Assembly (NCBI RefSeq): GCF_023499255.1
Contig: NZ_CP092183.1
Span: forward strand, 1,371,501 to 1,435,500
DNA from: Couchioplanes caeruleus
Lineage (GTDB): Bacteria; Actinomycetota; Actinomycetes; Mycobacteriales; Micromonosporaceae
Direction: 5' to 3'
DNA length: 64,000 nucleotides
In this document: positions 1-64,000 of the stretch, piece by piece
Layout of the letters: the number at the start of each line of letters is the position of its first letter
Numbering within the stretch: position 1 is the first letter of the stretch
Notes under the pieces: generated by a model
What the model saw: only the letters and a program-made list of their open reading frames with translations
Databases searched by the model: none
What the model was told of the DNA's origin: nothing
Program-made: the position numbers and the translations under genes

Positions 1-3
1 GGC

Positions 4-41
4 GACTGCGCCGCCGGGCGGTGACTGCGCCGCCGGGCGGT
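4..41. repeat. Tandem 19-nt direct repeat, two copies
   Basis: Two identical 19-nt units (4-22 and 23-41) lie side by side, each containing the GC-rich core CCGCCGGGCGG. They sit just downstream of the reverse-strand hydrolase stop. No gene is visible in 1-65. They may be part of a terminator or repeat tract that continues beyond the window. Confidence 0.8.
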
Positions 42-65
42 GACTCGGTTGGCGGCGGGACGACG

Positions 66-986
66 TCAGAGGTTGTCGCGGAGGTTGTTCGTGGCTGCGA
101 GTCGTCTTCTTGCCGACGCGTCGCCGTAGAGGGACCAGCGCAAGAAGTCGGTGGTGGTCGTCGTGACGCGGGCGAAGTCGGGACCGCTGGTGGTGACGTG
201 GCCGCCCTGGGGCAGGGTCAGCAGCGCCTTGGGCCGGGGCACCGCGTTGAAGGCTGCGAGGCCGTCGGCGTACTGGACGGTCTTGTCCAGCTTGCCGTGG
301 ACGAACAGCACCGGGAGTGGCGGGCCCTGGAAGGCGGCGGGCAGCAGTTGACGGCCGGCGAGCACCACGGCGGCGGTCAGCCTCTTGTCGCGGTTGCCGG
401 ACAGCATGCCCAGCGTGGTGACGCCGCCGCCCGAATGGCCGGCCGCGGCGACGTGTTCCTCGTCGAGGCGGTTCTCGAGCGGGTCGCCCCTCTTGCGGTT
501 GAGGGCGAGCACTTCGGTGAGCACGTACGAGGCGTCCGCCGGCTGATTGATCAGGTCGAGCACGGTGAAGTCGGCGGCTCCTCGGGACGTGTGCGGGTAC
601 GCGGCGCCGGCCACCACGAACCCTGCCCGCGCCCAGCGCCTCAGCAGGGACGCGTAGTCCTCGGGGCGGCTCGTCAGGCCATGGCTGAAGACGATCACCG
701 GGTACGGGCCGTCGCCGGTTGCCGGGTACCAGATCGTGGTCGGCAGCGGCCGGTCCTTGCCCCGGCTGAGCTTCAGTTTGCGTACGCGTACAGGAAGGGC
801 CTGATCCGGCGCTTCGGAGGCTGCGGGTTCAGGCGGAGCCGAGGAGGCGAGCTGCTGCCGGGCCGTGGGCGGCGTGCCGGCGCTGGGTGAGGCTGCCGGG
901 TGGCCGCCGTCATTCGCGGAGCAGGAGGTGAGCGCCATTGCGACCGCTGTCAACAACGCGGCGGTACGGCGGCTCATGACCTTCAT
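66..986 (-). CDS. Alpha/beta hydrolase lipoprotein (PAF-acetylhydrolase/dienelactone hydrolase type)
   Basis: A 306-residue exported serine hydrolase. The N-terminus is a lipoprotein signal peptide with lipobox ALTSC, Cys22 being the predicted lipidation site, followed by an Ala/Pro/Ser-rich linker to about residue 65. The fold shows the oxyanion strand VIVFSHG, the nucleophile elbow GHSGGG (Ser185) and a late GGH (His263) preceded by the strand PVLFVHG with its Asp. This matches the chlorophyllase/PAF-acetylhydrolase-like group acting on ester or acyl substrates at the outer membrane face. The true substrate cannot be told. It is transcribed away from the small membrane gene at 1215, so the 987-1214 gap is probably a divergent promoter region. 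Confidence 0.8.
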   Translation of the reverse strand: MKVMSRRTAALLTAVAMALTSCSANDGGHPAASPSAGTPPTARQQLASSAPPEPAASEAPDQALPVRVRKLKLSRGKDRPLPTTIWYPATGDGPYPVIVFSHGLTSRPEDYASLLRRWARAGFVVAGAAYPHTSRGAADFTVLDLINQPADASYVLTEVLALNRKRGDPLENRLDEEHVAAAGHSGGGVTTLGMLSGNRDKRLTAAVVLAGRQLLPAAFQGPPLPVLFVHGKLDKTVQYADGLAAFNAVPRPKALLTLPQGGHVTTSGPDFARVTTTTTDFLRWSLYGDASARRRLAATNNLRDNL

Positions 987-1214
987 TCTGCCCGGCCGCG
1001 CTCGCCGCTCGCCCGGCCGTCGAGATTGTGCTGCTCGTACGGTGCGTGGTGCCGTTCGGGTGGCGCCGGAGCAGGCGAATCGCCATCAACGGGGTAGGCC
1101 GGTCTCCGTGGACACTCCCACGGACGGGTGAAAATCTTCGGACGTCCGGGAACGCCCTGGTAGGTGCCGGGCACGGCCTGGCTGCACGGGTACGGCTTCG
1201 CTATGGTCGTGCGC

Positions 1215-1382
1215 ATGTCTGACAACAGCGTCGATCCGAGCGGCAACACCGAGGCCTTCCGCGCCTTCACGCACAGTGTTCCCGAGGAGCCCGCGCCGGC
1301 CTCGAAGACCCCGCTGATCATCGGGGCCGCCGTGGTCGCGGTCGTGCTCATCGCCGTCATCGCCTGGCTCGCGGTCGGCTGA
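1215..1382 (+). CDS. Small single-pass membrane protein, 55 aa
   Basis: A 55-residue protein with a polar N-terminal half (starting MSDNSVDPSGNTEAF) and one strongly hydrophobic C-terminal helix (IIGAAVVAVVLIAVIAWLAV) ending two residues before the stop, so it is likely tail-anchored. I chose ATG 1215 rather than an in-frame upstream start at 1164 because the residues before 1215 look non-coding and the MSDNS start is natural. No family is recognised. It stands alone between the divergent hydrolase and a repeat tract. Confidence 0.6.
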   Translation: MSDNSVDPSGNTEAFRAFTHSVPEEPAPASKTPLIIGAAVVAVVLIAVIAWLAVG

Positions 1383-1495
1383 CACACCACCCGGACGACG
1401 GCGTCGGGCCCGATGCGTGGGCCCGGCCGCGTCGCAGTGGTGCGGCCTGCGGTGCGGCGCCGCGTCGAAGGGCGGCCGACGGCCTGTCAGCCTCC

Positions 1496-1703
1496 CGGCC
1501 GCAGCGATCGCTGGCGTCGGCCCGGCTGCAGCGATTGGTGACGCCCGCCCGGCTGGGGCGTTGGGGGCGCCGGCCCGGCTGCAGCGATCGGTGGCGCCGG
1601 CCCGGCTGCAGCGATCGGTGGCGCCGGCCCGGGTGCAGCGCTTGGTCGCGCCGACCCGGGTGCAGCGCTTGGGAGCGTTCCGGCTGGGGCGTTGGTGGCA
1701 CTG
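1496..1703. repeat. 27-nt tandem repeat array, about 7 units
   Basis: Imperfect 27-nt units containing CCCGGCTGCAGCG run from about 1496 to 1703. The clearest copies are 1516-1542, 1569-1595, 1596-1622, 1623-1649 and 1650-1676, with a 26-nt variant at 1543-1568. The two central copies are identical. Because 27 is a multiple of 3, several frames on both strands stay open, but their translations are Arg-rich and resemble no protein. The 1383-1816 gap holds this array and nothing else I can support as a gene. Confidence 0.85.
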
Positions 1704-1816
1704 GCCGGGCAGCATGCGCCGGAGCGGGAAGGCCGCGTAGGCGGAAGGTCAGCCGACCCGGTACCGGGAACGCCGCCTTCGGGCGAGCGACCGGCGCCGG
1801 CGGCGTTGCGACGGCG

Positions 1817-3085
1817 TCAGCTGTCGCCGAGCGCCTGTCGGGTCTGCTGGGCGATCTCCAGCTCCTCGTCGGTCGGCACCACGCAGACCGTCACCGTCGA
1901 CCCGTCCGGCGAGATGATGCGGTCGCCCTTCGCGTTGCGGGCCGGGTCGATCTCGATGCCGAGCGAGGACAGGCCCGCCAAGGATGCCGCCCGCACCTCC
2001 GGTGAGTGTTCGCCCACGCCCGCCGTGAAGGCGATCGCGTCCGTCCTGCCGAGGAGCGCCATGTACGCGCCGACGTACTCCTTGATGCGGCGGCAGTAGA
2101 CGTCGAAGGCGAGGGTGGCTGCCGGGTCTCCTTCTTCGCGGCGGCGCTCGACCGTGCGCATGTCGTTGTCGCCGATGAGGCCCTGAAGGCCCGCTTGGCG
2201 GGTGAGGGAGCGTTCGATCTCGTCCACGGGCAGGCCCGCGACCCGGTGCAGGTGGAAGATCACCGTGGGGTCGATGTCGCCGCTGCGGGTGCCCATGACG
2301 AGCCCGGACTGGGGTGACATGCCCATCGAGGTGGCGATGCTGCGGCCGCCCTGGACGGCGGTGGCGCTGGCGCCGTTGCCCAGGTGCAGCGTGATGACAT
2401 TGGCATCCTCGGGGGACAGGCCGAGGAGCGCCGCGGTCTGGCGGGCCACGTACGCGTGTGACGTGCCGTGGAAGCCGTAGCGGCGGATCTGCCAGCGCTC
2501 CGCGAGGGCGGCGTCGATTGCGTACGAGACACCGGCCGGCGGGATGGTCTGGTGGAACGCCGTGTCGAAGACCGCGACCTGCGGGACGTCCGGCATCAGT
2601 TTGCGGGCCACCGCGATGCCGCTGAGCGCCGCGGGGTTGTGCAGGGGTGCGAGCGGGACGAGGCTCTCGACGGCCTCGACGAGTTTGTCGTCGATGATCG
2701 AGGCCGCGCTGAAGAGTGGGCCGCCGTGGACGACGCGGTGGCCGACGGCGCCCAGGCCGGTGAGGTCGACGGACTCCATCACCCGCTGCAGGGCAGCCGT
2801 GTGGTCGGCCGCGTCGCCGTCCGGCTCGCCGATCCGCTCGATGAGGCCCTTCGCCAGGGTGCGCGGACCGCCCTCGGACCTCCCGGCAACGGACCCGGAA
2901 GCAGCCCCGGCGGAACCCGAGGAGGACCCGGTGGAGCTGGAGGAAGCCTCGGTGGAGGACCCGGCCGAGCCGGAGGAAGCCTCGGTGGAGGACCCGGCGG
3001 AGCCGGAGGAGGGAGCGGGGGACGGGTCGTCGAAGAGCCGGTACTTGACCGACGAGGACCCGCAGTTCAGGACCAGAATTTTCAT
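1817..3085 (-). CDS. ackA: Acetate kinase with Ser/Gly-rich insertion
   Basis: A 422-residue acetate kinase that interconverts acetyl phosphate + ADP with acetate + ATP. It starts MKILVLNCGSSSVKYRLFDD and keeps the family signatures YGFHGTSHAYV, HLGNGAS, the FDTAFHQT loop and GDIDPT. The ATG overlaps the pta stop by 4 bases (ATGA), so the two genes are translationally coupled. It is about 20 residues longer than usual because residues ~20-67, between the first strand pair and the normal continuation TLAKGLIERIGE, are a Ser/Gly/Ala/Thr low-complexity stretch of repeated SSTEASSGSAG. The loop replaces a short turn and should not touch the active site, but it is unusual. Confidence 0.95.
   Translation of the reverse strand: MKILVLNCGSSSVKYRLFDDPSPAPSSGSAGSSTEASSGSAGSSTEASSSSTGSSSGSAGAASGSVAGRSEGGPRTLAKGLIERIGEPDGDAADHTAALQRVMESVDLTGLGAVGHRVVHGGPLFSAASIIDDKLVEAVESLVPLAPLHNPAALSGIAVARKLMPDVPQVAVFDTAFHQTIPPAGVSYAIDAALAERWQIRRYGFHGTSHAYVARQTAALLGLSPEDANVITLHLGNGASATAVQGGRSIATSMGMSPQSGLVMGTRSGDIDPTVIFHLHRVAGLPVDEIERSLTRQAGLQGLIGDNDMRTVERRREEGDPAATLAFDVYCRRIKEYVGAYMALLGRTDAIAFTAGVGEHSPEVRAASLAGLSSLGIEIDPARNAKGDRIISPDGSTVTVCVVPTDEELEIAQQTRQALGDS
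2881..3025. repeat. In-frame 33-nt repeat inside ackA
   Basis: Degenerate GGA/CCG-rich repetition encodes the Ser/Gly insert of acetate kinase. Two 33-nt units (about 2939-2971 and 2972-3004) are nearly identical and encode SSTEASSGSAG; flanking sequence is a decayed version. A period of 33 keeps the reading frame, so copy-number change would lengthen or shorten the loop without breaking the enzyme. Confidence 0.75.
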
Positions 3086-5145
3086 GAGTGCGCCTGGATC
3101 GCCGTGATCGCCACCGTGTTGACGATGTCCTTGATGGTCGCGCCGCGGGAGAGGTCGTTGACCGGGCGGCGCAGGCCCTGCATGACGGGGCCCACCGCGA
3201 CCGCGTTGGCCGAGCGCTGGACCGCCTTGTACGTGTTGTTGCCCGTGTTCAGGTCGGGGAAGACGAACACCGTCGCCTTGCCCGCCACCTGGCTGTCGGG
3301 CAGCTTGGTGGCCGCGACGGCCGGGTCGATGGCTGCGTCGTACTGGATGGGGCCCTCCACGGGTAGGTCGGGACGGCGTTCGCGGACCAGGGCCGTTGCG
3401 GCCGCCACCTTCTCCACGTCGGCGCCCGCGCCGGAGCTGCCCGTGGAATAGGAGAGCATCGCCACCCGGGGTTCGATGCCGAAGGCGGCCGCGGTGGTGG
3501 CTGACGACAGGGCGATGTCGGCGAGCTGGGCGGCGTCCGGGTCCGGGTTGACGGCGCAGTCGCCGTACACGAGGACGCGGTCGGCCAGCAGCATGAAGAA
3601 GACGCTCGAGGCCACCGAGACCTCCGGGACCGTCTTGATGATCTCGAAGGCGGGGCGGATGGTGGCGGCGGTGGTGTGGGTGGCGCCGGAGACCATGCCG
3701 TCGGCGAGGCCCGCGGCGACCATCATCGTGCCGAAGTAGTTGACGTCGCGGACCACGTCGTACGCCAGGTCGAGCGTGACGGCCTTGTGCTTGCGGAGCT
3801 CCGCATACTGCTTGGCGAAGTCGTCGCGCCATTCGCTCGTGGCCGGGTCGACGAGCTGGGCGGCGCCGATGTCGACGCCCACCTCGCGGGCGCGCCGGGT
3901 GATCTCGGCCGGGTCGCCGAGCAGGGTGAGGCCGGCGACTCCCCGGCGCAGCAGCGTCTCGGTGGCGCGCAGGATGCGCTCGTCGGTGCCCTCCGGCAGC
4001 ACGAGCCGGCGGCGGTCCGCGCGGGCCCGGTCGATCAGGTCGTTCTCGAACATCAGCGGGGTCACGCGGCTGGACCGGGTGACGTCGAGCCGGCGGTTGA
4101 GCTCGGCGGTGTCGACGTGCTTCTCGAACGCCCCGAGCGCCGCCTCGACCTTGCGCGGTGTGGCGGGACTGAGCTTCGCCTCGATGCGGCCGGCGGCGTT
4201 GATCGTGTGGTAGCTGTCGGACGGCACCACCAGCATGGCAAGTCCCGTGTAGAGCCGTTCGATGACGCGGACGGCCCGCGGGTCGGGGAACTCGCCGATG
4301 GTGAGCACCAGGCCGGCCAGGGTGACGTTGCCCGCGGCGTGCGCGGCGCTGGCCGCCACCAGCAGGTCGGCGCGGTCGCCGGGGGTGATCAGCAGGGCCC
4401 CGTCGGTGAGGTGGTCGAGCACGGCCGGGACGTGCGCCGCCCCGACGACGAAGTCGAGGACGTCACGGTCGAGCGCGGCCTCGCCGCCGGTCACGACGGT
4501 CGCGTCCAGGGCCGCCGCCACCTCGGCGACGGTCGGCGCCGCCACGGCGGGCACCTCCGGGATCGCCCACACCGGCACGGGCAGGCCGCCGGGCGCGGCG
4601 ATGCCCTCCGGGACCCGGTTGGCGATCACGGCGAGAACGGTCGCGCTCAGATCGACGAGCGAGTGGTACGCCGAGCGCACCGCCGCCCCCAGATCCCCGC
4701 GACCCTGGCCGCTGACGACGGGCACGACCACGCTGCCGAACTCGTTGGCGAGGCGCGCGTTGAACGCCAGCTCCCGGGGCAGCTCGTCGCCGTGCTCGTC
4801 CTGGGCGTCGGCGAAGTCGCTGCCGATCACGATCACCGACGCGCACTGCCGCTCGACCTCGCGGTAGCGCTCGACGATGCGGGTGATCAGCTCCTCCCGC
4901 CGCCCGTCGGCGACCAGGGCGGAGGCCTCGGCTGCGGTCACCCCGTAGGAGTCGTCGTAGCCCGCGACGAGCGGGTATCGGCTGGTCAGCAGCGTCAGCA
5001 GCGGATCGTCGCCGGTGCCGGCCACCAGCGGCCGGAACACGCCGATGCGCGCGACCTGACGGGACAGGAGCTCGACGAGCCCGAGGGCGACGGTTCCTTT
5101 GCCGACGCCGGGTCCGAGCCCGGCGACGTAGACGCTGCTTGCCAC
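3082..5145 (-). CDS. pta: Phosphate acetyltransferase
   Basis: A 687-residue phosphotransacetylase of the long type, which converts acetyl-CoA + Pi to acetyl phosphate. The N-terminal part is an ATPase-like domain (SSVYVAGLGPGVGKGTVALG, a P-loop-like motif), followed by a DRTGG-like middle region, and from about residue 360 the catalytic PTA domain (TPLMFENDLIDRARADRRR... SGATHTTAATIRPAF... GSGAGADVEKV). I chose GTG 5145 because TTGAGG lies about 5 nt upstream; an in-frame ATG at 5205 would add 20 residues that do not look conserved. It is the first gene of the pta-ackA operon. Confidence 0.93.
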   Translation of the reverse strand: MASSVYVAGLGPGVGKGTVALGLVELLSRQVARIGVFRPLVAGTGDDPLLTLLTSRYPLVAGYDDSYGVTAAEASALVADGRREELITRIVERYREVERQCASVIVIGSDFADAQDEHGDELPRELAFNARLANEFGSVVVPVVSGQGRGDLGAAVRSAYHSLVDLSATVLAVIANRVPEGIAAPGGLPVPVWAIPEVPAVAAPTVAEVAAALDATVVTGGEAALDRDVLDFVVGAAHVPAVLDHLTDGALLITPGDRADLLVAASAAHAAGNVTLAGLVLTIGEFPDPRAVRVIERLYTGLAMLVVPSDSYHTINAAGRIEAKLSPATPRKVEAALGAFEKHVDTAELNRRLDVTRSSRVTPLMFENDLIDRARADRRRLVLPEGTDERILRATETLLRRGVAGLTLLGDPAEITRRAREVGVDIGAAQLVDPATSEWRDDFAKQYAELRKHKAVTLDLAYDVVRDVNYFGTMMVAAGLADGMVSGATHTTAATIRPAFEIIKTVPEVSVASSVFFMLLADRVLVYGDCAVNPDPDAAQLADIALSSATTAAAFGIEPRVAMLSYSTGSSGAGADVEKVAAATALVRERRPDLPVEGPIQYDAAIDPAVAATKLPDSQVAGKATVFVFPDLNTGNNTYKAVQRSANAVAVGPVMQGLRRPVNDLSRGATIKDIVNTVAITAIQAHS

Positions 5146-5260
5146 AAGCCTCAACCTACCGGCCCGGCGTTGATCGCGCCGGGGGTCGCCCGACCCTGTG
5201 GACAAGGGCCAAAGACCCCAGTCGCCCGCCCCTCGAAGGAAGGCGCGGCGGCGCCACGGG

Positions 5261-5996
5261 TCAGGTCAGGGCGCGTAGATAGCCCTGCGGATGCGCCAGG
5301 AAGCGCCGCCAGTGGCCGACGATCTCGAGCTCCTCCCAGGTGGTGCGGCGGATGCCGGACGGCCCCAGCTCCAGGATGGTCGCGCCGGGCAGGGCGGTGA
5401 GAATCGGGGAGTGGGTGGCGACCACGACCTGGGCGCCGTCGGCCCGCAGCGCCTCGAGCCGCGCCAGCAGGCCCAGCGTCGACGTGAACGACAGCGGCGC
5501 CTCGGGCTCATCCATCAGGTAGAAGCCGAAACCGTTGAACTTGCGGGCGAGCAGTTCGAGGAAGCCCTCGCCGTGGCTGCGGTCGTGCAGGTCGCCGTCC
5601 GGCGACCCTGGCAGGTTCTCCAGGTACGTGTACAGCCCGTGCATCGTCTCGGCGCGCAGGAAGTACGCGTTCGCGCGCCGCCCGGGCGTACGGACCACCT
5701 TGAGCGCCGCGCCCAGCGGGGACTCGCTGGCCCGGCTGCTGTGCCGGGCGTTGCGCGACCCGCCCTCCGGGTTGAGCCCGTGCGCGGCGGCCAGCGCCTC
5801 GATCAGCGTCGACTTGCCGGACCCGTTCTCGCCGACCAGGAACGTCACGCCGGGCCGGGATGTTCAGCCCGTGCTCGAGGACGGCGGCCACCGCGGGGAT
5901 CGTCGCCCACCAGGCATTCCGGCCGACCTCGGCCGCGGGGTCGAGCTCGATCCGGCGTACGGGACGGTCGGGCAGGGGCCCCGTCCTAGTCCTCAT
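5261..5996 (-). CDS. AAA family ATPase (COG3910-like), frameshifted
   Basis: Two overlapping reverse-strand frames together encode one ABC/SMC-like ATPase of about 244 residues. The first frame (from ATG 5996) gives the N-terminus MRTRTGPLPDRPVRRIELD and AVLEHGLNIP. The second gives VTFLVGENGSGKSTLIEA (Walker A), a Walker B-like LMDEPEAPLS and the ATHSPIL switch. Deleting one G around 5855-5870 would restore the expected IPPGVTFLVGENGSGKST. The break may be a sequencing or assembly error or a real lesion; if real, translation from 5848 would yield a 195-aa form starting just before the Walker A motif. The start overlaps the DUF6104 gene by 11 bases. The cellular role of this family is not known to me. 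Confidence 0.7.
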
Positions 5997-6165
5997 CGTC
6001 CTCGTCGGCGCGGGCCAGCCAGGTGGCGAACCGCTCGATCGGGGTCTCGAACTCCGGGTGGACGTCGACGAACGTGCGCAGCTGCTCGGCGACCCACTCC
6101 AGCGTCACCGACTCCTCGCCACGCCGCTCGACCAGTTCCTCGATACCGCGATCGGTGAAGTACAT
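5986..6165 (-). CDS. DUF6104-type small conserved protein
   Basis: A 59-residue soluble acidic protein starting MYFTDRGIEELVERRGEE and ending in the acidic tail ADEDDED. The sequence matches my memory of the actinobacterial DUF6104 family, which often lies beside kgd as here. I chose ATG 6165 because upstream in-frame residues are low-complexity and Arg-rich. It overlaps the following ATPase gene by 11 bases, suggesting co-transcription. The function is unknown. Confidence 0.75.
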   Translation of the reverse strand: MYFTDRGIEELVERRGEESVTLEWVAEQLRTFVDVHPEFETPIERFATWLARADEDDED

Positions 6166-6248
6166 GCCGCCGATCCTAGGACCTGCCCCGATCGCCCCCG
6201 GGCCGGCCCGGCGCGCAGTGAGGGCGCACGCGCAGCGGGCCGCGTCGC

Positions 6249-6312
6249 GCCGGGAGCGCAGCGCGGTGGGAGCGCAGCGCGGTGGGAGCGCAGCGCGGTG
6301 GGAGAGCAGCGG
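6249..6312. repeat. 16-nt tandem repeat, about four copies
   Basis: GGTGGGAGCGCAGCGC-type units follow each other at 6265-6280 and 6281-6296, with a partial copy before and a variant (GGTGGGAGAGCAGCGG) after. They fill part of the 6166-6432 gap between kgd and the DUF6104 gene, where I see no gene. Confidence 0.75.
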
Positions 6313-6384
6313 CGGCCGCGGCGGCCACGAAGAGCGGGCCGCGCGGCCCACCGGCCCACGCCGGATGCGGCCGAGACCCGGACG

Positions 6385-6420
6385 CGGCAGCGCCCCGCCG
6401 CGAACGACGGGGCGCTGCCG
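6385..6420 (-). terminator. Hairpin terminator of kgd
   Basis: A perfect 13-bp stem (6385-6397 with 6408-6420, arm CGGCAGCGCCCCG) closes a 10-nt loop 12 bases beyond the kgd stop. There is no T-tract, as is common in high-GC actinobacteria. Confidence 0.7.
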
Positions 6421-6432
6421 GAGAGGTGCGGG

Positions 6433-10200
<3,768 letters not shown>

Positions 10201-10255
10201 GTTGTCAGCACGCGACGTTCGTCACAGGGACGAAGGACGAAGGATTCGGCGTCAA

Positions 10256-10281
10256 GGCTACGCCGTGACAATCGCGTAGCC
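10256..10281. promoter_or_regulatory. Perfect 8+8 palindrome upstream of kgd
   Basis: GGCTACGC (10256-10263) and its exact complement GCGTAGCC (10274-10281) flank 10 bases, 56-81 nt upstream of the kgd ATG. The spacing suits a dimeric repressor or activator site, or a short 5'-UTR hairpin. No protein partner can be named. The gap 10201-10346 contains nothing else clear. Confidence 0.45.
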
Positions 10282-10346
10282 ATGCGCACGTCCGGACTGT
10301 GACCAACGGCTGAGGTGGAAGAGGGACATGGGGCCTGCCCGATACG

Positions 10347-11173
10347 TCAGGTGATGTCCCGTTTCTTCGTGAGCCAGGTGCCGAGCACGCCGGCGAGCGC
10401 CGCATACCCCACCAGCACCAGGGCGCCGACCCATCGGGGCGGGTTACCGGGCAGCTCGGTGCCGGAGATCATGAGCTGGGAGGCGAGCGGCGGCACGAGC
10501 ACCTGCAGCTTGCCGAACCAGTCGCCGATCTTCGGCGTGAGCAGCGCGAAGATCGTCGCGGCGCCCAGGTAGCCGATCACGTACACGGTGCTGAGCGTGA
10601 TGGTCGCGCCGATCTGGCTGCGGATGAGCACACCCGCGCCGACGCCGACGACCGCCCACAGCGCGTACGCGAGCGCGTTGAGCCCGATCGCCCGCCACAC
10701 CGCGGGCTCACCCAACTGCGTCCCGACGTTGAGCGCGTTGAGGATGAACGGCGCGAGCACCAGGTTGAGCAGCGTGGTGATCAGCCAGAAGACCAGGCCG
10801 AGGATCACCGAGGCGACCAGCTTGGCCACGATCACCGCCTCGCGGCGCGGCGTCACCAGGAACGTGGTGGTCGCGGTCTGGTGGAAGAACTCATTGGTCA
10901 CCACGATCGCGGCGAGCAGCATGACCACCAGGACGCCGAAGAACTGCCCGCTGGTGTAGAGGTTGCTGGCGACGTTGACCGACTCGGAGGCCACCCGGAC
11001 CTGCTCGGCCTGGTCGGCGTCGAGCCCCGCCTCGGCCGGGTCGAGGTTCAGCGTGGCGTTGGCGCTGACCCAGTTGACCAGCAGCGTCAGCGCCCACAGC
11101 GGCAGCGCGATGAGGCCGAAGACCCACCACGTGCTGGTCGTACGGATCTTGAGCAGCTCGGCCCGGACCAGGT

Positions 11174-11177
<4 letters not shown>
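10347..11177 (-). CDS. ABC transporter permease (ABC-2 type)
   Basis: A 276-residue integral membrane protein with about six hydrophobic segments, one pair at the N-terminus flanking a large extracellular loop and the rest in the C-terminal half. This is the usual layout of ABC-2 permeases. It starts MNLVRAELLKIRTTSTWW, a typical family beginning, and contains the conserved cytoplasmic segment HQTATTTFLVTPRREAVI. The ATG overlaps the stop of the ATPase gene by 4 bases, so the two form an exporter. The substrate (drug, peptide or lipid) cannot be inferred. Confidence 0.88.
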
Positions 11178-12091
<914 letters not shown>

Positions 12092-12123
12092 CGCTCACTC
12101 CTGTCCTTCGGTGGGGCCTCAAC

Positions 12124-12774
12124 CTACCTGTTCAGCGCCACCCATGTGGCCCTGGCGCGCGCCAGCGGCGAGCCGTCGGGCGCGTACACCGCCGAGTCGA
12201 CGACGGCCTTGCGTCCCTCGGTGGTCACCGGGGCCCCGACGACGACGCATTCCGTGCCCGCGGCGGGCAGCGCATCCACCGCCGCCGCGATCCGGCCGAG
12301 CAGGTGGACGCGGCCGGTCTGCAGCGCCGTCCAGCCGCCGGGACAGTCCAGCGCCGCCCACACGGTCTCGAAGGTGACGTCCGGCGGGACGGTCCAGGTG
12401 GCCGCCATCCGGCCGTCCGGCAGCGGGCCGGGAAAGATCCGCAGGCCGTCGGCGCGATCCGGGCCGCAGACGTAGCAGCCGCGGAAGGGGTGCTCGGTCA
12501 GTCCCGGGTAAGGCCCCGCGTCCGCCGGGGCGGCCGGCGGTGTGCCCGGGCCCGCGTCGGCCCCCGCGACGACCTCGGCCACCAGCGTGCCGGCGGGATC
12601 GAGGACCCTGCCGCCGGCCACCGTCAACGCCGTCTCCAGCGGCGGCGGCACCCGCAGGGTGACCTGGAACGGGTCGCGGCCGGTCACCGCGCCCGCCGCG
12701 GCGGCGAACGCGCCGGCGGACCAGCCACCGTTGCCGGAGCCGGGCGGGCCGTTGAAACGGGCGGGGATCAGCAT
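12124..12774 (-). CDS. Hotdog-fold-like conserved hypothetical protein
   Basis: A 216-residue soluble protein starting MLIPARFNGPPGSGNGGWSA. The segment HPFRGCYVCGPDRADGLRIF followed by DVTFETVWAALDCPGGW resembles the actinobacterial thioesterase-superfamily (hotdog-like) proteins of about 200-220 residues. An active thioesterase cannot be claimed from this alone. It diverges from the N-acyltransferase gene at 12883, so the 109-bp gap should contain both promoters. Confidence 0.6.
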   Translation of the reverse strand: MLIPARFNGPPGSGNGGWSAGAFAAAAGAVTGRDPFQVTLRVPPPLETALTVAGGRVLDPAGTLVAEVVAGADAGPGTPPAAPADAGPYPGLTEHPFRGCYVCGPDRADGLRIFPGPLPDGRMAATWTVPPDVTFETVWAALDCPGGWTALQTGRVHLLGRIAAAVDALPAAGTECVVVGAPVTTEGRKAVVDSAVYAPDGSPLARARATWVALNR

Positions 12775-12882
12775 GCCGGGAACCCTCTCACGGGGGTGCG
12801 ACACAAAGGCGTTCACCCACCGGACATCCGGGTTCACCCGCGACGCCACGCCGTCGGCAATCGCGGGCCTTACACAGTTCCC

Positions 12883-13647
12883 ATGACGGTATTGATGACC
12901 GCCGCCGCACCCACCGGGACCAGCGGCTACTCGCTCCTGATCGCCGACGACAGCAGCCAGGTCGCGGCCGCGCAGCGCCTGCGCCACGAGGTCTTCGCCG
13001 GCGAGCTCGGCGCCACCCTGCGCGGCGCCACGCCCGACGGGCGGGACGTGGACGAGTTCGACGACTTCTGCGACCACCTGATCGTCCGGGACGACACCAC
13101 CGGGGACGTGGTCGGGACCTACCGCATGATGACGCCGAAGGGCGCCGAACGGGCCGGCCGCCGCTACGGCGACGGGGAGTTCAACCTGAGCGGCCTGCGC
13201 CCGTTGCGCGACCAGCTGGTCGAGACCGGCCGCTCCTGCGTGCACCCGGACCACCGTACGGGCGCCGTGGTCAACCTGATGTGGGCCGGCATCGCCCGCT
13301 ACCTGCACCTCAACAACCTGCGGTGGCTCGGCGGGTGCGCCTCGGTGTCGCTGGAGGACGGCGGGCAGACCGCTGCCGGGGTGTGGGCCCGCGTCCGGAG
13401 CAGGCACATGTCGCCGCCGGCGCTGCGGGTGCAGCCGCGCCGCAACTGGCTCGCGGAGACGTCGCTGGTGGGCGACCCGCGGGTGCAACCGCCGCCGCTG
13501 CTCAAGGGCTATCTGCGGCTCGGCAGCTGGGTGTGCGGTGAGCCCGCGTACGACGCCGACTTCGGCTGTGCCGACTTCTACGTGCTGTTCTCCATGGACC
13601 GGTTGGATCCCCGCTATCGGCGGCACTTCCTGGGAGCCACGCGATGA
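12883..13647 (+). CDS. GNAT-family N-acyltransferase (OlsB/hemolysin-like)
   Basis: A 254-residue protein with the N-acyl amino acid synthase/OlsB layout: QRLRHEVFAGELG at residues ~32-44, DDFCDHLIVRD, VVGTYRMM, and ETGRSCVHPDHRTGAVVNLMW in the centre. Such enzymes acylate an amino acid amine (ornithine in OlsB) from a 3-hydroxyacyl-ACP. The next gene, overlapping by 4 bases, is a PlsC-type O-acyltransferase, reproducing the olsB-olsA pair of ornithine-lipid synthesis. That pathway is an inference from the pairing; other N-acyl amino acid lipids are possible. Confidence 0.75.
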   Translation: MTVLMTAAAPTGTSGYSLLIADDSSQVAAAQRLRHEVFAGELGATLRGATPDGRDVDEFDDFCDHLIVRDDTTGDVVGTYRMMTPKGAERAGRRYGDGEFNLSGLRPLRDQLVETGRSCVHPDHRTGAVVNLMWAGIARYLHLNNLRWLGGCASVSLEDGGQTAAGVWARVRSRHMSPPALRVQPRRNWLAETSLVGDPRVQPPPLLKGYLRLGSWVCGEPAYDADFGCADFYVLFSMDRLDPRYRRHFLGATR

Positions 13648-14411
13648 TCTGGCAGCCCGTGTCGGCGTGCGGTCCGCAGTGCCGGCCCGGCGGGGACGAA
13701 GCCGTGCGCGGGCTGACGACGGTGTTGCGGTTGGTCGCTGCTGCCGCCGTACTCATAGGCGGTTTGATGATCGTGCCGCTCTTGCGCGGCGCCGCGGTGC
13801 GGACCGTCGCCCGCGCCCTGCTCGCGGTCCTGGGGGTGCGCCTGGAGTGGCGCGGTCGCGCGCCGCGGCCCGGCAGCCTGCTGGTGGCCAACCACGTCTC
13901 CTGGCTGGACGTGCTCGCGTTGCTGGCGGTGACGCCGGTCCGGCTCGTCGCGAAGCGCGAGGTCGGCGCGTGGCCCGCGGTGGGCGCGCTGGCGAAGCGG
14001 TCCGGCGCGATCTTCGTCGACCGCACGCGGCCGAAGAGCCTGCCCACGACGGTGGCCGAGGTCACCGCGGCGCTGCGGGCCGGCCGGTCGGTGGCGGTCT
14101 TTCCCGAGGGTACGACGTTCTGCGGTGCGGAACGGGGCCGCTTCCGCCCGGCGCTGTTCCAGGCAGCGGTGGACGCGGGCGCCACGGTCGTCCCGATCTC
14201 CATCCGGTACGCGTCCCCGTCGGCGTCCTTCATCGGCGACGACACGCTGTGGTCCTCGGTACGCCGCGTGGCCGCGTTGCGCGGACTGACCGTGACGCTC
14301 GTCGGCTCGCCGGGGCTGCGTCCGGAGCCGGGCGCCGATCGGCGGTCGCTGGCGCGGGCGGCACAGGCGTCGGCCGGCCTCCGCGGCGCCACGTTCGGCC
14401 TCGCCGCTTAG
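13644..14411 (+). CDS. 1-acyl-glycerol-3-phosphate acyltransferase-like (PlsC/OlsA type)
   Basis: A 255-residue membrane-associated acyltransferase. A hydrophobic anchor lies at about residues 27-50. Block I is NHVSWLD (HX4D catalytic pair), a later block gives GAIFVDR, and block III is FPEGTTF. It begins 4 bases inside the previous gene (ATGA), so the two are co-translated. Its likely job is to add the second, ester-linked acyl chain to the lyso-lipid made by the upstream N-acyltransferase. Confidence 0.82.
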   Translation: MIWQPVSACGPQCRPGGDEAVRGLTTVLRLVAAAAVLIGGLMIVPLLRGAAVRTVARALLAVLGVRLEWRGRAPRPGSLLVANHVSWLDVLALLAVTPVRLVAKREVGAWPAVGALAKRSGAIFVDRTRPKSLPTTVAEVTAALRAGRSVAVFPEGTTFCGAERGRFRPALFQAAVDAGATVVPISIRYASPSASFIGDDTLWSSVRRVAALRGLTVTLVGSPGLRPEPGADRRSLARAAQASAGLRGATFGLAA

Positions 14412-14416
14412 GCAGC

Positions 14417-14434
14417 TCACAGAAAACTTTCAGG
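14417..14434 (+). promoter_or_regulatory. PhoP-box-like operator upstream of the response regulator
   Basis: The 18-mer TCACAGAAAACTTTCAGG begins 61 nt before the regulator ATG. It can be read as two 7-nt half sites, TCACAGA and TTTCAGG, separated by AAAC. The first half matches the published mycobacterial PhoP half site TCACAGC at 6 of 7 bases, and the 7-4-7 spacing is the same. A near-identical copy lies upstream of the htrA-like gene. Autoregulation is inferred. Confidence 0.72.
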
Positions 14435-14477
14435 CACTGTGCAGCGCAGGCGCAGTCACCTGCGTGAGGATGGGCCT

Positions 14478-15194
14478 ATGGCCGCTACTCAGACCCAGGG
14501 CAAGCAGAGCGAGGCGAAGCTCCTCGTCGTCGAGGACGACGCGAACATCCTCGAGCTGCTCTCCGCCAGCCTGCGCTTCGCCGGGTTCGACGTCAGCACT
14601 GCGACCAGCGGCAGCGCCGCCGTGAGCGCGGCCAAGAACGCCACGCCCGACCTCGTCGTCCTCGACGTCATGCTGCCGGACCTCGACGGGTTCGAGGTGA
14701 TCCGGCTCATGCGCGAGGGCGGTGCGCGCACCCCCGTCGTCTTCCTGACCGCGCGCGACAGCACCGACGACAAGATCCGGGGCCTCACGTTGGGCGGCGA
14801 CGACTACGTGACCAAGCCGTTCAGCCTGGAGGAGCTCACCGCGCGCATCCGTGCCGTGCTGCGCCGCACCAGCGCCGGCGACGACGAGCCGTCGCGCCTG
14901 GTCTTCGCCGACCTGGAGCTGGACGAGGAGACCCATGAGGTCTACCGCGCGGGCCAGCGGGTGCAGCTGTCGCCGACGGAGTTCAAGCTCCTGCGCTATC
15001 TGATGCTCAACGCCAACCGGGTGCTGTCCAAGGCGCAGATACTCGACCACGTCTGGAAGTACGACTTCCGCGGCGACGACAACATCGTGGAGTCGTACAT
15101 CTCCTATCTGCGGCGCAAGGTGGACAACGTGCAGCCGCGCCTGATCCACACGCTCCGCGGCGTCGGGTACGTCCTGCGCAAACCCGCGGTCTGA
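14478..15194 (+). CDS. OmpR-family response regulator (mycobacterial PhoP-like)
   Basis: A 238-residue regulator: receiver domain with acidic pair EDD and phospho-acceptor Asp63 in VVLDVMLPDLDGF, switch residues in FLTARDS and the Lys of TKPFSLEEL, then an OmpR-type winged helix (LSPTEFKLLRYL... YISYLRRKVD... LRGVGYVLR). The stretches LTLGGDDYVTKPFSLEEL and ELDEETHEV closely match my recall of M. tuberculosis PhoP, more so than MprA. ATG 14478 gives the natural start. The histidine kinase follows after 7 bases. The operator at 14417 suggests autoregulation. Confidence 0.92.
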   Translation: MAATQTQGKQSEAKLLVVEDDANILELLSASLRFAGFDVSTATSGSAAVSAAKNATPDLVVLDVMLPDLDGFEVIRLMREGGARTPVVFLTARDSTDDKIRGLTLGGDDYVTKPFSLEELTARIRAVLRRTSAGDDEPSRLVFADLELDEETHEVYRAGQRVQLSPTEFKLLRYLMLNANRVLSKAQILDHVWKYDFRGDDNIVESYISYLRRKVDNVQPRLIHTLRGVGYVLRKPAV

Positions 15195-15201
15195 GCCACC
15201 G

Positions 15202-16758
15202 GTGACCCTCACCGACCGGGTCCGCGGCCACGTCCCGCTGCAGACCGGGCTGCGCCGGGTGCCGTTGCGCACCAAGCTCGTCGCGTCCGTGCTCGCCCTC
15301 GTGTTCGCCGCGCTGACGCTGATCAGCGCCGCGAGCACGTACGCGCTGCACAAGTACATGATCGGCCGGCTCGACGCGCAGCTGGTCCGCTTCACCCAGA
15401 TCCTCAACGAGCTCAACTACAACGAGCGCGCGATCCTGCCGGCCGACTACTACGTCAACCTCACCACGGTCGACGGCGTGGGCAACCCGGGCAACGAGAA
15501 GTACGACAGCTCGCTGAAACCGTCCGAGCTGCCGCCCCTGGTGAAGGGCATCAACCAGGTCAAGAAGCACCTCGACAAGCCGTTCACCGTCGACTCGGCG
15601 GACGGCACCGTGCACTGGCGGATGCTCATCACCGACGAGGGCGGCTCGGTGCTGCACGTGGCCCAGCGGCTGGTCGGCATCGACGACGCGATCAGCCGGC
15701 TGATCTGGGTGGACACGCTGGTCGGCGCGGGGGTGCTGTTCGCGCTCGCGGCGATCGGGGCGGCCATCGTGCGGCAGAGCCTCATCCCGCTGGTGCAGAT
15801 AGAGCGGACCGCGGCGGCCATCGCGGCCGGGGACCTGACGCAGCGCGTACCCGATCCGGAGCCCGACGAGGGCGAGCCACAGACCGAGCTGGGCCGGTTG
15901 TCCCGCGCGCTCAATGCGATGCTGGCCCAGATCGAGGCCGCCTTCACCGCCCGCGCGCTCTCCGAGACCGCGGCCCGGGCCGCGGAGTCGCAGGCCCGCG
16001 ACGCCGCCGAGGCGGCCCTCGCCTCCGAAGCCCGGGCGGTGCGCTCCGAGGAGAAGATGCGGCAGTTCGTCGCGGACGCTTCGCACGAATTGCGTACGCC
16101 GCTGACGAGCATCCGTGGCTTCGCCGAGCTCTACCGGCAGGGCGCGGTCGCCAGCCCCGACGCCACCGCGAAGCTCGTGCGCCGCATCGAGGACGAAGCC
16201 GCCCGGATGGGTCTGCTCGTGGAGGACCTGCTGCTGCTGGCCCGGCTGGACCGGGAGCGGCCGATCGAGCTGGCCCCCGTGGAGCTGCCGGTGCTCGCCA
16301 TGGACGCGGTCCAGGCGGCGCAGGCGACGGCGCCCGACCGGAAGATCACGCTGGAGATCCGCGACGTGCCGGAGAAGCTGGTCGCGTACGGCGACGACGC
16401 GCGGCTGCGACAGGTGATCGGCAATCTCATGACGAACGCGCTGGTGCACACGCCGCCGGACGCCTCGGTGACGCTGTCGCTCTCGGCCGAGGAGGGCAAC
16501 CGGGCGGTCGTCGAGATCACCGACACCGGGCCGGGGCTGTCAGCGGATCAGAAGGGCCACGTGTTCGAGCGCTTCTACCGGGTGGACGAGGCACGGACCC
16601 GGCGCGCCGACCGGGACGCCACCGGCACCGGCCTCGGGCTGGCCATCGTGGCGGCGATCGTACGGGCGCACCACGGCACCGTGGACGTCATCAGCGAGCC
16701 GGGCAAGGGTGCGACGTTCCGGGTCGCTCTGCCCGCTCTGGTGCCGGACGAATCCTGA
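15202..16758 (+). CDS. Sensor histidine kinase (PhoR-like)
   Basis: A 518-residue membrane sensor kinase starting at GTG 15202. It has an N-terminal TM helix (about 28-50), an extracytoplasmic sensor loop of some 120 residues, a second TM (about 170-195), HAMP, then an Ala/Glu-rich helical stretch. The HisKA domain carries DASHELRTPLTSIRGF (His295), followed by the ATPase domain with N box NLMTNALVHT, G1 DTGPGLS, F box HVFERFYR and G2 GTGLGLAI. It is the cognate partner of the upstream regulator. The signal sensed is unknown; the downstream protease suggests envelope stress. Confidence 0.93.
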   Translation: MTLTDRVRGHVPLQTGLRRVPLRTKLVASVLALVFAALTLISAASTYALHKYMIGRLDAQLVRFTQILNELNYNERAILPADYYVNLTTVDGVGNPGNEKYDSSLKPSELPPLVKGINQVKKHLDKPFTVDSADGTVHWRMLITDEGGSVLHVAQRLVGIDDAISRLIWVDTLVGAGVLFALAAIGAAIVRQSLIPLVQIERTAAAIAAGDLTQRVPDPEPDEGEPQTELGRLSRALNAMLAQIEAAFTARALSETAARAAESQARDAAEAALASEARAVRSEEKMRQFVADASHELRTPLTSIRGFAELYRQGAVASPDATAKLVRRIEDEAARMGLLVEDLLLLARLDRERPIELAPVELPVLAMDAVQAAQATAPDRKITLEIRDVPEKLVAYGDDARLRQVIGNLMTNALVHTPPDASVTLSLSAEEGNRAVVEITDTGPGLSADQKGHVFERFYRVDEARTRRADRDATGTGLGLAIVAAIVRAHHGTVDVISEPGKGATFRVALPALVPDES

Positions 16759-16777
16759 TCATCCCGGCATCCGGCAT

Positions 16778-16795
16778 TCACAGAAAACCTTCAGG
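16778..16795 (+). promoter_or_regulatory. PhoP-box-like operator upstream of htrA-like gene
   Basis: TCACAGAAAACCTTCAGG matches the operator at 14417-14434 in 17 of 18 positions. It lies 62 nt before the protease start, against 61 nt in the other case. Conservation of both sequence and position strongly implies that the same response regulator controls both transcription units. Confidence 0.72.
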
Positions 16796-16839
16796 GCCAG
16801 CACAGGTCAGTCGGAGCGGTCGGGGGCAATGTTGACCGC

Positions 16840-18495
16840 ATGAACGAGCCCGAGACCAACCCGCAGCGGCACGAGGACTCCTCGCCCGAGGAGCAGTCGC
16901 ACCGGTCCGCGGACGCCTCCCCCGCAGGCAGCAGCCCGGAGCGGGGAGAGTCCGACACCACGGCGCAGCAGCCCGTCGTGAGCGGCGGCCCGGCGCCCTG
17001 GCAGCCCACCCAGCCGCCCGCCCAGCAGCCGGCGCAGCCGCAGGCGGCGCAGCCGCACCCCGGCCAGCCGCAGCACCAGCCGGGTCAGTGGCCCGCCTCG
17101 CCGTGGCAGAGCGGGGGACAGCCGCCGTACGGCCAGCAGCCCTACCCCGGCCAGCCGTTCCCGCCGCACCCCGGCCAGCACCCGGGCGCGCCGCAGCCCG
17201 CGTACGCCGGCGCCTACCAGGGCCAGCCCGGCCAGCCGCCGGTGCAGCCGGGCCAGCCGCAGCACGGTCAGCCGCCGGTGCAGCCCGGGCAGCCGCCGTA
17301 CGGCCAGCCCGGCACCGAGGGGCCGTGGACCGCCCAGCAGGCCGCGGACGCGCCCATCTGGGCCACGCAGGTCGGCGGCGAGCCGCACCGCGACCCCGCG
17401 CGCGCCGGCCGCAGCCGCCGGATCCTGGTCGCCGGCGCGGCCGCTCTGGTCATTGCGCTGGGTGCCGGCGGCGTGGGGGCCGCCACCGCCCTCGCCTTCC
17501 ACGACGACAACAACACCGGGACCGTGCAGACGACCAAGTCCGCGGTGACCTCGGTGATCGACCGCTCCTCGCTCGCGCAGATCGTCGCCGCGGTCAAGGA
17601 CAGCGTCGTCTCGATCAAGACGGAGAGCGGGGAGGGCTCCGGCGTCGTCCTCGACACGCAGGGCTACATCGTCACGAACAACCACGTGGTCGCGACCGCG
17701 CAGGGCGACACCGTCACGGTGATCTTCGCGAGCGGCAAGAAGGCGTCGGCCACGATCACCGGCACGGATCCGCGTACGGACCTCGCGGTGGTCAAGGTCA
17801 GCGGCGTCTCCGACCTGAAGCCGGCGAAGTTCGGCTCCAGCGCCGACATGCAGGTGGGCGACACCGTGCTCGCGCTGGGCAGCCCGCTGGGCCTCGAGGG
17901 TTCGGTGACCGAGGGCATCATCAGCGCCAAGGACCGGACGATCCGGTCCGGCGGCGAGGACCAGCAGACCCCGCAGAACCCGTTCGGCGGCGGCCAGCAG
18001 CAGGAGCAGCCGTCCGCGACGACGTCGATGTCGGGCCTGCTGCAGACCGACGCGCCGATCAACCCGGGCAACTCCGGCGGCGCGCTGGTCAACACCAACG
18101 GCGAGGTCATCGGCATCAACTCGGCCATCGCGACCTCCGGCTCGAGCTCCGGCAACATCGGCCTCGGCTTCGCCATTCCGAGCGACAAGGTCACCACGGT
18201 GTCCAAGGCGCTGATGAAGGGCGAGAAGGTCAGCCACCCGGCGCTCGGCGTCAGCGTCACCGAGGCCGAGGGCGGCGGCGCCGTGGTCAGCGCGGTCAAC
18301 CCGGGCAGCGCGGCCGCCAAGGCCGGCATCGAGCAGGGCGACGTCATCACCGCGGTGAACGGCAAGACGGTCGACGACTCCGACGACCTCATCGCCGCCA
18401 TCCAGAGCGGCAAGGTCGGCGACAGCGTGTCGGTGAAGTTCACCCGCAACGGCCAGGAGCAGACGGTCAACGCCACGCTGACCGAGGCGTCCTGA
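16840..18495 (+). CDS. HtrA/DegP-like serine protease with PDZ domain
   Basis: A 551-residue membrane-anchored quality-control protease. Residues 1-185 are a cytoplasmic Pro/Gln/Gly-rich tail with many GQP repeats; one TM helix at ~190-220 places the rest outside. The trypsin-like domain shows the triad His282 (NNHVV), Asp314 (RTDLAVV) and Ser412 (NPGNSGGAL). The C-terminal PDZ domain covers about 455-551 (GDVITAVNGKTV). This resembles M. tuberculosis PepD/HtrA proteins. The gene follows the two-component system and has its own copy of the operator, so it is a likely regulon member. The Pro/Gln-rich tail may tether it to cytoplasmic partners (inference). Confidence 0.93.
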   Translation: MNEPETNPQRHEDSSPEEQSHRSADASPAGSSPERGESDTTAQQPVVSGGPAPWQPTQPPAQQPAQPQAAQPHPGQPQHQPGQWPASPWQSGGQPPYGQQPYPGQPFPPHPGQHPGAPQPAYAGAYQGQPGQPPVQPGQPQHGQPPVQPGQPPYGQPGTEGPWTAQQAADAPIWATQVGGEPHRDPARAGRSRRILVAGAAALVIALGAGGVGAATALAFHDDNNTGTVQTTKSAVTSVIDRSSLAQIVAAVKDSVVSIKTESGEGSGVVLDTQGYIVTNNHVVATAQGDTVTVIFASGKKASATITGTDPRTDLAVVKVSGVSDLKPAKFGSSADMQVGDTVLALGSPLGLEGSVTEGIISAKDRTIRSGGEDQQTPQNPFGGGQQQEQPSATTSMSGLLQTDAPINPGNSGGALVNTNGEVIGINSAIATSGSSSGNIGLGFAIPSDKVTTVSKALMKGEKVSHPALGVSVTEAEGGGAVVSAVNPGSAAAKAGIEQGDVITAVNGKTVDDSDDLIAAIQSGKVGDSVSVKFTRNGQEQTVNATLTEAS

Positions 18496-18545
18496 CGGAC
18501 CACATCCGGCGCCGCCCGGGCCATCGGGCGGCGTCACCTCCCCAG

Positions 18546-18590
18546 CGGTGGGTGGTCGTGACCAAGGGGGTTGGTCACGACCACCCACCG
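18546..18590 (+). terminator. 20-bp perfect hairpin terminator
   Basis: Arms 18546-18565 and 18571-18590 are exact complements over 20 bp with a GGGGG loop, followed by CGCTTTTA. It lies 51 bases after the htrA-like stop and ends transcription before the M50 gene. Confidence 0.85.
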
Positions 18591-18708
18591 CGCTTTTATG
18601 TCCCCTCCGCGTGCTATCTGCGGGCGTGTGGCAAATCGGGGGCTCGCGTTCGGCCCGGCGGACCGCCTACTCTCCATTCGCCCATCGCGCCAGTGGAAGG
18701 CCGGCACC

Positions 18709-21700
18709 GTGACCTACGTCGAGACCCGGACGAGCGTCTGGGAGGCGCTGGCCGGACGCGCGCCCGGTGAGCCCTCCGGACCCGCCGATCCCGGGCTCTG
18801 GGGCGCTGTCGTCGACCGGCTCAACCCGGCCCGGGCCCGGCCCGTGCTGCGCGCCGGGATCGAGGCCGTCGAGCTGACCAGCGTGCGCGGGGCGGCGTAC
18901 GTGATGCTGCGCTCGCCGGACGAGGGCGGCCGCGCCTGCTACCTCCGGCTGACCCCGGAGGAATGGCAGCTGGCCCTGATGATGGACGGCACGCACACGG
19001 TCGCCCGCCTGGTCGCCGAGTTCGCCCGTCTCGCCGGGCGCCTCGCCCCGGACCAGGTCCGCCGGGTCGTCGCCGACCTGGCCGGCAACCGCATGCTCGA
19101 CGAGCTGCCGGTGGACGCGTTCCGGCCGCTGCAGGAGCTCGAACGCAAGCCGCTGCCCCGCCGCGTCGGCAGCGGCGTGCTCGCGGCGGCCCGCGGGCGG
19201 CGCATGCTCGTCTTCGACGTCGACCCGCTGATCACCGCCCTGTACCGCGCCGGCGGCAAGCTGCTGTTCACCCGGGTGGCCGCGATCGTCATGGCGGCGT
19301 TCGCGCTGGCCGGTCTCGGGCTCTTCGTGACCACGTGGTGGCGCGGCAGCCAGGCCGTGTTCCTCACCAACGGGTCGTATCTGCTCGGCGCTGTCGTGCT
19401 GCTGCTGCTCAACGTGCTGGCGCTGGCCAGCCACGAGCTCGGGCACGCGTTGGCCACCAAGCACGCCGGGCGTGAGGTGCCCGCGGCCGGGGTGCTGGTC
19501 TACTTCGGCATCCCGTCGGTGTTCGTGGACACCACCGACGTCTGGATGGCCGGGCGGCGCGCCCGGATGCTCGTCACCGCGGCGGGCCCGGCCACCGGCC
19601 TCGTCCTCGCCGGCACGATGCAGCTCGTCGGCCTCGCCGTGCCCGCGCTCGGGCCGCTCGCCTTCAAGCTCGCGTTCGCCTGGTACCTGAACGCGTTGTT
19701 CAACCTCAACCCGCTGCTCGCGCTCGACGGCTACTACCTGCTGATGGACTGGCTGGAGATTCCCAACCTGCGCGGACGCGGCCTGGCATGGGTCGCGTCG
19801 CGGCTGCGCGGGCGCCCGCCGGCCTGGGGCGGGCTGGACCGGGAGGGGCGGATCGTCGCCCTGTACGGCGTCCTCGCGGTGCTGTGGCTGGCCGTCGCGG
19901 TGAACCTCGGCTACCGGATCTGGGCGGACCGGGTGGCCGGGCTGGCGACCGGGCTCTGGAACGGCGGCGCCGGCGGCAAACTCCTGCTCGTCCTCGTCGT
20001 CGCCGGACTGTGCGCCCCGCTGGTGTACCTGGCCGTCGGCTGGCTGGCCCGCTCGTGGCGCCGCTACCGCCTGCGCGCCGCCGAGAAGCGGCGAGAGGCC
20101 GACGCCCCGCGCCGCCTGGAGGCGCTGCGCACCTCCGACCTCGGTGGCCTGCCCGAGCCCGCCCTCGCCGGTCTGGCGGCCCGCGCCCGGTGGGTACGCC
20201 CGCCGTCCGGCACCCCCATGGTCCTGGCCGGCAACACCCAGCAGGCCGTGTACGTCGTGGTAGACGGCGCGATGCAGGCCCGCAAGCCCGGCGACCCGGG
20301 CGGCACCATCCGGCACCACGTCGGCGCGGGCGGCGTCGTCGGCCTCGCCAACGCGCTCACCGGCCGCCCCGCCTCGCTCGACTGGCACACCGCCGGCACC
20401 ACGCTGCTGGCCGTACCGACGGCCACCGTCGCCACGGTCGTGGGGCCGCTGCCCGGGCCGCCGCCGGTCGACCGCGCCGAGGCCGAGGCGCTGTTCGCCG
20501 ACACCCCGGCGCTCGCCGGCCTGGCCGGGGACGAGCGCCTCGCCCTGATCGCCACCGCACATCCGGTGGACCTCGATCCGGGCGCGCCGGTCGACCTGCC
20601 CGGGCCGACCCACGCGGTCGTGGTCGAGTCCGGCGTCATCGCCATGCCCGACGGCGTCGAGCTGCGCCGGGGCACGCTCATCGGCCCGGTCGGCGACGGC
20701 GAACCCGGTACGGTCGCGCAGACGCGTACGCCGACCCGGCTGTGGGTCATCCCGGACGCCTCCGACCTCCCGCCGCTCGTGGGCGGCCGCGCGCCGGCCG
20801 CTCCGCCCGTGGCCGCTGTGGACGGTGCCGCCATGGCCCGCAGCGTGCACTCCGCCGGGGCGTACCCGCCGCTCGCGGTGCCGCCGGGGCCGCCGGACGG
20901 CACCGAGGACCCCGAGGTGGACCGCCGCTTCGAACGGCGCATGTGGTGGCTCGTCCTGCTGTTGCTCCTGCTCGCCCTGCTGCTGACCGGGCTGAACTTC
21001 GCGCCGGGGCCGGCCTGGGCCGAGATGCCGACCGACCGGGCCCTGCTCACCGCCGAGCGCGGCACCCTCGCCGTCACCGTCGACGGGCGGGCCGTCCGCC
21101 TGGCCGCGGGCGAGCGCCGGTACGTCGACGAGGGCACCCGGATCGAGGTGCCGGCCCGCGCGTCCGGCCGGCTCACCTTCAAGGGCGGCTCGGCAACGCT
21201 GCTCTGCGCCGGTACGCAGGCCGATGTGGGCGCGTTGGCCACCGACGCGGGGCGCACGCGGGTGCCGCACGGCGTGCTGACCGTGCGCACCGGGCGGGTG
21301 CTCGCCGACACGGGCAGCACGAGCGGCGCGTACGAGCCGCTGCGCCTGACCGTGCAGTCCACCGTCGGCACCGCCACCAACGAGGGACCGGCGTGGTTCG
21401 GCGTCGACCCCGCCGCGATCACCGTCGCCACCGGACGGGTGTTCCTCGGCGGCACCCCCGTCACGGCCAACGTGACGTCGCTGAGCTGCGGGGACGGCGT
21501 ACCCGTGGAACCGCCCGCGGGCTCGCCCAGCGAGTCGCCGAGTGACGTACCGTCGGATCTTCCGTCGGTGACGCCGGCCCCGACGCCGAGCTCCACGCCG
21601 CTGACCGTGCCGCCGACGACGGTCGATCCCGGGCCGGCCACGCCGGACCAGCCGCGGCCGACCACGACCCGCGCGACGACGCGGCCGCCGGCCACCACGC

Positions 21701-21858
21701 GCCCGACCGCCCGGCCGACGATCCGCCCGACGACCGTGCCGCCGAGCACCAGCCGGCCGCCGGTGCCCAGCCCGGACCCGCCCTCGACCCCGCCGTCCAC
21801 GTCGCCGCCGCCGGCGAACCCGGAGCCGTCGGACACGAGCCCGCCCGTGATTGGATGA
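18709..21858 (+). CDS. Giant M50 metalloprotease with PqqD-like, cNMP-like and FecR-like regions
   Basis: A 1049-residue protein from GTG 18709, with GGAAGG ahead of it. Residues ~75-130 resemble PqqD/winged-helix peptide-binding domains (YLRLTPEEWQLALMMDG). A multi-pass M50 zinc protease core carries HELGH (242-246) and the second motif NLNPLLALDG, with Asp340 as third ligand. Residues ~487-577 and ~625-665 look like cyclic-nucleotide-binding-type beta-rolls. A TM helix (~745-764) is followed by a FecR-like beta domain (~778-927, probably outside) and a Pro/Thr/Ser-rich tail. Peptide zinc metalloproteases of this kind occur in RiPP and NHLP-type clusters. The next genes, a zinc ribbon and a protein with an NHLP-like leader, lie directly downstream. 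The substrate is unknown. Confidence 0.75.
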   Translation: MTYVETRTSVWEALAGRAPGEPSGPADPGLWGAVVDRLNPARARPVLRAGIEAVELTSVRGAAYVMLRSPDEGGRACYLRLTPEEWQLALMMDGTHTVARLVAEFARLAGRLAPDQVRRVVADLAGNRMLDELPVDAFRPLQELERKPLPRRVGSGVLAAARGRRMLVFDVDPLITALYRAGGKLLFTRVAAIVMAAFALAGLGLFVTTWWRGSQAVFLTNGSYLLGAVVLLLLNVLALASHELGHALATKHAGREVPAAGVLVYFGIPSVFVDTTDVWMAGRRARMLVTAAGPATGLVLAGTMQLVGLAVPALGPLAFKLAFAWYLNALFNLNPLLALDGYYLLMDWLEIPNLRGRGLAWVASRLRGRPPAWGGLDREGRIVALYGVLAVLWLAVAVNLGYRIWADRVAGLATGLWNGGAGGKLLLVLVVAGLCAPLVYLAVGWLARSWRRYRLRAAEKRREADAPRRLEALRTSDLGGLPEPALAGLAARARWVRPPSGTPMVLAGNTQQAVYVVVDGAMQARKPGDPGGTIRHHVGAGGVVGLANALTGRPASLDWHTAGTTLLAVPTATVATVVGPLPGPPPVDRAEAEALFADTPALAGLAGDERLALIATAHPVDLDPGAPVDLPGPTHAVVVESGVIAMPDGVELRRGTLIGPVGDGEPGTVAQTRTPTRLWVIPDASDLPPLVGGRAPAAPPVAAVDGAAMARSVHSAGAYPPLAVPPGPPDGTEDPEVDRRFERRMWWLVLLLLLLALLLTGLNFAPGPAWAEMPTDRALLTAERGTLAVTVDGRAVRLAAGERRYVDEGTRIEVPARASGRLTFKGGSATLLCAGTQADVGALATDAGRTRVPHGVLTVRTGRVLADTGSTSGAYEPLRLTVQSTVGTATNEGPAWFGVDPAAITVATGRVFLGGTPVTANVTSLSCGDGVPVEPPAGSPSESPSDVPSDLPSVTPAPTPSSTPLTVPPTTVDPGPATPDQPRPTTTRATTRPPATTRPTARPTIRPTTVPPSTSRPPVPSPDPPSTPPSTSPPPANPEPSDTSPPVIG

Positions 21859-22078
21859 GCCCGTGCTCTGCTTCTTCTGCGCCAAGGCTGCGCGTGGCAC
21901 CTGCCGGTTCTGCGGACGCGGCGTGTGCGAGGACCATGCCCGGTTCGGGCCGTACCTGTTGCAGGTCAGCAGGTCGGTGACCCGGGAGCGCGCCGAGGCG
22001 CTGGTGGTCGAGGACGCGGTGCAGTGCGGCACGTGCCGGCCGCGGCCGCAACCGGTCGCCATGCCGGAGCTGGACTGA
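21851..22078 (+). CDS. Small zinc-ribbon protein
   Basis: About 75 residues with four Cys pairs: CFFC, CRFC, C..H (GVCEDHARFG) and CGTC, the pattern of a treble-clef or B-box-like zinc module. No membrane segment or signal peptide is seen, so it is probably cytoplasmic. The start is uncertain: TTG 21851 overlaps the M50 gene by 8 bases, and GTG 21863 would remove four residues. The tight coupling suggests it works with the M50 protein, perhaps as an adaptor (inference). Confidence 0.65.
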   Translation: MDEPVLCFFCAKAARGTCRFCGRGVCEDHARFGPYLLQVSRSVTRERAEALVVEDAVQCGTCRPRPQPVAMPELD

Positions 22079-22123
22079 CCGGCCGATACCGGACACTGGC
22101 CCGGGCCGCCTACCTTGGGCGGC

Positions 22124-22792
22124 ATGGGCGACTTCGACGTTGTGCTCGAGCGGCTCCTCACCGATCCCGCGTTCCCGGCGTTCCTGGCCCGGGACCCGGA
22201 TTCGGCGCTGGCCGGCTACCGCCTCGCGCCCGACGAGGTGGCGGTGCTGCGGCAGCAGGTGGCCGGTGACGCGGGTGCTCCGGCGGCCACGGTGGAGCAG
22301 CGGGTCACCAAGTCCAGCACCTTCGGCATCTTCGGCTCGCTCGGCGGGCTCGCCGACGCCGCGGTCGGGTCGCCGGCCGACGGCGCGGCCGGGATCGGTC
22401 CCGCATACGGCGCCCACCAGGGCTTCGGGGACGCGCACGCGGCCCGGGGCGCCGGTGCCGGCCTCGGTTCGGCCGCCTCCCGGCTGGGCGACGCGCCCCG
22501 CACCGGCTTCGGCGACGCGCACCTCCCGGCGCCGCAGGGCTACCACAACCGGGTCGACGCGGACGGCGACGGCACGCTGGACAAGGCGACCTACCGCGGG
22601 CACCGGGGTGGCGGCGCGGAGATCGTGGTGGACCTCGACCGCGACGGGCGGCCCGACTTCATCGGCGTGGACCGGGACCTGGACAACCGCGTCGACTACG
22701 CCGACTACGACAAGGACCACGACGGCGTCTTCGAGAAGCGGATGTACGACGACGACGGCGACGGCTGGCTGGACCGCACGGTCCGCCGCTGA
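22124..22792 (+). CDS. NHLP/Os1348-like leader fused to DxDxDG calcium-binding repeats
   Basis: A 222-residue acidic protein without a signal peptide. Residues 1-45 (VLERLLTDPAFPAFLARDPD, then ALAGYRLAPDEVAVLRQQ) resemble the helical leader of Os1348/Franean1_4349-type NHLP RiPP-clan proteins. The middle (~60-140) is Gly/Ala-rich with repeated GFGDAH. The C-terminus carries five DxDxDG-type calcium loops (DADGDGTLDK, DLDRDGRPDF, DRDLDNRVDY, DKDHDGVFEK, DDDGDGWLDR), as in dockerin/TSP3-like repeats. ATG 22124 was chosen over an in-frame TTG 9 bases upstream. Co-location with the M50 protease makes it a candidate substrate or exported partner; this is inference. Confidence 0.6.
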   Translation: MGDFDVVLERLLTDPAFPAFLARDPDSALAGYRLAPDEVAVLRQQVAGDAGAPAATVEQRVTKSSTFGIFGSLGGLADAAVGSPADGAAGIGPAYGAHQGFGDAHAARGAGAGLGSAASRLGDAPRTGFGDAHLPAPQGYHNRVDADGDGTLDKATYRGHRGGGAEIVVDLDRDGRPDFIGVDRDLDNRVDYADYDKDHDGVFEKRMYDDDGDGWLDRTVRR

Positions 22793-22830
22793 GCCTTTCA
22801 TCGGCGGCCCTCGACCCTCACCATGAGGGG

Positions 22831-24075
22831 ATGGTGGCTATCGCGGCACGCGGGCTCACGAAGGTGTTCGACGACGGAGCGGTGGCCGTCGACGACGTCT
22901 GCCTCGAGGTGGGCTCCGGCGAGTTCCTGGTGGTGCTCGGCCCGACCGGGTGCGGCAAGTCCACGCTGCTGCGGCTGCTCGCGGGGATCGAGGAGCCCAC
23001 CGCCGGGACGGTGCTCTACGACGGCGTACCGGTCCGCGAGGCCGAGCCGGCGGAGCGCGACATCGCGATGGTCTTCCAGTCGTACGCGCTCTACCCGCAT
23101 CTCACGGTCGCGCAGAACATCGGCTTCCCGCTGCACGTGCTGCCCCTGCCGGCGGGGGAGGTGGCGGCCCGGGTGGCGGAGATCGCCCGGCACGTCGGCG
23201 TCGACGATCTGCTCAGCCGGTACCCGCAGCACCTGTCCGGCGGCCAGCGGCAGCGGGTGGCCATGGCGCGGGCCCTGATCCGGCGCCCGTCGGTCTTCCT
23301 GCTGGACGAGCCGTTGTCGAACGTGGACGCGGGCGCGCGGGCGGCGCTGCGCGGGGAGATCGCCGCTCTGGTGCGCAGGCTGGGCGTCACCACGGTCTAC
23401 GTCACGCACGACCAGATCGAGGCGATGAGCATGGCGGACCGGATCGCCGTGCTGCGCCGGGGCGTGCTGCAGCAGGTCGGGCCGCCGGCCCAGGTGTACG
23501 CCGACCCCGACACGATCTTCGTCGCGGCGTTCCTGGGCACGCCGCGTACCAGCCTGCTCGAGGCCGTGGTGTCGGTGCTGGACGGGCGCGTGCTGCTCGA
23601 CCTCGGGTCGCAGGTGCTCGAGATGCCGGCGGGTGACGCCCGTACGGAGGCCCTGGCCCGGCACGACACCGCCCGGGTGACCGTGGCGCTGCGCGCGTTG
23701 TCGCCGGACAAGACGGGACCGCTGTCGCTGCGCGGCACCGTACGCGCCGTCGAGAATTTGGGTCACGAGCTGCTGGTTCACCTCGACGTCGGGGGAGTGC
23801 CGACGCCCGCGGCCACCGCGCGGCTGGAGACGTCGTCGCCGTTGCCGCGGCCGCGCACCGGGCCGCCGGCCGACCGGTCGCCGTACGGGTTGCAGCCCGC
23901 GTACGAGTCGCTCGAGCCGCCCCCGACGGGCGAGGTAATGATCCGCATGGCGACGCCGGCGCGCGCGGAGATCGGCACCGAGCTCACGGCAGGGGTGAGT
24001 TGGGACGATCTGCTGGTGTTCGACCGGGCCGGCCGCCGCATCCGGCCGGACGAGGGCCTGGACAGGATCAGTTAA
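22831..24075 (+). CDS. ABC sugar-importer ATPase (MsiK/UgpC type)
   Basis: A 414-residue ATPase: Walker A GPTGCGKST, Q loop FQSYALYPHLT, signature LSGGQRQRVAMARAL, Walker B VFLLDEPLSNVD, H loop VTHDQIEAM, then a long C-terminal MalK-like regulatory OB-fold region. No permease or binding-protein gene is nearby, as with Streptomyces MsiK, which energises several sugar importers including that for chitobiose. Its position just before a chitinase fits a link to chitin-sugar uptake, but this is only context. The stop is at 24075, and the chitinase upstream element begins within the last codons (24071). Confidence 0.85.
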   Translation: MVAIAARGLTKVFDDGAVAVDDVCLEVGSGEFLVVLGPTGCGKSTLLRLLAGIEEPTAGTVLYDGVPVREAEPAERDIAMVFQSYALYPHLTVAQNIGFPLHVLPLPAGEVAARVAEIARHVGVDDLLSRYPQHLSGGQRQRVAMARALIRRPSVFLLDEPLSNVDAGARAALRGEIAALVRRLGVTTVYVTHDQIEAMSMADRIAVLRRGVLQQVGPPAQVYADPDTIFVAAFLGTPRTSLLEAVVSVLDGRVLLDLGSQVLEMPAGDARTEALARHDTARVTVALRALSPDKTGPLSLRGTVRAVENLGHELLVHLDVGGVPTPAATARLETSSPLPRPRTGPPADRSPYGLQPAYESLEPPPTGEVMIRMATPARAEIGTELTAGVSWDDLLVFDRAGRRIRPDEGLDRIS

Positions 24076-24092
24076 CAGTCCTAATAATTGGC
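24071..24092 (+). promoter_or_regulatory. 22-bp element shared by chitinase promoters (copy 1)
   Basis: The stretch beginning GTTAACAGTCCTAATAATTG is identical over 22 bases to 55800-55821, which lies at the same relative place upstream of the second chitinase. It is 37 nt from end to start codon here. The AT-rich core CCTAATAATT stands out in this GC-rich genome. It may be a conserved promoter or an activator/repressor site. Confidence 0.7.
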
Positions 24093-24128
24093 CAACTGTC
24101 GATATACCGACGTTGGAGGCCATCCCCC

Positions 24129-25517
24129 ATGCGCCGATCCCTGCTCCTCGCCGTCACCGCTGTACTCGCGGCGTCCGGCTCCGCCGTCTACATAGCCTCG
24201 TCCGCCGACGCCGCCGTCTCCTGCGCGGCCGCGTGGAGCCCGTCCGCGGTCTACACCAAGGACATGACCGCCTCCCAGTCCGGTCACAACTACACCGCGA
24301 AGTGGTGGACCCAGAACGAGAGCCCGGCCACCCACAGCGCGCAGTGGGACGTGTGGGCCGACAACGGCGCGTGCGGCGGGACCACCCCACCGCCCACGAC
24401 CACTCCGCCGACGACGCCTCCCACCACTCCGCCCACGACACCTCCGACGACGCCTCCCACCACGCCTCCGACCCAGCCGCCGGTGGGCGGGCTGCCCAAG
24501 CACGCGCTCATCGGATACCTGCACGCGAGCTTCGCCAACGGCTCCGGCTACCTGCGGATGGCCGACGTACCGGCCGACTGGGACATCATCAACCTGGCCT
24601 TCGGCGAGCCCACCTCGGCGACCTCCGGCGACATCCGCTTCACGCTCTGCCCGGCCACCGAGTGCCCCGGCGTCGAGAGCGAGGCCGACTTCATCGCCGC
24701 CATCAAGGCGAAGCGCGCGGCCGGCAAGAAGGTGCTGCTCTCCATCGGCGGCGCCAACGGCCAGGTGCAGCTCACCACCACCGCGGCCCGGGACAAGTTC
24801 GTCAGCTCGGTCAGCGCGATCATCGACAAGTACGGCCTCGACGGCGTCGACGTGGACTTCGAGGGCCACTCGCTGTCGCTGAACACCGGCGACACCGACT
24901 TCAAGAACCCGACCACCCCGGTGATCGTCAACCTGATCTCGGCGCTCAAGTCCCTGAAGGCCCGGTACGGTGCCGGCTTCGTGCTGACCATGGCGCCGGA
25001 GACGTTCTTCGTGCAGCTCGGCTACCAGTACTACGGCTCCGGCCCGTGGGGCGGCCAGGACCCGCGTGCGGGCTCGTACCTGCCGGTCATCTACGCCATG
25101 CGCAACGACCTGACGGTGCTGCACGTCCAGGACTACAACAGCGGCTCGATCATGGGCCTCGACAACCAGTACCACAGCATGGGCGGCGCCGATTTCCACA
25201 TCGCCATGACCGACATGCTGCTCGCCGGCTTCCCCGTCGCGGGCAACACGGCGAACATGTTCCCCGCGCTGCGTGAGGACCAGGTCGCCTTCGGCGCGCC
25301 GTCGTCGGTGAGCGCCGGCAACGGGTACGTGGCCCCGGCCGGCGTACAGCAGGCGGTCACCTGCCTGGTCAAGGGCAGCAACTGCGGCGGGTACACCGTC
25401 CGCAGCGGCACCAACCCGAACTTCCGCGGGCTGATGACCTGGTCGATCAACTGGGACAAGTTCTACTCGTGGGAGTTCAAGAACGCGCACGAGCCGTTCC
25501 TCAACAGCCTGGGCTGA
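24129..25517 (+). CDS. Secreted chitinase, CBM5/12-like + GH18
   Basis: A 462-residue secreted endochitinase hydrolysing beta-1,4-GlcNAc polymers. A Sec signal peptide (MRRSLLLAVTAVLAASGSAV...) is followed by a chitin-binding module at ~34-80 (CAAAWSPSAVYTKDMTASQ, YTAKWWTQNESP, WDVWADNG), a Pro/Thr linker (~82-118) and a GH18 barrel. The active-site strand is DGVDVDFEG, with Glu245 the catalytic acid; the SIGG strand (LLSIGGANG) is also present. It is a monocistronic unit with the shared 22-bp element upstream. Its binding module is nearly the same as those of the two chitinases at 55.9 and 57.1 kb. Confidence 0.95.
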   Translation: MRRSLLLAVTAVLAASGSAVYIASSADAAVSCAAAWSPSAVYTKDMTASQSGHNYTAKWWTQNESPATHSAQWDVWADNGACGGTTPPPTTTPPTTPPTTPPTTPPTTPPTTPPTQPPVGGLPKHALIGYLHASFANGSGYLRMADVPADWDIINLAFGEPTSATSGDIRFTLCPATECPGVESEADFIAAIKAKRAAGKKVLLSIGGANGQVQLTTTAARDKFVSSVSAIIDKYGLDGVDVDFEGHSLSLNTGDTDFKNPTTPVIVNLISALKSLKARYGAGFVLTMAPETFFVQLGYQYYGSGPWGGQDPRAGSYLPVIYAMRNDLTVLHVQDYNSGSIMGLDNQYHSMGGADFHIAMTDMLLAGFPVAGNTANMFPALREDQVAFGAPSSVSAGNGYVAPAGVQQAVTCLVKGSNCGGYTVRSGTNPNFRGLMTWSINWDKFYSWEFKNAHEPFLNSLG

Positions 25518-25656
25518 TCTCTCCCGCCGGCGTCGTCCGTCCCCGCTCCGCCGGGGAAGGGCGGCGCCGGTTGCTTCGCCGGGCCGCCGGGCGCAAGATC
25601 ATGCCAGCGCTGTGGACAACGGGTCCCGGGCCCGGTGGACATGGAACGATGAGGTC

Positions 25657-26514
25657 ATGGTGGAGAGTCCGGTCGCGTTCGTGCTCGGCGGGGGAGGCGT
25701 GCTCGGCGCCGTCCAGGTCGGCATGCTGCGCGCCCTCTTCCGCGCCGGCTACCGTCCCGACGTCGTCATCGGCACGTCGATCGGCGCCGTCAACGGCGCC
25801 CTGGTCGCGGCCGACCCCACCGAGGCCGTCACCGACCGTCTGGTCCGGCTGTGGTCCTCCCCCGAGGCCGCCGAGGTGTACGGCGACTCCATCGCCCGCC
25901 AGGTCCGCCGGTTCGCGGCCCGCACCCACCTGCACTCGCCGCTCCCGCTGCGCCGGCTGCTCACCGCCGAGCTGGGTGAGCAGTCGAGCTTCGCCGACCT
26001 GAAGATCCCGTTCCGCTGCTGCGCCGCCAGCATCGAGCGCGCCGCCGAGCACTGGTTCGACACCGGTCCGCTTGTCGACGCGGTGCTCGCGTCGGCGTCG
26101 GTGCCGGGGCTGCTGCCGCCGATGGAGATCGCCGGGGAGCACTTCGTCGACGGCGGCATCGTCAACTCGATCCCCATCGGCGAGGCGGTCCGGGTGGGCG
26201 CGAAGCGGATCTTCGTGCTCCAGGTGGGACGCATCGAGCGGCCGCTGACCGTCCCGCGCCGGCCGTGGGAGGTGGCGCAGGTGGCGTTCGAGATCGCCCG
26301 GCGGCACCGGTTCGCCCGCGAGCTTGCGTCGCTGCCCGACGATGTCCAGGTGCACGTTCTTCCCACCGGCGGCGGTGAGAGCCGCGACGACCAGCCCTGG
26401 GCCTACCGGGACATGGCCGCCGCCGGACGCCGCATCAGCCGCGCCTACACCGCGTCCCGCCGCTACCTCGAAGCGAGCGTCTCCCCGGCACCCGGCGACG
26501 GCGACGGCGCCTGA
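25657..26514 (+). CDS. Patatin-like phospholipase/esterase
   Basis: A 285-residue cytoplasmic patatin: oxyanion loop LGGGGVLGA at the N-terminus, nucleophile elbow GTSIG (Ser41) and catalytic Asp165 in VDGGIVN, forming the Ser-Asp dyad. The family cleaves acyl esters of phospholipids. I chose ATG 25657; in-frame codons upstream look non-coding. It overlaps the next gene by one base (TGATG), and that gene is a PlsC-type acyltransferase, so the pair could remove and re-add acyl chains in lipid remodelling (inference). Confidence 0.88.
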   Translation: MVESPVAFVLGGGGVLGAVQVGMLRALFRAGYRPDVVIGTSIGAVNGALVAADPTEAVTDRLVRLWSSPEAAEVYGDSIARQVRRFAARTHLHSPLPLRRLLTAELGEQSSFADLKIPFRCCAASIERAAEHWFDTGPLVDAVLASASVPGLLPPMEIAGEHFVDGGIVNSIPIGEAVRVGAKRIFVLQVGRIERPLTVPRRPWEVAQVAFEIARRHRFARELASLPDDVQVHVLPTGGGESRDDQPWAYRDMAAAGRRISRAYTASRRYLEASVSPAPGDGDGA

Positions 26515-27575
26515 TGCTCCCGCCGCCCTGGGTCCGTCGCCTGGTCATCGCGCCGGCCGTGGTGATCCTCGCGGCGGTGCTGCTCACGACGCTGCCGGTG
26601 TGGCTGCTCCTCGCGCTCGCGGCATCGCCGCTGGTCCCGGGCCACCTCCGGGTGCCGCGCCTGGCCTTCCTCGCCATCGTGTACGTCGTCTGGGACGCCG
26701 CCGCCCTGGTCTGCCTCGCCGCGCTGTGGGTCGCCTCCGGATTCGGGTGGAAGATCCGCAGCCCCGCGTTCCAGCGCGCCCACTACGTGCTCACCGGGCG
26801 CTTCCTGGCCGCCCTGTTCTGGGTCGCCGAGTGGTCGCTGCACCTGAGCATCGACGTCGTCGGCACCGACCCGGACACGGGCATGCCCGGCCGACCCGAG
26901 ATCGTCGTCAGCCGGCACGCCGGCCCCGGCGACTCGTTCGTGCTGATCCACTCACTGGTCAACTGGTTCGACCGGGAGCCGCGCATCGTGCTCAAGGCGA
27001 CCCTGCAGTGGGATCCGGCCGTCGACATCCTGCTCAACCGCCTGCCCAACCGGTTCATCACGCCGGGCCGTCCCGGGGTGCCCGACCTCGAGAAACACGT
27101 CGGCGCGCTGGCGCACGGACTCGACGACAACGACGCGTTCGTCATCTTCCCCGAGGGCGGCAACTTCACCCCGCACCGCCGGCTGCGGGCGATCGCACGG
27201 CTGCGGGCCAAGGGCCTCGAGGAGATGGCCGTACGGGCGGAAGGCCTGCGCAACGTCCTCCCGCCGAAACCGGGCGGCCTGCTCTCCGCGATCGACGCCG
27301 CCCCGGACTCCGGGGTCATCTTCGTGGCGCACACCGGTCTCGACAAGCTCGTCACCGTGGCGGACATCTGGCGCGAGCTGCCGATGGACAAGCAGCTGAT
27401 CATGCGCTTCTGGAGCGTGCCGCCCGAGGAGGTGCCGGCCGGCGAGGAGGAACGGATCCGCTGGCTGTACGACTGGTGGGCCCGCATCGACGCCTGGATC
27501 GAGGAGAACCGGCCCCGGCCGCGTCCCCTCGGCACCGACTGGACGGCGCGGCGCACGTCCGTACGCTCCGGCTGA
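26514..27575 (+). CDS. Membrane PlsC-type acyltransferase
   Basis: A 353-residue protein with two or three hydrophobic helices at the N-terminus (~8-35, ~45-75) and a PlsC acyltransferase domain from about 105. The motifs are SRHAGPGDS (HX4D), FITPGR and FPEGGNFTP. The start codon shares a base with the stop of the patatin gene, so translation is coupled. It probably acylates a glycerophosphate- or lysophospholipid-like substrate at the membrane. Confidence 0.82.
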   Translation: MLPPPWVRRLVIAPAVVILAAVLLTTLPVWLLLALAASPLVPGHLRVPRLAFLAIVYVVWDAAALVCLAALWVASGFGWKIRSPAFQRAHYVLTGRFLAALFWVAEWSLHLSIDVVGTDPDTGMPGRPEIVVSRHAGPGDSFVLIHSLVNWFDREPRIVLKATLQWDPAVDILLNRLPNRFITPGRPGVPDLEKHVGALAHGLDDNDAFVIFPEGGNFTPHRRLRAIARLRAKGLEEMAVRAEGLRNVLPPKPGGLLSAIDAAPDSGVIFVAHTGLDKLVTVADIWRELPMDKQLIMRFWSVPPEEVPAGEEERIRWLYDWWARIDAWIEENRPRPRPLGTDWTARRTSVRSG

Positions 27576-27772
27576 ACCGCCTGGCAGCCGCCGCCGTGTG
27601 GCCGGGCTCACCGGCTTCCGGCGGCCGGCGGCCGGGCCGTCCGGCGTAGCGGGCCTACCGGCTTTCGCCCTGAGGAGAATCGCTGGGCGTGGCGCTCGTT
27701 ACCGGGGAAGGTAGGAGAGTCCGATGCCGGGTGGGTGCTCACCGCGTCCGGCAGGTGCGAGAGGGTGGGTCC

Positions 27773-28381
27773 ATGAGTGTTGACGATGTGGTGATGCGGT
27801 CGGGTGGCGCATCCTTTGACGACCAGGTCTTCGAGCGGCTGCTCCGGGAGCGCATCATCTTCCTCGGCAGCGAGGTCAACGACGAGGTGACCAACCGCAT
27901 CTGCGCGCAGATGCTGCTGCTGGCCTCGGCCGACAGCGAGAAGGACATCGCCCTGTACATCAACTCGCCCGGTGGTTCCATCACCGCCGGCCTGGCCGTG
28001 TACGACACGATGCAGTACATCAAGAACGACGTGGCCACGATCGCCATGGGCATGGCCGCCTCGATGGGACAGTTCCTGCTCTGCGCGGGCACCCCGGGCA
28101 AGCGCTACGCCCTGCCGCACGCGCGGGTGATGATGCACCAGCTGTCCGGCGGCATCGGCGGCACCGCGGCCGACATCGCCATCCAGGCCGAGAGCATGCT
28201 GCACATCAAGAAGACGATGAACGAGCGGATCGCCTTCCACACCGGGCACACCCCGGAGGAGATCGAGGCCGACTCGGACCGCGACCGCTGGTTCACGGCG
28301 CAGGAGGCCAAGGACTACGGCATCGTCGACCACGTGATCTCCAAGGCGGCCGACGTCACGGCGACGTCCGCGCTGGTCTGA
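27773..28381 (+). CDS. clpP: ATP-dependent Clp protease proteolytic subunit
   Basis: A 202-residue ClpP with the full triad Ser97 (MAASMGQFLL), His122 (ARVMMHQ) and Asp171 (SDRDRWF), together with conserved INSPGGSITAGLAVYDTM. It self-assembles into a barrel fed by Clp ATPases. It stands alone, not in the usual clpP1-clpP2-clpX operon, so it is probably an additional paralogue (ClpP3-like). ATG 27773 follows GAGAGGGTGGG; an in-frame start at 27689 would add unconserved residues. A hairpin lies 14 bases after the stop. Confidence 0.95.
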   Translation: MSVDDVVMRSGGASFDDQVFERLLRERIIFLGSEVNDEVTNRICAQMLLLASADSEKDIALYINSPGGSITAGLAVYDTMQYIKNDVATIAMGMAASMGQFLLCAGTPGKRYALPHARVMMHQLSGGIGGTAADIAIQAESMLHIKKTMNERIAFHTGHTPEEIEADSDRDRWFTAQEAKDYGIVDHVISKAADVTATSALV

Positions 28382-28394
28382 CCCACCTTCCACG

Positions 28395-28425
28395 AACGGG
28401 CGTACGGGCCTCCCGTACGCCCGTT
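28395..28425 (+). terminator. Hairpin terminator after clpP
   Basis: AACGGGCGTACGGG (28395-28408) pairs perfectly with 28412-28425 around a 3-nt loop, followed by TGTGTT. Confidence 0.8.
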
Positions 28426-28491
28426 TGTGTTCGCCGGCGGCCATCGGGGTATAGCGATGTCATCCCCGAAGGTTCGAAGGAGGTGGCTGAC

Positions 28492-29310
28492 GTGAGACTC
28501 CCGTCTTTCTCCCGGCAGTCCGACACCACCGCGGAGACCGCGGACAGAGCGCCCGTTTCCACCCGTACCGACGCTCCCACGCAGGCCGGAGCGGTTCAGG
28601 CCGACCACGCCGCGACCAGGTCGGACCGAGCCGCCGACCTCGCGGCCTCCGACCGTGCCGCGGCGGAGCGGGCTGAGGCCTCCCGCGCCGGCCAGCGCGA
28701 CGCCCGGCACGATGCCGCCCGCGCCGGCGCCGGCGAGCGCGAGGCCCGGCATGATGCCGCCCGCGCCGGCGAGCGGCGGGCCGAAGAGACCCGCGCCGGC
28801 GAGCACCGCACCGGCTACCTGCGGTCCGACGACCGCACCGCCCCGATGACGAAGGTCGACGACCGGGACCCGGACCGCACCGAGCGTTTCGACACGGTGC
28901 CCGCCGACCCCACCCCGGCCGGACGTGGCAGCGCGAGCATCGCGGCGAGCCGCGAAGCCGACCGTACGCCCGTACCCGCCGGACCCAAGCCCCGCGCGAG
29001 CCTGCTCGCCACGCTCGGCCTGATCACCGGTGTGGCCGGCGCCCTGCTGGTGCTCTCCGGTCCGCTCATGGGGTACGGCATCGGCGTGGCCGTGCTGTCG
29101 CTGATCCTGTCCGTCGCGGGCCTGCGCGCCACCAAGAAGCGTCACGTGGCCGGCAAGACCGACGCGCTGATCGGCCTCGTGCTGGCGCTGGCGGCGATCG
29201 TCGTGGGCGTGCTGGCGCTGACCGGTTCGCTGTCCTGGCTGGGCACCGACATGCACCCGGTCACCAGCGTCCGAGAGTGGCTCGACGCACAGTTTATCGA
29301 CCGCTTCTGA
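28492..29310 (+). CDS. Membrane protein with Ala/Arg-rich repeat domain
   Basis: A 272-residue protein. GTG 28492 is preceded by a strong AAGGAGG site at the right distance, which favours it over GTG 28483. The N-terminal ~160 residues are hydrophilic and Ala/Arg/Asp/Glu-rich, with repeats such as RDARHDAARAG / REARHDAARAG, and predicted mostly helical or disordered. Three hydrophobic segments follow (~165-185, ~190-210, ~225-250) with the short basic loop KKRHVAGKTD between them. No enzyme motif is visible. It may be an envelope protein with a charged cytoplasmic arm. Confidence 0.7.
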   Translation: MRLPSFSRQSDTTAETADRAPVSTRTDAPTQAGAVQADHAATRSDRAADLAASDRAAAERAEASRAGQRDARHDAARAGAGEREARHDAARAGERRAEETRAGEHRTGYLRSDDRTAPMTKVDDRDPDRTERFDTVPADPTPAGRGSASIAASREADRTPVPAGPKPRASLLATLGLITGVAGALLVLSGPLMGYGIGVAVLSLILSVAGLRATKKRHVAGKTDALIGLVLALAAIVVGVLALTGSLSWLGTDMHPVTSVREWLDAQFIDRF

Positions 29311-29566
29311 CGGGTATCCGACATTCACCGGAGGCGATGCGCTGACGGTGAACCCCTCGGAACCGGGACGGCCATGAGCCTTCCCGCCCCGGAAACATCC
29401 GGCGGTGCGCCGGAAAGCGCGGCAGAGACCGATCGGCGATCACCGTCGTTCGACTCGGATGGAGCCGCATCGTTGTGCGGGGGCGGCGGTTCGCCGCCCC
29501 CGACGCACATCCCCGACCCTGCCACCCCGCTCACTCCCACCATCCGGCTCCGATCCGCCCGGACCG

Positions 29567-29628
29567 CCGCACGGCCGGTCTCCGGTCCGTTCGGCCTCCG
29601 CACGGCCGGTCTCCGGTCCGTTCGGCCT
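29567..29628. repeat. 31-nt tandem duplication
   Basis: Two identical 31-nt units (29567-29597 and 29598-29628) containing CACGGCCGGTCTCCGGTCC. A period of 31 breaks any frame, supporting the view that the 29311-29846 gap is non-coding. Apart from a possible TTCACC/GGTGAA hairpin around 29326, I see nothing else in this 536-base gap. Confidence 0.8.
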
Positions 29629-29846
29629 CCGCTCGCCGGCGCCCGGTGCCCGCCGCGGCCGCCGGTGCCCCGGCCCGCTCGGCGCGCGTTCCGCGGCCTG
29701 CCACCCGCCAGGCCGCCGCACCACCAGCCCCGCCGGAACCGCGAGCAACGAATCGTCGCGCCGAGCGCGGATCACGCAACGAATCGACGCCGTGCGCAAC
29801 ACTGATCCGGGGCGTACGCAGGCACTTCCCGCATAGCGTTTCGGTC

Positions 29847-30650
29847 ATGACGACCGCCGCCCCGCGCCGCTACCTGATGTGCCGGCCGACCCACTTCGCC
29901 GTCACGTACCGGATCAATCCGTGGATGGACCCGACGGCGCCGTACGACAACGCCCTGGCCGTCAGCCAGTGGGAGACCCTGCGCCAGACGTTCCTCGACC
30001 TCGGCCACACCGTCGAGCTGATCGAGCCGCTGCCCGGCCTGCCCGACATGGTGTTCGCCGCGAACGGCGCGACCGTGGTCGACGGCAAGGTGCTGGCCGT
30101 GCAGTTCCGCGACGCCGAGCGCGCCGACGAGGCGCCCGCGTACAAGGCGTGGTTCGAGAACGCCGGCTTCCCGGTCTTCGATTCGAAGCACACGAACGAG
30201 GGCGAGGGCGACATCCTGCTCGCCGGCGACGTGCTGCTCGCGGGTACGGGCTTCCGCACCGCCCACGCCGCGCACGCCCAGACGCAGGAGGTGTTCGGCC
30301 GCCCGGTGATCAGCCTGCAGCTGGTGGACCCGGCGTACTACCACCTGGACACCGCGCTGTGCGTGCTCGACGAGCGGAACATCGCGTACCTGCCGTCGGC
30401 GTTCTCACCCGGCTCGCAGGAGGTGCTCCGCCGCCTCTTCCCGGACGCCGTCATCGCCACGCCGGCCGACGCCGAGGTCCTGGGGCTCAACGCGGTCAGC
30501 GACGGCCGTACCGTTGTCCTGCCGGTGCAGGCCACCCAGCTGACGGCGGCCCTGCAGGCCGCCGGCTACGAAACCGTCGGGGTCGACGTGAGCGAGCTGC
30601 GCAAGGCCGGCGGCGGCCCGAAGTGCTGCACCCTGGAGGTCCGGGCGTGA
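29847..30650 (+). CDS. ddaH: DDAH/amidinotransferase-family hydrolase (dimethylargininase-like)
   Basis: A 267-residue guanidino-modifying enzyme of the pentein fold. It starts MTTAAPRRYLMCRPTHFAV, has substrate-loop sequence DMVFAANGATV, the acidic patch TNEGEGDILLAG, the His-bearing YYHLDTALCVLD and the C-terminal catalytic Cys in GGGPKCCTLEV. The family converts methylarginines to citrulline, but related actinobacterial and cyanobacterial enzymes act on arginine itself. The gene is followed 85 bases later by an ornithine aminotransferase, which points to arginine/ornithine catabolism. Confidence 0.85.
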   Translation: MTTAAPRRYLMCRPTHFAVTYRINPWMDPTAPYDNALAVSQWETLRQTFLDLGHTVELIEPLPGLPDMVFAANGATVVDGKVLAVQFRDAERADEAPAYKAWFENAGFPVFDSKHTNEGEGDILLAGDVLLAGTGFRTAHAAHAQTQEVFGRPVISLQLVDPAYYHLDTALCVLDERNIAYLPSAFSPGSQEVLRRLFPDAVIATPADAEVLGLNAVSDGRTVVLPVQATQLTAALQAAGYETVGVDVSELRKAGGGPKCCTLEVRA

Positions 30651-30735
30651 CTGACCGCACCGCACTTCGCCTGCCGGCGGCCGGCTACGACCGTGACGGT
30701 GAGGGCCGGGAAGGCACGACAACTGGAGGACGGCC

Positions 30736-31944
30736 ATGACTGACGTTGACATGCGTACGCCGGCAGCGCTCGCCGACGCCGAGCGCTGGACCGCGCACAA
30801 CTACCACCCGCTGCCGGTCGTGATCTCCGACGCCGAGGGCGCCTGGGTGACCGACGTCGACGGCCGCCGCTACCTGGACTTCCTCGCCGGGTACTCGGCG
30901 CTGAACTTCGGCCACCGGCACCCCGGCCTGATCGCCGCCGCGCACGCCCAGCTCGACCGGCTGACGCTGACCAGCCGGGCGTTCGTGCACGACCAGTTCG
31001 CCTCGTTCTGCCGCGGGCTGGCCGAGCTGTGCGGCAAGGATCTCGTGCTGCCGATGAACACCGGCGCGGAGGCCGTCGAGACCGCCATCAAGGTGGCCCG
31101 CAAGTGGGGCTACCGGGTCAAGGGCGTGCCGGACGGCCAGGCCGAGATCATCGTCGCGGCCGACAACTTCCACGGCCGGACCACCACGATCATCAGCTTC
31201 TCGACGGATCCGGACGCGCGCGACGACTTCGGGCCGTACACCCCGGGCTTCACGATTGTTCCGTACGGGGACCTGCACGCGCTCTCCGAGGCGATCACGG
31301 CGAACACCGTCGCGGTGCTGCTCGAGCCCATCCAGGGCGAGGCCGGTGTGCTGGTGCCGCCGGCGGGCTACTTCGCGGGCGTACGGGAGCTGTGCACCGA
31401 CAACAACGTGCTGTTCCTCGCCGACGAGATCCAGTCCGGGCTCGGGCGTACGGGTAAGACGTTCGCGATCGAGCACGAGGGTGTCGTCCCCGACATGTAC
31501 CTGCTCGGCAAGGCGCTGGGCGGCGGCATCGTGCCGGTGTCCGCGGTCGCCGCGAACCGGGACGTCCTCGGGGTGCTCCGGCCCGGCGAGCACGGCTCCA
31601 CGTTCGGTGGCAACCCGCTGGCCTGCGCGGTCGGTGCCGAAGTGGTCCGGCTGCTCGCGACCGGCGAGTTCCAGCAGCGTTCGGCCGAGCTCGGCGCGCG
31701 GCTGCACGAGGGCCTGAACGCGCTGATCGGGCGCGGGGTCGTCGCCGTACGCGGGCGCGGTCTGTGGGCCGGCGTCGACATCGACCCGGCGCTGATGAGC
31801 GGCCGGCAGGCCGTGGAACGCCTCGCCGAGCGCGGCGTGCTCGCCAAGGACACGCACGGCTCGACGATCCGCCTCGCCCCGCCCCTGGTGGTCACGGCCG
31901 AGGAGATCGACCACGCCGTGGCCCAGCTGGCCGCGATCCTCTGA
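30736..31944 (+). CDS. rocD: Ornithine-oxo-acid aminotransferase
   Basis: A 402-residue class-III PLP aminotransferase converting ornithine + 2-oxoglutarate to glutamate semialdehyde + glutamate. Signatures: [19 protein letters not shown] at the N-terminus, [36 protein letters not shown] and the PLP lysine Lys259 in LLGKALGGG. The start is set by GGAGGACGGCC just upstream of ATG 30736. It probably shares a transcript with the ddaH-like gene. The inverted repeat at 31953-31991 follows. Confidence 0.94.
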
Positions 31945-31952
31945 TCTGCACC

Positions 31953-31991
31953 CGGCCGTCCGCCGCCTCCGCCAGGGCGGCGGCGGCCGTG
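31953..31991. terminator. Likely bidirectional hairpin between convergent genes
   Basis: A GC-rich imperfect inverted repeat (CGGCCGTCCGCCGCC with GGCGGCGGCGGCCG) sits between the convergent rocD and FHA-protein stops and could terminate both. Confidence 0.5.
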
Positions 31992-31994
31992 GTG

Positions 31995-33140
31995 CTACCG
32001 CTCGAACTTGCGGATCGCCATCGTGGGCGCCTCGGCCATCACCGAGTGCGGCTGGCTGACCCCGCCGGACGCCCACAGCTTGGCGCGGCCCACCTGCACG
32101 TTCGCGTACAGCTCGACCACGTCGTCCGGACCCAGCGTGCGGATCTCGTCGCGGTTCAGCGTCACCCGCTGGTCGTCGTCGAACGAGCCGTTCGGGCGGA
32201 TACCGGTGCCGTTGGTGCTGACGTCCTGCGCGCTCAGCTCACCGCTGTGCAGGGCGAACCGGACGTGCCCACGGCTGATCCACTTGCGGGCGTCGTCGGT
32301 CAGCCACTGCCCGAGCATGACGCCACCGCCGCCCTCTGGCGCGCGCCCCACCACGACCGGCTTCTCCGTGGAGACCACGAACCGCTGGCGGATGATGCCG
32401 TCGATGCGTACGGAAAGAACCTCGACGGCCGGGCGCGGACCCGCGTCGCGCAACCGCGTGCCGTGCCGGGGGCACGTCGGCACGCCGGCCCGCAGAGCGG
32501 GCGGCGGCTGGGAGACCGGGCTGGTGGTCTTCCGCATGTCGGCGAACGGGCTGTCCGGATCGCCACCCGAACCGTACGCGGTGCAGTTCTCCGGGCACCC
32601 CCACACGCGGGACAGCAGCTTCTGCCCGAGCGGCGAAGGCTCGGCCACGGCCGGCACCTCCCCGCGCCCGACCCGCGCGACCAGCACCGGACCGCCCGCG
32701 CCCGGTACGGCGGCGAGCAGGCGGCCGGGATCCTCCACCCACGGGCGGCGGTCACGGAAGCGCTCGGCCCGCGTACGCGTGAGCACGGGCAGGCCCAGCA
32801 GCTCCGCCACCTCGAGCACCCGGTCGTCGAGCTGCGGCACCACCTCGACCACGCCGTCGTCGGCCCAGCGGCGGACGACCATGCGCTCGTTGGAGGTGAG
32901 GTCGGCGTCGGAGAGCAGGCCGCGCGGGACCACGGCGTACACCGGGACGTTCTCCTCGGCCACGTGCCGGCCGAGCGCGTCGATGACCAGGCCCAGCCGC
33001 AGCATGCTGGCGGGGCGGCCGCCGTCGAGGTCGGCGTACCGGACGATCTCGGAAAGATCGACGACCGCGCGGGCGAGAGCGGGGTCGGTGGTGAGACGGG
33101 CCTCGATGGCGTCGAGGACCTTGCTGACCTCGAATCTCAC
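31995..33140 (-). CDS. FHA-domain protein with possible PIN-like N-terminal domain
   Basis: A 381-residue cytoplasmic protein. GTG 33140, with GGGAGG 6 nt upstream, gives the start VRFEVSKVLDAIE. The C-terminal ~110 residues form an FHA phosphothreonine-binding domain (VVVGRAP... ISRGHVRF... DVSTNGTGIRPNG). The N-terminal ~150 residues (LSEIVRYADLDGGRPASM... VYAVVPRGLLSDAD... ADDGVVEVVPQLDDRVLEVA) have the spacing of acidic residues seen in PIN/NYN-like nuclease folds, but this is a weak call. A Cys/His group in the middle (CPENC, CPRH) could bind zinc. FHA domains normally dock onto Ser/Thr-kinase targets; no kinase is adjacent. Confidence 0.7.
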   Translation of the reverse strand: MRFEVSKVLDAIEARLTTDPALARAVVDLSEIVRYADLDGGRPASMLRLGLVIDALGRHVAEENVPVYAVVPRGLLSDADLTSNERMVVRRWADDGVVEVVPQLDDRVLEVAELLGLPVLTRTRAERFRDRRPWVEDPGRLLAAVPGAGGPVLVARVGRGEVPAVAEPSPLGQKLLSRVWGCPENCTAYGSGGDPDSPFADMRKTTSPVSQPPPALRAGVPTCPRHGTRLRDAGPRPAVEVLSVRIDGIIRQRFVVSTEKPVVVGRAPEGGGGVMLGQWLTDDARKWISRGHVRFALHSGELSAQDVSTNGTGIRPNGSFDDDQRVTLNRDEIRTLGPDDVVELYANVQVGRAKLWASGGVSQPHSVMAEAPTMAIRKFER

Positions 33141-33292
33141 GTGACCTCCCGGTTCGTGGGCGTGCGCTTTCCACGCGCCATCATGCCGTCTGCCGCCGGG
33201 CAGCGGCGAAGCAGGGGCGCGGACGGTGTCGTGATCTACGCCGTTTCGCCGCCGGTGGGGGATTCGCGTGCCCACCGGAGTGGTACCTGCCC

Positions 33293-33345
33293 GCTGCCGC
33301 CCGCGCCTGGTGCGCCGCCGGCCGCTGCTGCCGCCCGCGCCTGGT
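33293..33345. repeat. Two 19-nt direct repeats
   Basis: GCTGCCGCCCGCGCCTGGT occurs at 33293-33311 and again at 33327-33345, in the gap (33141-33393) between the FHA gene and the pterin dehydratase gene. I see no gene in this gap. Confidence 0.7.
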
Positions 33346-33393
33346 CCGGTGCCTGACGCGGCGGGTTCGCTGCCGGACGCGGCGGTGGCGGAC

Positions 33394-33687
33394 TCAGGAC
33401 GCGTCGGCGACGATGCGGTCGATGCGGTTGGCCAGCGCGATGTCGCGCGTGGTCACCCCACCCGCCGAGTGGGTGCTGCACCGGAACGTCAGCGTGCGCC
33501 AGCGGATGTCGATGTCGGGGTGGTGGTCCATCTGCTCGGCGACCTCGGCCACCCGGTCCACGACGGCTATCGCCGCCGGGAAACTGTGCAGTCCGACCGT
33601 ACGCACGATGGCGTCCGTTCCGCCCTCCCAGCCGTCCAGCACGGCCACGGCGCTGCGTACCGATTCCGCGTCCAGCAGGTCAGCCAT
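33394..33687 (-). CDS. 4a-hydroxytetrahydrobiopterin dehydratase (pterin carbinolamine dehydratase)
   Basis: A 97-residue protein with the family core MDHHPDIDIRWRTLTFRCSTH and GGVTTRDIALANRID, containing the His-His...His cluster that dehydrates 4a-hydroxy-tetrahydropterin. The size (about 95-100 aa) is normal. No aromatic amino acid hydroxylase is nearby, so its pterin partner is not evident. It diverges from the lipoprotein gene at 33801. Confidence 0.9.
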   Translation of the reverse strand: MADLLDAESVRSAVAVLDGWEGGTDAIVRTVGLHSFPAAIAVVDRVAEVAEQMDHHPDIDIRWRTLTFRCSTHSAGGVTTRDIALANRIDRIVADAS

Positions 33688-33800
33688 GAACCGAGCTTAG
33701 TGCCCGGCCGCAGCCCCCCGACGGTCAGCCGGGGGCGGAAAATGTCGCACGCCTTCGCTACGGTGAGCCCCGACATGAGCTCGAGACCGGGAGGAAACGC

Positions 33801-34598
33801 ATGAGGAATCGACGGCTGGCGATCGCCGGCCTGGCGCTGATCGCCGGGCTCGGCCTGACCGGCTGCGGGCCGGACGACAGCTCGTCGACCGGCGCCACCG
33901 GCTCCGGAGCGGCGGCAACGCAGGCGGCCGGCAAGCAGGACCCGGCGGCCGACCTCGCCGCGGCGGTCAGCAAGCTCGGCGAGCAGAGCGTGAAGATCGA
34001 CATGGACATGGCCGGCGCGCTGAGCATGACCGGCGTGGCGGACCCCAAGGCGGGCACCGCCAAGATGAGCATGGACATGGGCGCGCTCGGCCAGGGCACG
34101 AAGATCGAGATGCGCAAGATCGGCGACGACCTGTACATGAAGTTCGGCGGCCAGCTCGGCGACATGCTCAAGGGCGGCACCAGCAAGAAGCCCTGGATGC
34201 ACATCGACGCGACCAAGCTCGGCGAGGGCAGCAGCTTCGCCCTGCCGAAGGACGACCCGGCCGGCACCAAGGCCATGCTCCAGGCCGTGACGGGCGTCGA
34301 GCGCGTGGGCACCGACGGCTTCAAGGGCACCCTCGACCTCACCAAGTCCCCCCGCTTCAACAAGGGTGACCAGCTCAAGGCCCTGGGCGACAAGGCGACC
34401 AGGATCCCCTTCACGGCGAAGAAGGACAGCGACGGCCGCCTGGTCGAGCTGACCCTCGACATGAGCTCGATCCAGCCGGGCACCGGCAAGATCAAGACGA
34501 AGTACTCGGACTTCGGCACCCCGGTGTCGGTGGAAGCCCCGCCGGCCGCGCAGGTCGGCGAGATGCCGAGCCAGCTCTCCGGCGTCCTCAACGCCTGA
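33801..34598 (+). CDS. LppX/LprG-like lipoprotein 1
   Basis: A 265-residue lipoprotein. The signal peptide ends at LTGCG (Cys22). The mature part alternates amphipathic strands (VKIDMDMAGALSMTG, AKMSMDMGALGQG, KIEMRKIGDDLYMKFGG), typical of the LppX/LprAFG half-barrel that carries lipid between membranes. GGGAGG precedes the ATG. The gene 480 bases downstream encodes a paralogue with the same domain order, including a shared YKGTLDL/FKGTLDL strand. The ligand is unknown. Confidence 0.8.
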   Translation: MRNRRLAIAGLALIAGLGLTGCGPDDSSSTGATGSGAAATQAAGKQDPAADLAAAVSKLGEQSVKIDMDMAGALSMTGVADPKAGTAKMSMDMGALGQGTKIEMRKIGDDLYMKFGGQLGDMLKGGTSKKPWMHIDATKLGEGSSFALPKDDPAGTKAMLQAVTGVERVGTDGFKGTLDLTKSPRFNKGDQLKALGDKATRIPFTAKKDSDGRLVELTLDMSSIQPGTGKIKTKYSDFGTPVSVEAPPAAQVGEMPSQLSGVLNA

Positions 34599-34612
34599 CC
34601 CGACTGCCCGAC

Positions 34613-34661
34613 ACACAGGCTCCCGGCCGTCCGCCCGCGCGCGGACGACGGGGGCCTGTGT
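34613..34661 (+). terminator. Hairpin terminator after lipoprotein 1
   Basis: ACACAGGC at 34613-34620 pairs with GCCTGTGT at 34654-34661, extended inward by an imperfect GC-rich stem around CCCGCGCG. Confidence 0.65.
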
Positions 34662-34935
34662 TGCTTGAGGGGCATGCGGCCGGGCGGCGTGCAGGTGGCC
34701 GGGCTGCCGTTGAGGCGGAGCGTCCCAGTCCTGCGGCTCGGGTGCTCGCTGCGCTGCCGGTCTCTGCGGCAGCGTCATCAGCTTGCCGTGCCGTCCTTCT
34801 GGCAGGCGTGGGTGCTGAGCCGGAATGGCCGGGTGGGTCACTGATCCGCCCGGCCTCTCCCTTTTCTGCCGTTCGTCCTATGCCGACGCCCGTCCCGCCG
34901 TTTCGTTTTGCGGGCCATCGGGAAAACCGGGTGCA

Positions 34936-35070
34936 CCGTTGCCAAGGGCGGCGACGGATGGCAGGGAAGCCGTTGCCGAGAGCGGCGACGGATGGCAGGG
35001 AACCCGTTGCCGAGAGCGGCGACGGATGGCAAGGAAGCCGTTGCCAGGGCGGCGACGGATGGCAGGGAGG
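34936..35070 (+). repeat. Four-copy 34-nt hairpin repeat ending in the lipoprotein-2 ribosome site
   Basis: Units at 34936-34969, 34970-35003, 35004-35037 and 35038-35070. Each has arms CCGTTGCC and GGCGACGG (one G-U pair) around a short AG-rich loop, then a single-stranded GGATGGCAGGGA-type tail. Units 2 and 3 form 9-bp stems with an AGAG loop. The last tail, AGGGAGG, is the Shine-Dalgarno sequence of the gene at 35077, with 6-nt spacing. The 34599-35076 gap holds this array and the terminator; I see no gene there. Confidence 0.85.
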
Positions 35071-35076
35071 ATCGAC

Positions 35077-35886
35077 ATGCGTACCGCTCGTATCGGTGGG
35101 CTGGGGCTCGCTTCTGTGGCCGCTGTTGCTCTGGCCGTGGGCGGATGCTCCGCCGACGGCGACGCGAATTCCGGTGCCGGCGCCCCGGCGAGCGGCGTGC
35201 CGAGCGCCTCCGCCAGCGTCGGTGCGGCCGATCCCGCCGCCGCTTCCGCGCTGGCCGCGGCCGCCGCGAAGCTGGGCACGGAGAGCTTCAAGGTGACCGT
35301 GACGTCCGGGCCCGGGTTGAAGATGAACGGTTCGATGGACGCGACCAAGGGCATCGGTACGGCCACGCTGACCGCGACCGGACCGAACACCGAGATCGAG
35401 GTCAAGACGCTGCTCGTGGACAAGGACCTGTACGTGCAGGTCCCGGGCATCACGAAGGCGGGCACCTGGACGCACGTGGACGTCTCCCGGCTGCCCGAGG
35501 GCGCCAACGTCGGCCTGCGGCCCGGTCAGATCGACCCGGCGAACACCGCCCAGCTGCTCAGCTCGACCACGGACGTGCAGCAGGTGGACTCGCGCAGCTA
35601 CAAGGGCACGCTGGACCTGACCAAGGCGGCCGGTGTCGCCGGCGTCGACCAGAAGATGGTCAGCACCTGGGGCGCGCAGGCGCAGAACGTGCCGTTCACC
35701 GCGGGCGTCGACGATCAGGGCCGGCTGTCCGCGCTGACGATCCAGCTCCCGGCCGTGAACGGTCAGCAGGCCCAGCCGCTGGAGGTCCTGTACACCGACT
35801 ACGGCACGACGGTCGACGCGCAGCGCCCGCCGGCCGACCAGATCACCGAGGCGCCGGACAGCCTCTACAACAGCCTGGGCGGCTGA
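35077..35886 (+). CDS. LppX/LprG-like lipoprotein 2
   Basis: A 269-residue lipoprotein paralogous to the product of 33801. Lipobox region AVGGCSAD; mature strands FKVTVTSGPGLKMNGSMD, LYVQVPG and YKGTLDLTKAAG parallel the upstream copy, which suggests an old tandem duplication. It likely forms the same lipid-binding half-barrel on the outer face of the membrane. Its ribosome site lies in the last unit of the 34-nt hairpin array, so translation could depend on that leader (inference). A hairpin follows the stop. Confidence 0.8.
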   Translation: MRTARIGGLGLASVAAVALAVGGCSADGDANSGAGAPASGVPSASASVGAADPAAASALAAAAAKLGTESFKVTVTSGPGLKMNGSMDATKGIGTATLTATGPNTEIEVKTLLVDKDLYVQVPGITKAGTWTHVDVSRLPEGANVGLRPGQIDPANTAQLLSSTTDVQQVDSRSYKGTLDLTKAAGVAGVDQKMVSTWGAQAQNVPFTAGVDDQGRLSALTIQLPAVNGQQAQPLEVLYTDYGTTVDAQRPPADQITEAPDSLYNSLGG

Positions 35887-35908
35887 GCCCGTCCGATCGA
35901 CCGACGCG

Positions 35909-35937
35909 AGGTCCCCGGCCGGTGCGGCCGGGGACCT
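35909..35937 (+). terminator. Hairpin terminator after lipoprotein 2
   Basis: AGGTCCCCGGCCG (35909-35921) pairs perfectly over 13 bp with 35925-35937 around a GTG loop, followed by TCGTC. Confidence 0.8.
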
Positions 35938-35993
35938 TCGTCATGATCGAGTAGGTGGGTGGCGCGGCGGGGGATCGGCTACCGTTGCGGACC

Positions 35994-36812
35994 GTGCCAG
36001 AGGGACACACCATTCATCGGCTCGCCGCGCGTCACCGGGAGCTCTTCGCCGGGCATGCCGTCGCCGTGTCGAGCCCGCAGGGCCGGTTCGCCGCCGGGGC
36101 CGCCCTGCTCACCGGGCGGACGCTGACCGACACCGAGGCGTACGGCAAGCATCTGCTGCACCATTACGAGGGTGAGCTGAGCCTGCACATCCACCTCGGC
36201 CTCTACGGCAAGTTCGCCGACGGTGACGGGCCGGCCCCCGCGCCCGTCGGGCAGCTGCGGATGGTGATGGTCGGCGCCGGGCACTGGCTGGAGCTGCGCG
36301 GGCCTACGGCGTGCGAGGTGCTCGATCCGGTCCAGGTGGCGGCGCTCCGGGCACGGCTGGGCCAGGATCCGTTGCGTGACGACGCCGACCCGCTGGTGGC
36401 GTACGGCCGGATCCGCAGCAGCACGAAGCCGGTGTTCGCCCTCCTGCTGGACCAGACGGTGGTCGCCGGGTGTGGATTGATCTACGCGAACGAGGTCCTG
36501 TTCCGCGCGGGCCTCGCCCCCACCACGCAGGGACGCAGCATCTCCGCCACCTGCTGGGAGCAGATGTGGGACGACCTGCGGGCGTTGATGAAGGAAGGCG
36601 TGGCGCGCGGGCGGATCGACACCGTCCACACCGCACACACCCCCGAGGCGATGCAGCGCGCGCCGCGGGTGGACCGGCACGGCGGTGAGGTGTACGTGTA
36701 CCGGCGCCCGGGCCAGCCCTGCCTGGTGTGCGGGACGCCGGTGCTGCGCGGGCCGATGGCGGGACGCAACCTGTACTGGTGCCCGACCTGCCAGCCGGAG
36801 CCGACGCGCTGA
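35994..36812 (+). CDS. Fpg/Nei-family DNA glycosylase (Nei2-like)
   Basis: A 272-residue base-excision repair enzyme that removes oxidised bases and cleaves the AP site. GTG 35994 yields the mature N-terminus PEGHTIHRLA, with the catalytic Pro and Glu directly after the initiator; any upstream start would bury it. The helix-two-turn-helix is near LLLDQTVVAGCGLIYANEVLF, and the zinc finger has CLVC and CPTC pairs (CLVCGTPVLRGPM... WCPTCQ). PEGHT and the sequence overall resemble actinobacterial Nei2 rather than MutM. Confidence 0.9.
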   Translation: MPEGHTIHRLAARHRELFAGHAVAVSSPQGRFAAGAALLTGRTLTDTEAYGKHLLHHYEGELSLHIHLGLYGKFADGDGPAPAPVGQLRMVMVGAGHWLELRGPTACEVLDPVQVAALRARLGQDPLRDDADPLVAYGRIRSSTKPVFALLLDQTVVAGCGLIYANEVLFRAGLAPTTQGRSISATCWEQMWDDLRALMKEGVARGRIDTVHTAHTPEAMQRAPRVDRHGGEVYVYRRPGQPCLVCGTPVLRGPMAGRNLYWCPTCQPEPTR

Positions 36813-36857
36813 CTCGGTTGATCTCGGGATGACGACGGCCCCTTGATCATATCCAAG

Positions 36858-36887
36858 TTTACAAATATCCACGTGGACCTCTATCCT
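36858..36887 (+). promoter_or_regulatory. Likely promoter with CACGTG palindrome
   Basis: TTTACA (36858-36863) and TATCCT (36882-36887) are separated by 18 bases, as in a vegetative promoter. The spacer contains the perfect palindrome TCCACGTGGA (36868-36877), a plausible operator. It points toward the 26-aa reading frame at 36918 and the RHS gene. The AT-rich stretch stands out from its surroundings. Confidence 0.5.
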
Positions 36888-36917
36888 TCGGATTCGCGCT
36901 GATCACGGGGGTGAAGC

Positions 36918-36998
36918 ATGCGTGATCTCATGCTGGATACAGCACCGGAAGACGTCGGTGGTCCGGTTTTCGACAGCTTCCTCGTGGCTGCGGCCTAG
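36918..36998 (+). CDS. Possible 26-residue leader peptide upstream of RHS gene
   Basis: The frame MRDLMLDTAPEDVGGPVFDS... ends at TAG 36996-36998 and is preceded by a GGGGGTGAAG ribosome site and a good promoter match 31 bases upstream. It is acidic at first and hydrophobic at the end (SFLVAAA). It could be a leader peptide of the RHS transcript, a small peptide precursor, or chance. The rest of the 36813-37092 gap shows no gene. Confidence 0.35.
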   Translation: MRDLMLDTAPEDVGGPVFDSFLVAAA

Positions 36999-37092
36999 TC
37001 GCCTACCACCTTTCTGAAACTTCCTCCGCCTGCGGCTCTGCAAGCCGCAAGGTGCCTGCTGTCATGCCTGCGCTTCTTCCGAAAGGGCTTCG

Positions 37093-40000
37093 GTGGACCA
37101 TCCCTCGATCGATGTCAGCTTCCCCGCTCCGCGCCGTGCGCCTTGGTTCCGTAGTCGTCTCGCGCTTTCTGCCGCGCTGACCGCCGCGCTGACTGCGTCG
37201 CTGCTGCACGCCACTGCGGCCCATGCGAAGCCTGACGCGTCGGAACACCTGGCGCCTCAACAGACCAGGATCGACAAGGACGGCGGTGAAGTGGCCGGCA
37301 GAGGATGGCCGACCAGCATGACGCCGGACTTGGCGGTTCCCACGCCGGTGTGGCCGACGGCCGGCACGGCCAAGGTCGTTGTGCAGAACATCGAATCGGC
37401 AGGCAAGGGTCACGTTGCGGGCAAGGTTTCTGCCGCAAGCCAGGAGCCGGCCACGGTCACCGTGCTCGACCGTGCAGCCGTTCCGCCTGCCTGGCGCAAT
37501 GGCGTGGTCATGCGGGTTGCCGCCGCGGGCCGGGCGGCTGTGTCGGTGGATTACAACAGCTTTCGTTATGCGTACGGCGCCAATTGGGCCTCGCGGCTGC
37601 GGCTGTGGAACCTGCCACCGTGCACCCTGCAGAAGAACGTGACTGCTGACTGTCACGCTACGCCGCTGCCATCTACCAATGATGCCGCGAAGGGCATAGT
37701 CAGCAGCAATTCGGTCAGCAGCGGGTTCGTGGCGTTGGCGGCCGAGGCTGCCGGCGATTCGGGTGACTTCAAGGCGACCGGACTTGCTGCGTCCTCTACT
37801 TGGGCGGCCGGCGGTTCGGCTGGTGACTTCACCTGGTCGTACCCCATGCGGACGCCCCCCCGCGATGGTGGGCGAATCACCCGAGATCACCCTGTCGTAC
37901 TCGTCCTCGAGCGTGGACGGGCGGTCGTCGGCAACCAATAACCAGCCCTCCTGGATCGGTGAGGGCTTCGAATACTCCCCGGGCTTCATCGAGCGTCAGT
38001 ACATCCCGTGCGCCGAGGACAAGTCGGGCACCCAGAACGCCCCCGCGCAGACCGGCGATCTCTGTTGGCGCACGGACAACGCCACGCTGAATCTGAACGG
38101 CTCCAGCACCGAGCTGATCTATCAGTCGGGCAAGGGCTGGCGGCCGCGGCTCGAGGACGGCTCGAAGATCGAGAAGCTGACCGGCGGCACGAGCGATGAC
38201 AAGAACGGCGAGCACTGGCGCGTCACCGCGACCGACGGCACGCAGTATTACTTCGGCCTGAACAAGCTGCCCGGGCAGACCGCCGAGACCAAGTCGGTGT
38301 GGGCGGTGCCGGTTTACGGCAATCATGCCAACGAACCGGGGCATGCGGACAAGTTCGCCGACTCGGATGAGATGCAGGCATGGCGCTGGAACCTCGACTA
38401 CACCGTCGACGTTCGCGGTAATACGGTCTCGCACTGGTACGACGCGGAGACGAATTACTACGCTCCGGAGGTCTCGGACACCAAGAAGGCGAAGTACACC
38501 CGGGGTGGAGCGCTTGCGCGAACCGATTATGGAACCTGGGACCGTGCCGGATCACGATCGACCACCCCACTGGCGCAGGTCGTCTACACCCCCGGGGACC
38601 GCTGCCTCTCTGATTGCACGAAGCATGACGGCGCACATTGGCCGGACACCCCGTGGGACCAGGAATGCACGAGCGCCGCGGCGAACTGCAAGGGGAAGTA
38701 CTCGCCGACCTTCTGGTCGGTCAAGCGGCTGGCAGTGGTGACGACCAAGGTATGGGACACCACCAAGACGACGCCGGCCTGGCAGGACGTCGACTCTTGG
38801 ACCCTGACCCACAGCTTCCCGAGTCCGGGCGATGGGCAGCTGGGCGGCCTCTGGCTGAAGTCGATCGTGCATGCCGGTCTCGTGGGCACGCGGCTGGAGA
38901 TGCCTCCGGTCGAGCTGTTCCCCACAGCGATGAGAAACCGGGTGTTGACGAAGACCAACACCACAAACAACTGGCAGCGGTTGGATTACATCAAAACTGA
39001 GACCGGCAGCTTGATCGACGTTCGGTACAGCGAGCCGGGCTGCAAGTCGGACAGTCTGCCTTCGAGCCCGCACACCAACACCCGGATGTGCTATCCGGTG
39101 ATCGGCCCGGACCCGGCGAAGCCGGGTAGCGACCTCACCGAGTGGTGGCTGAAGTACCGCGTCGAGCAGGTGACCGAGTCCGACGTGCAGCTCGCCTCCG
39201 GGCATCAATCGCCGACGAAAAACACCTATTACACCTACATCGGCGACCCGGCCTGGCACTACGCCGACGACGACGGGCTGACGAAGCCGAAGCGGAAGAC
39301 ATGGAGCCAGTTCCGTGGCTATGAGGAGGTCGAAGTCAGGGTCGGCGACACTCAGCAAACTCTGACCCGGACGAAGTACCTGCGCGGAATGCACGGCGAC
39401 AAACTCGCTCCGACCGGCGGCACCCGCGACGTCACGGTGACGGCCGATTACGGCACGGAGACCGTCAAGGACGAGGACGCATTCGCGGGCATGGTTCGCC
39501 AGCAGAGCGTCTACAACGGCACCATTGCCAAGCCAGTCTCCCGTACGGTCAATGTGCCCTGGCAGTCGCCTCCGACCGCGACTCGGACGATCAACGGTGA
39601 TGCAGTCTCTGCCCGCTACGTCGAGTCGACGGTGACCTACGAGTCGACTGCCCTTGGCGAGGACGGGAAGGGCGGTTGGCGCACCACTCGCGTCGAGACC
39701 AAGTTCGACGACGCCACCGGCGATGCGAAATGGACCTCCGACGAGGGCGACGTGTCGAAGGCCAACGATGAGAAGTGCGTGACGTACACACCGATTGCGA
39801 ATCCCGCGAAGAACATCACCGGACTCTCGAGCCGGATCACGACGACCGCTCTCACGTGTGGCGAGGCGGCGAAGTCGAGCGACGACGTCATCTCTGATGT
39901 ACGCCAGTACTTTGACGGTGCGACTCCGGCGAAGCCGAAGGACGCCCCGGAGTTCGGCTCGGTGACCATGACCCAGTCGATGGCCGACTGGACCGTTGGC

Positions 40001-43000
40001 GGGGGCACGGTGTGGCAGACGGACTCCGAGGCGACGTTCGACACCGACGGCCGTCAGCTCACCACCACCAACAACCGTAAGCAGGTGTCCGAGACCACGT
40101 ATGCGCCGGCCTCCGGTTTCGCCACGACTCGGACGGTGACAGATTTCCAGGATTGGGCGACTGTCACGAAGGTCAACCCCTATTGGGGCTCGACCACCCA
40201 GGAGAAGGATGTCAACGGGCGGGTCGTCGACACTGACTACGACGCCTTAGGCCGCGTCGTACGGGTCTGGGAACCCGGCTGGTCGAAGGCCGCGCACCCC
40301 AACACGCCATCCGCCCGGTTCACGTACTCGTATTCTCCGACGCGGTCCACGTACCCGTACACGAAGTCGGAGGCTCTGAAGCCGAACGGCGTCTACGAGA
40401 CGACCTACGACATCTACGACGGTTTCCTCAACCCGCGCCAGACCCAGGTACCGGCGGTCGGCGAAGGCCGCGTCGTGTCGGACACCATCTACGACGAAGC
40501 CGGCCGCGTGGCCAGCTCTTATCCCGAGCATGCCGAACCGGGCACCGCGTCCGGCACGCTGTGGTGGGAGCCGGAGTGGTCGGTGCCGACCATGACCCGG
40601 AATGTCTACGACCGAGCCGGGCGATCCACGAACGTGATCTTCCTTGCCGGCGATGGGGTGACGAACCTCGTCGAGAAATGGCGGACGACGACGGCTTACC
40701 TGGGGGATCGGACTCGGACCACTCCGCCCCCTGGGGGCGTGGCGAGCACCGTTGTGACGGACGCACAGGGTCGTACGACGGAAACCCACGACCACAAGAC
40801 AGCCGCTGGGGTGGCCGGCGCTGCAGTTGTGACCCGCCGGTCGTACGGCAAGAAAGGCGCCTTGGCGAAAGTCACGGACTCGGCCGGCAACGAGTGGGTC
40901 TACAAGTACGACGTCAAGGGGCGACTGACCCAGGCCACGGACCCGGACAAGGGCACGACGCATACGTCGTATGACGAGTACGACCAGCCGATCAAGACGA
41001 CGGATGCCCGCGGCGAGATCCTGATCACCGAATGGGATCCGCGCGGTCGCAAGATCGGCCTGTACGACGACCGGATCGCGCAGGACACCAAGCGCGCCGA
41101 GTGGTACTACGACAAGTTCGAGCTCACTCGGAAGTCTCTGCGCGGCGCGCTGACCCGCAGCACGCGCTTCGAGGGTGGCAACGCTTACACGACTCGTTAC
41201 CTGCAGATCAATGACCGCTACCAGCCCACCGGGGTCAGTTATGAGATTCCGGACGCTGAGACCGGTCTGGGCGGTACCTGGACCTTCGGGTATGGCTTCG
41301 CCGACGCGGACGGCTCACCTACCACGGTGGACTACCCGGCCGGCGGCGGTCTGACCTCCGAGTCGGTCGAGATGGTGTACGACGATGACTCCGGCATGCC
41401 ACGTGCGCTCAACACCAATCTGCCCAATGTCGGCTCGTACGTGGTTGGTCAGGTCTACAACGCCTACGGCGATCCGACGGTGACCACTCGCAAGACGGCG
41501 GGCGGTGTCTACGCCGAGGAAGCCCTGCGCTACGACGAGGCGACCCGGCGTCTGGCCGGCATGAAGGTCAAGGCGGAGACCGCCAGCGGCAGCGCCTACG
41601 ACACCGGCTACGAGTACGACGCGGCCGGCAACGTCGTCGAGATGACCGATCGGCCGGAGATCGGCGCGGCGGACAAGCAGTGCTTCGAGTACGACGCGCT
41701 GCGCCGGCTCACATCGGCGTGGACCCCGCATGTCGACCAATCCTGCAAAGCTCCCAAGGACCCTGCCCTGCTCAACGGGCCGGCGCCCTACTGGACCGAC
41801 TGGTCGTTCGACGACCTGGGCAACCGGACCACCGAGACCGGGCACAGCATGGCGGGCAAAACCGTGAAGACGTATGCCGTGCCACCGTCCGGGGCGGGTA
41901 AGGTCCGGCCGCACGCGGTGGACGGGGTCTCGACGGCCGCGCCCGGTGAGACGACGCCGGCCACCCAGTCCTTCCACTACAACGATGCCGGTGACATGGA
42001 AAGCCGGCCGGGACCCACCGGGGTCGAGCAGGTCATCACGTACGACTCGGAGGATCGCCCCGTACGCGTCACCGAGGCCGATGCCTCCTACACCAACGTG
42101 TACGACGCCGAAGGGGACCGGTTGCTTCGCCGCGACCCCAAGGGAACCACGCTGTACCTGCCCGGCATGGAGATCCGTCGTGAGGTCGGCGGCGGCTCGT
42201 CCAGCACGGAGGCGACGCGGTACTACAGCTTCGGCGGCGCGACCGTTGCCGTGCGCAAACCCGGCGCCCGCTCCCTTGAATGGGTGTTCGAGGACACTCA
42301 GGGGACCCAGCGGATCACGATCAACGCTGAGACTCAGCAGACCGCCGTACGACGGCAGACGCCGTACGGCAAGCCGCGGGGCACGGACACCGGACAGTGG
42401 GCGACGCTCAAGGGCTTTGTCGGCGGCGACCGCGATCCCACCGGCCTGACCCGCATCGGGGCCCGCGACTACGACCCGGAACTCGGCCGGTTCATCACAG
42501 TCGACCCGTTGCTCGACCTCGACGGCTCGCAGCAGATGAACGCGTATTCGTACGCGGTCAACAACCCGGTCACTTTCGCCGACCCCAGCGGTCTAATGAT
42601 CGACGCCGGCGGCGGCATGGGCCGTTCCTACGGCGGCGGCTGGTTCTCCTTCGCGCTGCACTTGGCGGCCGCGCTGACGCCGATCTTCAAAAAGCCGTTG
42701 CGGCGGATGGGTGGGGACCGCGGATCTCGTGTCCGCGACGCGGTGTCCGCCGGTACCCGAGGCATGTGGCGCGGCGTGAAGGACTATCCGAAGAACACCT
42801 GGCACAGCATCAAGCAGACGATCACTCATCCGATCGAAACCATCAAGTCCACCACTGCGCAGGCGGGCTATTGGCACCAAAAGTACATATTCGTCAGCAC
42901 GGCCAACCCGCAGGTCGTGGGGGCTTGCATGATGACTGGTCTCTGTCAGGTGTACGAGGACCTGAAGGCCGGCAACTACGAAGAAGCCGGCTACGGGTAC

Positions 43001-43915
43001 GCAAACTTCGCACTTGATGCGGTGCTGGCAGCGGCGGGAGCCGCAGCGTCGGCCGGGGTGAGTGCGGCCCTGAAGGGCGTGAAGGGCGCAGCCGGCGCCG
43101 CGCGCGTCAAGCCGCGTGCACATCCGAAGGACCGCGCCGGTGCACCGAAACCCAACGAGGGCGGTGCAGCGAAACCCAACGAGGGCGGTGACTCCGAGAC
43201 CGGCGGAACGAACCCGTCGTGCGACAGCTTCGCCGCGGAGACGCTGGTACTGATGGCCGACGGCTCGACCAGACCAATCAGCTCGATTCATCCTGGGGAC
43301 ATGGTGCTCGCCACCGATCCCGAGACCGGCGAAACGGTTTCCCGGGAGATCATCAACATCCATGTCAACGAGGACTCCGCTCTCGCCGACGTCAGCGTCG
43401 AAGGGGCCGACGGCCATCGTGAGGTGCTGCACACCACTCAGAACCACCTGTTCTGGGATGAGGGTGACGGGGTCTGGCGGCCCGCTGTTGAGTTGAGCGA
43501 AGGCGCCGCAATGCGCTCCAATGACGGGCGGCAGGTTTACGTCCGCGACGTCAATGCCTTCCCCGGTCTGCGAGTCATGCACAACCTCAGCGTGGATGGT
43601 ATTCCCACGTACTATGTGCTCGCCGGCAGCACCCCGGTACTTGTCCACAACGACGGCAACTACCCGACTAGTGGCACCATCGTTTCGCGCGGCACGATGA
43701 AAGTTCAAATCTACGCGAACGACCACGGACCGCCGCATGCTCATCTCAAGGACGGTAGGTCCGATATCCAGATCGGTCAGAATGGTAAGCCACTGGACCG
43801 TGATGTGACGCTGAATTCTAGGCAACAGGCATTTGTCGATGAAAACATCAAAACGATCCGAGGAAGCATCAAAGCTAAAATGCGCGAGTGTCGGCTGAGC
43901 GGTGGTGGGTGCTGA
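37093..43915 (+). CDS. Secreted RHS/YD-repeat polymorphic toxin with HINT and DUF4160-like tip (frameshifted at C7)
   Basis: Two frames joined at 37855-37861 encode about 2273 residues. The N-terminus has a basic region and signal peptide (LALSAALTAALTASLLHATA, then AHAKP), so the protein is Sec-exported. After the shift the RHS shell begins (SYSSSSVDGRSSATNNQPSW), with YD repeats throughout (YDALGRVVRVWEPG, YDVKGRLTQATDPDKG). The RHS core ends with ARDYDPELGRFITVDP and NAYSYAVNNPVTFADPSGL. A linker leads to a HINT autoprocessing domain (Cys~2043 in CDSFAAETLVLMADGS, end at VLVHN). The last 87 residues are the tip, with YANDHGPPHAH as in DUF4160 proteins. Such shells encapsulate and deliver toxins to competitors. 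Tip codons are AT-richer than the shell. The gene stop overlaps the next start. Confidence 0.8.
37855..37861 (+). other. C7 homopolymer at the RHS frameshift
   Basis: Seven C residues sit exactly where the signal-peptide frame ends usefully and the RHS-shell frame begins. With six C the frames fuse as ...MRTPPAMVGESPEITL. With seven, the first frame runs to a stop at 37941 and yields a 282-aa product without the shell. This is either a homopolymer length error in the assembly or a slippage (phase-variation) site. Confidence 0.75.
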
Positions 43916-44400
43916 TGGGGCTGCTTGATGACGTGGTAGGACGGCTTGCTGTGCTTGTCGGCGTCACTGCCGGCGACTTGGAAGACGAGCATGCGCGCTG
44001 GGAAATCTACCTTGAAGCGATGAACCTTCCTGCCGCCTATGAGTTGTTGCGCCGAGCCGTCGAGGCTGAAAGCGATGACAACGTCGCGGCGTCCGTCGCT
44101 CTCCGTATGCTTGAACGAACCGGCGAGGCGGAACGGGCTGACTGGGTAAATGCGCTTCGAGGAGCCAAGCGGGAATACGTTTCTCGTCGCGCGTTTGAAC
44201 TGCTGATTCTGGAGCGCATCATATCGGGGGCGATGGATCCGGCCGAGGTGGCTCAGGAGATCGATGGCTGGACAGATTGGCTTCAGTTGCGGGTAGCTGA
44301 TTCGGCCACCGCTGCAGGAATTCTCGATCTCCTGGGAGAGGCCGGAAGAACTCGACGTATCCGTAACGTAGCAAAAGCTCGGCGCGTGGAACTGAAGTGA
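43915..44400 (+). CDS. Candidate immunity protein for the RHS tip
   Basis: A 161-residue helical, acidic, soluble protein starting at ATG 43915, whose A is shared with the RHS stop (TGATG), so it is translationally coupled to the toxin. It has no signal peptide and no recognised domain. The sequence shows repeated helix-like segments (LPAAYELLRRAVEAESDDNV, VALRMLERTGEAERADWVNA). Position, size and low GC compared with the RHS shell are typical of a cognate immunity gene. An in-frame GTG at 43888 is possible but less likely. Function is inferred from position only. Confidence 0.65.
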   Translation: MGLLDDVVGRLAVLVGVTAGDLEDEHARWEIYLEAMNLPAAYELLRRAVEAESDDNVAASVALRMLERTGEAERADWVNALRGAKREYVSRRAFELLILERIISGAMDPAEVAQEIDGWTDWLQLRVADSATAAGILDLLGEAGRTRRIRNVAKARRVELK

Positions 44401-44482
44401 CAACGACAGTGCTGGCAGGAACAGTTTCTTTCCTGGACGGGCCGCTGCTGTCGGTCGCCTTGGGTCTGAGCGGTATGTGGCG

Positions 44483-44713
44483 ATGAGCTGGTTACTGCTT
44501 GCATATGAGAAGTGCGGCGATGCCTTCGAATCGGAGGTGCAGCTCCCTGAATCGATCGGTGAAGACGTAATCAAGACGCTTGTTGGTGACTACCCGAACT
44601 TGCGAGGCGATTCGTTTCCAGTTGAAGGAGAGAGTCTCGATCATATTAAGGAGGCTTACTCGGTGGACGTGGACCCAGAAAACTTCGTCTATTTTATAGA
44701 GTATCGATCGTAG
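44483..44713 (+). CDS. Small soluble protein, DUF7683-like; possible second immunity gene
   Basis: A 76-residue acidic protein starting MSWLLLAYEKCGDAFESEV and ending FVYFIEYRS. The pattern of an N-terminal strand, an acidic middle with PVEGESLDHIKEAY, and a C-terminal aromatic strand resembles DUF7683 proteins, but I hold this loosely. ATG 44483 was chosen; GTG 44477 is in frame 6 bases earlier. It lies in the low-GC part of the RHS island, 82 bases after the first candidate immunity gene. Confidence 0.55.
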   Translation: MSWLLLAYEKCGDAFESEVQLPESIGEDVIKTLVGDYPNLRGDSFPVEGESLDHIKEAYSVDVDPENFVYFIEYRS

Positions 44714-45010
44714 GTGGCTGTCGAAGAGGGCGGTCCGGCTTGCCGGGTCGCCCCGTGGGTCGCTCAATGAGGTCAAAATCGCGGTTGTCGAGTGCATTCC
44801 GTCGGAGCGATACATTGTCTCGCTAGGGGCCGAAGCGTGATGAGCGAACCGATCGACTTCGACTGCCTTTGCCGCTTCGGTTAACAACCCAACTGCTCTT
44901 GACAACTTATACAAGGCTGGCAGGACTAGCGGTATCCGCGCCATGGCTGAAGGCCGGCGAGCATAATCCGGGCTGCGCAGTCGCATTATCGGATCTCCCG
45001 TCTGCAGGCG
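44714..45010 (+). pseudogene. Degenerate coding relics in the RHS island
   Basis: No intact gene is present in this gap, but protein-like fragments are visible in different frames: a C-terminal piece NEVKIAVVECIPSERYIVSL that stops at a TGATG junction, a short start MSEPIDFDCLCRFG, and a third frame with VNNPTALDNLYKAGRTSGIR. The VNNP stretch resembles the end of an RHS core. They look like remnants of displaced toxin-tip or immunity genes. Confidence 0.35.
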
Positions 45011-45040
45011 GGACAAGCACCGGGAATACGGGGAGGCACT

Positions 45041-48000
45041 GTGGGCGCGACCGCGCTGCGCAGGAGACAGATAATCGCTGCCACGACTGCTCTGCTGGTC
45101 GTAGCCGCCGGTGGTGCGGTCGCCGGAGCGGCGCCGGCCCTAGGTGCGCCCGCAGCGGCGGAAGGGCAGCCGCCCAAAGAGCGCACAGCGTCCACTGAAC
45201 ACGCTGCGCTGCAGACCGCGCGATCGTCGGGGGAACGGGTCGAGGTCGCTCCGGAGCGCACCGAGCTCAGCCAGGTCTTCGCCGAACCCGATGGGCGGCT
45301 GACCTACGAAGCGTCGGTGGTGCCGCAGCGGGTGCACCGCCCCGACGGAACATGGGCCGACGTTGACCTCAGGCTGAGCGCGCGGAGTGACGGAGTGATC
45401 CGGCCGGCCGCTTCTGTGGCGGACGTACGGTTCTCCAGCGGCGGACCGGGACCGCTCGCCACGCTGGTCGAAAATGGCAAAACGATGACCATCGGCTGGC
45501 CTCTGGGCCCTTTGCCACCGCCTGAACTGGATGCCGACGCTGCTAAATATCGAGAGGTGCTGCCCGGCGTCGATCTGGTCGCCCGCGCCACCCCTCAAGG
45601 CTTCACCCATGTCCTGGTGCTCAAGAGCGCGGTGGCCGCGCAACAGTCGGAACTCAAGACGCTGACGTTTGAGCTGGGCGGCGACGCCGTCCTGCAGCAG
45701 GAGCGTGACGGTTCCATGCGGGCGGTCCACGAAGGCGAGCTGATCGCCTCTGCCAGCACACCGGTGATGTGGGATTCCCGGGCGGAGGCTGTCGAGGCGA
45801 CGGCCAGGCGGGCCGCGGCTGCGGACGCTGTGGTGATGCCTTCCTCCACTGCGGAAGGTCCCGGCGCAGGGGCCGCCATCGCCGAGTTGGACGCCGAAAT
45901 CACCGCGAGCGGCGACCTGGCATTGACGCCGGACGCGTCCCTGCTTGCTTCTGCAAGCTACCCGGTCTACATCGACCCGGAGTGGGGCAAGGGCAAGACC
46001 CGTTGGGCGTACGCCACGAACAACAACACCAACAACTCCGACACCTCCCGGGCACGGGTCGGCACGGACCCGGACGGGCGGATCTACCGCTCGTTCTTCG
46101 AGTTCCCCACCAGCACGGTGAAGGGGAAGCACATCGAGTCCGCGTACGTGCAGATGAAGCTGGACCACTCCTGGTCGTGCGACAACACGTGGACGCACAT
46201 GTTCCATTCGAATGCCATCGGCGGGACCCCTCGAACGTCTTGGTCCACTAAGCTCCTCGAGCACGTCTCGGCGGCGGAGTCGCATGCGAACGAGGGCGGC
46301 GGCTGCGGCAACACAGCGCAAAACGACATGTGGGTGAACTTCACCGGCGGTGACGTGACGGCGATGTTGCAGAAGACGGCGACGAACGGAAAGAGCAACG
46401 TAACGGTCGCCTTCTCCGCGGGCAATGAGAGCCACGAATACGAGACATCGGGCGATCGCTGGAAGAAGTTCTATCCCAGCAACGCCAAACTCGTCGCCGA
46501 GATCGATGCCAAGCCGGGTAAGCCGAACGGTCTGCAGGTGGCCGGCATCGCTTGCACCACCTCCACCATCCGGATCGGCACGTCGACGCCGACGTTCTCC
46601 GCCATCTTCCCGGATGCTGACGCCGGGCAATCGATCAAGGGAACCTGGGCATGGTATGAGGTCGTGGACGGCAGCTGGCTGAAGAAGTCATCGCCGAACG
46701 CGACGAGCGCGACCGCCAACACCCGCAAGACGACGGGAAACGTGTCCGGCGCCGAACACGGCAAGACGTATGCCTTCAGAGTTCTCGGCACGGACCCGGC
46801 GCCCTTCAGCCTCGAGAGCGGCTGGTCCGACTGGTGCTACTTCACGGTGGACACGAAAGGTCCACCGATCAAGATCGAAGAGGTCAAGCGGCCTTCGGGG
46901 CCGGGCCTGCCCGGCAAATACAGACTCACGACCACCGCGACCGACGCGACCACCTTCCGGTGGGGCTGGAACGAAGCGGTGAGCAACGCGGTGACTCCTG
47001 TTCCGATCACCGGCGAACCGGGGGTCACCGGCAAATACGCCGAGATCACCGTCACCGCCGCGAAGTACGGCATCAACGTGATGTACGCGCAGGCCATCGA
47101 TTCGACCAACAACAAGGGCTACGGCTCGAAGGAGATACCGGTCGACCGGCCGTCTCCGGCGGTGGCGCGGTTCGGCCTGGAAACCTATCCGGGTGAAGAT
47201 GTGGCTGCGGCGCTCCGGGATCAGCAAGCGACCTTGGGCATCGGCGGCGACACGCCTTTGGTTGCCCAAGCCGACGTGACGTGGGCGCAGGACAGCCGGC
47301 TGATCGGCGGCAGCACGGCGACCCTCAATGGGACCACCTCGCAACTGGCCACCGGGGTCCCCGTCGTCGACACCACGAAGTCGTTCAGCGTCGCAGGTTG
47401 GGTTCGGCTCACTGCGATGCCGACGACCGACGGATACGTTGCCGCCCAGGACGGCGTCGGACCGGCGGCCTTCGGGCTCGGAGTCAAGTGGGACTCCGCT
47501 GCGTCGGCGTATCGCTGGGCGTTCTTCATGAAGGACACCGATGTGCAGACCGCGACCACCCGCGTCGCCTTCCCTGCCGCGACTCTCACGGCTGCTGATG
47601 TCGGCCGGTGGACGCATATTGCCGGTTCGTACGACAAAGAGGCCAAGAAGATCCGACTCTATGTGAACGGCAAGCTCGCCGGCGAAGCCGACCGCACCGC
47701 GTCGCCATGGGCATCCGGCAGGTTCGTGATCGGTCGAGCACAGAACGCCGGCACGGGTGACTTCTTCGCCCGTGCATCGATCGCCGACATCCAGGTGTTC
47801 GACCGGGTGATCGTCGACGACGATTTCACTGGGCAGCTTGCCGACGATGAGTTCTCCGGCGGTGTCGATGAGCCAGGCATTCTGCAGCCGGTGCAAGTTG
47901 GTCAGTGGGATTTCAACGCCGCCGTCGATTGCTACCAGGCCGGCACACCGGGTGCGTGTGTTGCACCGGACAGCAGTGCGTGGGGTCGCCGGCTGCGCCT

Positions 48001-48691
48001 GACCGAGGGCGCGGCGATCGGCTCGGGAAACCGGGGATGGGGCCTGTCGGTCAATGACGTGCACTATGTCGATGACCCCGCTGACCCCAAGTACGGTGCA
48101 GCCACCCAGCAGTACGGCGTCGCCCAGCGCAATACGGGCACCCCGCAGCAGCCGACCTGGCTGGACGGCCCGGTGTTACGCACCAGCGACTCGTTCACGG
48201 TATCCGTCTGGGTGCGACTGGACGATCTGGGGACGACAAGCACAGCGGTGTCCCAGCGAGGCACGTTGCTGTCTTCCTTCTACCTGGGTTCTCGGTCGTC
48301 GACCGTCAACGGTGTGACCGCGCATCGCTGGGAAATCATGACGGCCGACAAGGACGCCGCCACCGGGGAGGTCTACTCGCACCTGATCGCCGATGCACCT
48401 CTGGTGTCTGGGGATTCCGAGTGGACTCACTTGACGATGGTGTACGACGCCGGCCAGCGGAAGCTGAAGCTGTATGTGGACGGGAAGCTTGCGAAGTCGG
48501 ACACGCGCACGCTGTGGAACGCGGCCGGGCCACTCGCCGTCGGCCGGGCGTACTGGTCCTCGACGGAGACCACCGGCGCGTGGACCGATCAGTGGCGTGG
48601 CGGTATCGATGACCTGCAGGTTTACCAGGGCGCAATGACCGACGTCCAGGTCAAGCTGCTTCAGGAGAGTCAGTCCTCGGTGGAAAACTGA
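45041..48691 (+). CDS. Secreted LamG-domain protein associated with RHS
   Basis: A 1216-residue exported protein. GTG 45041 is preceded by GGGGAGG. A signal peptide covers about residues 1-36 (LRRRQIIAATTALLVVAAGG). Residues ~70-320 are a beta-rich domain (TYEASVVPQRVHRPDGTWAD); ~320-480 resemble DNRLRE-like surface domains (YRSFFEFPTSTVKGKHIESA); Ig-like segments follow; and two concanavalin-like LamG jellyrolls occupy ~760-926 and ~1043-1213 (SFSVAGWVRL, SFTVSVWVRLDD). No catalytic motif is seen. In actinobacteria such proteins commonly neighbour RHS genes and may bind surface glycans or deliver the RHS shell; this is inference. A hairpin terminator follows. Confidence 0.85.
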   Translation: MGATALRRRQIIAATTALLVVAAGGAVAGAAPALGAPAAAEGQPPKERTASTEHAALQTARSSGERVEVAPERTELSQVFAEPDGRLTYEASVVPQRVHRPDGTWADVDLRLSARSDGVIRPAASVADVRFSSGGPGPLATLVENGKTMTIGWPLGPLPPPELDADAAKYREVLPGVDLVARATPQGFTHVLVLKSAVAAQQSELKTLTFELGGDAVLQQERDGSMRAVHEGELIASASTPVMWDSRAEAVEATARRAAAADAVVMPSSTAEGPGAGAAIAELDAEITASGDLALTPDASLLASASYPVYIDPEWGKGKTRWAYATNNNTNNSDTSRARVGTDPDGRIYRSFFEFPTSTVKGKHIESAYVQMKLDHSWSCDNTWTHMFHSNAIGGTPRTSWSTKLLEHVSAAESHANEGGGCGNTAQNDMWVNFTGGDVTAMLQKTATNGKSNVTVAFSAGNESHEYETSGDRWKKFYPSNAKLVAEIDAKPGKPNGLQVAGIACTTSTIRIGTSTPTFSAIFPDADAGQSIKGTWAWYEVVDGSWLKKSSPNATSATANTRKTTGNVSGAEHGKTYAFRVLGTDPAPFSLESGWSDWCYFTVDTKGPPIKIEEVKRPSGPGLPGKYRLTTTATDATTFRWGWNEAVSNAVTPVPITGEPGVTGKYAEITVTAAKYGINVMYAQAIDSTNNKGYGSKEIPVDRPSPAVARFGLETYPGEDVAAALRDQQATLGIGGDTPLVAQADVTWAQDSRLIGGSTATLNGTTSQLATGVPVVDTTKSFSVAGWVRLTAMPTTDGYVAAQDGVGPAAFGLGVKWDSAASAYRWAFFMKDTDVQTATTRVAFPAATLTAADVGRWTHIAGSYDKEAKKIRLYVNGKLAGEADRTASPWASGRFVIGRAQNAGTGDFFARASIADIQVFDRVIVDDDFTGQLADDEFSGGVDEPGILQPVQVGQWDFNAAVDCYQAGTPGACVAPDSSAWGRRLRLTEGAAIGSGNRGWGLSVNDVHYVDDPADPKYGAATQQYGVAQRNTGTPQQPTWLDGPVLRTSDSFTVSVWVRLDDLGTTSTAVSQRGTLLSSFYLGSRSSTVNGVTAHRWEIMTADKDAATGEVYSHLIADAPLVSGDSEWTHLTMVYDAGQRKLKLYVDGKLAKSDTRTLWNAAGPLAVGRAYWSSTETTGAWTDQWRGGIDDLQVYQGAMTDVQVKLLQESQSSVEN

Positions 48692-48699
48692 TCCTCGGC

Positions 48700-48734
48700 G
48701 ACTGAGGTCCCGGTTGCCTGCCGGGGCCTCAGTC
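48700..48734 (+). terminator. Hairpin terminator after LamG gene
   Basis: GACTGAGGTCCCGG (48700-48713) pairs with 48721-48734 over 14 bp with one G-U pair and a 7-nt loop. Confidence 0.75.
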
Positions 48735-48828
48735 CTTCACGTGCCGGAACGCAACGCGTCGGTCGATGCGCGTCCAGCGGCGGCGAGGACATTCAGGCCG
48801 CACGGTCATTTATCGGCAGCGCGGACGG

Positions 48829-50334
48829 CTACTGGTCGGTCGAGGCGGGCGCTGACTCTGCGGGAGCCGTCGGCGGCTTGGGTTGGGGCGGCAGGCCGAG
48901 CGTGAAGTGCTCCGTGAGCCACGGCAGCAGCTTCTCGTACGCGGCGATCGTGTCCGGCTGGTTGAAGTCGTGGGACAGCACGATCGAGCCCGGCCGGACG
49001 TGCTGCTGGACGCCGTTGACGACCTTGTCCACGTGCGCCTTCTCGTCCTCCAGCTGCGGGTGGTCCCAGTCGCGGGGGTCGACCTCCCAGTAGAGGGACG
49101 TCATGCCGTCCGTGTACGCCGTCTCGACGAGGCGGTCGGTGAAGTTGCCGCCCGGCGCGCGGAAGAAGGGGATCTCGGCGCCGGGTACCGCCGCGCGGAT
49201 GGCCTCGTTGGTGCGGGCGAGGTCCTTCTGGATGTCTTCCGGCTTGTCCTTGCCGATGGTCAGGCTGTGGTTCCACGTGTGGTTGCACAGCGTGTGCCCG
49301 GCCGCGGCGATCTGGCGGACGATGTCGGGGTGGCGCCGGACCTGGTCGCCGACCAGGCAGAACGTCGCCTTGGCGCCGTACTGGTCGAGGAGCTTGAGGA
49401 TCTTCGGGGTCTGGACCGGGTCGGGTCCGTCGTCGAAGGTGAGCGCGACCGTCGTGTTGCCGGTGGTGCGCAGCGACTTGGCCGGGCCGGTGCCTTCCGG
49501 TACGAGCACGGCCGGGGCGCTGGGCGCGGCGGCGCTCGGTGCGGTGGACGGTGTGTCCTTGCCGGCCGGGGGCTTGGCGGCGGTCGCGGGCTCGGAGGCG
49601 GCCGGGTCGTGCTGTTTCGCCGGTGCGGCCGGGGTGTCGCCCGGCTTCTTCGCCGGGGGCTTCGCGGCCGGGACGGCCGTGGTGACGATCGCGTGGTCGG
49701 CCGCGTTGATCGGGTTGACGTCGGTGCCGCCGCCGCGCTGCATCGGGATGACGATCAGCATGAGGCCGACCGCGACCAGGGTGGCGAGCAGCGCCTGCTG
49801 GCGGTGCCGGCCGATGAGCAGCCAGGACTCGATGGGCAGGGTGCCGGGGGCGCGGTGGGCGCCGGTGACCGGCGGCTTGCCGTTGTCGGCGCGGGCCCAG
49901 TCGCGGAGGGCGCCGGCCGCATCGCGTACGGCGGGGAGCGGGCGCACGGTGATGGCGAGCGGATCGGCGGCCTTGGCGTGCCGGCCCCGCGCCGGCCGCC
50001 CCGGAGCGGAGGCTCCGGCGGACCTGTTCCGGGAAGCGGACTTGGACCGTGGGGCGGAGCGGCCCTCGGAGCCGGAGCGGGATCGCGGGCTCAGGTCGAG
50101 GGTGGCGCGCCGCCCGCCCGCGATGCGCTGCGTGGCGGGTGGACGGAGAATGGTGTTGTCGGCCAGGGACTCGGGGCGCCGGTGCCGGCCGAGGGCGGTC
50201 TCGCCCTCCAGGACGGTCACGTGCGGGAAGCCGCCGGTGCCACCGGTGAGCGCGTCGAACCGGGCCCGCTCGGACGTGGCTGCGTGGCGCGAGCCTCGTC
50301 CCGGCGCCGGACGATCGGGGGATTGCGGCGGCAT
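48829..50334 (-). CDS. Membrane-anchored polysaccharide deacetylase (NodB domain)
   Basis: A 501-residue protein with a long Arg/Ser-rich cytoplasmic N-terminus (~1-175), one TM helix (LLATLVAVGLMLIVIPM, ~180-198), a Pro/Ala/Lys-rich extracellular linker (~200-290) and a C-terminal NodB deacetylase domain. Its motifs are TFDDGPD (metal Asp), NHTWNH (metal His pair) and FRAPGG. It probably removes N-acetyl groups from peptidoglycan or another cell-wall glycan. It reads toward the LamG gene; the upstream AT-rich gap 50335-50505 likely holds its promoter, and I see no other feature there. Confidence 0.88.
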   Translation of the reverse strand: MPPQSPDRPAPGRGSRHAATSERARFDALTGGTGGFPHVTVLEGETALGRHRRPESLADNTILRPPATQRIAGGRRATLDLSPRSRSGSEGRSAPRSKSASRNRSAGASAPGRPARGRHAKAADPLAITVRPLPAVRDAAGALRDWARADNGKPPVTGAHRAPGTLPIESWLLIGRHRQQALLATLVAVGLMLIVIPMQRGGGTDVNPINAADHAIVTTAVPAAKPPAKKPGDTPAAPAKQHDPAASEPATAAKPPAGKDTPSTAPSAAAPSAPAVLVPEGTGPAKSLRTTGNTTVALTFDDGPDPVQTPKILKLLDQYGAKATFCLVGDQVRRHPDIVRQIAAAGHTLCNHTWNHSLTIGKDKPEDIQKDLARTNEAIRAAVPGAEIPFFRAPGGNFTDRLVETAYTDGMTSLYWEVDPRDWDHPQLEDEKAHVDKVVNGVQQHVRPGSIVLSHDFNQPDTIAAYEKLLPWLTEHFTLGLPPQPKPPTAPAESAPASTDQ

Positions 50335-50505
50335 CCGTCATGCCTACCGTGCGACAAGATCAAAAACGATACCGTATTCGTGATCATCGAGTGGCCGAAT
50401 GTAATCACCGCAGGCAGCGGGATTGCGGCGGCTCGGCAGAAAAGGACGCGTCGCCGCGAAATACACGCCGCCCCATCGACCAAGCGGGCGGGAGACGAAA
50501 AAGGG

Positions 50506-51885
50506 TCAGCGTGAGGCATGCACCTGCTCGGTCGCCTTCCGCGCCGCGATCAGCACCGGATCCCACACCGGCGAGAACGGCGGCGCATAACTCAGGTCCA
50601 GCGCCGTCATCTCCTCGACCGTCATGCGGTTCCAGACCGCGATCGCCAGCGCGTCGATGCGCTTGGCGGCCTCCTCGCGGCCGACGATCTGGCCGCCCAG
50701 GAGCATTCCCGTACGCCGCTCCGCGATCAGCTTGATCATCATCGAGCTGGCGCCCGGGTAGTAGCCGGCGCGGCTCGTCGACTCGACCGAGGCGGTCACG
50801 AAGTCGAAGCCCGCCGCCGATGCCTCGCGGGAGCTCAGGCCGGTGCGGGCCACCTCGAGGTCGCAGACCTTGGTGACCCCCGTACCGATGACTCCGGGGA
50901 ACGTCGCGTAGCCGCCGCCGAGGTTGATGCCCGCCACCCGGCCCTGCTTGTTGGCGTGGGTGCCCAGCGGCACGTGCACGGGCTGCCCGCTGATCCGGTT
51001 GACGGTCTCGACGCAGTCACCGGCCGCCCAGATCCCGTCCACGCGCCCGTGCGGCCCGACGACCCGCATCCGCAGGTCGGTCCGCAGGCCGCCGGTCACC
51101 CCGAGCGGGATGCCGGACTCCTCCGCCATGGCGGTGTTCGGCCGTACGCCCAGACCGAGAACGACTATGTCGGCCGGGAACGTCCCGGTCGGGGTGACGA
51201 CCGCGGAGATCCGGCCGTTCGTGGTGTCGAGCCCCTCCACGTGCGTGCCGGTGCGGACCTCGATGCCCAGCCCGCAGATCGCCTCGTGGATCCGTTCGCC
51301 CATGTCGGGGTCCACCGTGGACATCGGCTGCGGCGATTTCTCCAGCAGCGTGACGTCCAGGCCGCGCCGGACCATCGCCTCGGCCATCTCCACCCCGATG
51401 TAGCCGCCGCCGATCACCACCGCGCGGCGCGGCCGGGGTTCGCGGTCGAGCCAGGCGTGGATGGCCGTGCCGTCGTCGAGGGTCTGGACGCCGAAGACGC
51501 CCTCGGCGTCGACGCGTGCCCACGCCGGGGTCACCGGTACGGCGCCGGCCGCGTACACCAGCTGGTCGAAGCCCTCGCGGCGTTCACCGCCGCCTTCCAG
51601 GTCCCGCGCGACGACCTCGCGCCGGTCCAGGTCGATCGCCACGACCTCGTGCCGCAACCGTACGGCGATGCCGGCCTTCGCGAACGCAGCGGGTTCGCGG
51701 GCGATCAGCGCGTCCCGGTCGGTGACCGCGCCGCCGATCCAGTACGGGATCCCGCAAGCCGAGTACGACGTGAAGTGGCCCCGTTCGAACGCGACGATCT
51801 CCAGCTCGTCCGGTCCCTTGAGCTTGCGCGCCTGCGACGCCGCCGACATCCCGGCCGCGTCCGCCCCGACGACGACAAGCTTCAC
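50506..51885 (-). CDS. FAD-dependent CoA-disulfide-reductase-like oxidoreductase
   Basis: A 459-residue pyridine-nucleotide oxidoreductase. GTG 51885 with GGGAGG upstream gives the start VKLVVVGADAAGMSAASQAR, the FAD-binding glycine motif. The redox Cys lies in TSYSACGIPYWIGG, as in CoA-disulfide reductases and NADH oxidases. The NAD(P)H motif is VVIGGGYIGVEMAEA, and the FAD/C-terminal segment is GIWAAGDCVE. It probably reduces a low-molecular-weight disulfide or persulfide. The start overlaps the YbdK-like stop by 4 bases (GTGA), which links it functionally to a carboxylate-amine ligase. Confidence 0.88.
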   Translation of the reverse strand: MKLVVVGADAAGMSAASQARKLKGPDELEIVAFERGHFTSYSACGIPYWIGGAVTDRDALIAREPAAFAKAGIAVRLRHEVVAIDLDRREVVARDLEGGGERREGFDQLVYAAGAVPVTPAWARVDAEGVFGVQTLDDGTAIHAWLDREPRPRRAVVIGGGYIGVEMAEAMVRRGLDVTLLEKSPQPMSTVDPDMGERIHEAICGLGIEVRTGTHVEGLDTTNGRISAVVTPTGTFPADIVVLGLGVRPNTAMAEESGIPLGVTGGLRTDLRMRVVGPHGRVDGIWAAGDCVETVNRISGQPVHVPLGTHANKQGRVAGINLGGGYATFPGVIGTGVTKVCDLEVARTGLSSREASAAGFDFVTASVESTSRAGYYPGASSMMIKLIAERRTGMLLGGQIVGREEAAKRIDALAIAVWNRMTVEEMTALDLSYAPPFSPVWDPVLIAARKATEQVHASR

Positions 51886-53174
51886 GAAGCCTCCCGGTCG
51901 AGCGGCTGCGAGGGGTCGAGTGGCTGCGAGGGGTCGAGTGGCGCCGAGGGGTCGAGTGGCGCCGAGGGGTCGAGTGGCGCCGAGGGGTCGATCTGAGCTC
52001 CCGGGCCGAGCGGGGCGCTCTTGGTGGTCAGGGCGAGCCAGTCCACCACGTCGGAGACCGTCGCCTGCCGGGCGAGCAGCGCCCGCTGCCGGGCCGCACC
52101 CGTGCCGTGCGCGCGCAGCCGGCCCATCAGCACGGTCGCGATCTCCAGGTCGCCGTGGCGTTCCAGCTCGGGGCGCACGTAGTCGAAGAGCTGGCGCATG
52201 AGCTTCCACGTCGGCCGCGGCTCGCGGGTGGCCATGTCGATGTTGACGCCCTCGAGGCCGTCGTGCGCGGCCCGCCAGTGCGCGGCCGTGAGCAGCGGGT
52301 ACGGCAGCTGCGGCGCGTCCTTGCCGTCGTGGATGTCGCCGAGGATGGTGGCCACCAGGGCCCGGGCCAGCGCGGCCAGCAGCAGGGTGTCGTCCAGGGT
52401 CGGGCACACGTCGCCCATGCGGATCTCGACCGTGGGGTAGTTCGCCGACAGGCGCGCGTACCAGTAGAGCATTCCCTCGTCGAGCGCGGCGCCGCTCGCC
52501 TGCAGGTCGGAGATGATCTGCAGGTAGTGCTCGTGGGACTCGAGGTGGGGCGTGGGCTGGACCGTGGGCCAGCGCTCCCAGAGCATCGAGCGCCAGCTGG
52601 CGTACCCGGTGTCACGGCCGGCGAACAGCGGCGAGTTCGCCGCGGCGGCCTGGAGGATGGGCAGCCACGGCCGCAGGTGGTTGAGGACCTGCACGCCGGT
52701 CTCGGGGTCGGGGATGCTGACGTGCACGTGCATGCCGTTGAGGCCGGAGCCGGGGGAGAGGTCGCCGAAGCGTTCCCGCATCCGGTGGTAACGCGGCTTG
52801 TCCACGACCCGGCTGTGCGGCCCGACGGCCGGGGCGGCGCCGACCGCGACCAGGCGGGCGCCGGCGGCCTCCGTCGCGGTGGCGAGCCCGGCGCGCAGCC
52901 GTCGCAGGGCGTCGTAGAGCTGGGGGAGCGCGAGCTGCGGCGGGCTGGCGGTCTCGATCTGACTGCGCATGTACTCGTGCTGCACCGAGTCCCGCAGGTC
53001 GTCGGGCAGGTGGTCGAAGACGTCCTCGACCGCTTCCACCGCCCGTGGCTCGACCGCGTCGACGAGCAGGTACTCCTCCTCGACGCCGAGGGTCAGCAGA
53101 CCCTGCGCCTCCGCCTCCTCGGCTACCTCCTCGGAGATCGTGGTCGCCTGTGCCGCAGTGTCCGACGTCGCCAT
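51882..53174 (-). CDS. YbdK-type carboxylate-amine ligase (glutamate-cysteine ligase family 2)
   Basis: A 430-residue ATP-dependent ligase of the GCS2 family, starting MATSDTAAQATTISEEV. Core signatures: LTLGVEEEYLLVDAV, YMRSQIETASPP, GMHVHVSIPD, NYPTVEIRMGDVCPTLDDT. The C-terminus is an odd tail of five DPS(A/Q)PL hexapeptides encoded by 18-nt tandem repeats, not part of the family fold. It makes gamma-glutamyl-type bonds; pairing with a disulfide reductase suggests a role in thiol metabolism, though actinobacteria use mycothiol, so the product is open. Confidence 0.88.
   Translation of the reverse strand: MATSDTAAQATTISEEVAEEAEAQGLLTLGVEEEYLLVDAVEPRAVEAVEDVFDHLPDDLRDSVQHEYMRSQIETASPPQLALPQLYDALRRLRAGLATATEAAGARLVAVGAAPAVGPHSRVVDKPRYHRMRERFGDLSPGSGLNGMHVHVSIPDPETGVQVLNHLRPWLPILQAAAANSPLFAGRDTGYASWRSMLWERWPTVQPTPHLESHEHYLQIISDLQASGAALDEGMLYWYARLSANYPTVEIRMGDVCPTLDDTLLLAALARALVATILGDIHDGKDAPQLPYPLLTAAHWRAAHDGLEGVNIDMATREPRPTWKLMRQLFDYVRPELERHGDLEIATVLMGRLRAHGTGAARQRALLARQATVSDVVDWLALTTKSAPLGPGAQIDPSAPLDPSAPLDPSAPLDPSQPLDPSQPLDREAS
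51896..51991. repeat. 18-nt tandem repeats in the 3' end of the YbdK-like gene
   Basis: About five 18-nt units (GGGTCGAGTGGCGCCGAG type) encode the DPSAPL/DPSQPL tail. The period is a multiple of three, so copy number can vary without frameshift. Confidence 0.8.
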
Positions 53175-53232
53175 GCGCCGCAAGTACCCTCCGCGCTCTG
53201 CCCGAAAACGAATGTTGCGCTGCGGGCGTAGC

Positions 53233-53517
53233 GTGATTTCCGTGCTGCTGCTGGGGTTGTGGGCCGTCGTCGCCCTGCCGGGCGCGGGCACCCAGTCGTC
53301 GCATCTGGTGCTGGGCCTCGCGGCGGTCGCGGCCGGGCTCCTCATGGCGCTGGTGGCTGCCGGAGTGCCCGCGCCCGCCCGGCCGTGCGGGCCCGGCAGT
53401 GTCGCCGCGCCGAGCCGGTCCAGCGCCCGCCCGGCACCCCGCTTCCTGGATCCGGACGCACCCGGGCGCCCGCGCCCTCGCGCGCCCTCGGCGTACCCCG
53501 CGGCCGCGCTCGCGTAG
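53233..53517 (+). CDS. DUF6412-like small membrane protein
   Basis: About 94 residues from GTG 53233 (GTG 53242 is also possible). Two hydrophobic helices (VLLLGLWAVVALPG; LVLGLAAVAAGLLMALVAA) are followed by a basic tail with FLDPDAPGRPRPRAPSA, which resembles the actinobacterial DUF6412 family often found just before a YidC-like insertase, as here. It diverges from the YbdK-like gene. Function is unknown; a link to the insertase is inferred from context. Confidence 0.65.
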   Translation: MISVLLLGLWAVVALPGAGTQSSHLVLGLAAVAAGLLMALVAAGVPAPARPCGPGSVAAPSRSSARPAPRFLDPDAPGRPRPRAPSAYPAAALA

Positions 53518-53567
53518 CGCACGGCCGCCTCCGCGTCCGACTTCCTTCAGACCGCAGGGGTACGCCC

Positions 53568-54215
53568 ATGTCCGTTTTCGTCCACGCCGCGCAGTCCGTC
53601 CTCGAGGGCATCGCCGCCCTCCTGGCCCCCTCGGCCGGTGTCTTCGCCGCCGCCCTCGCCGTCGTGCTCTTCACGATGGCCGTCCGTCTGCTCATCAGCC
53701 CGCTCAGCTGGCTGCAGGCCCGTTCCGCCCGCCGTGGCGCCGCGCTGGCGCCCGACCTCGCCGCGTTGCGCGAGAAGCACCGCGGGGACCCGGCGGCGCT
53801 GGCCACGGAGACGCTCGCCCTGCAGCGGGCGCGCGGGGTGAGCCCGTACGCCGCGTTGCTGCCCGCGCTCGCCCAGGCGCCGTTCTTCATGCTCATGTAC
53901 CACGTCGTGCAGCCCGGGGCGGGCGCGCCGACCGGGGTCCTGGCCGGCCAGGTGTTCGGGGTGCCGCTGACCGCGCATCTGGTGAGTGGCCTGCCGGTCT
54001 TCGCCGTCCTGCTCGCCCTCGCGGTCCTGCTGGCGTGGTGGTCGTCGCGGCGGGTACGGCGTTCCATGGCGCCGGACGCTCCGCTGCGCCGGGTGCTTGC
54101 CGGGGTGCCGTACCTGTCCGTGGCGGCGGTCGCGTGGTTGCCGCTGGCCGCCGGGCTCTATCTCGTGACCTCCACTGCGTGGACTGCGGCGGAGCAGGTC
54201 ATCCTCCGGCGCTAG
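53568..54215 (+). CDS. YidC/Oxa1-family membrane protein insertase
   Basis: A 215-residue insertase with about five TM helices: the first at ~18-45 (ALAVVLFTMAVRLLISPL), with the conserved Arg in the inner groove (MAVRLL), a cytoplasmic coiled loop (SARRGAALAPDLAALREKHRGD) and later helices at ~95-110, ~140-158 and ~185-205. It is short compared with the housekeeping YidC (over 300 aa), so it is a second, accessory homologue. It probably forms an operon with the small membrane gene at 53233. Confidence 0.85.
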   Translation: MSVFVHAAQSVLEGIAALLAPSAGVFAAALAVVLFTMAVRLLISPLSWLQARSARRGAALAPDLAALREKHRGDPAALATETLALQRARGVSPYAALLPALAQAPFFMLMYHVVQPGAGAPTGVLAGQVFGVPLTAHLVSGLPVFAVLLALAVLLAWWSSRRVRRSMAPDAPLRRVLAGVPYLSVAAVAWLPLAAGLYLVTSTAWTAAEQVILRR

Positions 54216-54267
54216 ATCGAAAGTTCTTAATGTTGACAAGTTCGTGAAACGCGCCGGACACTTTTCT

Positions 54268-54279
54268 GAGAGCGCTCTC
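54268..54279 (+). promoter_or_regulatory. LacI/CebR-type palindromic operator
   Basis: GAGAGCGCTCTC, a 12-bp perfect palindrome centred on GCGC, lies 31 bases before the GH16 start. It closely resembles the CebR box GGGAGCGCTCCC of streptomycetes, the target of cello-oligosaccharide-sensing LacI-family repressors. Induction of the gene by beta-glucan sugars is inferred. Confidence 0.65.
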
Positions 54280-54310
54280 TCGTCCCCACGACAGCCCTGG
54301 GAGCCGTCGT

Positions 54311-55696
54311 ATGAGAATCCGTCGCCGTTTCCTCGCCGCCGCGGCCGCCAGCGCCGCCCTCACCGCCCCCGCCTTCGTCGCCGTCTCCGCCCAGGCCGCC
54401 CTGCCCCCGCCCCCGTCGGGCTGGACCCAGGTCTGGGCGGACGACTTCACCGGAGCGGCCAACACCCTCCCCAGCTCCGGCAACTGGATCATCGACACCG
54501 GCACCAGCTACCCGGGCGGCCCCGCGCAGTGGGGCACCGGGGAGACCCAGACGTACACGAACAGCACCACCAACCTGGCCCAGGACGGCTCCGGCAACCT
54601 GCGCATCACGCCGGTGCGCAACGGATCCGGCCAGTGGTCCTCCGCGCGGATCGAGACGCAGCGTTCCGACTTCAAGGCGCCGTCCGGCGGGGTGCTGCGC
54701 ATCGAGGGCCGCATCCAGATGCCCAACGTGACCGGCGCCGAGGCCGCCGGCTACTGGCCCGCGTTCTGGGCGCTCGGCGCGCCGTACCGGGGCAACTACC
54801 AGAACTGGCCGGGCGTCGGCGAGTTCGACGTCATGGAGAACGTCAACGGGATCAACTCCGTCTGGGGCGTGCTGCACTGCGGCGTGAACCCCGGCGGCCC
54901 GTGCAACGAGACCCTCGGCATCGGCGCCAACCGGGCCTGCCCCGGGTCCAGCTGCCAGTCGGCCTTCCACACGTACGCGTTCGAGTGGGACCGCAGCGTC
55001 AGCCCCAACCAGCTGCGGTGGTACGTCGACGGCCAGCAGTTCCACTCGGTCACCCAGAGCCAGGTCGGTGAGCCGCACTGGACCAACATGACCGGGCACA
55101 ACGGCTACTTCCTGCTGCTCAATGTGGCGATGGGCGGCGCGTTCCCGAACGGTGTCGCGGGCTCCGGCACCCCGACGGGCTCGACCGTGTCGGGTCGGTC
55201 GATGCTCGTCGACTACGTCGCCGTCTACAGCCGCGGTGGCGGTGGCGGTACGACCCCGCCGCCGACCACCCCGCCGCCGACGGGCGGGACCCGGGACGCG
55301 TACGGCACGATCCAGGCCGAGTCGTACGACGCCGCCTCCGCGGTGGCGAAGGAGGCGTGCTCGGAGGGCGGCGAGGACGTCGGCTGGATCGGCAACGGCG
55401 ACTGGCTGCAGTACAACAACGTCGACTTCGGTACGGGCGGCGTCCGCGACTTCGTGGCCCGGGTGGCCTCGGGCGCGGCCGGGGGGGTCAGCGGCCTGAT
55501 CGAGGTGCGCATCGACGGCCGCAGCAACGCGCCGATCGGCTCGTTCGCCCTGGGCAACACCGGCGGCTGGCAGTCGTGGCGGTCGGTGCCGGGCAACGTG
55601 TCCACCGTGTCCGGTCGGCACACCGTCTTCCTGACTTTCTCGAGTGGCCAGCCCGCCGACTTCGTGAACGTCAACTGGCTGCAATTCCGCAGGTAG
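54311..55696 (+). CDS. Secreted GH16 beta-glucanase with CBM6 domain
   Basis: A 461-residue exported endo-glucanase. Signal peptide at residues 1-36 (FLAAAAASAALTAPAFVAVS). The GH16 jellyroll at ~40-300 has the active site GEFDVMENV with Glu171, Asp173 and Glu176 (ExDxxE), consistent with laminarinase (beta-1,3-glucanase) action. A Pro/Thr linker follows, then a C-terminal CBM6-type module at ~335-461 (IQAESYDAASAV... WLQYNNVDF... VNVNWLQFRR). The LacI-type operator just upstream and a hairpin terminator downstream make it a self-contained unit. Confidence 0.93.
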   Translation: MRIRRRFLAAAAASAALTAPAFVAVSAQAALPPPPSGWTQVWADDFTGAANTLPSSGNWIIDTGTSYPGGPAQWGTGETQTYTNSTTNLAQDGSGNLRITPVRNGSGQWSSARIETQRSDFKAPSGGVLRIEGRIQMPNVTGAEAAGYWPAFWALGAPYRGNYQNWPGVGEFDVMENVNGINSVWGVLHCGVNPGGPCNETLGIGANRACPGSSCQSAFHTYAFEWDRSVSPNQLRWYVDGQQFHSVTQSQVGEPHWTNMTGHNGYFLLLNVAMGGAFPNGVAGSGTPTGSTVSGRSMLVDYVAVYSRGGGGGTTPPPTTPPPTGGTRDAYGTIQAESYDAASAVAKEACSEGGEDVGWIGNGDWLQYNNVDFGTGGVRDFVARVASGAAGGVSGLIEVRIDGRSNAPIGSFALGNTGGWQSWRSVPGNVSTVSGRHTVFLTFSSGQPADFVNVNWLQFRR

Positions 55697-55722
55697 TCGC
55701 TTTCTTCAATACGTACACGGAA

Positions 55723-55753
55723 GGGCCGGCCGCGCGACGTGCGCGGCCGGCCC
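55723..55753 (+). terminator. Hairpin terminator after GH16 gene
   Basis: GGGCCGGCCGCGC (55723-55735) pairs perfectly over 13 bp with 55741-55753 around a GACGT loop. Confidence 0.8.
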
Positions 55754-55799
55754 CGCTGCTTAATTGAAAGTTAAGTTCACGGATGCCTTTACTTCCTCT

Positions 55800-55821
55800 G
55801 TTAACAGTCCTAATAATTGGC
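55800..55821 (+). promoter_or_regulatory. 22-bp element shared by chitinase promoters (copy 2)
   Basis: Identical over 22 bases to 24071-24092 and 35 nt from end to start codon here, against 36 nt of intervening sequence for copy 1. Directly upstream is CTTAATTGAAAGTTAAG (about 55760), a small inverted repeat. It likely drives or controls the chitinase pair at 55857 and 57129. Confidence 0.7.
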
Positions 55822-55856
55822 GCACCCCCACCGGTCCCCGTGGAAGGCCCACCCCC

Positions 55857-57113
55857 ATGCGCCGATCCCTAGTCCTGGCCGCGGCAGCTGTCACCGCCGC
55901 CGCGGCCGCCACGGTCTACGTCGCCTCCACCGCCAGCGCGGCCGCCGCCTGTGCCGTCGCTTGGAGCCCGTCCGCGGTCTACACCAAGGACATGACCGCC
56001 TCCCAGGCCGGTCACAACTACACCGCGAAGTGGTGGACCCAGAACGAGAGCCCGTCGACCCACAGCGGTCAGTGGGACGTCTGGGCCGACAACGGCACGT
56101 GCGGCGGCGGCACCACGCCGACCACCCCGCCCACCACGCCCCCGACCACCCCTCCCACGACCCCGCCCACGACGCCGCCGACCACGCCGCCCACGACTCC
56201 GCCGGCCTCGGGCTCGCTGCCGGCGCACATCGTCACCGGCTACTGGCAGAACTTCGACAACCCGGCCAACGAGATCAAGCTCGCCGCGGTGCCGAACACG
56301 TACGACCTGGTCGCGGTGGCCTTCGCGGACGCGACGAGCACGCCGGGCGCGGTCTCGTTCACCATCGACGCCGGGCTGTCGGCCAGCGTCGGCGGCTACA
56401 CCAACGCACAGTTCAAGGCCGACGTCGCCACGCTGCACTCGCGCGGCAAGAAGGTCGTCATCTCCGTCGGCGGCGAGAAGGGCTCGGTGTCGGTCAACGA
56501 CGCGGGCGCCGCGACGAACTTCGCCAACTCCGTCTACTCGCTGATGCAGACGTACGGCTTCGACGGCGTCGACATCGACCTCGAGAACGGGCTCAACCCC
56601 ACCTACATGGCCCAGGCGCTGCGCAGCCTTCGGGCCAAGGCCGGCTCGAGCCTGATCATCACGATGGCGCCACAGACCATCGACATGCAGAACCCGGCCG
56701 GCTCGTACTTCAAGCTCGCGCTGGACATCAAGGACATCCTCACGGTCGTCCACACCCAGTTCTACAACTCCGGCGCGATGCTCGGCTGCGACAACAACGC
56801 CGCGTACGGCCAGGGCTCGGTGAACTTCATCGTCGCCCTGACCTGCATCCAGCTGGAGGCCGGCCTGCGCCCCGACCAGGTGGCGATCGGGCTGCCGGCC
56901 ACCACCGGCGCGGCCGGTGGCGGCTACGTCTCCCCGTCCGTGGTCAACCAGGCGCTGGACTGCCTGGCCCGCGGCACCAACTGCGGCTCCTTCAAGCCGC
57001 CGCACACCTACCCCGGCCTCCGCGGCGCGATGACCTGGTCGATCAACTGGGACGTCACCGCCGGCAACGGATGGGCCAACGCCGTATCCCCCCACGTCCA
57101 CGCCCTGCCCTGA
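55857..57113 (+). CDS. Secreted chitinase, CBM5/12-like + GH18 (second)
   Basis: A 418-residue secreted chitinase. Signal peptide at 1-36; chitin-binding module at ~38-82 (CAVAWSPSAVYTKDMTASQ, YTAKWWTQNESP); Pro/Thr linker at ~84-120; GH18 barrel with KVVISVGGEKG and active site DGVDIDLEN, Glu243 as catalytic acid. The usual DxxDxDxE is complete. It starts MRRSLVLA, closely like the first chitinase at 24129, and shares its 22-bp upstream element. A third chitinase begins 15 bases after the stop, so both are on one transcript. Confidence 0.95.
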   Translation: MRRSLVLAAAAVTAAAAATVYVASTASAAAACAVAWSPSAVYTKDMTASQAGHNYTAKWWTQNESPSTHSGQWDVWADNGTCGGGTTPTTPPTTPPTTPPTTPPTTPPTTPPTTPPASGSLPAHIVTGYWQNFDNPANEIKLAAVPNTYDLVAVAFADATSTPGAVSFTIDAGLSASVGGYTNAQFKADVATLHSRGKKVVISVGGEKGSVSVNDAGAATNFANSVYSLMQTYGFDGVDIDLENGLNPTYMAQALRSLRAKAGSSLIITMAPQTIDMQNPAGSYFKLALDIKDILTVVHTQFYNSGAMLGCDNNAAYGQGSVNFIVALTCIQLEAGLRPDQVAIGLPATTGAAGGGYVSPSVVNQALDCLARGTNCGSFKPPHTYPGLRGAMTWSINWDVTAGNGWANAVSPHVHALP

Positions 57114-57128
57114 GCGGAGAACCCCCGA

Positions 57129-58316
57129 ATGAAGCTCAAGATGCGCTACCTGGCCGCCCTCGCGGTGGCCCTCACCGGAACCGCGGCCGCCGTCATCCCC
57201 ATGACCGCCTCCAACGCGGCCGTCGCCTGCGCCGGTGCCTGGAGCCCGTCCGCGGTCTACACCAAGGACATGACGGCCTCTCAGAGCGGCCACAACTACA
57301 CGGCCAAGTGGTGGACCCAGAACGAGAGCCCGGCCACGCACAGCGGGCAGTGGGACGTCTGGGCCGACAACGGCGTGTGCGGTGGCACCACCGACCCGAC
57401 CACGCCTCCGCCCACCGGCCCGACCACGCCGCCCTCGACCGGGACCAAGATGGCGTCGGCGCCGTACATCTACCCGGGCTGGGGCAACCCGCCGGCGCCC
57501 TCGACCGTCATGAACGCCACCGGGATCAAGGCGTTCACCATGGCGTTCGTGCTCGCCAACGGCTGCAACCCGGTCTGGGACGGCGAGGGTGGCCTGACCG
57601 GCGGCGTGCACGCCAGCACGATCAACGCGATCAAGGCGGCCGGCGGCAGCGTGGTCCCGTCGATCGGCGGCTGGAGCGGTAACAAGCTCGGCCCGAACTG
57701 CTCGACGCCGGAGGCGCTCGCCGGGGCGTACCAGAAGGTCATCGACGCCTTCCAGCTCGGCGCGATCGACATCGACATCGAGAACTCCGACGAGTTCGAG
57801 AACACCGTCGTGCAGGACCGCATCCTCAACGCGCTGAAGATCGTCAAGCAGAAGAACCCGAACGTGAAGACGATCCTCACCTTCGGCACCTCCACCACCG
57901 GCCCGAACTACTTCGGCACCCGGCTCGTGCAGCAGGCCAAGGCGCTCAACGCGAACATCGACATCTTCACCCAGATGCCGTTCGACTTCGGCGGCGGCGC
58001 GGACATGTACGCCAGCACGGTCGGCGCCTCCGAGGGCCTGAAGAACCTGCTCAAGAGCACGTTCGGCTACACCGACGCGCAGGCGTACTCGCACATGGGC
58101 ATCTCCGGCATGAACGGCCTGTCCGACCAGCAGGAGCTGACCAGCCCGGACACGTGGACCCGGATCCGGGACTACGCCAAGAGCAAGGGCTTCGCCCGAT
58201 TCACCTTCTGGGCGGTCAACCGTGACCGTGGCTGCGCCGGCGGCGGCGTGGTCTCCAACTGCTCGGGCATCGCGCAGGCGGACTGGGAGTTCACCCGGAT
58301 CAGCGCCGGGTTCTGA
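57129..58316 (+). CDS. Secreted chitinase, CBM5/12-like + ChiC/D-type GH18 (third)
   Basis: A 395-residue secreted enzyme. Signal peptide at 1-33 (YLAALAVALTGTAAAVIP); chitin-binding module at ~35-80, nearly identical to those of the other two chitinases; a short Pro/Thr linker; then a different GH18 subtype (PYIYPGWGNPPAPS, VVPSIGGWSGN) with active site GAIDIDIEN, Glu218. It ends with the CBM-less FTFWAVNRDRGC segment typical of the Streptomyces/ChiD-like subtype. Expected to be co-expressed with the upstream chitinase and to act on chitin in a complementary way (inference). Confidence 0.93.
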   Translation: MKLKMRYLAALAVALTGTAAAVIPMTASNAAVACAGAWSPSAVYTKDMTASQSGHNYTAKWWTQNESPATHSGQWDVWADNGVCGGTTDPTTPPPTGPTTPPSTGTKMASAPYIYPGWGNPPAPSTVMNATGIKAFTMAFVLANGCNPVWDGEGGLTGGVHASTINAIKAAGGSVVPSIGGWSGNKLGPNCSTPEALAGAYQKVIDAFQLGAIDIDIENSDEFENTVVQDRILNALKIVKQKNPNVKTILTFGTSTTGPNYFGTRLVQQAKALNANIDIFTQMPFDFGGGADMYASTVGASEGLKNLLKSTFGYTDAQAYSHMGISGMNGLSDQQELTSPDTWTRIRDYAKSKGFARFTFWAVNRDRGCAGGGVVSNCSGIAQADWEFTRISAGF

Positions 58317-58327
58317 CCCGTACCGGA

Positions 58328-58362
58328 CGCGCGGCCGTGGATCATCGATCCGCGGCCGCGCG
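58328..58362. terminator. Bidirectional hairpin between chitinase and dedA
   Basis: CGCGCGGCCGTGGATC (58328-58343) pairs with 58347-58362 over 16 bp (one G-U) around a 3-nt loop, between convergent stops at 58316 and 58342. Confidence 0.8.
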
Positions 58363-58998
58363 CCGGCGTTTGCGGACCTTCTTGACGACCCACTGCACGG
58401 TGACCAGCACGATCAGCGCCCAGACCGCGTAGTTGATCCAGGTGCTGTACTGCTCGACGTTCTGCCAGCGGGAGCCGAGGGCGTACCCGGCGCCGACGAA
58501 GATGCAGTTCCAGACGCCGCTGCCGATCGTGGTGAAGAGCGTGAACTGGCCGAGCGGCATGTGGTTGGCCCCGGCCGGGATCGAGATGAGGCTGCGCACG
58601 ACCGGCGCCATCCGGCCGAACAGCACGGCGGACTTCTCGTGCTTCCCGAACCACCGGTCGGCCTTGTCCAGGTCGTCGGCGTCCACCAGCGGGATGCGGT
58701 CGAGCCAGTGGCGCAGCCGGTCCTCGCCCAGCGCGTGACCCAGCCAGTAGAGCGCCAGCGCGCCCACCACCGAGCCGGCCGTGGCCGCGATCGTGACGAC
58801 GACCAGGTTGACCTTGCCCTCGCTGGCGAGGTAGCCCGCCATCGACAGCACGATCTCGCTCGGGATCGGCGGGATGAGGTTCTCCAGGGCGACGAGCAGG
58901 CCGACGCCCACCGCACCGAGGGACTCGATCACGGACGCGACCCAGCCGGTCAGCCCGGTGAGCCCGTTGAGGTCGGTCTCCGCTGCCAGGACATGCAT
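58342..58998 (-). CDS. DedA-family membrane protein
   Basis: A 218-residue membrane protein of the DedA/VTT family, implicated elsewhere in lipid-carrier flipping and membrane homeostasis. Signatures: the re-entrant loop ENLIPPIPSEIVLSMAGYLA, GSVVGALALYWLG, the basic loop FGRMAPVVRSLISIPAG and a C-terminal TM. The C-terminus is strongly basic (KKVRKRRRAAADR). Start ATG 58998 has no rival. It is convergent with the chitinase pair, and its stop lies inside the shared terminator. Confidence 0.9.
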   Translation of the reverse strand: MHVLAAETDLNGLTGLTGWVASVIESLGAVGVGLLVALENLIPPIPSEIVLSMAGYLASEGKVNLVVVTIAATAGSVVGALALYWLGHALGEDRLRHWLDRIPLVDADDLDKADRWFGKHEKSAVLFGRMAPVVRSLISIPAGANHMPLGQFTLFTTIGSGVWNCIFVGAGYALGSRWQNVEQYSTWINYAVWALIVLVTVQWVVKKVRKRRRAAADR

Positions 58999-59093
58999 GG
59001 TTCAAGTGTTACCCGGCCGGGTGCGTGCGAACCTGGGCCGCCCGGAGAGGCGGGACCCGGGAGGTGGCGGCAACCGGGTAGGGTCCGGGCGCG

Positions 59094-59534
59094 ATGGACA
59101 CGTTGAGCGCCCGGGGGCGCGCGGTACGGGTCGCGGTCACCGCGGTCGCGGCCGTGCTGCTGCTCGCCGGCACCTTCTGGGGTCAGGACGACGACTTCCC
59201 GTTCGGCCCCTTCCGGATGTACTCGACCGCGCCCGACCCGGACGCGGACGCACCGGACACGCGCGTCGAGGGCGTCGACACCACCGGCCGCACGATCGTG
59301 CTGACCGAGGCCAACAGCGGCCTGCGCCGGGCGGAGATCGAGGGGCAGCAGCAGGCGTACGTCGCCGACCCCGGCCGGCTGCGCCAGATCGCGGTGGCGT
59401 ACGCGGAGAAGAGCCCCGGTGCGGCCCCGCTGACCACCGTACGGATCGTGATCCGCTGGGCGGGCATCGAGGACTCGCGCCCCACCGGGGAGAGCCGCGA
59501 CGAGGTCGTCGCCGCCTGGACGGGTACGCCGTGA
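59094..59534 (+). CDS. Hypothetical protein with N-terminal membrane anchor
   Basis: A 146-residue protein. One hydrophobic segment at ~11-28 (VAVTAVAAVLLLAGTFWG) is followed by a soluble extracellular domain with the motif DDDFPFGPFRMYSTAPDPDA and a later VRIVIRWAG strand. The Phe/Gly/Pro segment next to the anchor is characteristic but unfamiliar. Its stop overlaps the start of the HTTM-like gene (GTGA), so the two proteins probably act together. Confidence 0.7.
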   Translation: MDTLSARGRAVRVAVTAVAAVLLLAGTFWGQDDDFPFGPFRMYSTAPDPDADAPDTRVEGVDTTGRTIVLTEANSGLRRAEIEGQQQAYVADPGRLRQIAVAYAEKSPGAAPLTTVRIVIRWAGIEDSRPTGESRDEVVAAWTGTP

Positions 59535-60403
59535 GCCGGGTGGTCGCGTGGCTGACCGCGCCCGTGCCGAGGGGCCGCGTCGCCGCGTTCCGGACGCTGA
59601 TCTACCTCTTCGTCGCCGCCGACCTGGTGATCTTCACGCCCTGGGTACGCCACCATGCAAGCACCCCCGGCGACCTCTACGAGCCGCTGCTCGTGGGCCG
59701 GCTGCTGCACCTGCCCACGCCCACGTCGCTGCTGGTGCACGCCATCTTCTGGGTGCTGCTGGCGGTCTCGCTGGCGGCCGCCACCGGGCGCGCGCCCCGG
59801 CTGCTCGGCTGGACGGTCTTCGCGCTGTACTTCGAGTGGATGATCATCGCGATGAGCTACGGCAAGGTCGACCACGACCGGGTCGGCCTGCTCGTCGCCC
59901 TGGCCGCGCTGCCCACGGTGGGGCGGGCCCGGCACGGCGATCCGACGCGTACGGAGGCCGGCGGCTGGGCGCTGCGGGTCACCCAGATCGCGGTCGTGTG
60001 CACGTACTTCCTGGCGGCCTGGGCGAAGGTGCGGTTCGGCGGGCCCGGCTGGGTGACCAGCTCGGTGCTCGCCCGGGCCATCGTCCGGCGCGGCACGGAC
60101 CTGGCCGACCTCATCGCCGGGGTGCCGTACCTGTTGATCCTCGCGCAGTTCGGGATCATGTTCTTCGAGCTGACGAGCCCGGCCATCTTCCTGCTCCACG
60201 GCAAGTGGCGTAACCGGGCGGTCGCGTTCTTCTACTCGTTCCACGCCGTCACGTTCGCGACCATCACGATCTCGTTCGCGCCGCACCTCGCCGCGCTGGC
60301 GAGCTTCCTGGCTCTCGAGAAGGTTCGTCCCGTGGAGTGGTCACGGGGTTTCCTGCGGCGGCGCTCCGGTCATGTAGAGCCGCATGAGCGACCGGTGGTA
60401 TGA
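59531..60403 (+). CDS. HTTM-like polytopic membrane protein
   Basis: A 290-residue membrane protein with about six helices, starting at GTG 59531. It resembles the HTTM (vitamin K-dependent gamma-carboxylase N-terminal-like) family: RVAAFRTLIYLFVAADLVIF, then FALYFEWMIIAMSYGKVDHD and a late FFYSFHAVTFATITISF. Whether it carboxylates anything is unknown. It overlaps the upstream small membrane gene by 4 bases and the following GH13 gene by 20 bases. Confidence 0.75.
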   Translation: MSRVVAWLTAPVPRGRVAAFRTLIYLFVAADLVIFTPWVRHHASTPGDLYEPLLVGRLLHLPTPTSLLVHAIFWVLLAVSLAAATGRAPRLLGWTVFALYFEWMIIAMSYGKVDHDRVGLLVALAALPTVGRARHGDPTRTEAGGWALRVTQIAVVCTYFLAAWAKVRFGGPGWVTSSVLARAIVRRGTDLADLIAGVPYLLILAQFGIMFFELTSPAIFLLHGKWRNRAVAFFYSFHAVTFATITISFAPHLAALASFLALEKVRPVEWSRGFLRRRSGHVEPHERPVV

Positions 60404-62030
60404 GAAGGCAGTCGTCTATTGCCTGGACATCGACACGTTCGCCGACTCGAACGGCGACGGCGTCGGTGACATCCGCGGCCTGATCGGGCGGCTGGACTAC
60501 CTCGCCCGGCTGGGCGTGACGTGCCTGTGGCTCAACCCGATCCACCCCACGCCGAACCGCGACGACGGCTACGACGTCCAGGACTTCTACAACGTGGACC
60601 CGCGCTTTGGGAACCTCGGCGACTTCGCGGAGCTGCTGCACCAGGCGGGCAACCGGGGCATCAAGGTCATCATCGACCTGGTCGTCAACCACACCTCCGA
60701 CCAGCACCCGTGGTTCCAGTCGGCGCGGTCGTCGGCGGACTCGCCGTACCGGGACTGGTACGTCTGGTCCGACACCCAGCCGGCGGACCGCCACCAGGGC
60801 ATGGTCTTCCCCGGCGAGCAGAACGAGACGTGGACCTACGACCGGACCGCCAAGCAGTGGTACTACCACCGCTTCTACAAGTTCCAGCCGGACCTCAACA
60901 TCAAGAACCCGCAGGTCCGCGAGGAGATCAAGAAGATCTGTGCCTTCTGGCTGCAGCTCGGCGTCGCCGGTTTCCGGATGGACGCGGTGCCGTTCATCAT
61001 CGAGGAGACCGAGCCGGGCAACCCGAACTCGCCCAAGGACCTGGCCTTCCTCACCGACCTGCGCCAGCACATCCAGTGGCGCAAGGGCGACGCCGTCCTG
61101 CTCGCCGAGGCCAACGTCGAACCGGACCAGCTCAAGCACTTCTTCGGCGACGGCGGCGGCTCCTCGAACCGCATCCACATGCTCTTCGACTTCATGCTCA
61201 ACGGCCGGCTCATGCTGGCGCTGGCCCGCCACGACCCGGAGCAGATCATCGACGCGCTGCGCGACACCCCGGCCCTGCCGGACGGCGGTCAGTGGGCGAC
61301 GTTCCTGCGCAACCACGACGAGGTCGATCTCTCCCGGCTCACCGCCGAGCAGCGCAACGACGTCTTCGCCGAGTTCGGTCCCGACGAGGACATGCAGCTG
61401 TACGGCCGCGGCATCCGGCGCCGGCTCGCCCCGATGCTGGGCGGCGACCGGCGGCGCATCGAGCTCGCGTACGCCCTGCAGTTCAGCCTGCGGGGCACCC
61501 CGGTGCTGCGCTACGGCGAGGAGATCGGGATGGGCGACGACCTCTCGCAGGAGGGGCGCGACGCCATCCGTACGCCCATGCAGTGGTCCTCCCTGCCCAA
61601 CGCCGGCTTCTCGACGGCCGCGCCCAAGGACCTGGTCCGCCCGGTCGTCTCGGACCCGGAGTACGGATACGAGACGGTCAACGTGACGCTGCAGCGGCAC
61701 GATCCGACGTCGCTGCTGTCGTGGTTCGAGCGGATGATCCGCACGCTGCGCGAGGCGCCGGAGGTCGGCAGCGGCACCTGCAGGCACGTCGACGTCCCGG
61801 TCCCCCCGGGTGTGCTCGTGCACCGGGCCGACGACACCACCGGCACGATGGTCTTCATCCACAACCTCGGCCCGGACGAGGGCGTCGTCGACCTGAGCTC
61901 GCTGGAGCCGGAGGCGCAGTTCCCCAACGACATCCTCGCCGACCGCGAGTATCCGGACCTCGGCAAGCTGGACGCCCTGCCGATCGCCGGCTACGGATAC
62001 CGCTGGGTCCGCCTCTGCCGCAAGCCGTGA
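60384..62030 (+). CDS. GH13 alpha-amylase-family protein (trehalose-synthase-like)
   Basis: A 548-residue cytoplasmic GH13 enzyme with no signal peptide. The four conserved regions are intact: IIDLVVNH, GFRMDAVPF with nucleophile Asp200, LLAEANVEPD with acid/base Glu242, and FLRNHDEVDL with Asp312. The N-terminus WYEKAVVYCLDIDTFADSNG and the dense TreS-like blocks suggest a maltose/trehalose-interconverting or related alpha-glucan enzyme. It overlaps the upstream membrane gene by 20 bases. The product specificity cannot be settled by reading. Confidence 0.88.
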   Translation: MSDRWYEKAVVYCLDIDTFADSNGDGVGDIRGLIGRLDYLARLGVTCLWLNPIHPTPNRDDGYDVQDFYNVDPRFGNLGDFAELLHQAGNRGIKVIIDLVVNHTSDQHPWFQSARSSADSPYRDWYVWSDTQPADRHQGMVFPGEQNETWTYDRTAKQWYYHRFYKFQPDLNIKNPQVREEIKKICAFWLQLGVAGFRMDAVPFIIEETEPGNPNSPKDLAFLTDLRQHIQWRKGDAVLLAEANVEPDQLKHFFGDGGGSSNRIHMLFDFMLNGRLMLALARHDPEQIIDALRDTPALPDGGQWATFLRNHDEVDLSRLTAEQRNDVFAEFGPDEDMQLYGRGIRRRLAPMLGGDRRRIELAYALQFSLRGTPVLRYGEEIGMGDDLSQEGRDAIRTPMQWSSLPNAGFSTAAPKDLVRPVVSDPEYGYETVNVTLQRHDPTSLLSWFERMIRTLREAPEVGSGTCRHVDVPVPPGVLVHRADDTTGTMVFIHNLGPDEGVVDLSSLEPEAQFPNDILADREYPDLGKLDALPIAGYGYRWVRLCRKP

Positions 62031-62134
62031 ACAAGCTGCACTCCAAGTGAAATAAACCACGCCTCCCGCCTTGTGACCGGCCGGTAACAACTGGACTAGA
62101 GTCGGGCGAAAACCAGATCTGCGGGAGGCCACGA

Positions 62135-62893
62135 ATGACCCAGCCGAGTCGGGTAGCGATCGTCACCGGAGCCGCACGCGGCATCGGCGAGGCGACCGCG
62201 CGCAAGCTCGCCGCCGACGGCCTGGCCGTCGCGGTCGTCGACCTCGACGAGGGCGCGTGCGCCAACACGGTCACGGCGATCCACGACGCGGGCGGCACCG
62301 CGCTCGCCGTCGGTGCCGACGTGTCGAACCCGGACCAGGTCACCGCGGCGGTCGAGAAGGTGGTCAACGAGCTGGGCGCGCCCACCGTCCTGGTGAACAA
62401 CGCCGGCGTGCTGCGCGACAACCTGCTCTTCAAGATGAGCGACGACGACTGGGAGACCGTCATGGCGGTCCACCTGCGCGGCGCGTTCCTGTTCAGCCGG
62501 GCGGTGCAGAAGCACATGGTGGACGCCGGCTGGGGCCGCATCGTCAGCCTGTCCAGCACGTCCGCGCTGGGCAACCGGGGCCAGGCCAACTACGCCGCCG
62601 CCAAGGCCGGCCTGCAGGGCTTCACCAAGACCCTCGCGATCGAGCTGGGCCGCTTCGGCATCACCGCCAACGCGGTCGCGCCGGGGTTCATCGTGACCGA
62701 CATGACCGCCGCCACCGCCGCGCGCGTGGGCGTCGACTTCGCGGACTTTGAGAAGGCGGCGATCAGTCAGATTCCCGTCGGCCGGGCGGGCCGTCCCGAA
62801 GACGTCGCCCACACCGTATCCTTCCTGGTCAGTGAGGGAGCGGGGTTCGTGTCCGGCCAGGTGATCTACGTGGCCGGCGGTCCCCGCGGGTAG
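62135..62893 (+). CDS. fabG: 3-oxoacyl-ACP reductase-like SDR
   Basis: A 252-residue short-chain dehydrogenase: cofactor motif TGAARGIGEA at ~11, NNAG at ~88, catalytic Ser near 140 and Tyr153-x3-Lys157 (YAAAK). It ends with the FabG-like segment GFVSGQVIYVAGGPRG. It reduces 3-oxoacyl thioesters or a similar ketone with NAD(P)H. It stands alone after a 104-base gap that contains TAGAGT, a plausible -10. Confidence 0.85.
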   Translation: MTQPSRVAIVTGAARGIGEATARKLAADGLAVAVVDLDEGACANTVTAIHDAGGTALAVGADVSNPDQVTAAVEKVVNELGAPTVLVNNAGVLRDNLLFKMSDDDWETVMAVHLRGAFLFSRAVQKHMVDAGWGRIVSLSSTSALGNRGQANYAAAKAGLQGFTKTLAIELGRFGITANAVAPGFIVTDMTAATAARVGVDFADFEKAAISQIPVGRAGRPEDVAHTVSFLVSEGAGFVSGQVIYVAGGPRG

Positions 62894-62940
62894 CGTTTGC
62901 CTTGATCGGGGTCGCTACAACAGGTAAGGAAGCGACCCCG

Positions 62941-63381
62941 ATGGGCGAAAGGGCGGAGAAGCGTTCAGTGAACCGACGGATGAGCTCTCGTAGCGTGGCG
63001 CTGACCAGCACGTTCCTGCTGCTGGCCGCGGGTGGCGCCGCGGCGTGCGACAACGGTGACGACTACCAGGACGAGGGCTTCTACTGCGCTGACGAGAACG
63101 GCACCATCGTCGACGAGGACTACTGCGACGACGACAACGACGGCGGCGGTGGCTTCGGGGGCGGCTTCTTCATCTGGCACTCGACCAGCTACCGCTCCGG
63201 CTACCCGATCGGTTCGCGGCTGCCCGCCGGCGGTCAGAGGTTCGCGTACAACGACAAGGCTTCGCGGTCGAGGTTCGGGCTCCCGTCCAGCGGCCGGATC
63301 AGCAACGGCACGGTGAAGACCAGCGTCGTCGGCAAGGGTGGCAGCGGCACGTCCGGCAAGTCCAGCCGGTCGGGTGGCTGA
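62941..63381 (+). CDS. Exported Gly/Asp-rich protein (YgiB-like position)
   Basis: A 146-residue protein starting at ATG 62941. A hydrophobic segment at ~20-35 ends in GGAAACDNGDD, a signal peptide with possible lipobox (AAAC). The mature part has Cys residues in acidic context (YCADENGTIVDEDYCDDDND), a Gly-rich patch GGGGFGGGFFIW and a basic Gly/Ser tail. It stands 3 bases ahead of a glutathionylspermidine-synthase-like gene, as YgiB (DUF1190) stands before YgiC in enterobacteria; its C-terminal half shows the same low-complexity style. Function is unknown. Confidence 0.7.
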   Translation: MGERAEKRSVNRRMSSRSVALTSTFLLLAAGGAAACDNGDDYQDEGFYCADENGTIVDEDYCDDDNDGGGGFGGGFFIWHSTSYRSGYPIGSRLPAGGQRFAYNDKASRSRFGLPSSGRISNGTVKTSVVGKGGSGTSGKSSRSGG

Positions 63382-63384
63382 GCC

Positions 63385-64000
63385 GTGCGCCGGGTCCCGT
63401 ACGGGCCGGTCCGCGACGGCTGGCGGCTCACCAACTACAGCCTCGGGCTGACCTACAACGACACCGAGCTGCCGGACGGGACGATGATCTCGTACTGGCA
63501 GGAGGGGCCGTACTACGAGTTCTCCGAGGCCGAGATCGAGGAGCTGGAGACGGCGACCTCGGTGCTGCACCAGATGTGCCTCGACGCCGGCGACTGGATG
63601 GTCCGGCAGTGCCCGCGGCGCACGCTCGAGGGCCGCCGCCAGGGCTACTTCGCCTCCGTGTGCACCCCGGAGAGCTGCTTCCTGACGAAGATCGGCATCC
63701 CGGAGTACGCGCACGAGCAGATCATCCGTACCTGGTTCGACGGCGACGCGGAGACCTGGACCCACCGGGACAAGGACCCCGACGGCACGGTCCCGATGCA
63801 GACGCCGGACTACTCGCCGAGCATCTACGGCCGCTTCGACCTCTGGTACAACGGCGCCGGCAGCGTCCCCCGGCTGCTCGAGTTCAACGCGCAGACCCCC
63901 ACGTCGCTGGTCGAGTCCGCGGTCATCCAGTGGCACTGGGTCGACCAGACCAACCTGACCCAGCACCCGTGGCGGCAGTGGAACTCCATCCACGACCGCC
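63385..64000 (+). CDS. Glutathionylspermidine-synthase-like ATP-grasp protein (partial)
   Basis: The first 205 residues of a YgiC/GspS-like ATP-grasp enzyme; the gene runs off the window. GTG 63385 begins VRRVPYGPVRDGWRL, and the frame contains YFASVCTPESCFL, YGRFDLWYNGAGSVPRLLEF and the strongly conserved NAQTPTSLVESAVIQWHW found in the family. YgiC-type enzymes ligate a peptide or amine, but actinobacterial substrates are unknown. It is coupled to the exported protein just upstream. Confidence 0.88.
   Translation, partial: MRRVPYGPVRDGWRLTNYSLGLTYNDTELPDGTMISYWQEGPYYEFSEAEIEELETATSVLHQMCLDAGDWMVRQCPRRTLEGRRQGYFASVCTPESCFLTKIGIPEYAHEQIIRTWFDGDAETWTHRDKDPDGTVPMQTPDYSPSIYGRFDLWYNGAGSVPRLLEFNAQTPTSLVESAVIQWHWVDQTNLTQHPWRQWNSIHDR

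Follow-up and report, generated by a model that had tools for sequence, protein, structure and literature searches.

The RRE-fused site-2 protease of the daptide system is described as removing the leader of its precursor, which ends in an invariant Thr residue (PMC10036551). In MprE/MprC, an NHLP leader was reported to engage an RRE domain (PMC12455567). RiPP precursors are taken to include Os1348 and the Franean1_4349 family (PMC8939145), and crystals of Os1348 showed a stable dimer (PMC7726476). In the window of Couchioplanes caeruleus (the whole 64,000-nucleotide stretch of DNA that was analyzed), the cassette at 18709–22792 consisted of three tightly packed genes, all on the + strand, as are all other features described below. 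In agreement with the initial annotation, these three adjacent genes encoded an M50 (site-2-type) protease of 1049 amino acid residues (18709–21858), a zinc ribbon, ZnR, of 71 residues (21863–22078) and a leader-calcium protein of 222 residues (22124–22792). The protease stop at 21858 was followed by the ZnR start at 21863 and by the start of the third gene at 22124. A terminator-like hairpin at 18545–18591, with a 20-pair stem and a T-rich tail next to it, was found 3' of an HtrA-like gene and separated that gene from the cassette; two listed terminator sites at this position are one and the same hairpin, and shuffled sequences yielded a mean of 0.5. Given this hairpin, the cassette is probably the start of a new unit.

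As in daptide MpaP, the M50 intramembrane protease of the cassette is fused to an RRE-type domain and encoded next to a leader-bearing gene. The daptide leader protease model NF041824 matched residues 76–412 of the C. caeruleus protease (E 1.4e-33) as well as all 30 aligned protease relatives. The score of 116.6 bits was, however, far under the model cut-off of 300, so that the protease does not qualify as a member. The cassette also differs from MpaP in having tandem cyclic-nucleotide-binding-type domains, a beta domain and ZnR. Moreover, its cargo is a 222-residue calcium-type protein that ends in TVRR, whereas that of the daptide system is a short peptide ending in Thr. The M50 core is also related to the YydH/LiaK epipeptide metalloprotease (NF058609), which matched all 30 members, although the match to the window's protease was confined to residues 229–351 and scored 46.4 bits against a cut-off of 225.

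The N-terminal part of the protease (residues 45–126; 18841–19086) is predicted to form three strands (52–57, 63–68, and 78–81) followed by three helices, which is a winged-helix topology of the PqqD-like/RRE type and lies partly within the NF041824 match. The earlier claim of a PqqD-like part thus holds for the predicted topology but not for the profile, as no PqqD profile matched the window's own protease; in the sister architecture at L278, PF05402 matched with an E value of 0.0029 and 18.3 bits (cut-off 23.4). The M50 membrane core (residues 189–350; 19273–19758), delineated by profile, predicted structure and motif check, possesses the zinc motif HELGH at residues 242–246 (19432–19446) and the LDG aspartate at residue 340, both in predicted membrane helices, which bears out the assignment as a site-2-type protease. 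PF02163 reached 16.6 bits, under its cut-off of 27.2. The proposed cNMP-like part corresponded to two tandem domains with the cyclic-nucleotide-binding fold (residues 462–692; 20092–20784). The phosphate-binding signature of cyclic-nucleotide-binding domains is GE..L...PR.A. This signature was not found in the window's protease, which has GGVVGLANALTGRPAS, and was intact in, for instance, the proteases of L141, L156, and L160. TIGR03896, named "bacteriocin-type transport-associated protein," was matched by 8 of the 30 aligned proteases at an E value of 0.05 or better, in our opinion via the cyclic-nucleotide-type domains; to our knowledge, TIGR03896 proteins include no protease. Further downstream, a predicted helix at residues 735–762 (20911–20994), hydrophobic by eye, is likely transmembrane. 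Finally, structure prediction placed a beta domain at residues 778–918 (21040–21462), followed by a Pro/Thr-rich tail. The suggested FecR-like part was not confirmed, as no FecR profile matched the protease.

The Cys-rich zinc ribbon adjoining the protease has the motif CxxC-CxxC-CxxH-CxxC. Including C. caeruleus, 63 of the 150 family genomes carried ZnR, and the other copies were 79–96% identical. ZnR shares an N-terminal CxxC region with the DUF2180 (PF09947) zinc ribbons, and 4 of the 120 ZnR relatives listed carried PF09947. Its score of 16.5 bits was, however, below the cut-off of 22.2 and thus does not place it in that family. The names seen among relatives of ZnR and of the third protein were mostly hypothetical proteins.

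In the third protein, a disordered linker connected the Os1348-type leader to a domain with five calcium-type loops. Its helical leader (residues 1–50; 22124–22273) matched NF038399, an Os1348-family model, as well as PF14407, as expected from the proposed Os1348/Franean1_4349-like N-terminus, but all scores were below the curated cut-offs. The values were E 3.4e-8 and 33.5 bits for NF038399 with the whole protein and 36.5 bits with the leader alone (cut-off 40), and E 3e-5 and 24.7 bits for PF14407 (cut-off 48). All 19 aligned leaders matched NF038399 at an E value of 0.1 or better, and that of L160 scored 52.8 bits, over the cut-off. The leader thus resembles Os1348 and Franean1_4349 in sequence, while its structural match was middling. 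Different from Os1348, which has 85 amino acid residues and is found near modifying enzymes, the leader here heads full-size repeat proteins: 172 residues follow it instead of a short core peptide. In the alignment of 19 leaders, the post-leader segment VEQRVTKSSTFGIFGSLGG (22292–22348), a candidate cleavage region, was kept in 14 actinobacterial rows with the motif VExRxxKSSxFGxF and only partly in the Chloroflexota rows. Conserved positions in the N-terminal leader region include L8, L34, and R60. The C-terminal domain (residues 133–222; 22520–22789; pLDDT blocks of 84–96) contained calcium-type loops at residues 145, 170, 183, 196, and 209. The earlier count of five loops was therefore right, but only four are DxDxDG and the fifth is DxDxDN. 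DUF6802 (PF20615) matched with an E value of 0.0033 and 17.8 bits, under its cut-off of 27, which does not make the protein a member.

The co-occurrence of the three genes elsewhere was strong and extended to two phyla. Neither of the two refuting outcomes named at the outset, an N-terminus without any leader profile match and a lack of co-occurrence in other genomes, was observed. Strong leader genes (over 80 bits) were found in 55 of the 63 family genomes with ZnR and in none of the 87 without it, 22 of which had weaker leader matches. Leader and ZnR were on one contig and strand in 53 of the 63 genomes, with gaps of 3–175 bases in 52 and of 2189 bases in one, and 69 of the 80 named loci had an M50 gene in the vicinity of ZnR. 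The gene order varied, with the leader upstream of M50 in L138–L140 and between ZnR and M50 in L160. Thus, the association is not frozen synteny. The full set was not always present. No leader was detected at E 0.01 in six genomes with M50 and ZnR (L141, L142, L143, L145, L101, and L103; for L101 and L103, scoring covered only 150 of 324 and 150 of 351 candidates, respectively), and some loci had ZnR without M50. No M50 was within 16 kb of the leader and ZnR of L136, and neither M50 nor ZnR was in the 9–19 kb fetched around the leaders of L230, L231, and L234–L237. At L248, the leader was beside a dead M50 protease without HExxH.

Among named loci L081–L136, every one of the 32 scored loci with a leader had an intact HExxH motif, whereas the motif was broken in 6 of the 19 loci lacking a leader. 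The M50 tree indicated a single loss of the leader (support 99), and the three later active-site losses were all within the leaderless clade, a placement that reached only p of about 0.04 by branch length and 0.016 with outgroups. The leader-bearing group includes, for example, Couchioplanes and Pseudosporangium. The leaderless clade is a natural experiment, with decay of the active site after loss of the leader. For instance, Paractinoplanes kept the calcium protein without leader and post-leader segment, and the adjoining HELAR protease is presumably dead. From these losses, the co-occurrence in two phyla and the daptide model matches, leader removal is the most likely task of the protease. 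That the protease recognises the leader and removes it, as initially proposed, is thus the best-supported reading. The export likewise suggested for the calcium protein is neither supported nor contradicted, and no export route was found.

We therefore consider it rather likely that the cassette is a precursor-processing machine, in which the protease cuts a leader-bearing precursor and frees its calcium cargo. The precursor would consist of the folded Os1348-type leader, the short post-leader segment, the disordered linker and the calcium-loop domain, whose five loops may bind calcium. The protease would be held at the membrane, where it may recruit the leader through the RRE-type domain at its N-terminus or through a different surface, and its M50 site would cut near the post-leader segment to free the repeat/calcium cargo. 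A gate may be formed by the two tandem cyclic-nucleotide-type domains, and their degenerate ligand site in Micromonosporaceae suggests that they probably answer to something else. ZnR would be a fixed partner of this gated intramembrane protease.

Alternatively, M50-ZnR could be mainly a signalling protease whose chief clients are other membrane proteins, with the leader protein as an uncut regulator or adaptor docking on the RRE-type domain. Consistent with this, M50-ZnR persists without leaders, kinase-like or cyclase-like genes were near some loci, and FHA as well as cyclic-nucleotide-type domains suggest signalling; in one arrangement, FHA was part of a single fusion with a zinc ribbon, an RRE-type domain and the protease. 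The RRE-type domain was also 91% conserved among 13 leaderless Actinoplanes, which indicates another or wider job, so that a role of the PqqD-like domain restricted to leader binding is not supported. However, it was the M50 core that relaxed and died in the leaderless clade, where it evolved relatively faster, at 0.739 (0.58–0.90 in 12 resamples) against 0.315 (0.22–0.47) for RRE, suggesting a catalytic job tied to the leader. Moreover, in a sample of 36 Chloroflexota ZnR loci, the leader was found in 10 of 14 with M50 and in 0 of 22 without it. We regard this alternative as unlikely.

Still less probable is an ordinary RiPP pathway, in which the cargo of the third gene's precursor would be chemically modified and then released. 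The RiPP assignment of the Os1348 and Franean1_4349 family (PMC8939145), an ATP-grasp gene at L160 and a methyltransferase-like gene beside the leader at L138/L139 would fit such a pathway. Among the loci inspected by eye, however, no modifying enzyme recurred beyond L138/L139, and much of the cargo was long, repetitive or calcium-type rather than a short core. A permanent structural role of the N-terminal domain, with a neighbourhood that reflects co-expression only, would suit the Os1348 dimer (PMC7726476) and the leaders that lie away from M50, but it is very improbable, as membership is conserved in two phyla despite changed gene order and as leader and post-leader segment were cleanly lost, with the cargo kept, beside the HELAR protease.

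Similar to the leader removal preferred here for C. caeruleus, a common process may operate elsewhere. In Chloroflexota, the triad recurred with different cargo, and in another lineage the leader was fused to TSP3 calcium-type repeats. Four family genomes without ZnR and with long leader proteins (L275–L278) all had a nearby M50 with a fused zinc ribbon and RRE-type domain. Tentatively, and at somewhat less than even chances, we propose that the two phyla share a general machine that would extend the logic of peptide antibiotics to full-size structural proteins. An NHLP-type leader would mark repeat proteins of low complexity or proteins that bind calcium. A gated intramembrane protease, assisted by a zinc ribbon that acts in trans or is fused to it, would remove the leader on a signal and free the cargo. 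The gate would consist of the cyclic-nucleotide-type domains or of FHA next to a Ser/Thr kinase.

RiPP leaders are commonly viewed as tags on short peptides. In Actinomycetota and Chloroflexota, leaders of this kind precede long proteins, rich in repeats and often with calcium loops, that are encoded beside a presumably gated membrane protease. If the proposed processing is true, these loci would represent a protein-release system overlooked by annotation, and the orphan Os1348-type leader would gain a testable protease partner.

The three genes are tightly packed on the + strand of the window, within a genome of 8.4 Mb in one contig, and encode an M50 protease (18709–21858, 1049 amino acid residues), the zinc ribbon ZnR (21863–22078, 71 residues) and a leader-calcium protein (22124–22792, 222 residues). 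A terminator-like hairpin is found upstream of the set (18545–18591). A chitinase-like gene (GH18, assigned by eye) lies downstream (24126–25517), and its place is kept in many relatives of the cassette.

The top NCBIfam match of the protease was the daptide leader protease (E 1.4e-33; 116.6 bits against a cut-off of 300), followed by the YydH/LiaK epipeptide protease (46.4 bits against a cut-off of 225). Each of these models matched all 30 aligned relatives of the protease (E 0.05 or better). Domain bounds were read from a predicted model with a mean pLDDT of 79.2. A PqqD-like winged helix (RRE) is predicted at residues 45–126, and the M50 core has HELGH at residues 242–246 and the aspartate of LDG at residue 340. 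Tandem cyclic-nucleotide-type domains (residues 462–692) are followed by a predicted hydrophobic helix (735–762), a predicted beta domain (778–918) and a predicted disordered tail rich in Pro and Thr. The cyclic-nucleotide-type domains had a degenerate ligand signature in six Micromonosporaceae sequences (the window, L082, L088, L095, L105 and L130) and an intact one in sequences such as L141, L156 and L160.

ZnR was present in 63 of 150 Micromonosporaceae genomes including that of the window, the others being 79–96% identical; that of Nucisporomicrobium flavum, the nearest named record among the matches listed, which may omit the genome of the window, was 100% identical. Cysteines 3, 14, 17, 22, 55 and 58 were invariant among 24 aligned relatives, and cysteine 6 nearly so. 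ZnR was rare in the order (6/298 genomes, single-sequence query) and in the phylum (22/396), and commoner in Chloroflexota (53/301, of which 3 were known beforehand). Of 1194 database candidates, 933 were ZnR relatives below E 0.001. One actinobacterial genome, G446, had three copies (L200, L201).

The initial annotation had treated the three genes as one cassette, and they indeed co-occur elsewhere. A strong leader, defined here as over 80 bits, was found in 55 of the 63 family genomes with ZnR vs. none of the 87 without, although the Fisher value of 8.9e-33 overstates this association because the genomes are related. Weaker leader matches were found in 22 of these 87, and 77 of the 150 genomes had any leader match. 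Fifty-three leader-ZnR pairs shared contig and strand, with gaps of 3–175 bases in 52 and 2189 bases in one. M50 adjoined ZnR in 69 of 80 named loci, partial matches counted. The remaining 11 were L136, which had leader and ZnR and no M50 within 16 kb, L137 and L158, whose contigs are cut near ZnR, and L144, L148, L149, L151–L154 and L157, with no M50 in the stretch covered.

Outside the family, gene order varied. The leader lies upstream of M50 in L138–L140, follows ZnR in Chloroflexota (L147, L150, L155, L156 and L159), and in L160 is flanked by ZnR and an ATP-grasp gene; the leader match of L146, cut by a contig end, was weak (E 1e-4). In L138 and L139 a HemK/PrmC-like methyltransferase gene (Pfam on L139 only) separates leader gene and protease. 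Among Chloroflexota ZnR loci, a leader was found within the fetched stretches in 10 of 14 with M50 vs. 0 of 22 without (Fisher 3.9e-6, relatedness ignored); this count covered 36 of 54 ZnR matches, mostly top-ranked, and four Chloroflexota leaders were already in the search profile.

The two M50-less ZnR loci scanned, L148 and L151, encode a PrsW-type protease (Pfam). Seven M50-less Chloroflexota ZnR loci were read by eye: L270, L272 and L274 each combined a PrsW-like protease with a MinD-like ATPase and a cyclic-nucleotide-type protein, a set not seen in L249, L253, L260 and L266. In L274 the cyclic-nucleotide-type protein is fused to the PrsW-like frame, and a cyclase-like gene then follows in L270 and L274, also by eye.

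The active site could be scored in 51 of the 56 loci L081–L136, from Micromonosporaceae and MAGs including L131 and L134. HExxH was intact in all 32 loci with a leader, and among the 19 without, it was intact in 13 and broken in 6 (Fisher 0.0015, relatedness ignored): HELAR in L103, L106, L120 and L122, QEFGH in L097 and YELGH in L123. The protease of L043 was also broken (QECGH). In two of the 13, L112 and L131, the genome has leaders outside the locus, and both were labelled leader-bearing on a quick tree. The tree covered 56 proteases; motif columns and the fragmentary L106 were omitted, and three further genomes and L138–L140 were added. The leader label changed once (support 99), probably by loss because the outgroups bear leaders. 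The broken active site required three changes, all within the 19-tip leaderless clade, an outcome with a probability of 0.04 by branch length, or 0.016 with outgroups. The calcium protein was found with neither leader nor post-leader segment in four loci, which are the four HELAR loci. Within the leaderless clade, the relative rate of the M50 core (0.739) exceeded that of the RRE-type domain (0.315), with non-overlapping ranges from 12 resamples. The RRE-type domain remains conserved in the absence of a leader, which counts against leader removal by the protease. HExxH was kept in 23 of 25 additional loci that have both M50 and leader (L138 upward, with L194 a repeat of L140); L150 is cut by a contig end and L248 is without the motif.

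Leaders also occur away from the protease: no M50 or ZnR match was found in the 9–19 kb fetched around L230 (with five leaders), L231 (with four), L234 and L235–L237 (short leader genes), and linkage is therefore not universal. Genome G802, the source of L231, also contains L232, in which leader, ZnR and M50 occur together; in L233 the leader comes with an M50 fragment. The five leader genes of L230 (1275–14484) surround a radical-SAM gene (PF04055, E 2.8e-17) that by eye looks like the AmmeMemoRadiSam type, and four of them have many TSP3-type repeats. Conversely, no leader was found at E 0.01 in 7 of 20 genomes searched (those of L141, L142, L143, L145, L158, L101 and L103, with only part of the candidates scored for the last two).

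The leader heads very different proteins, with a calcium domain in the window and acidic proteins in L140. The L131 genome has five, four of them read by eye as TSP3 calcium-type repeats; the two scanned matched PF18884 (E 5.3e-37 and 2.1e-44). Some Chloroflexota have short tandem repeats as cargo, and others have short leader-only genes. The L232 leader protein has a long run of short AAGRQ/AGDD-type repeats.

L275–L278, from family genomes without ZnR and selected for long frames, encode leader proteins with a Pro/Gly/Asp-rich body, and M50 was nearby in all four. By eye, a zinc ribbon is fused to the N-terminus of all four proteases, which also have an RRE-type stretch, and a kinase-like frame then follows, the order being leader protein, zinc ribbon-FHA-RRE-M50 and kinase-like gene. 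The one protease scanned, that of L278, matched FHA (E 3.7e-16) and, below cut-off, PqqD (E 0.0029). Thus, zinc ribbon, sensor domain, RRE and M50 are joined twice, in trans and fused.

The resemblance of the IniB-type N-terminal domain (NF038175) to the leader is weak: matches with E of 0.1 or better came from 7 of 19 leaders, the best at 0.0062, and profile comparison gave a probability of 59.7 and E 8.8e-5 over 29 columns. The loci concerned are G000:C1:4990021-4990167, in the same genome outside the window, and L279–L294. IniB-type and leader proteins may be distantly related.

Judged from sequence, leader cleavage is the best-supported job of the protease; given the conserved RRE without leader, the leaderless genomes, L136 and L248, it is probably not the sole one. 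The leader would dock on the membrane protease, which would cut the precursor near the post-leader segment and set free the calcium-type or repeat cargo. Cyclic-nucleotide-type or FHA domains would gate this step, and gated intramembrane proteases would have ZnR as a partner. Such a mechanism would follow the logic of the daptide protease (PMC10036551), with NHLP-RRE contacts similar to those that have been reported for MprE/MprC (PMC12455567). Different from those systems, however, the logic proposed here would act on full-size proteins.
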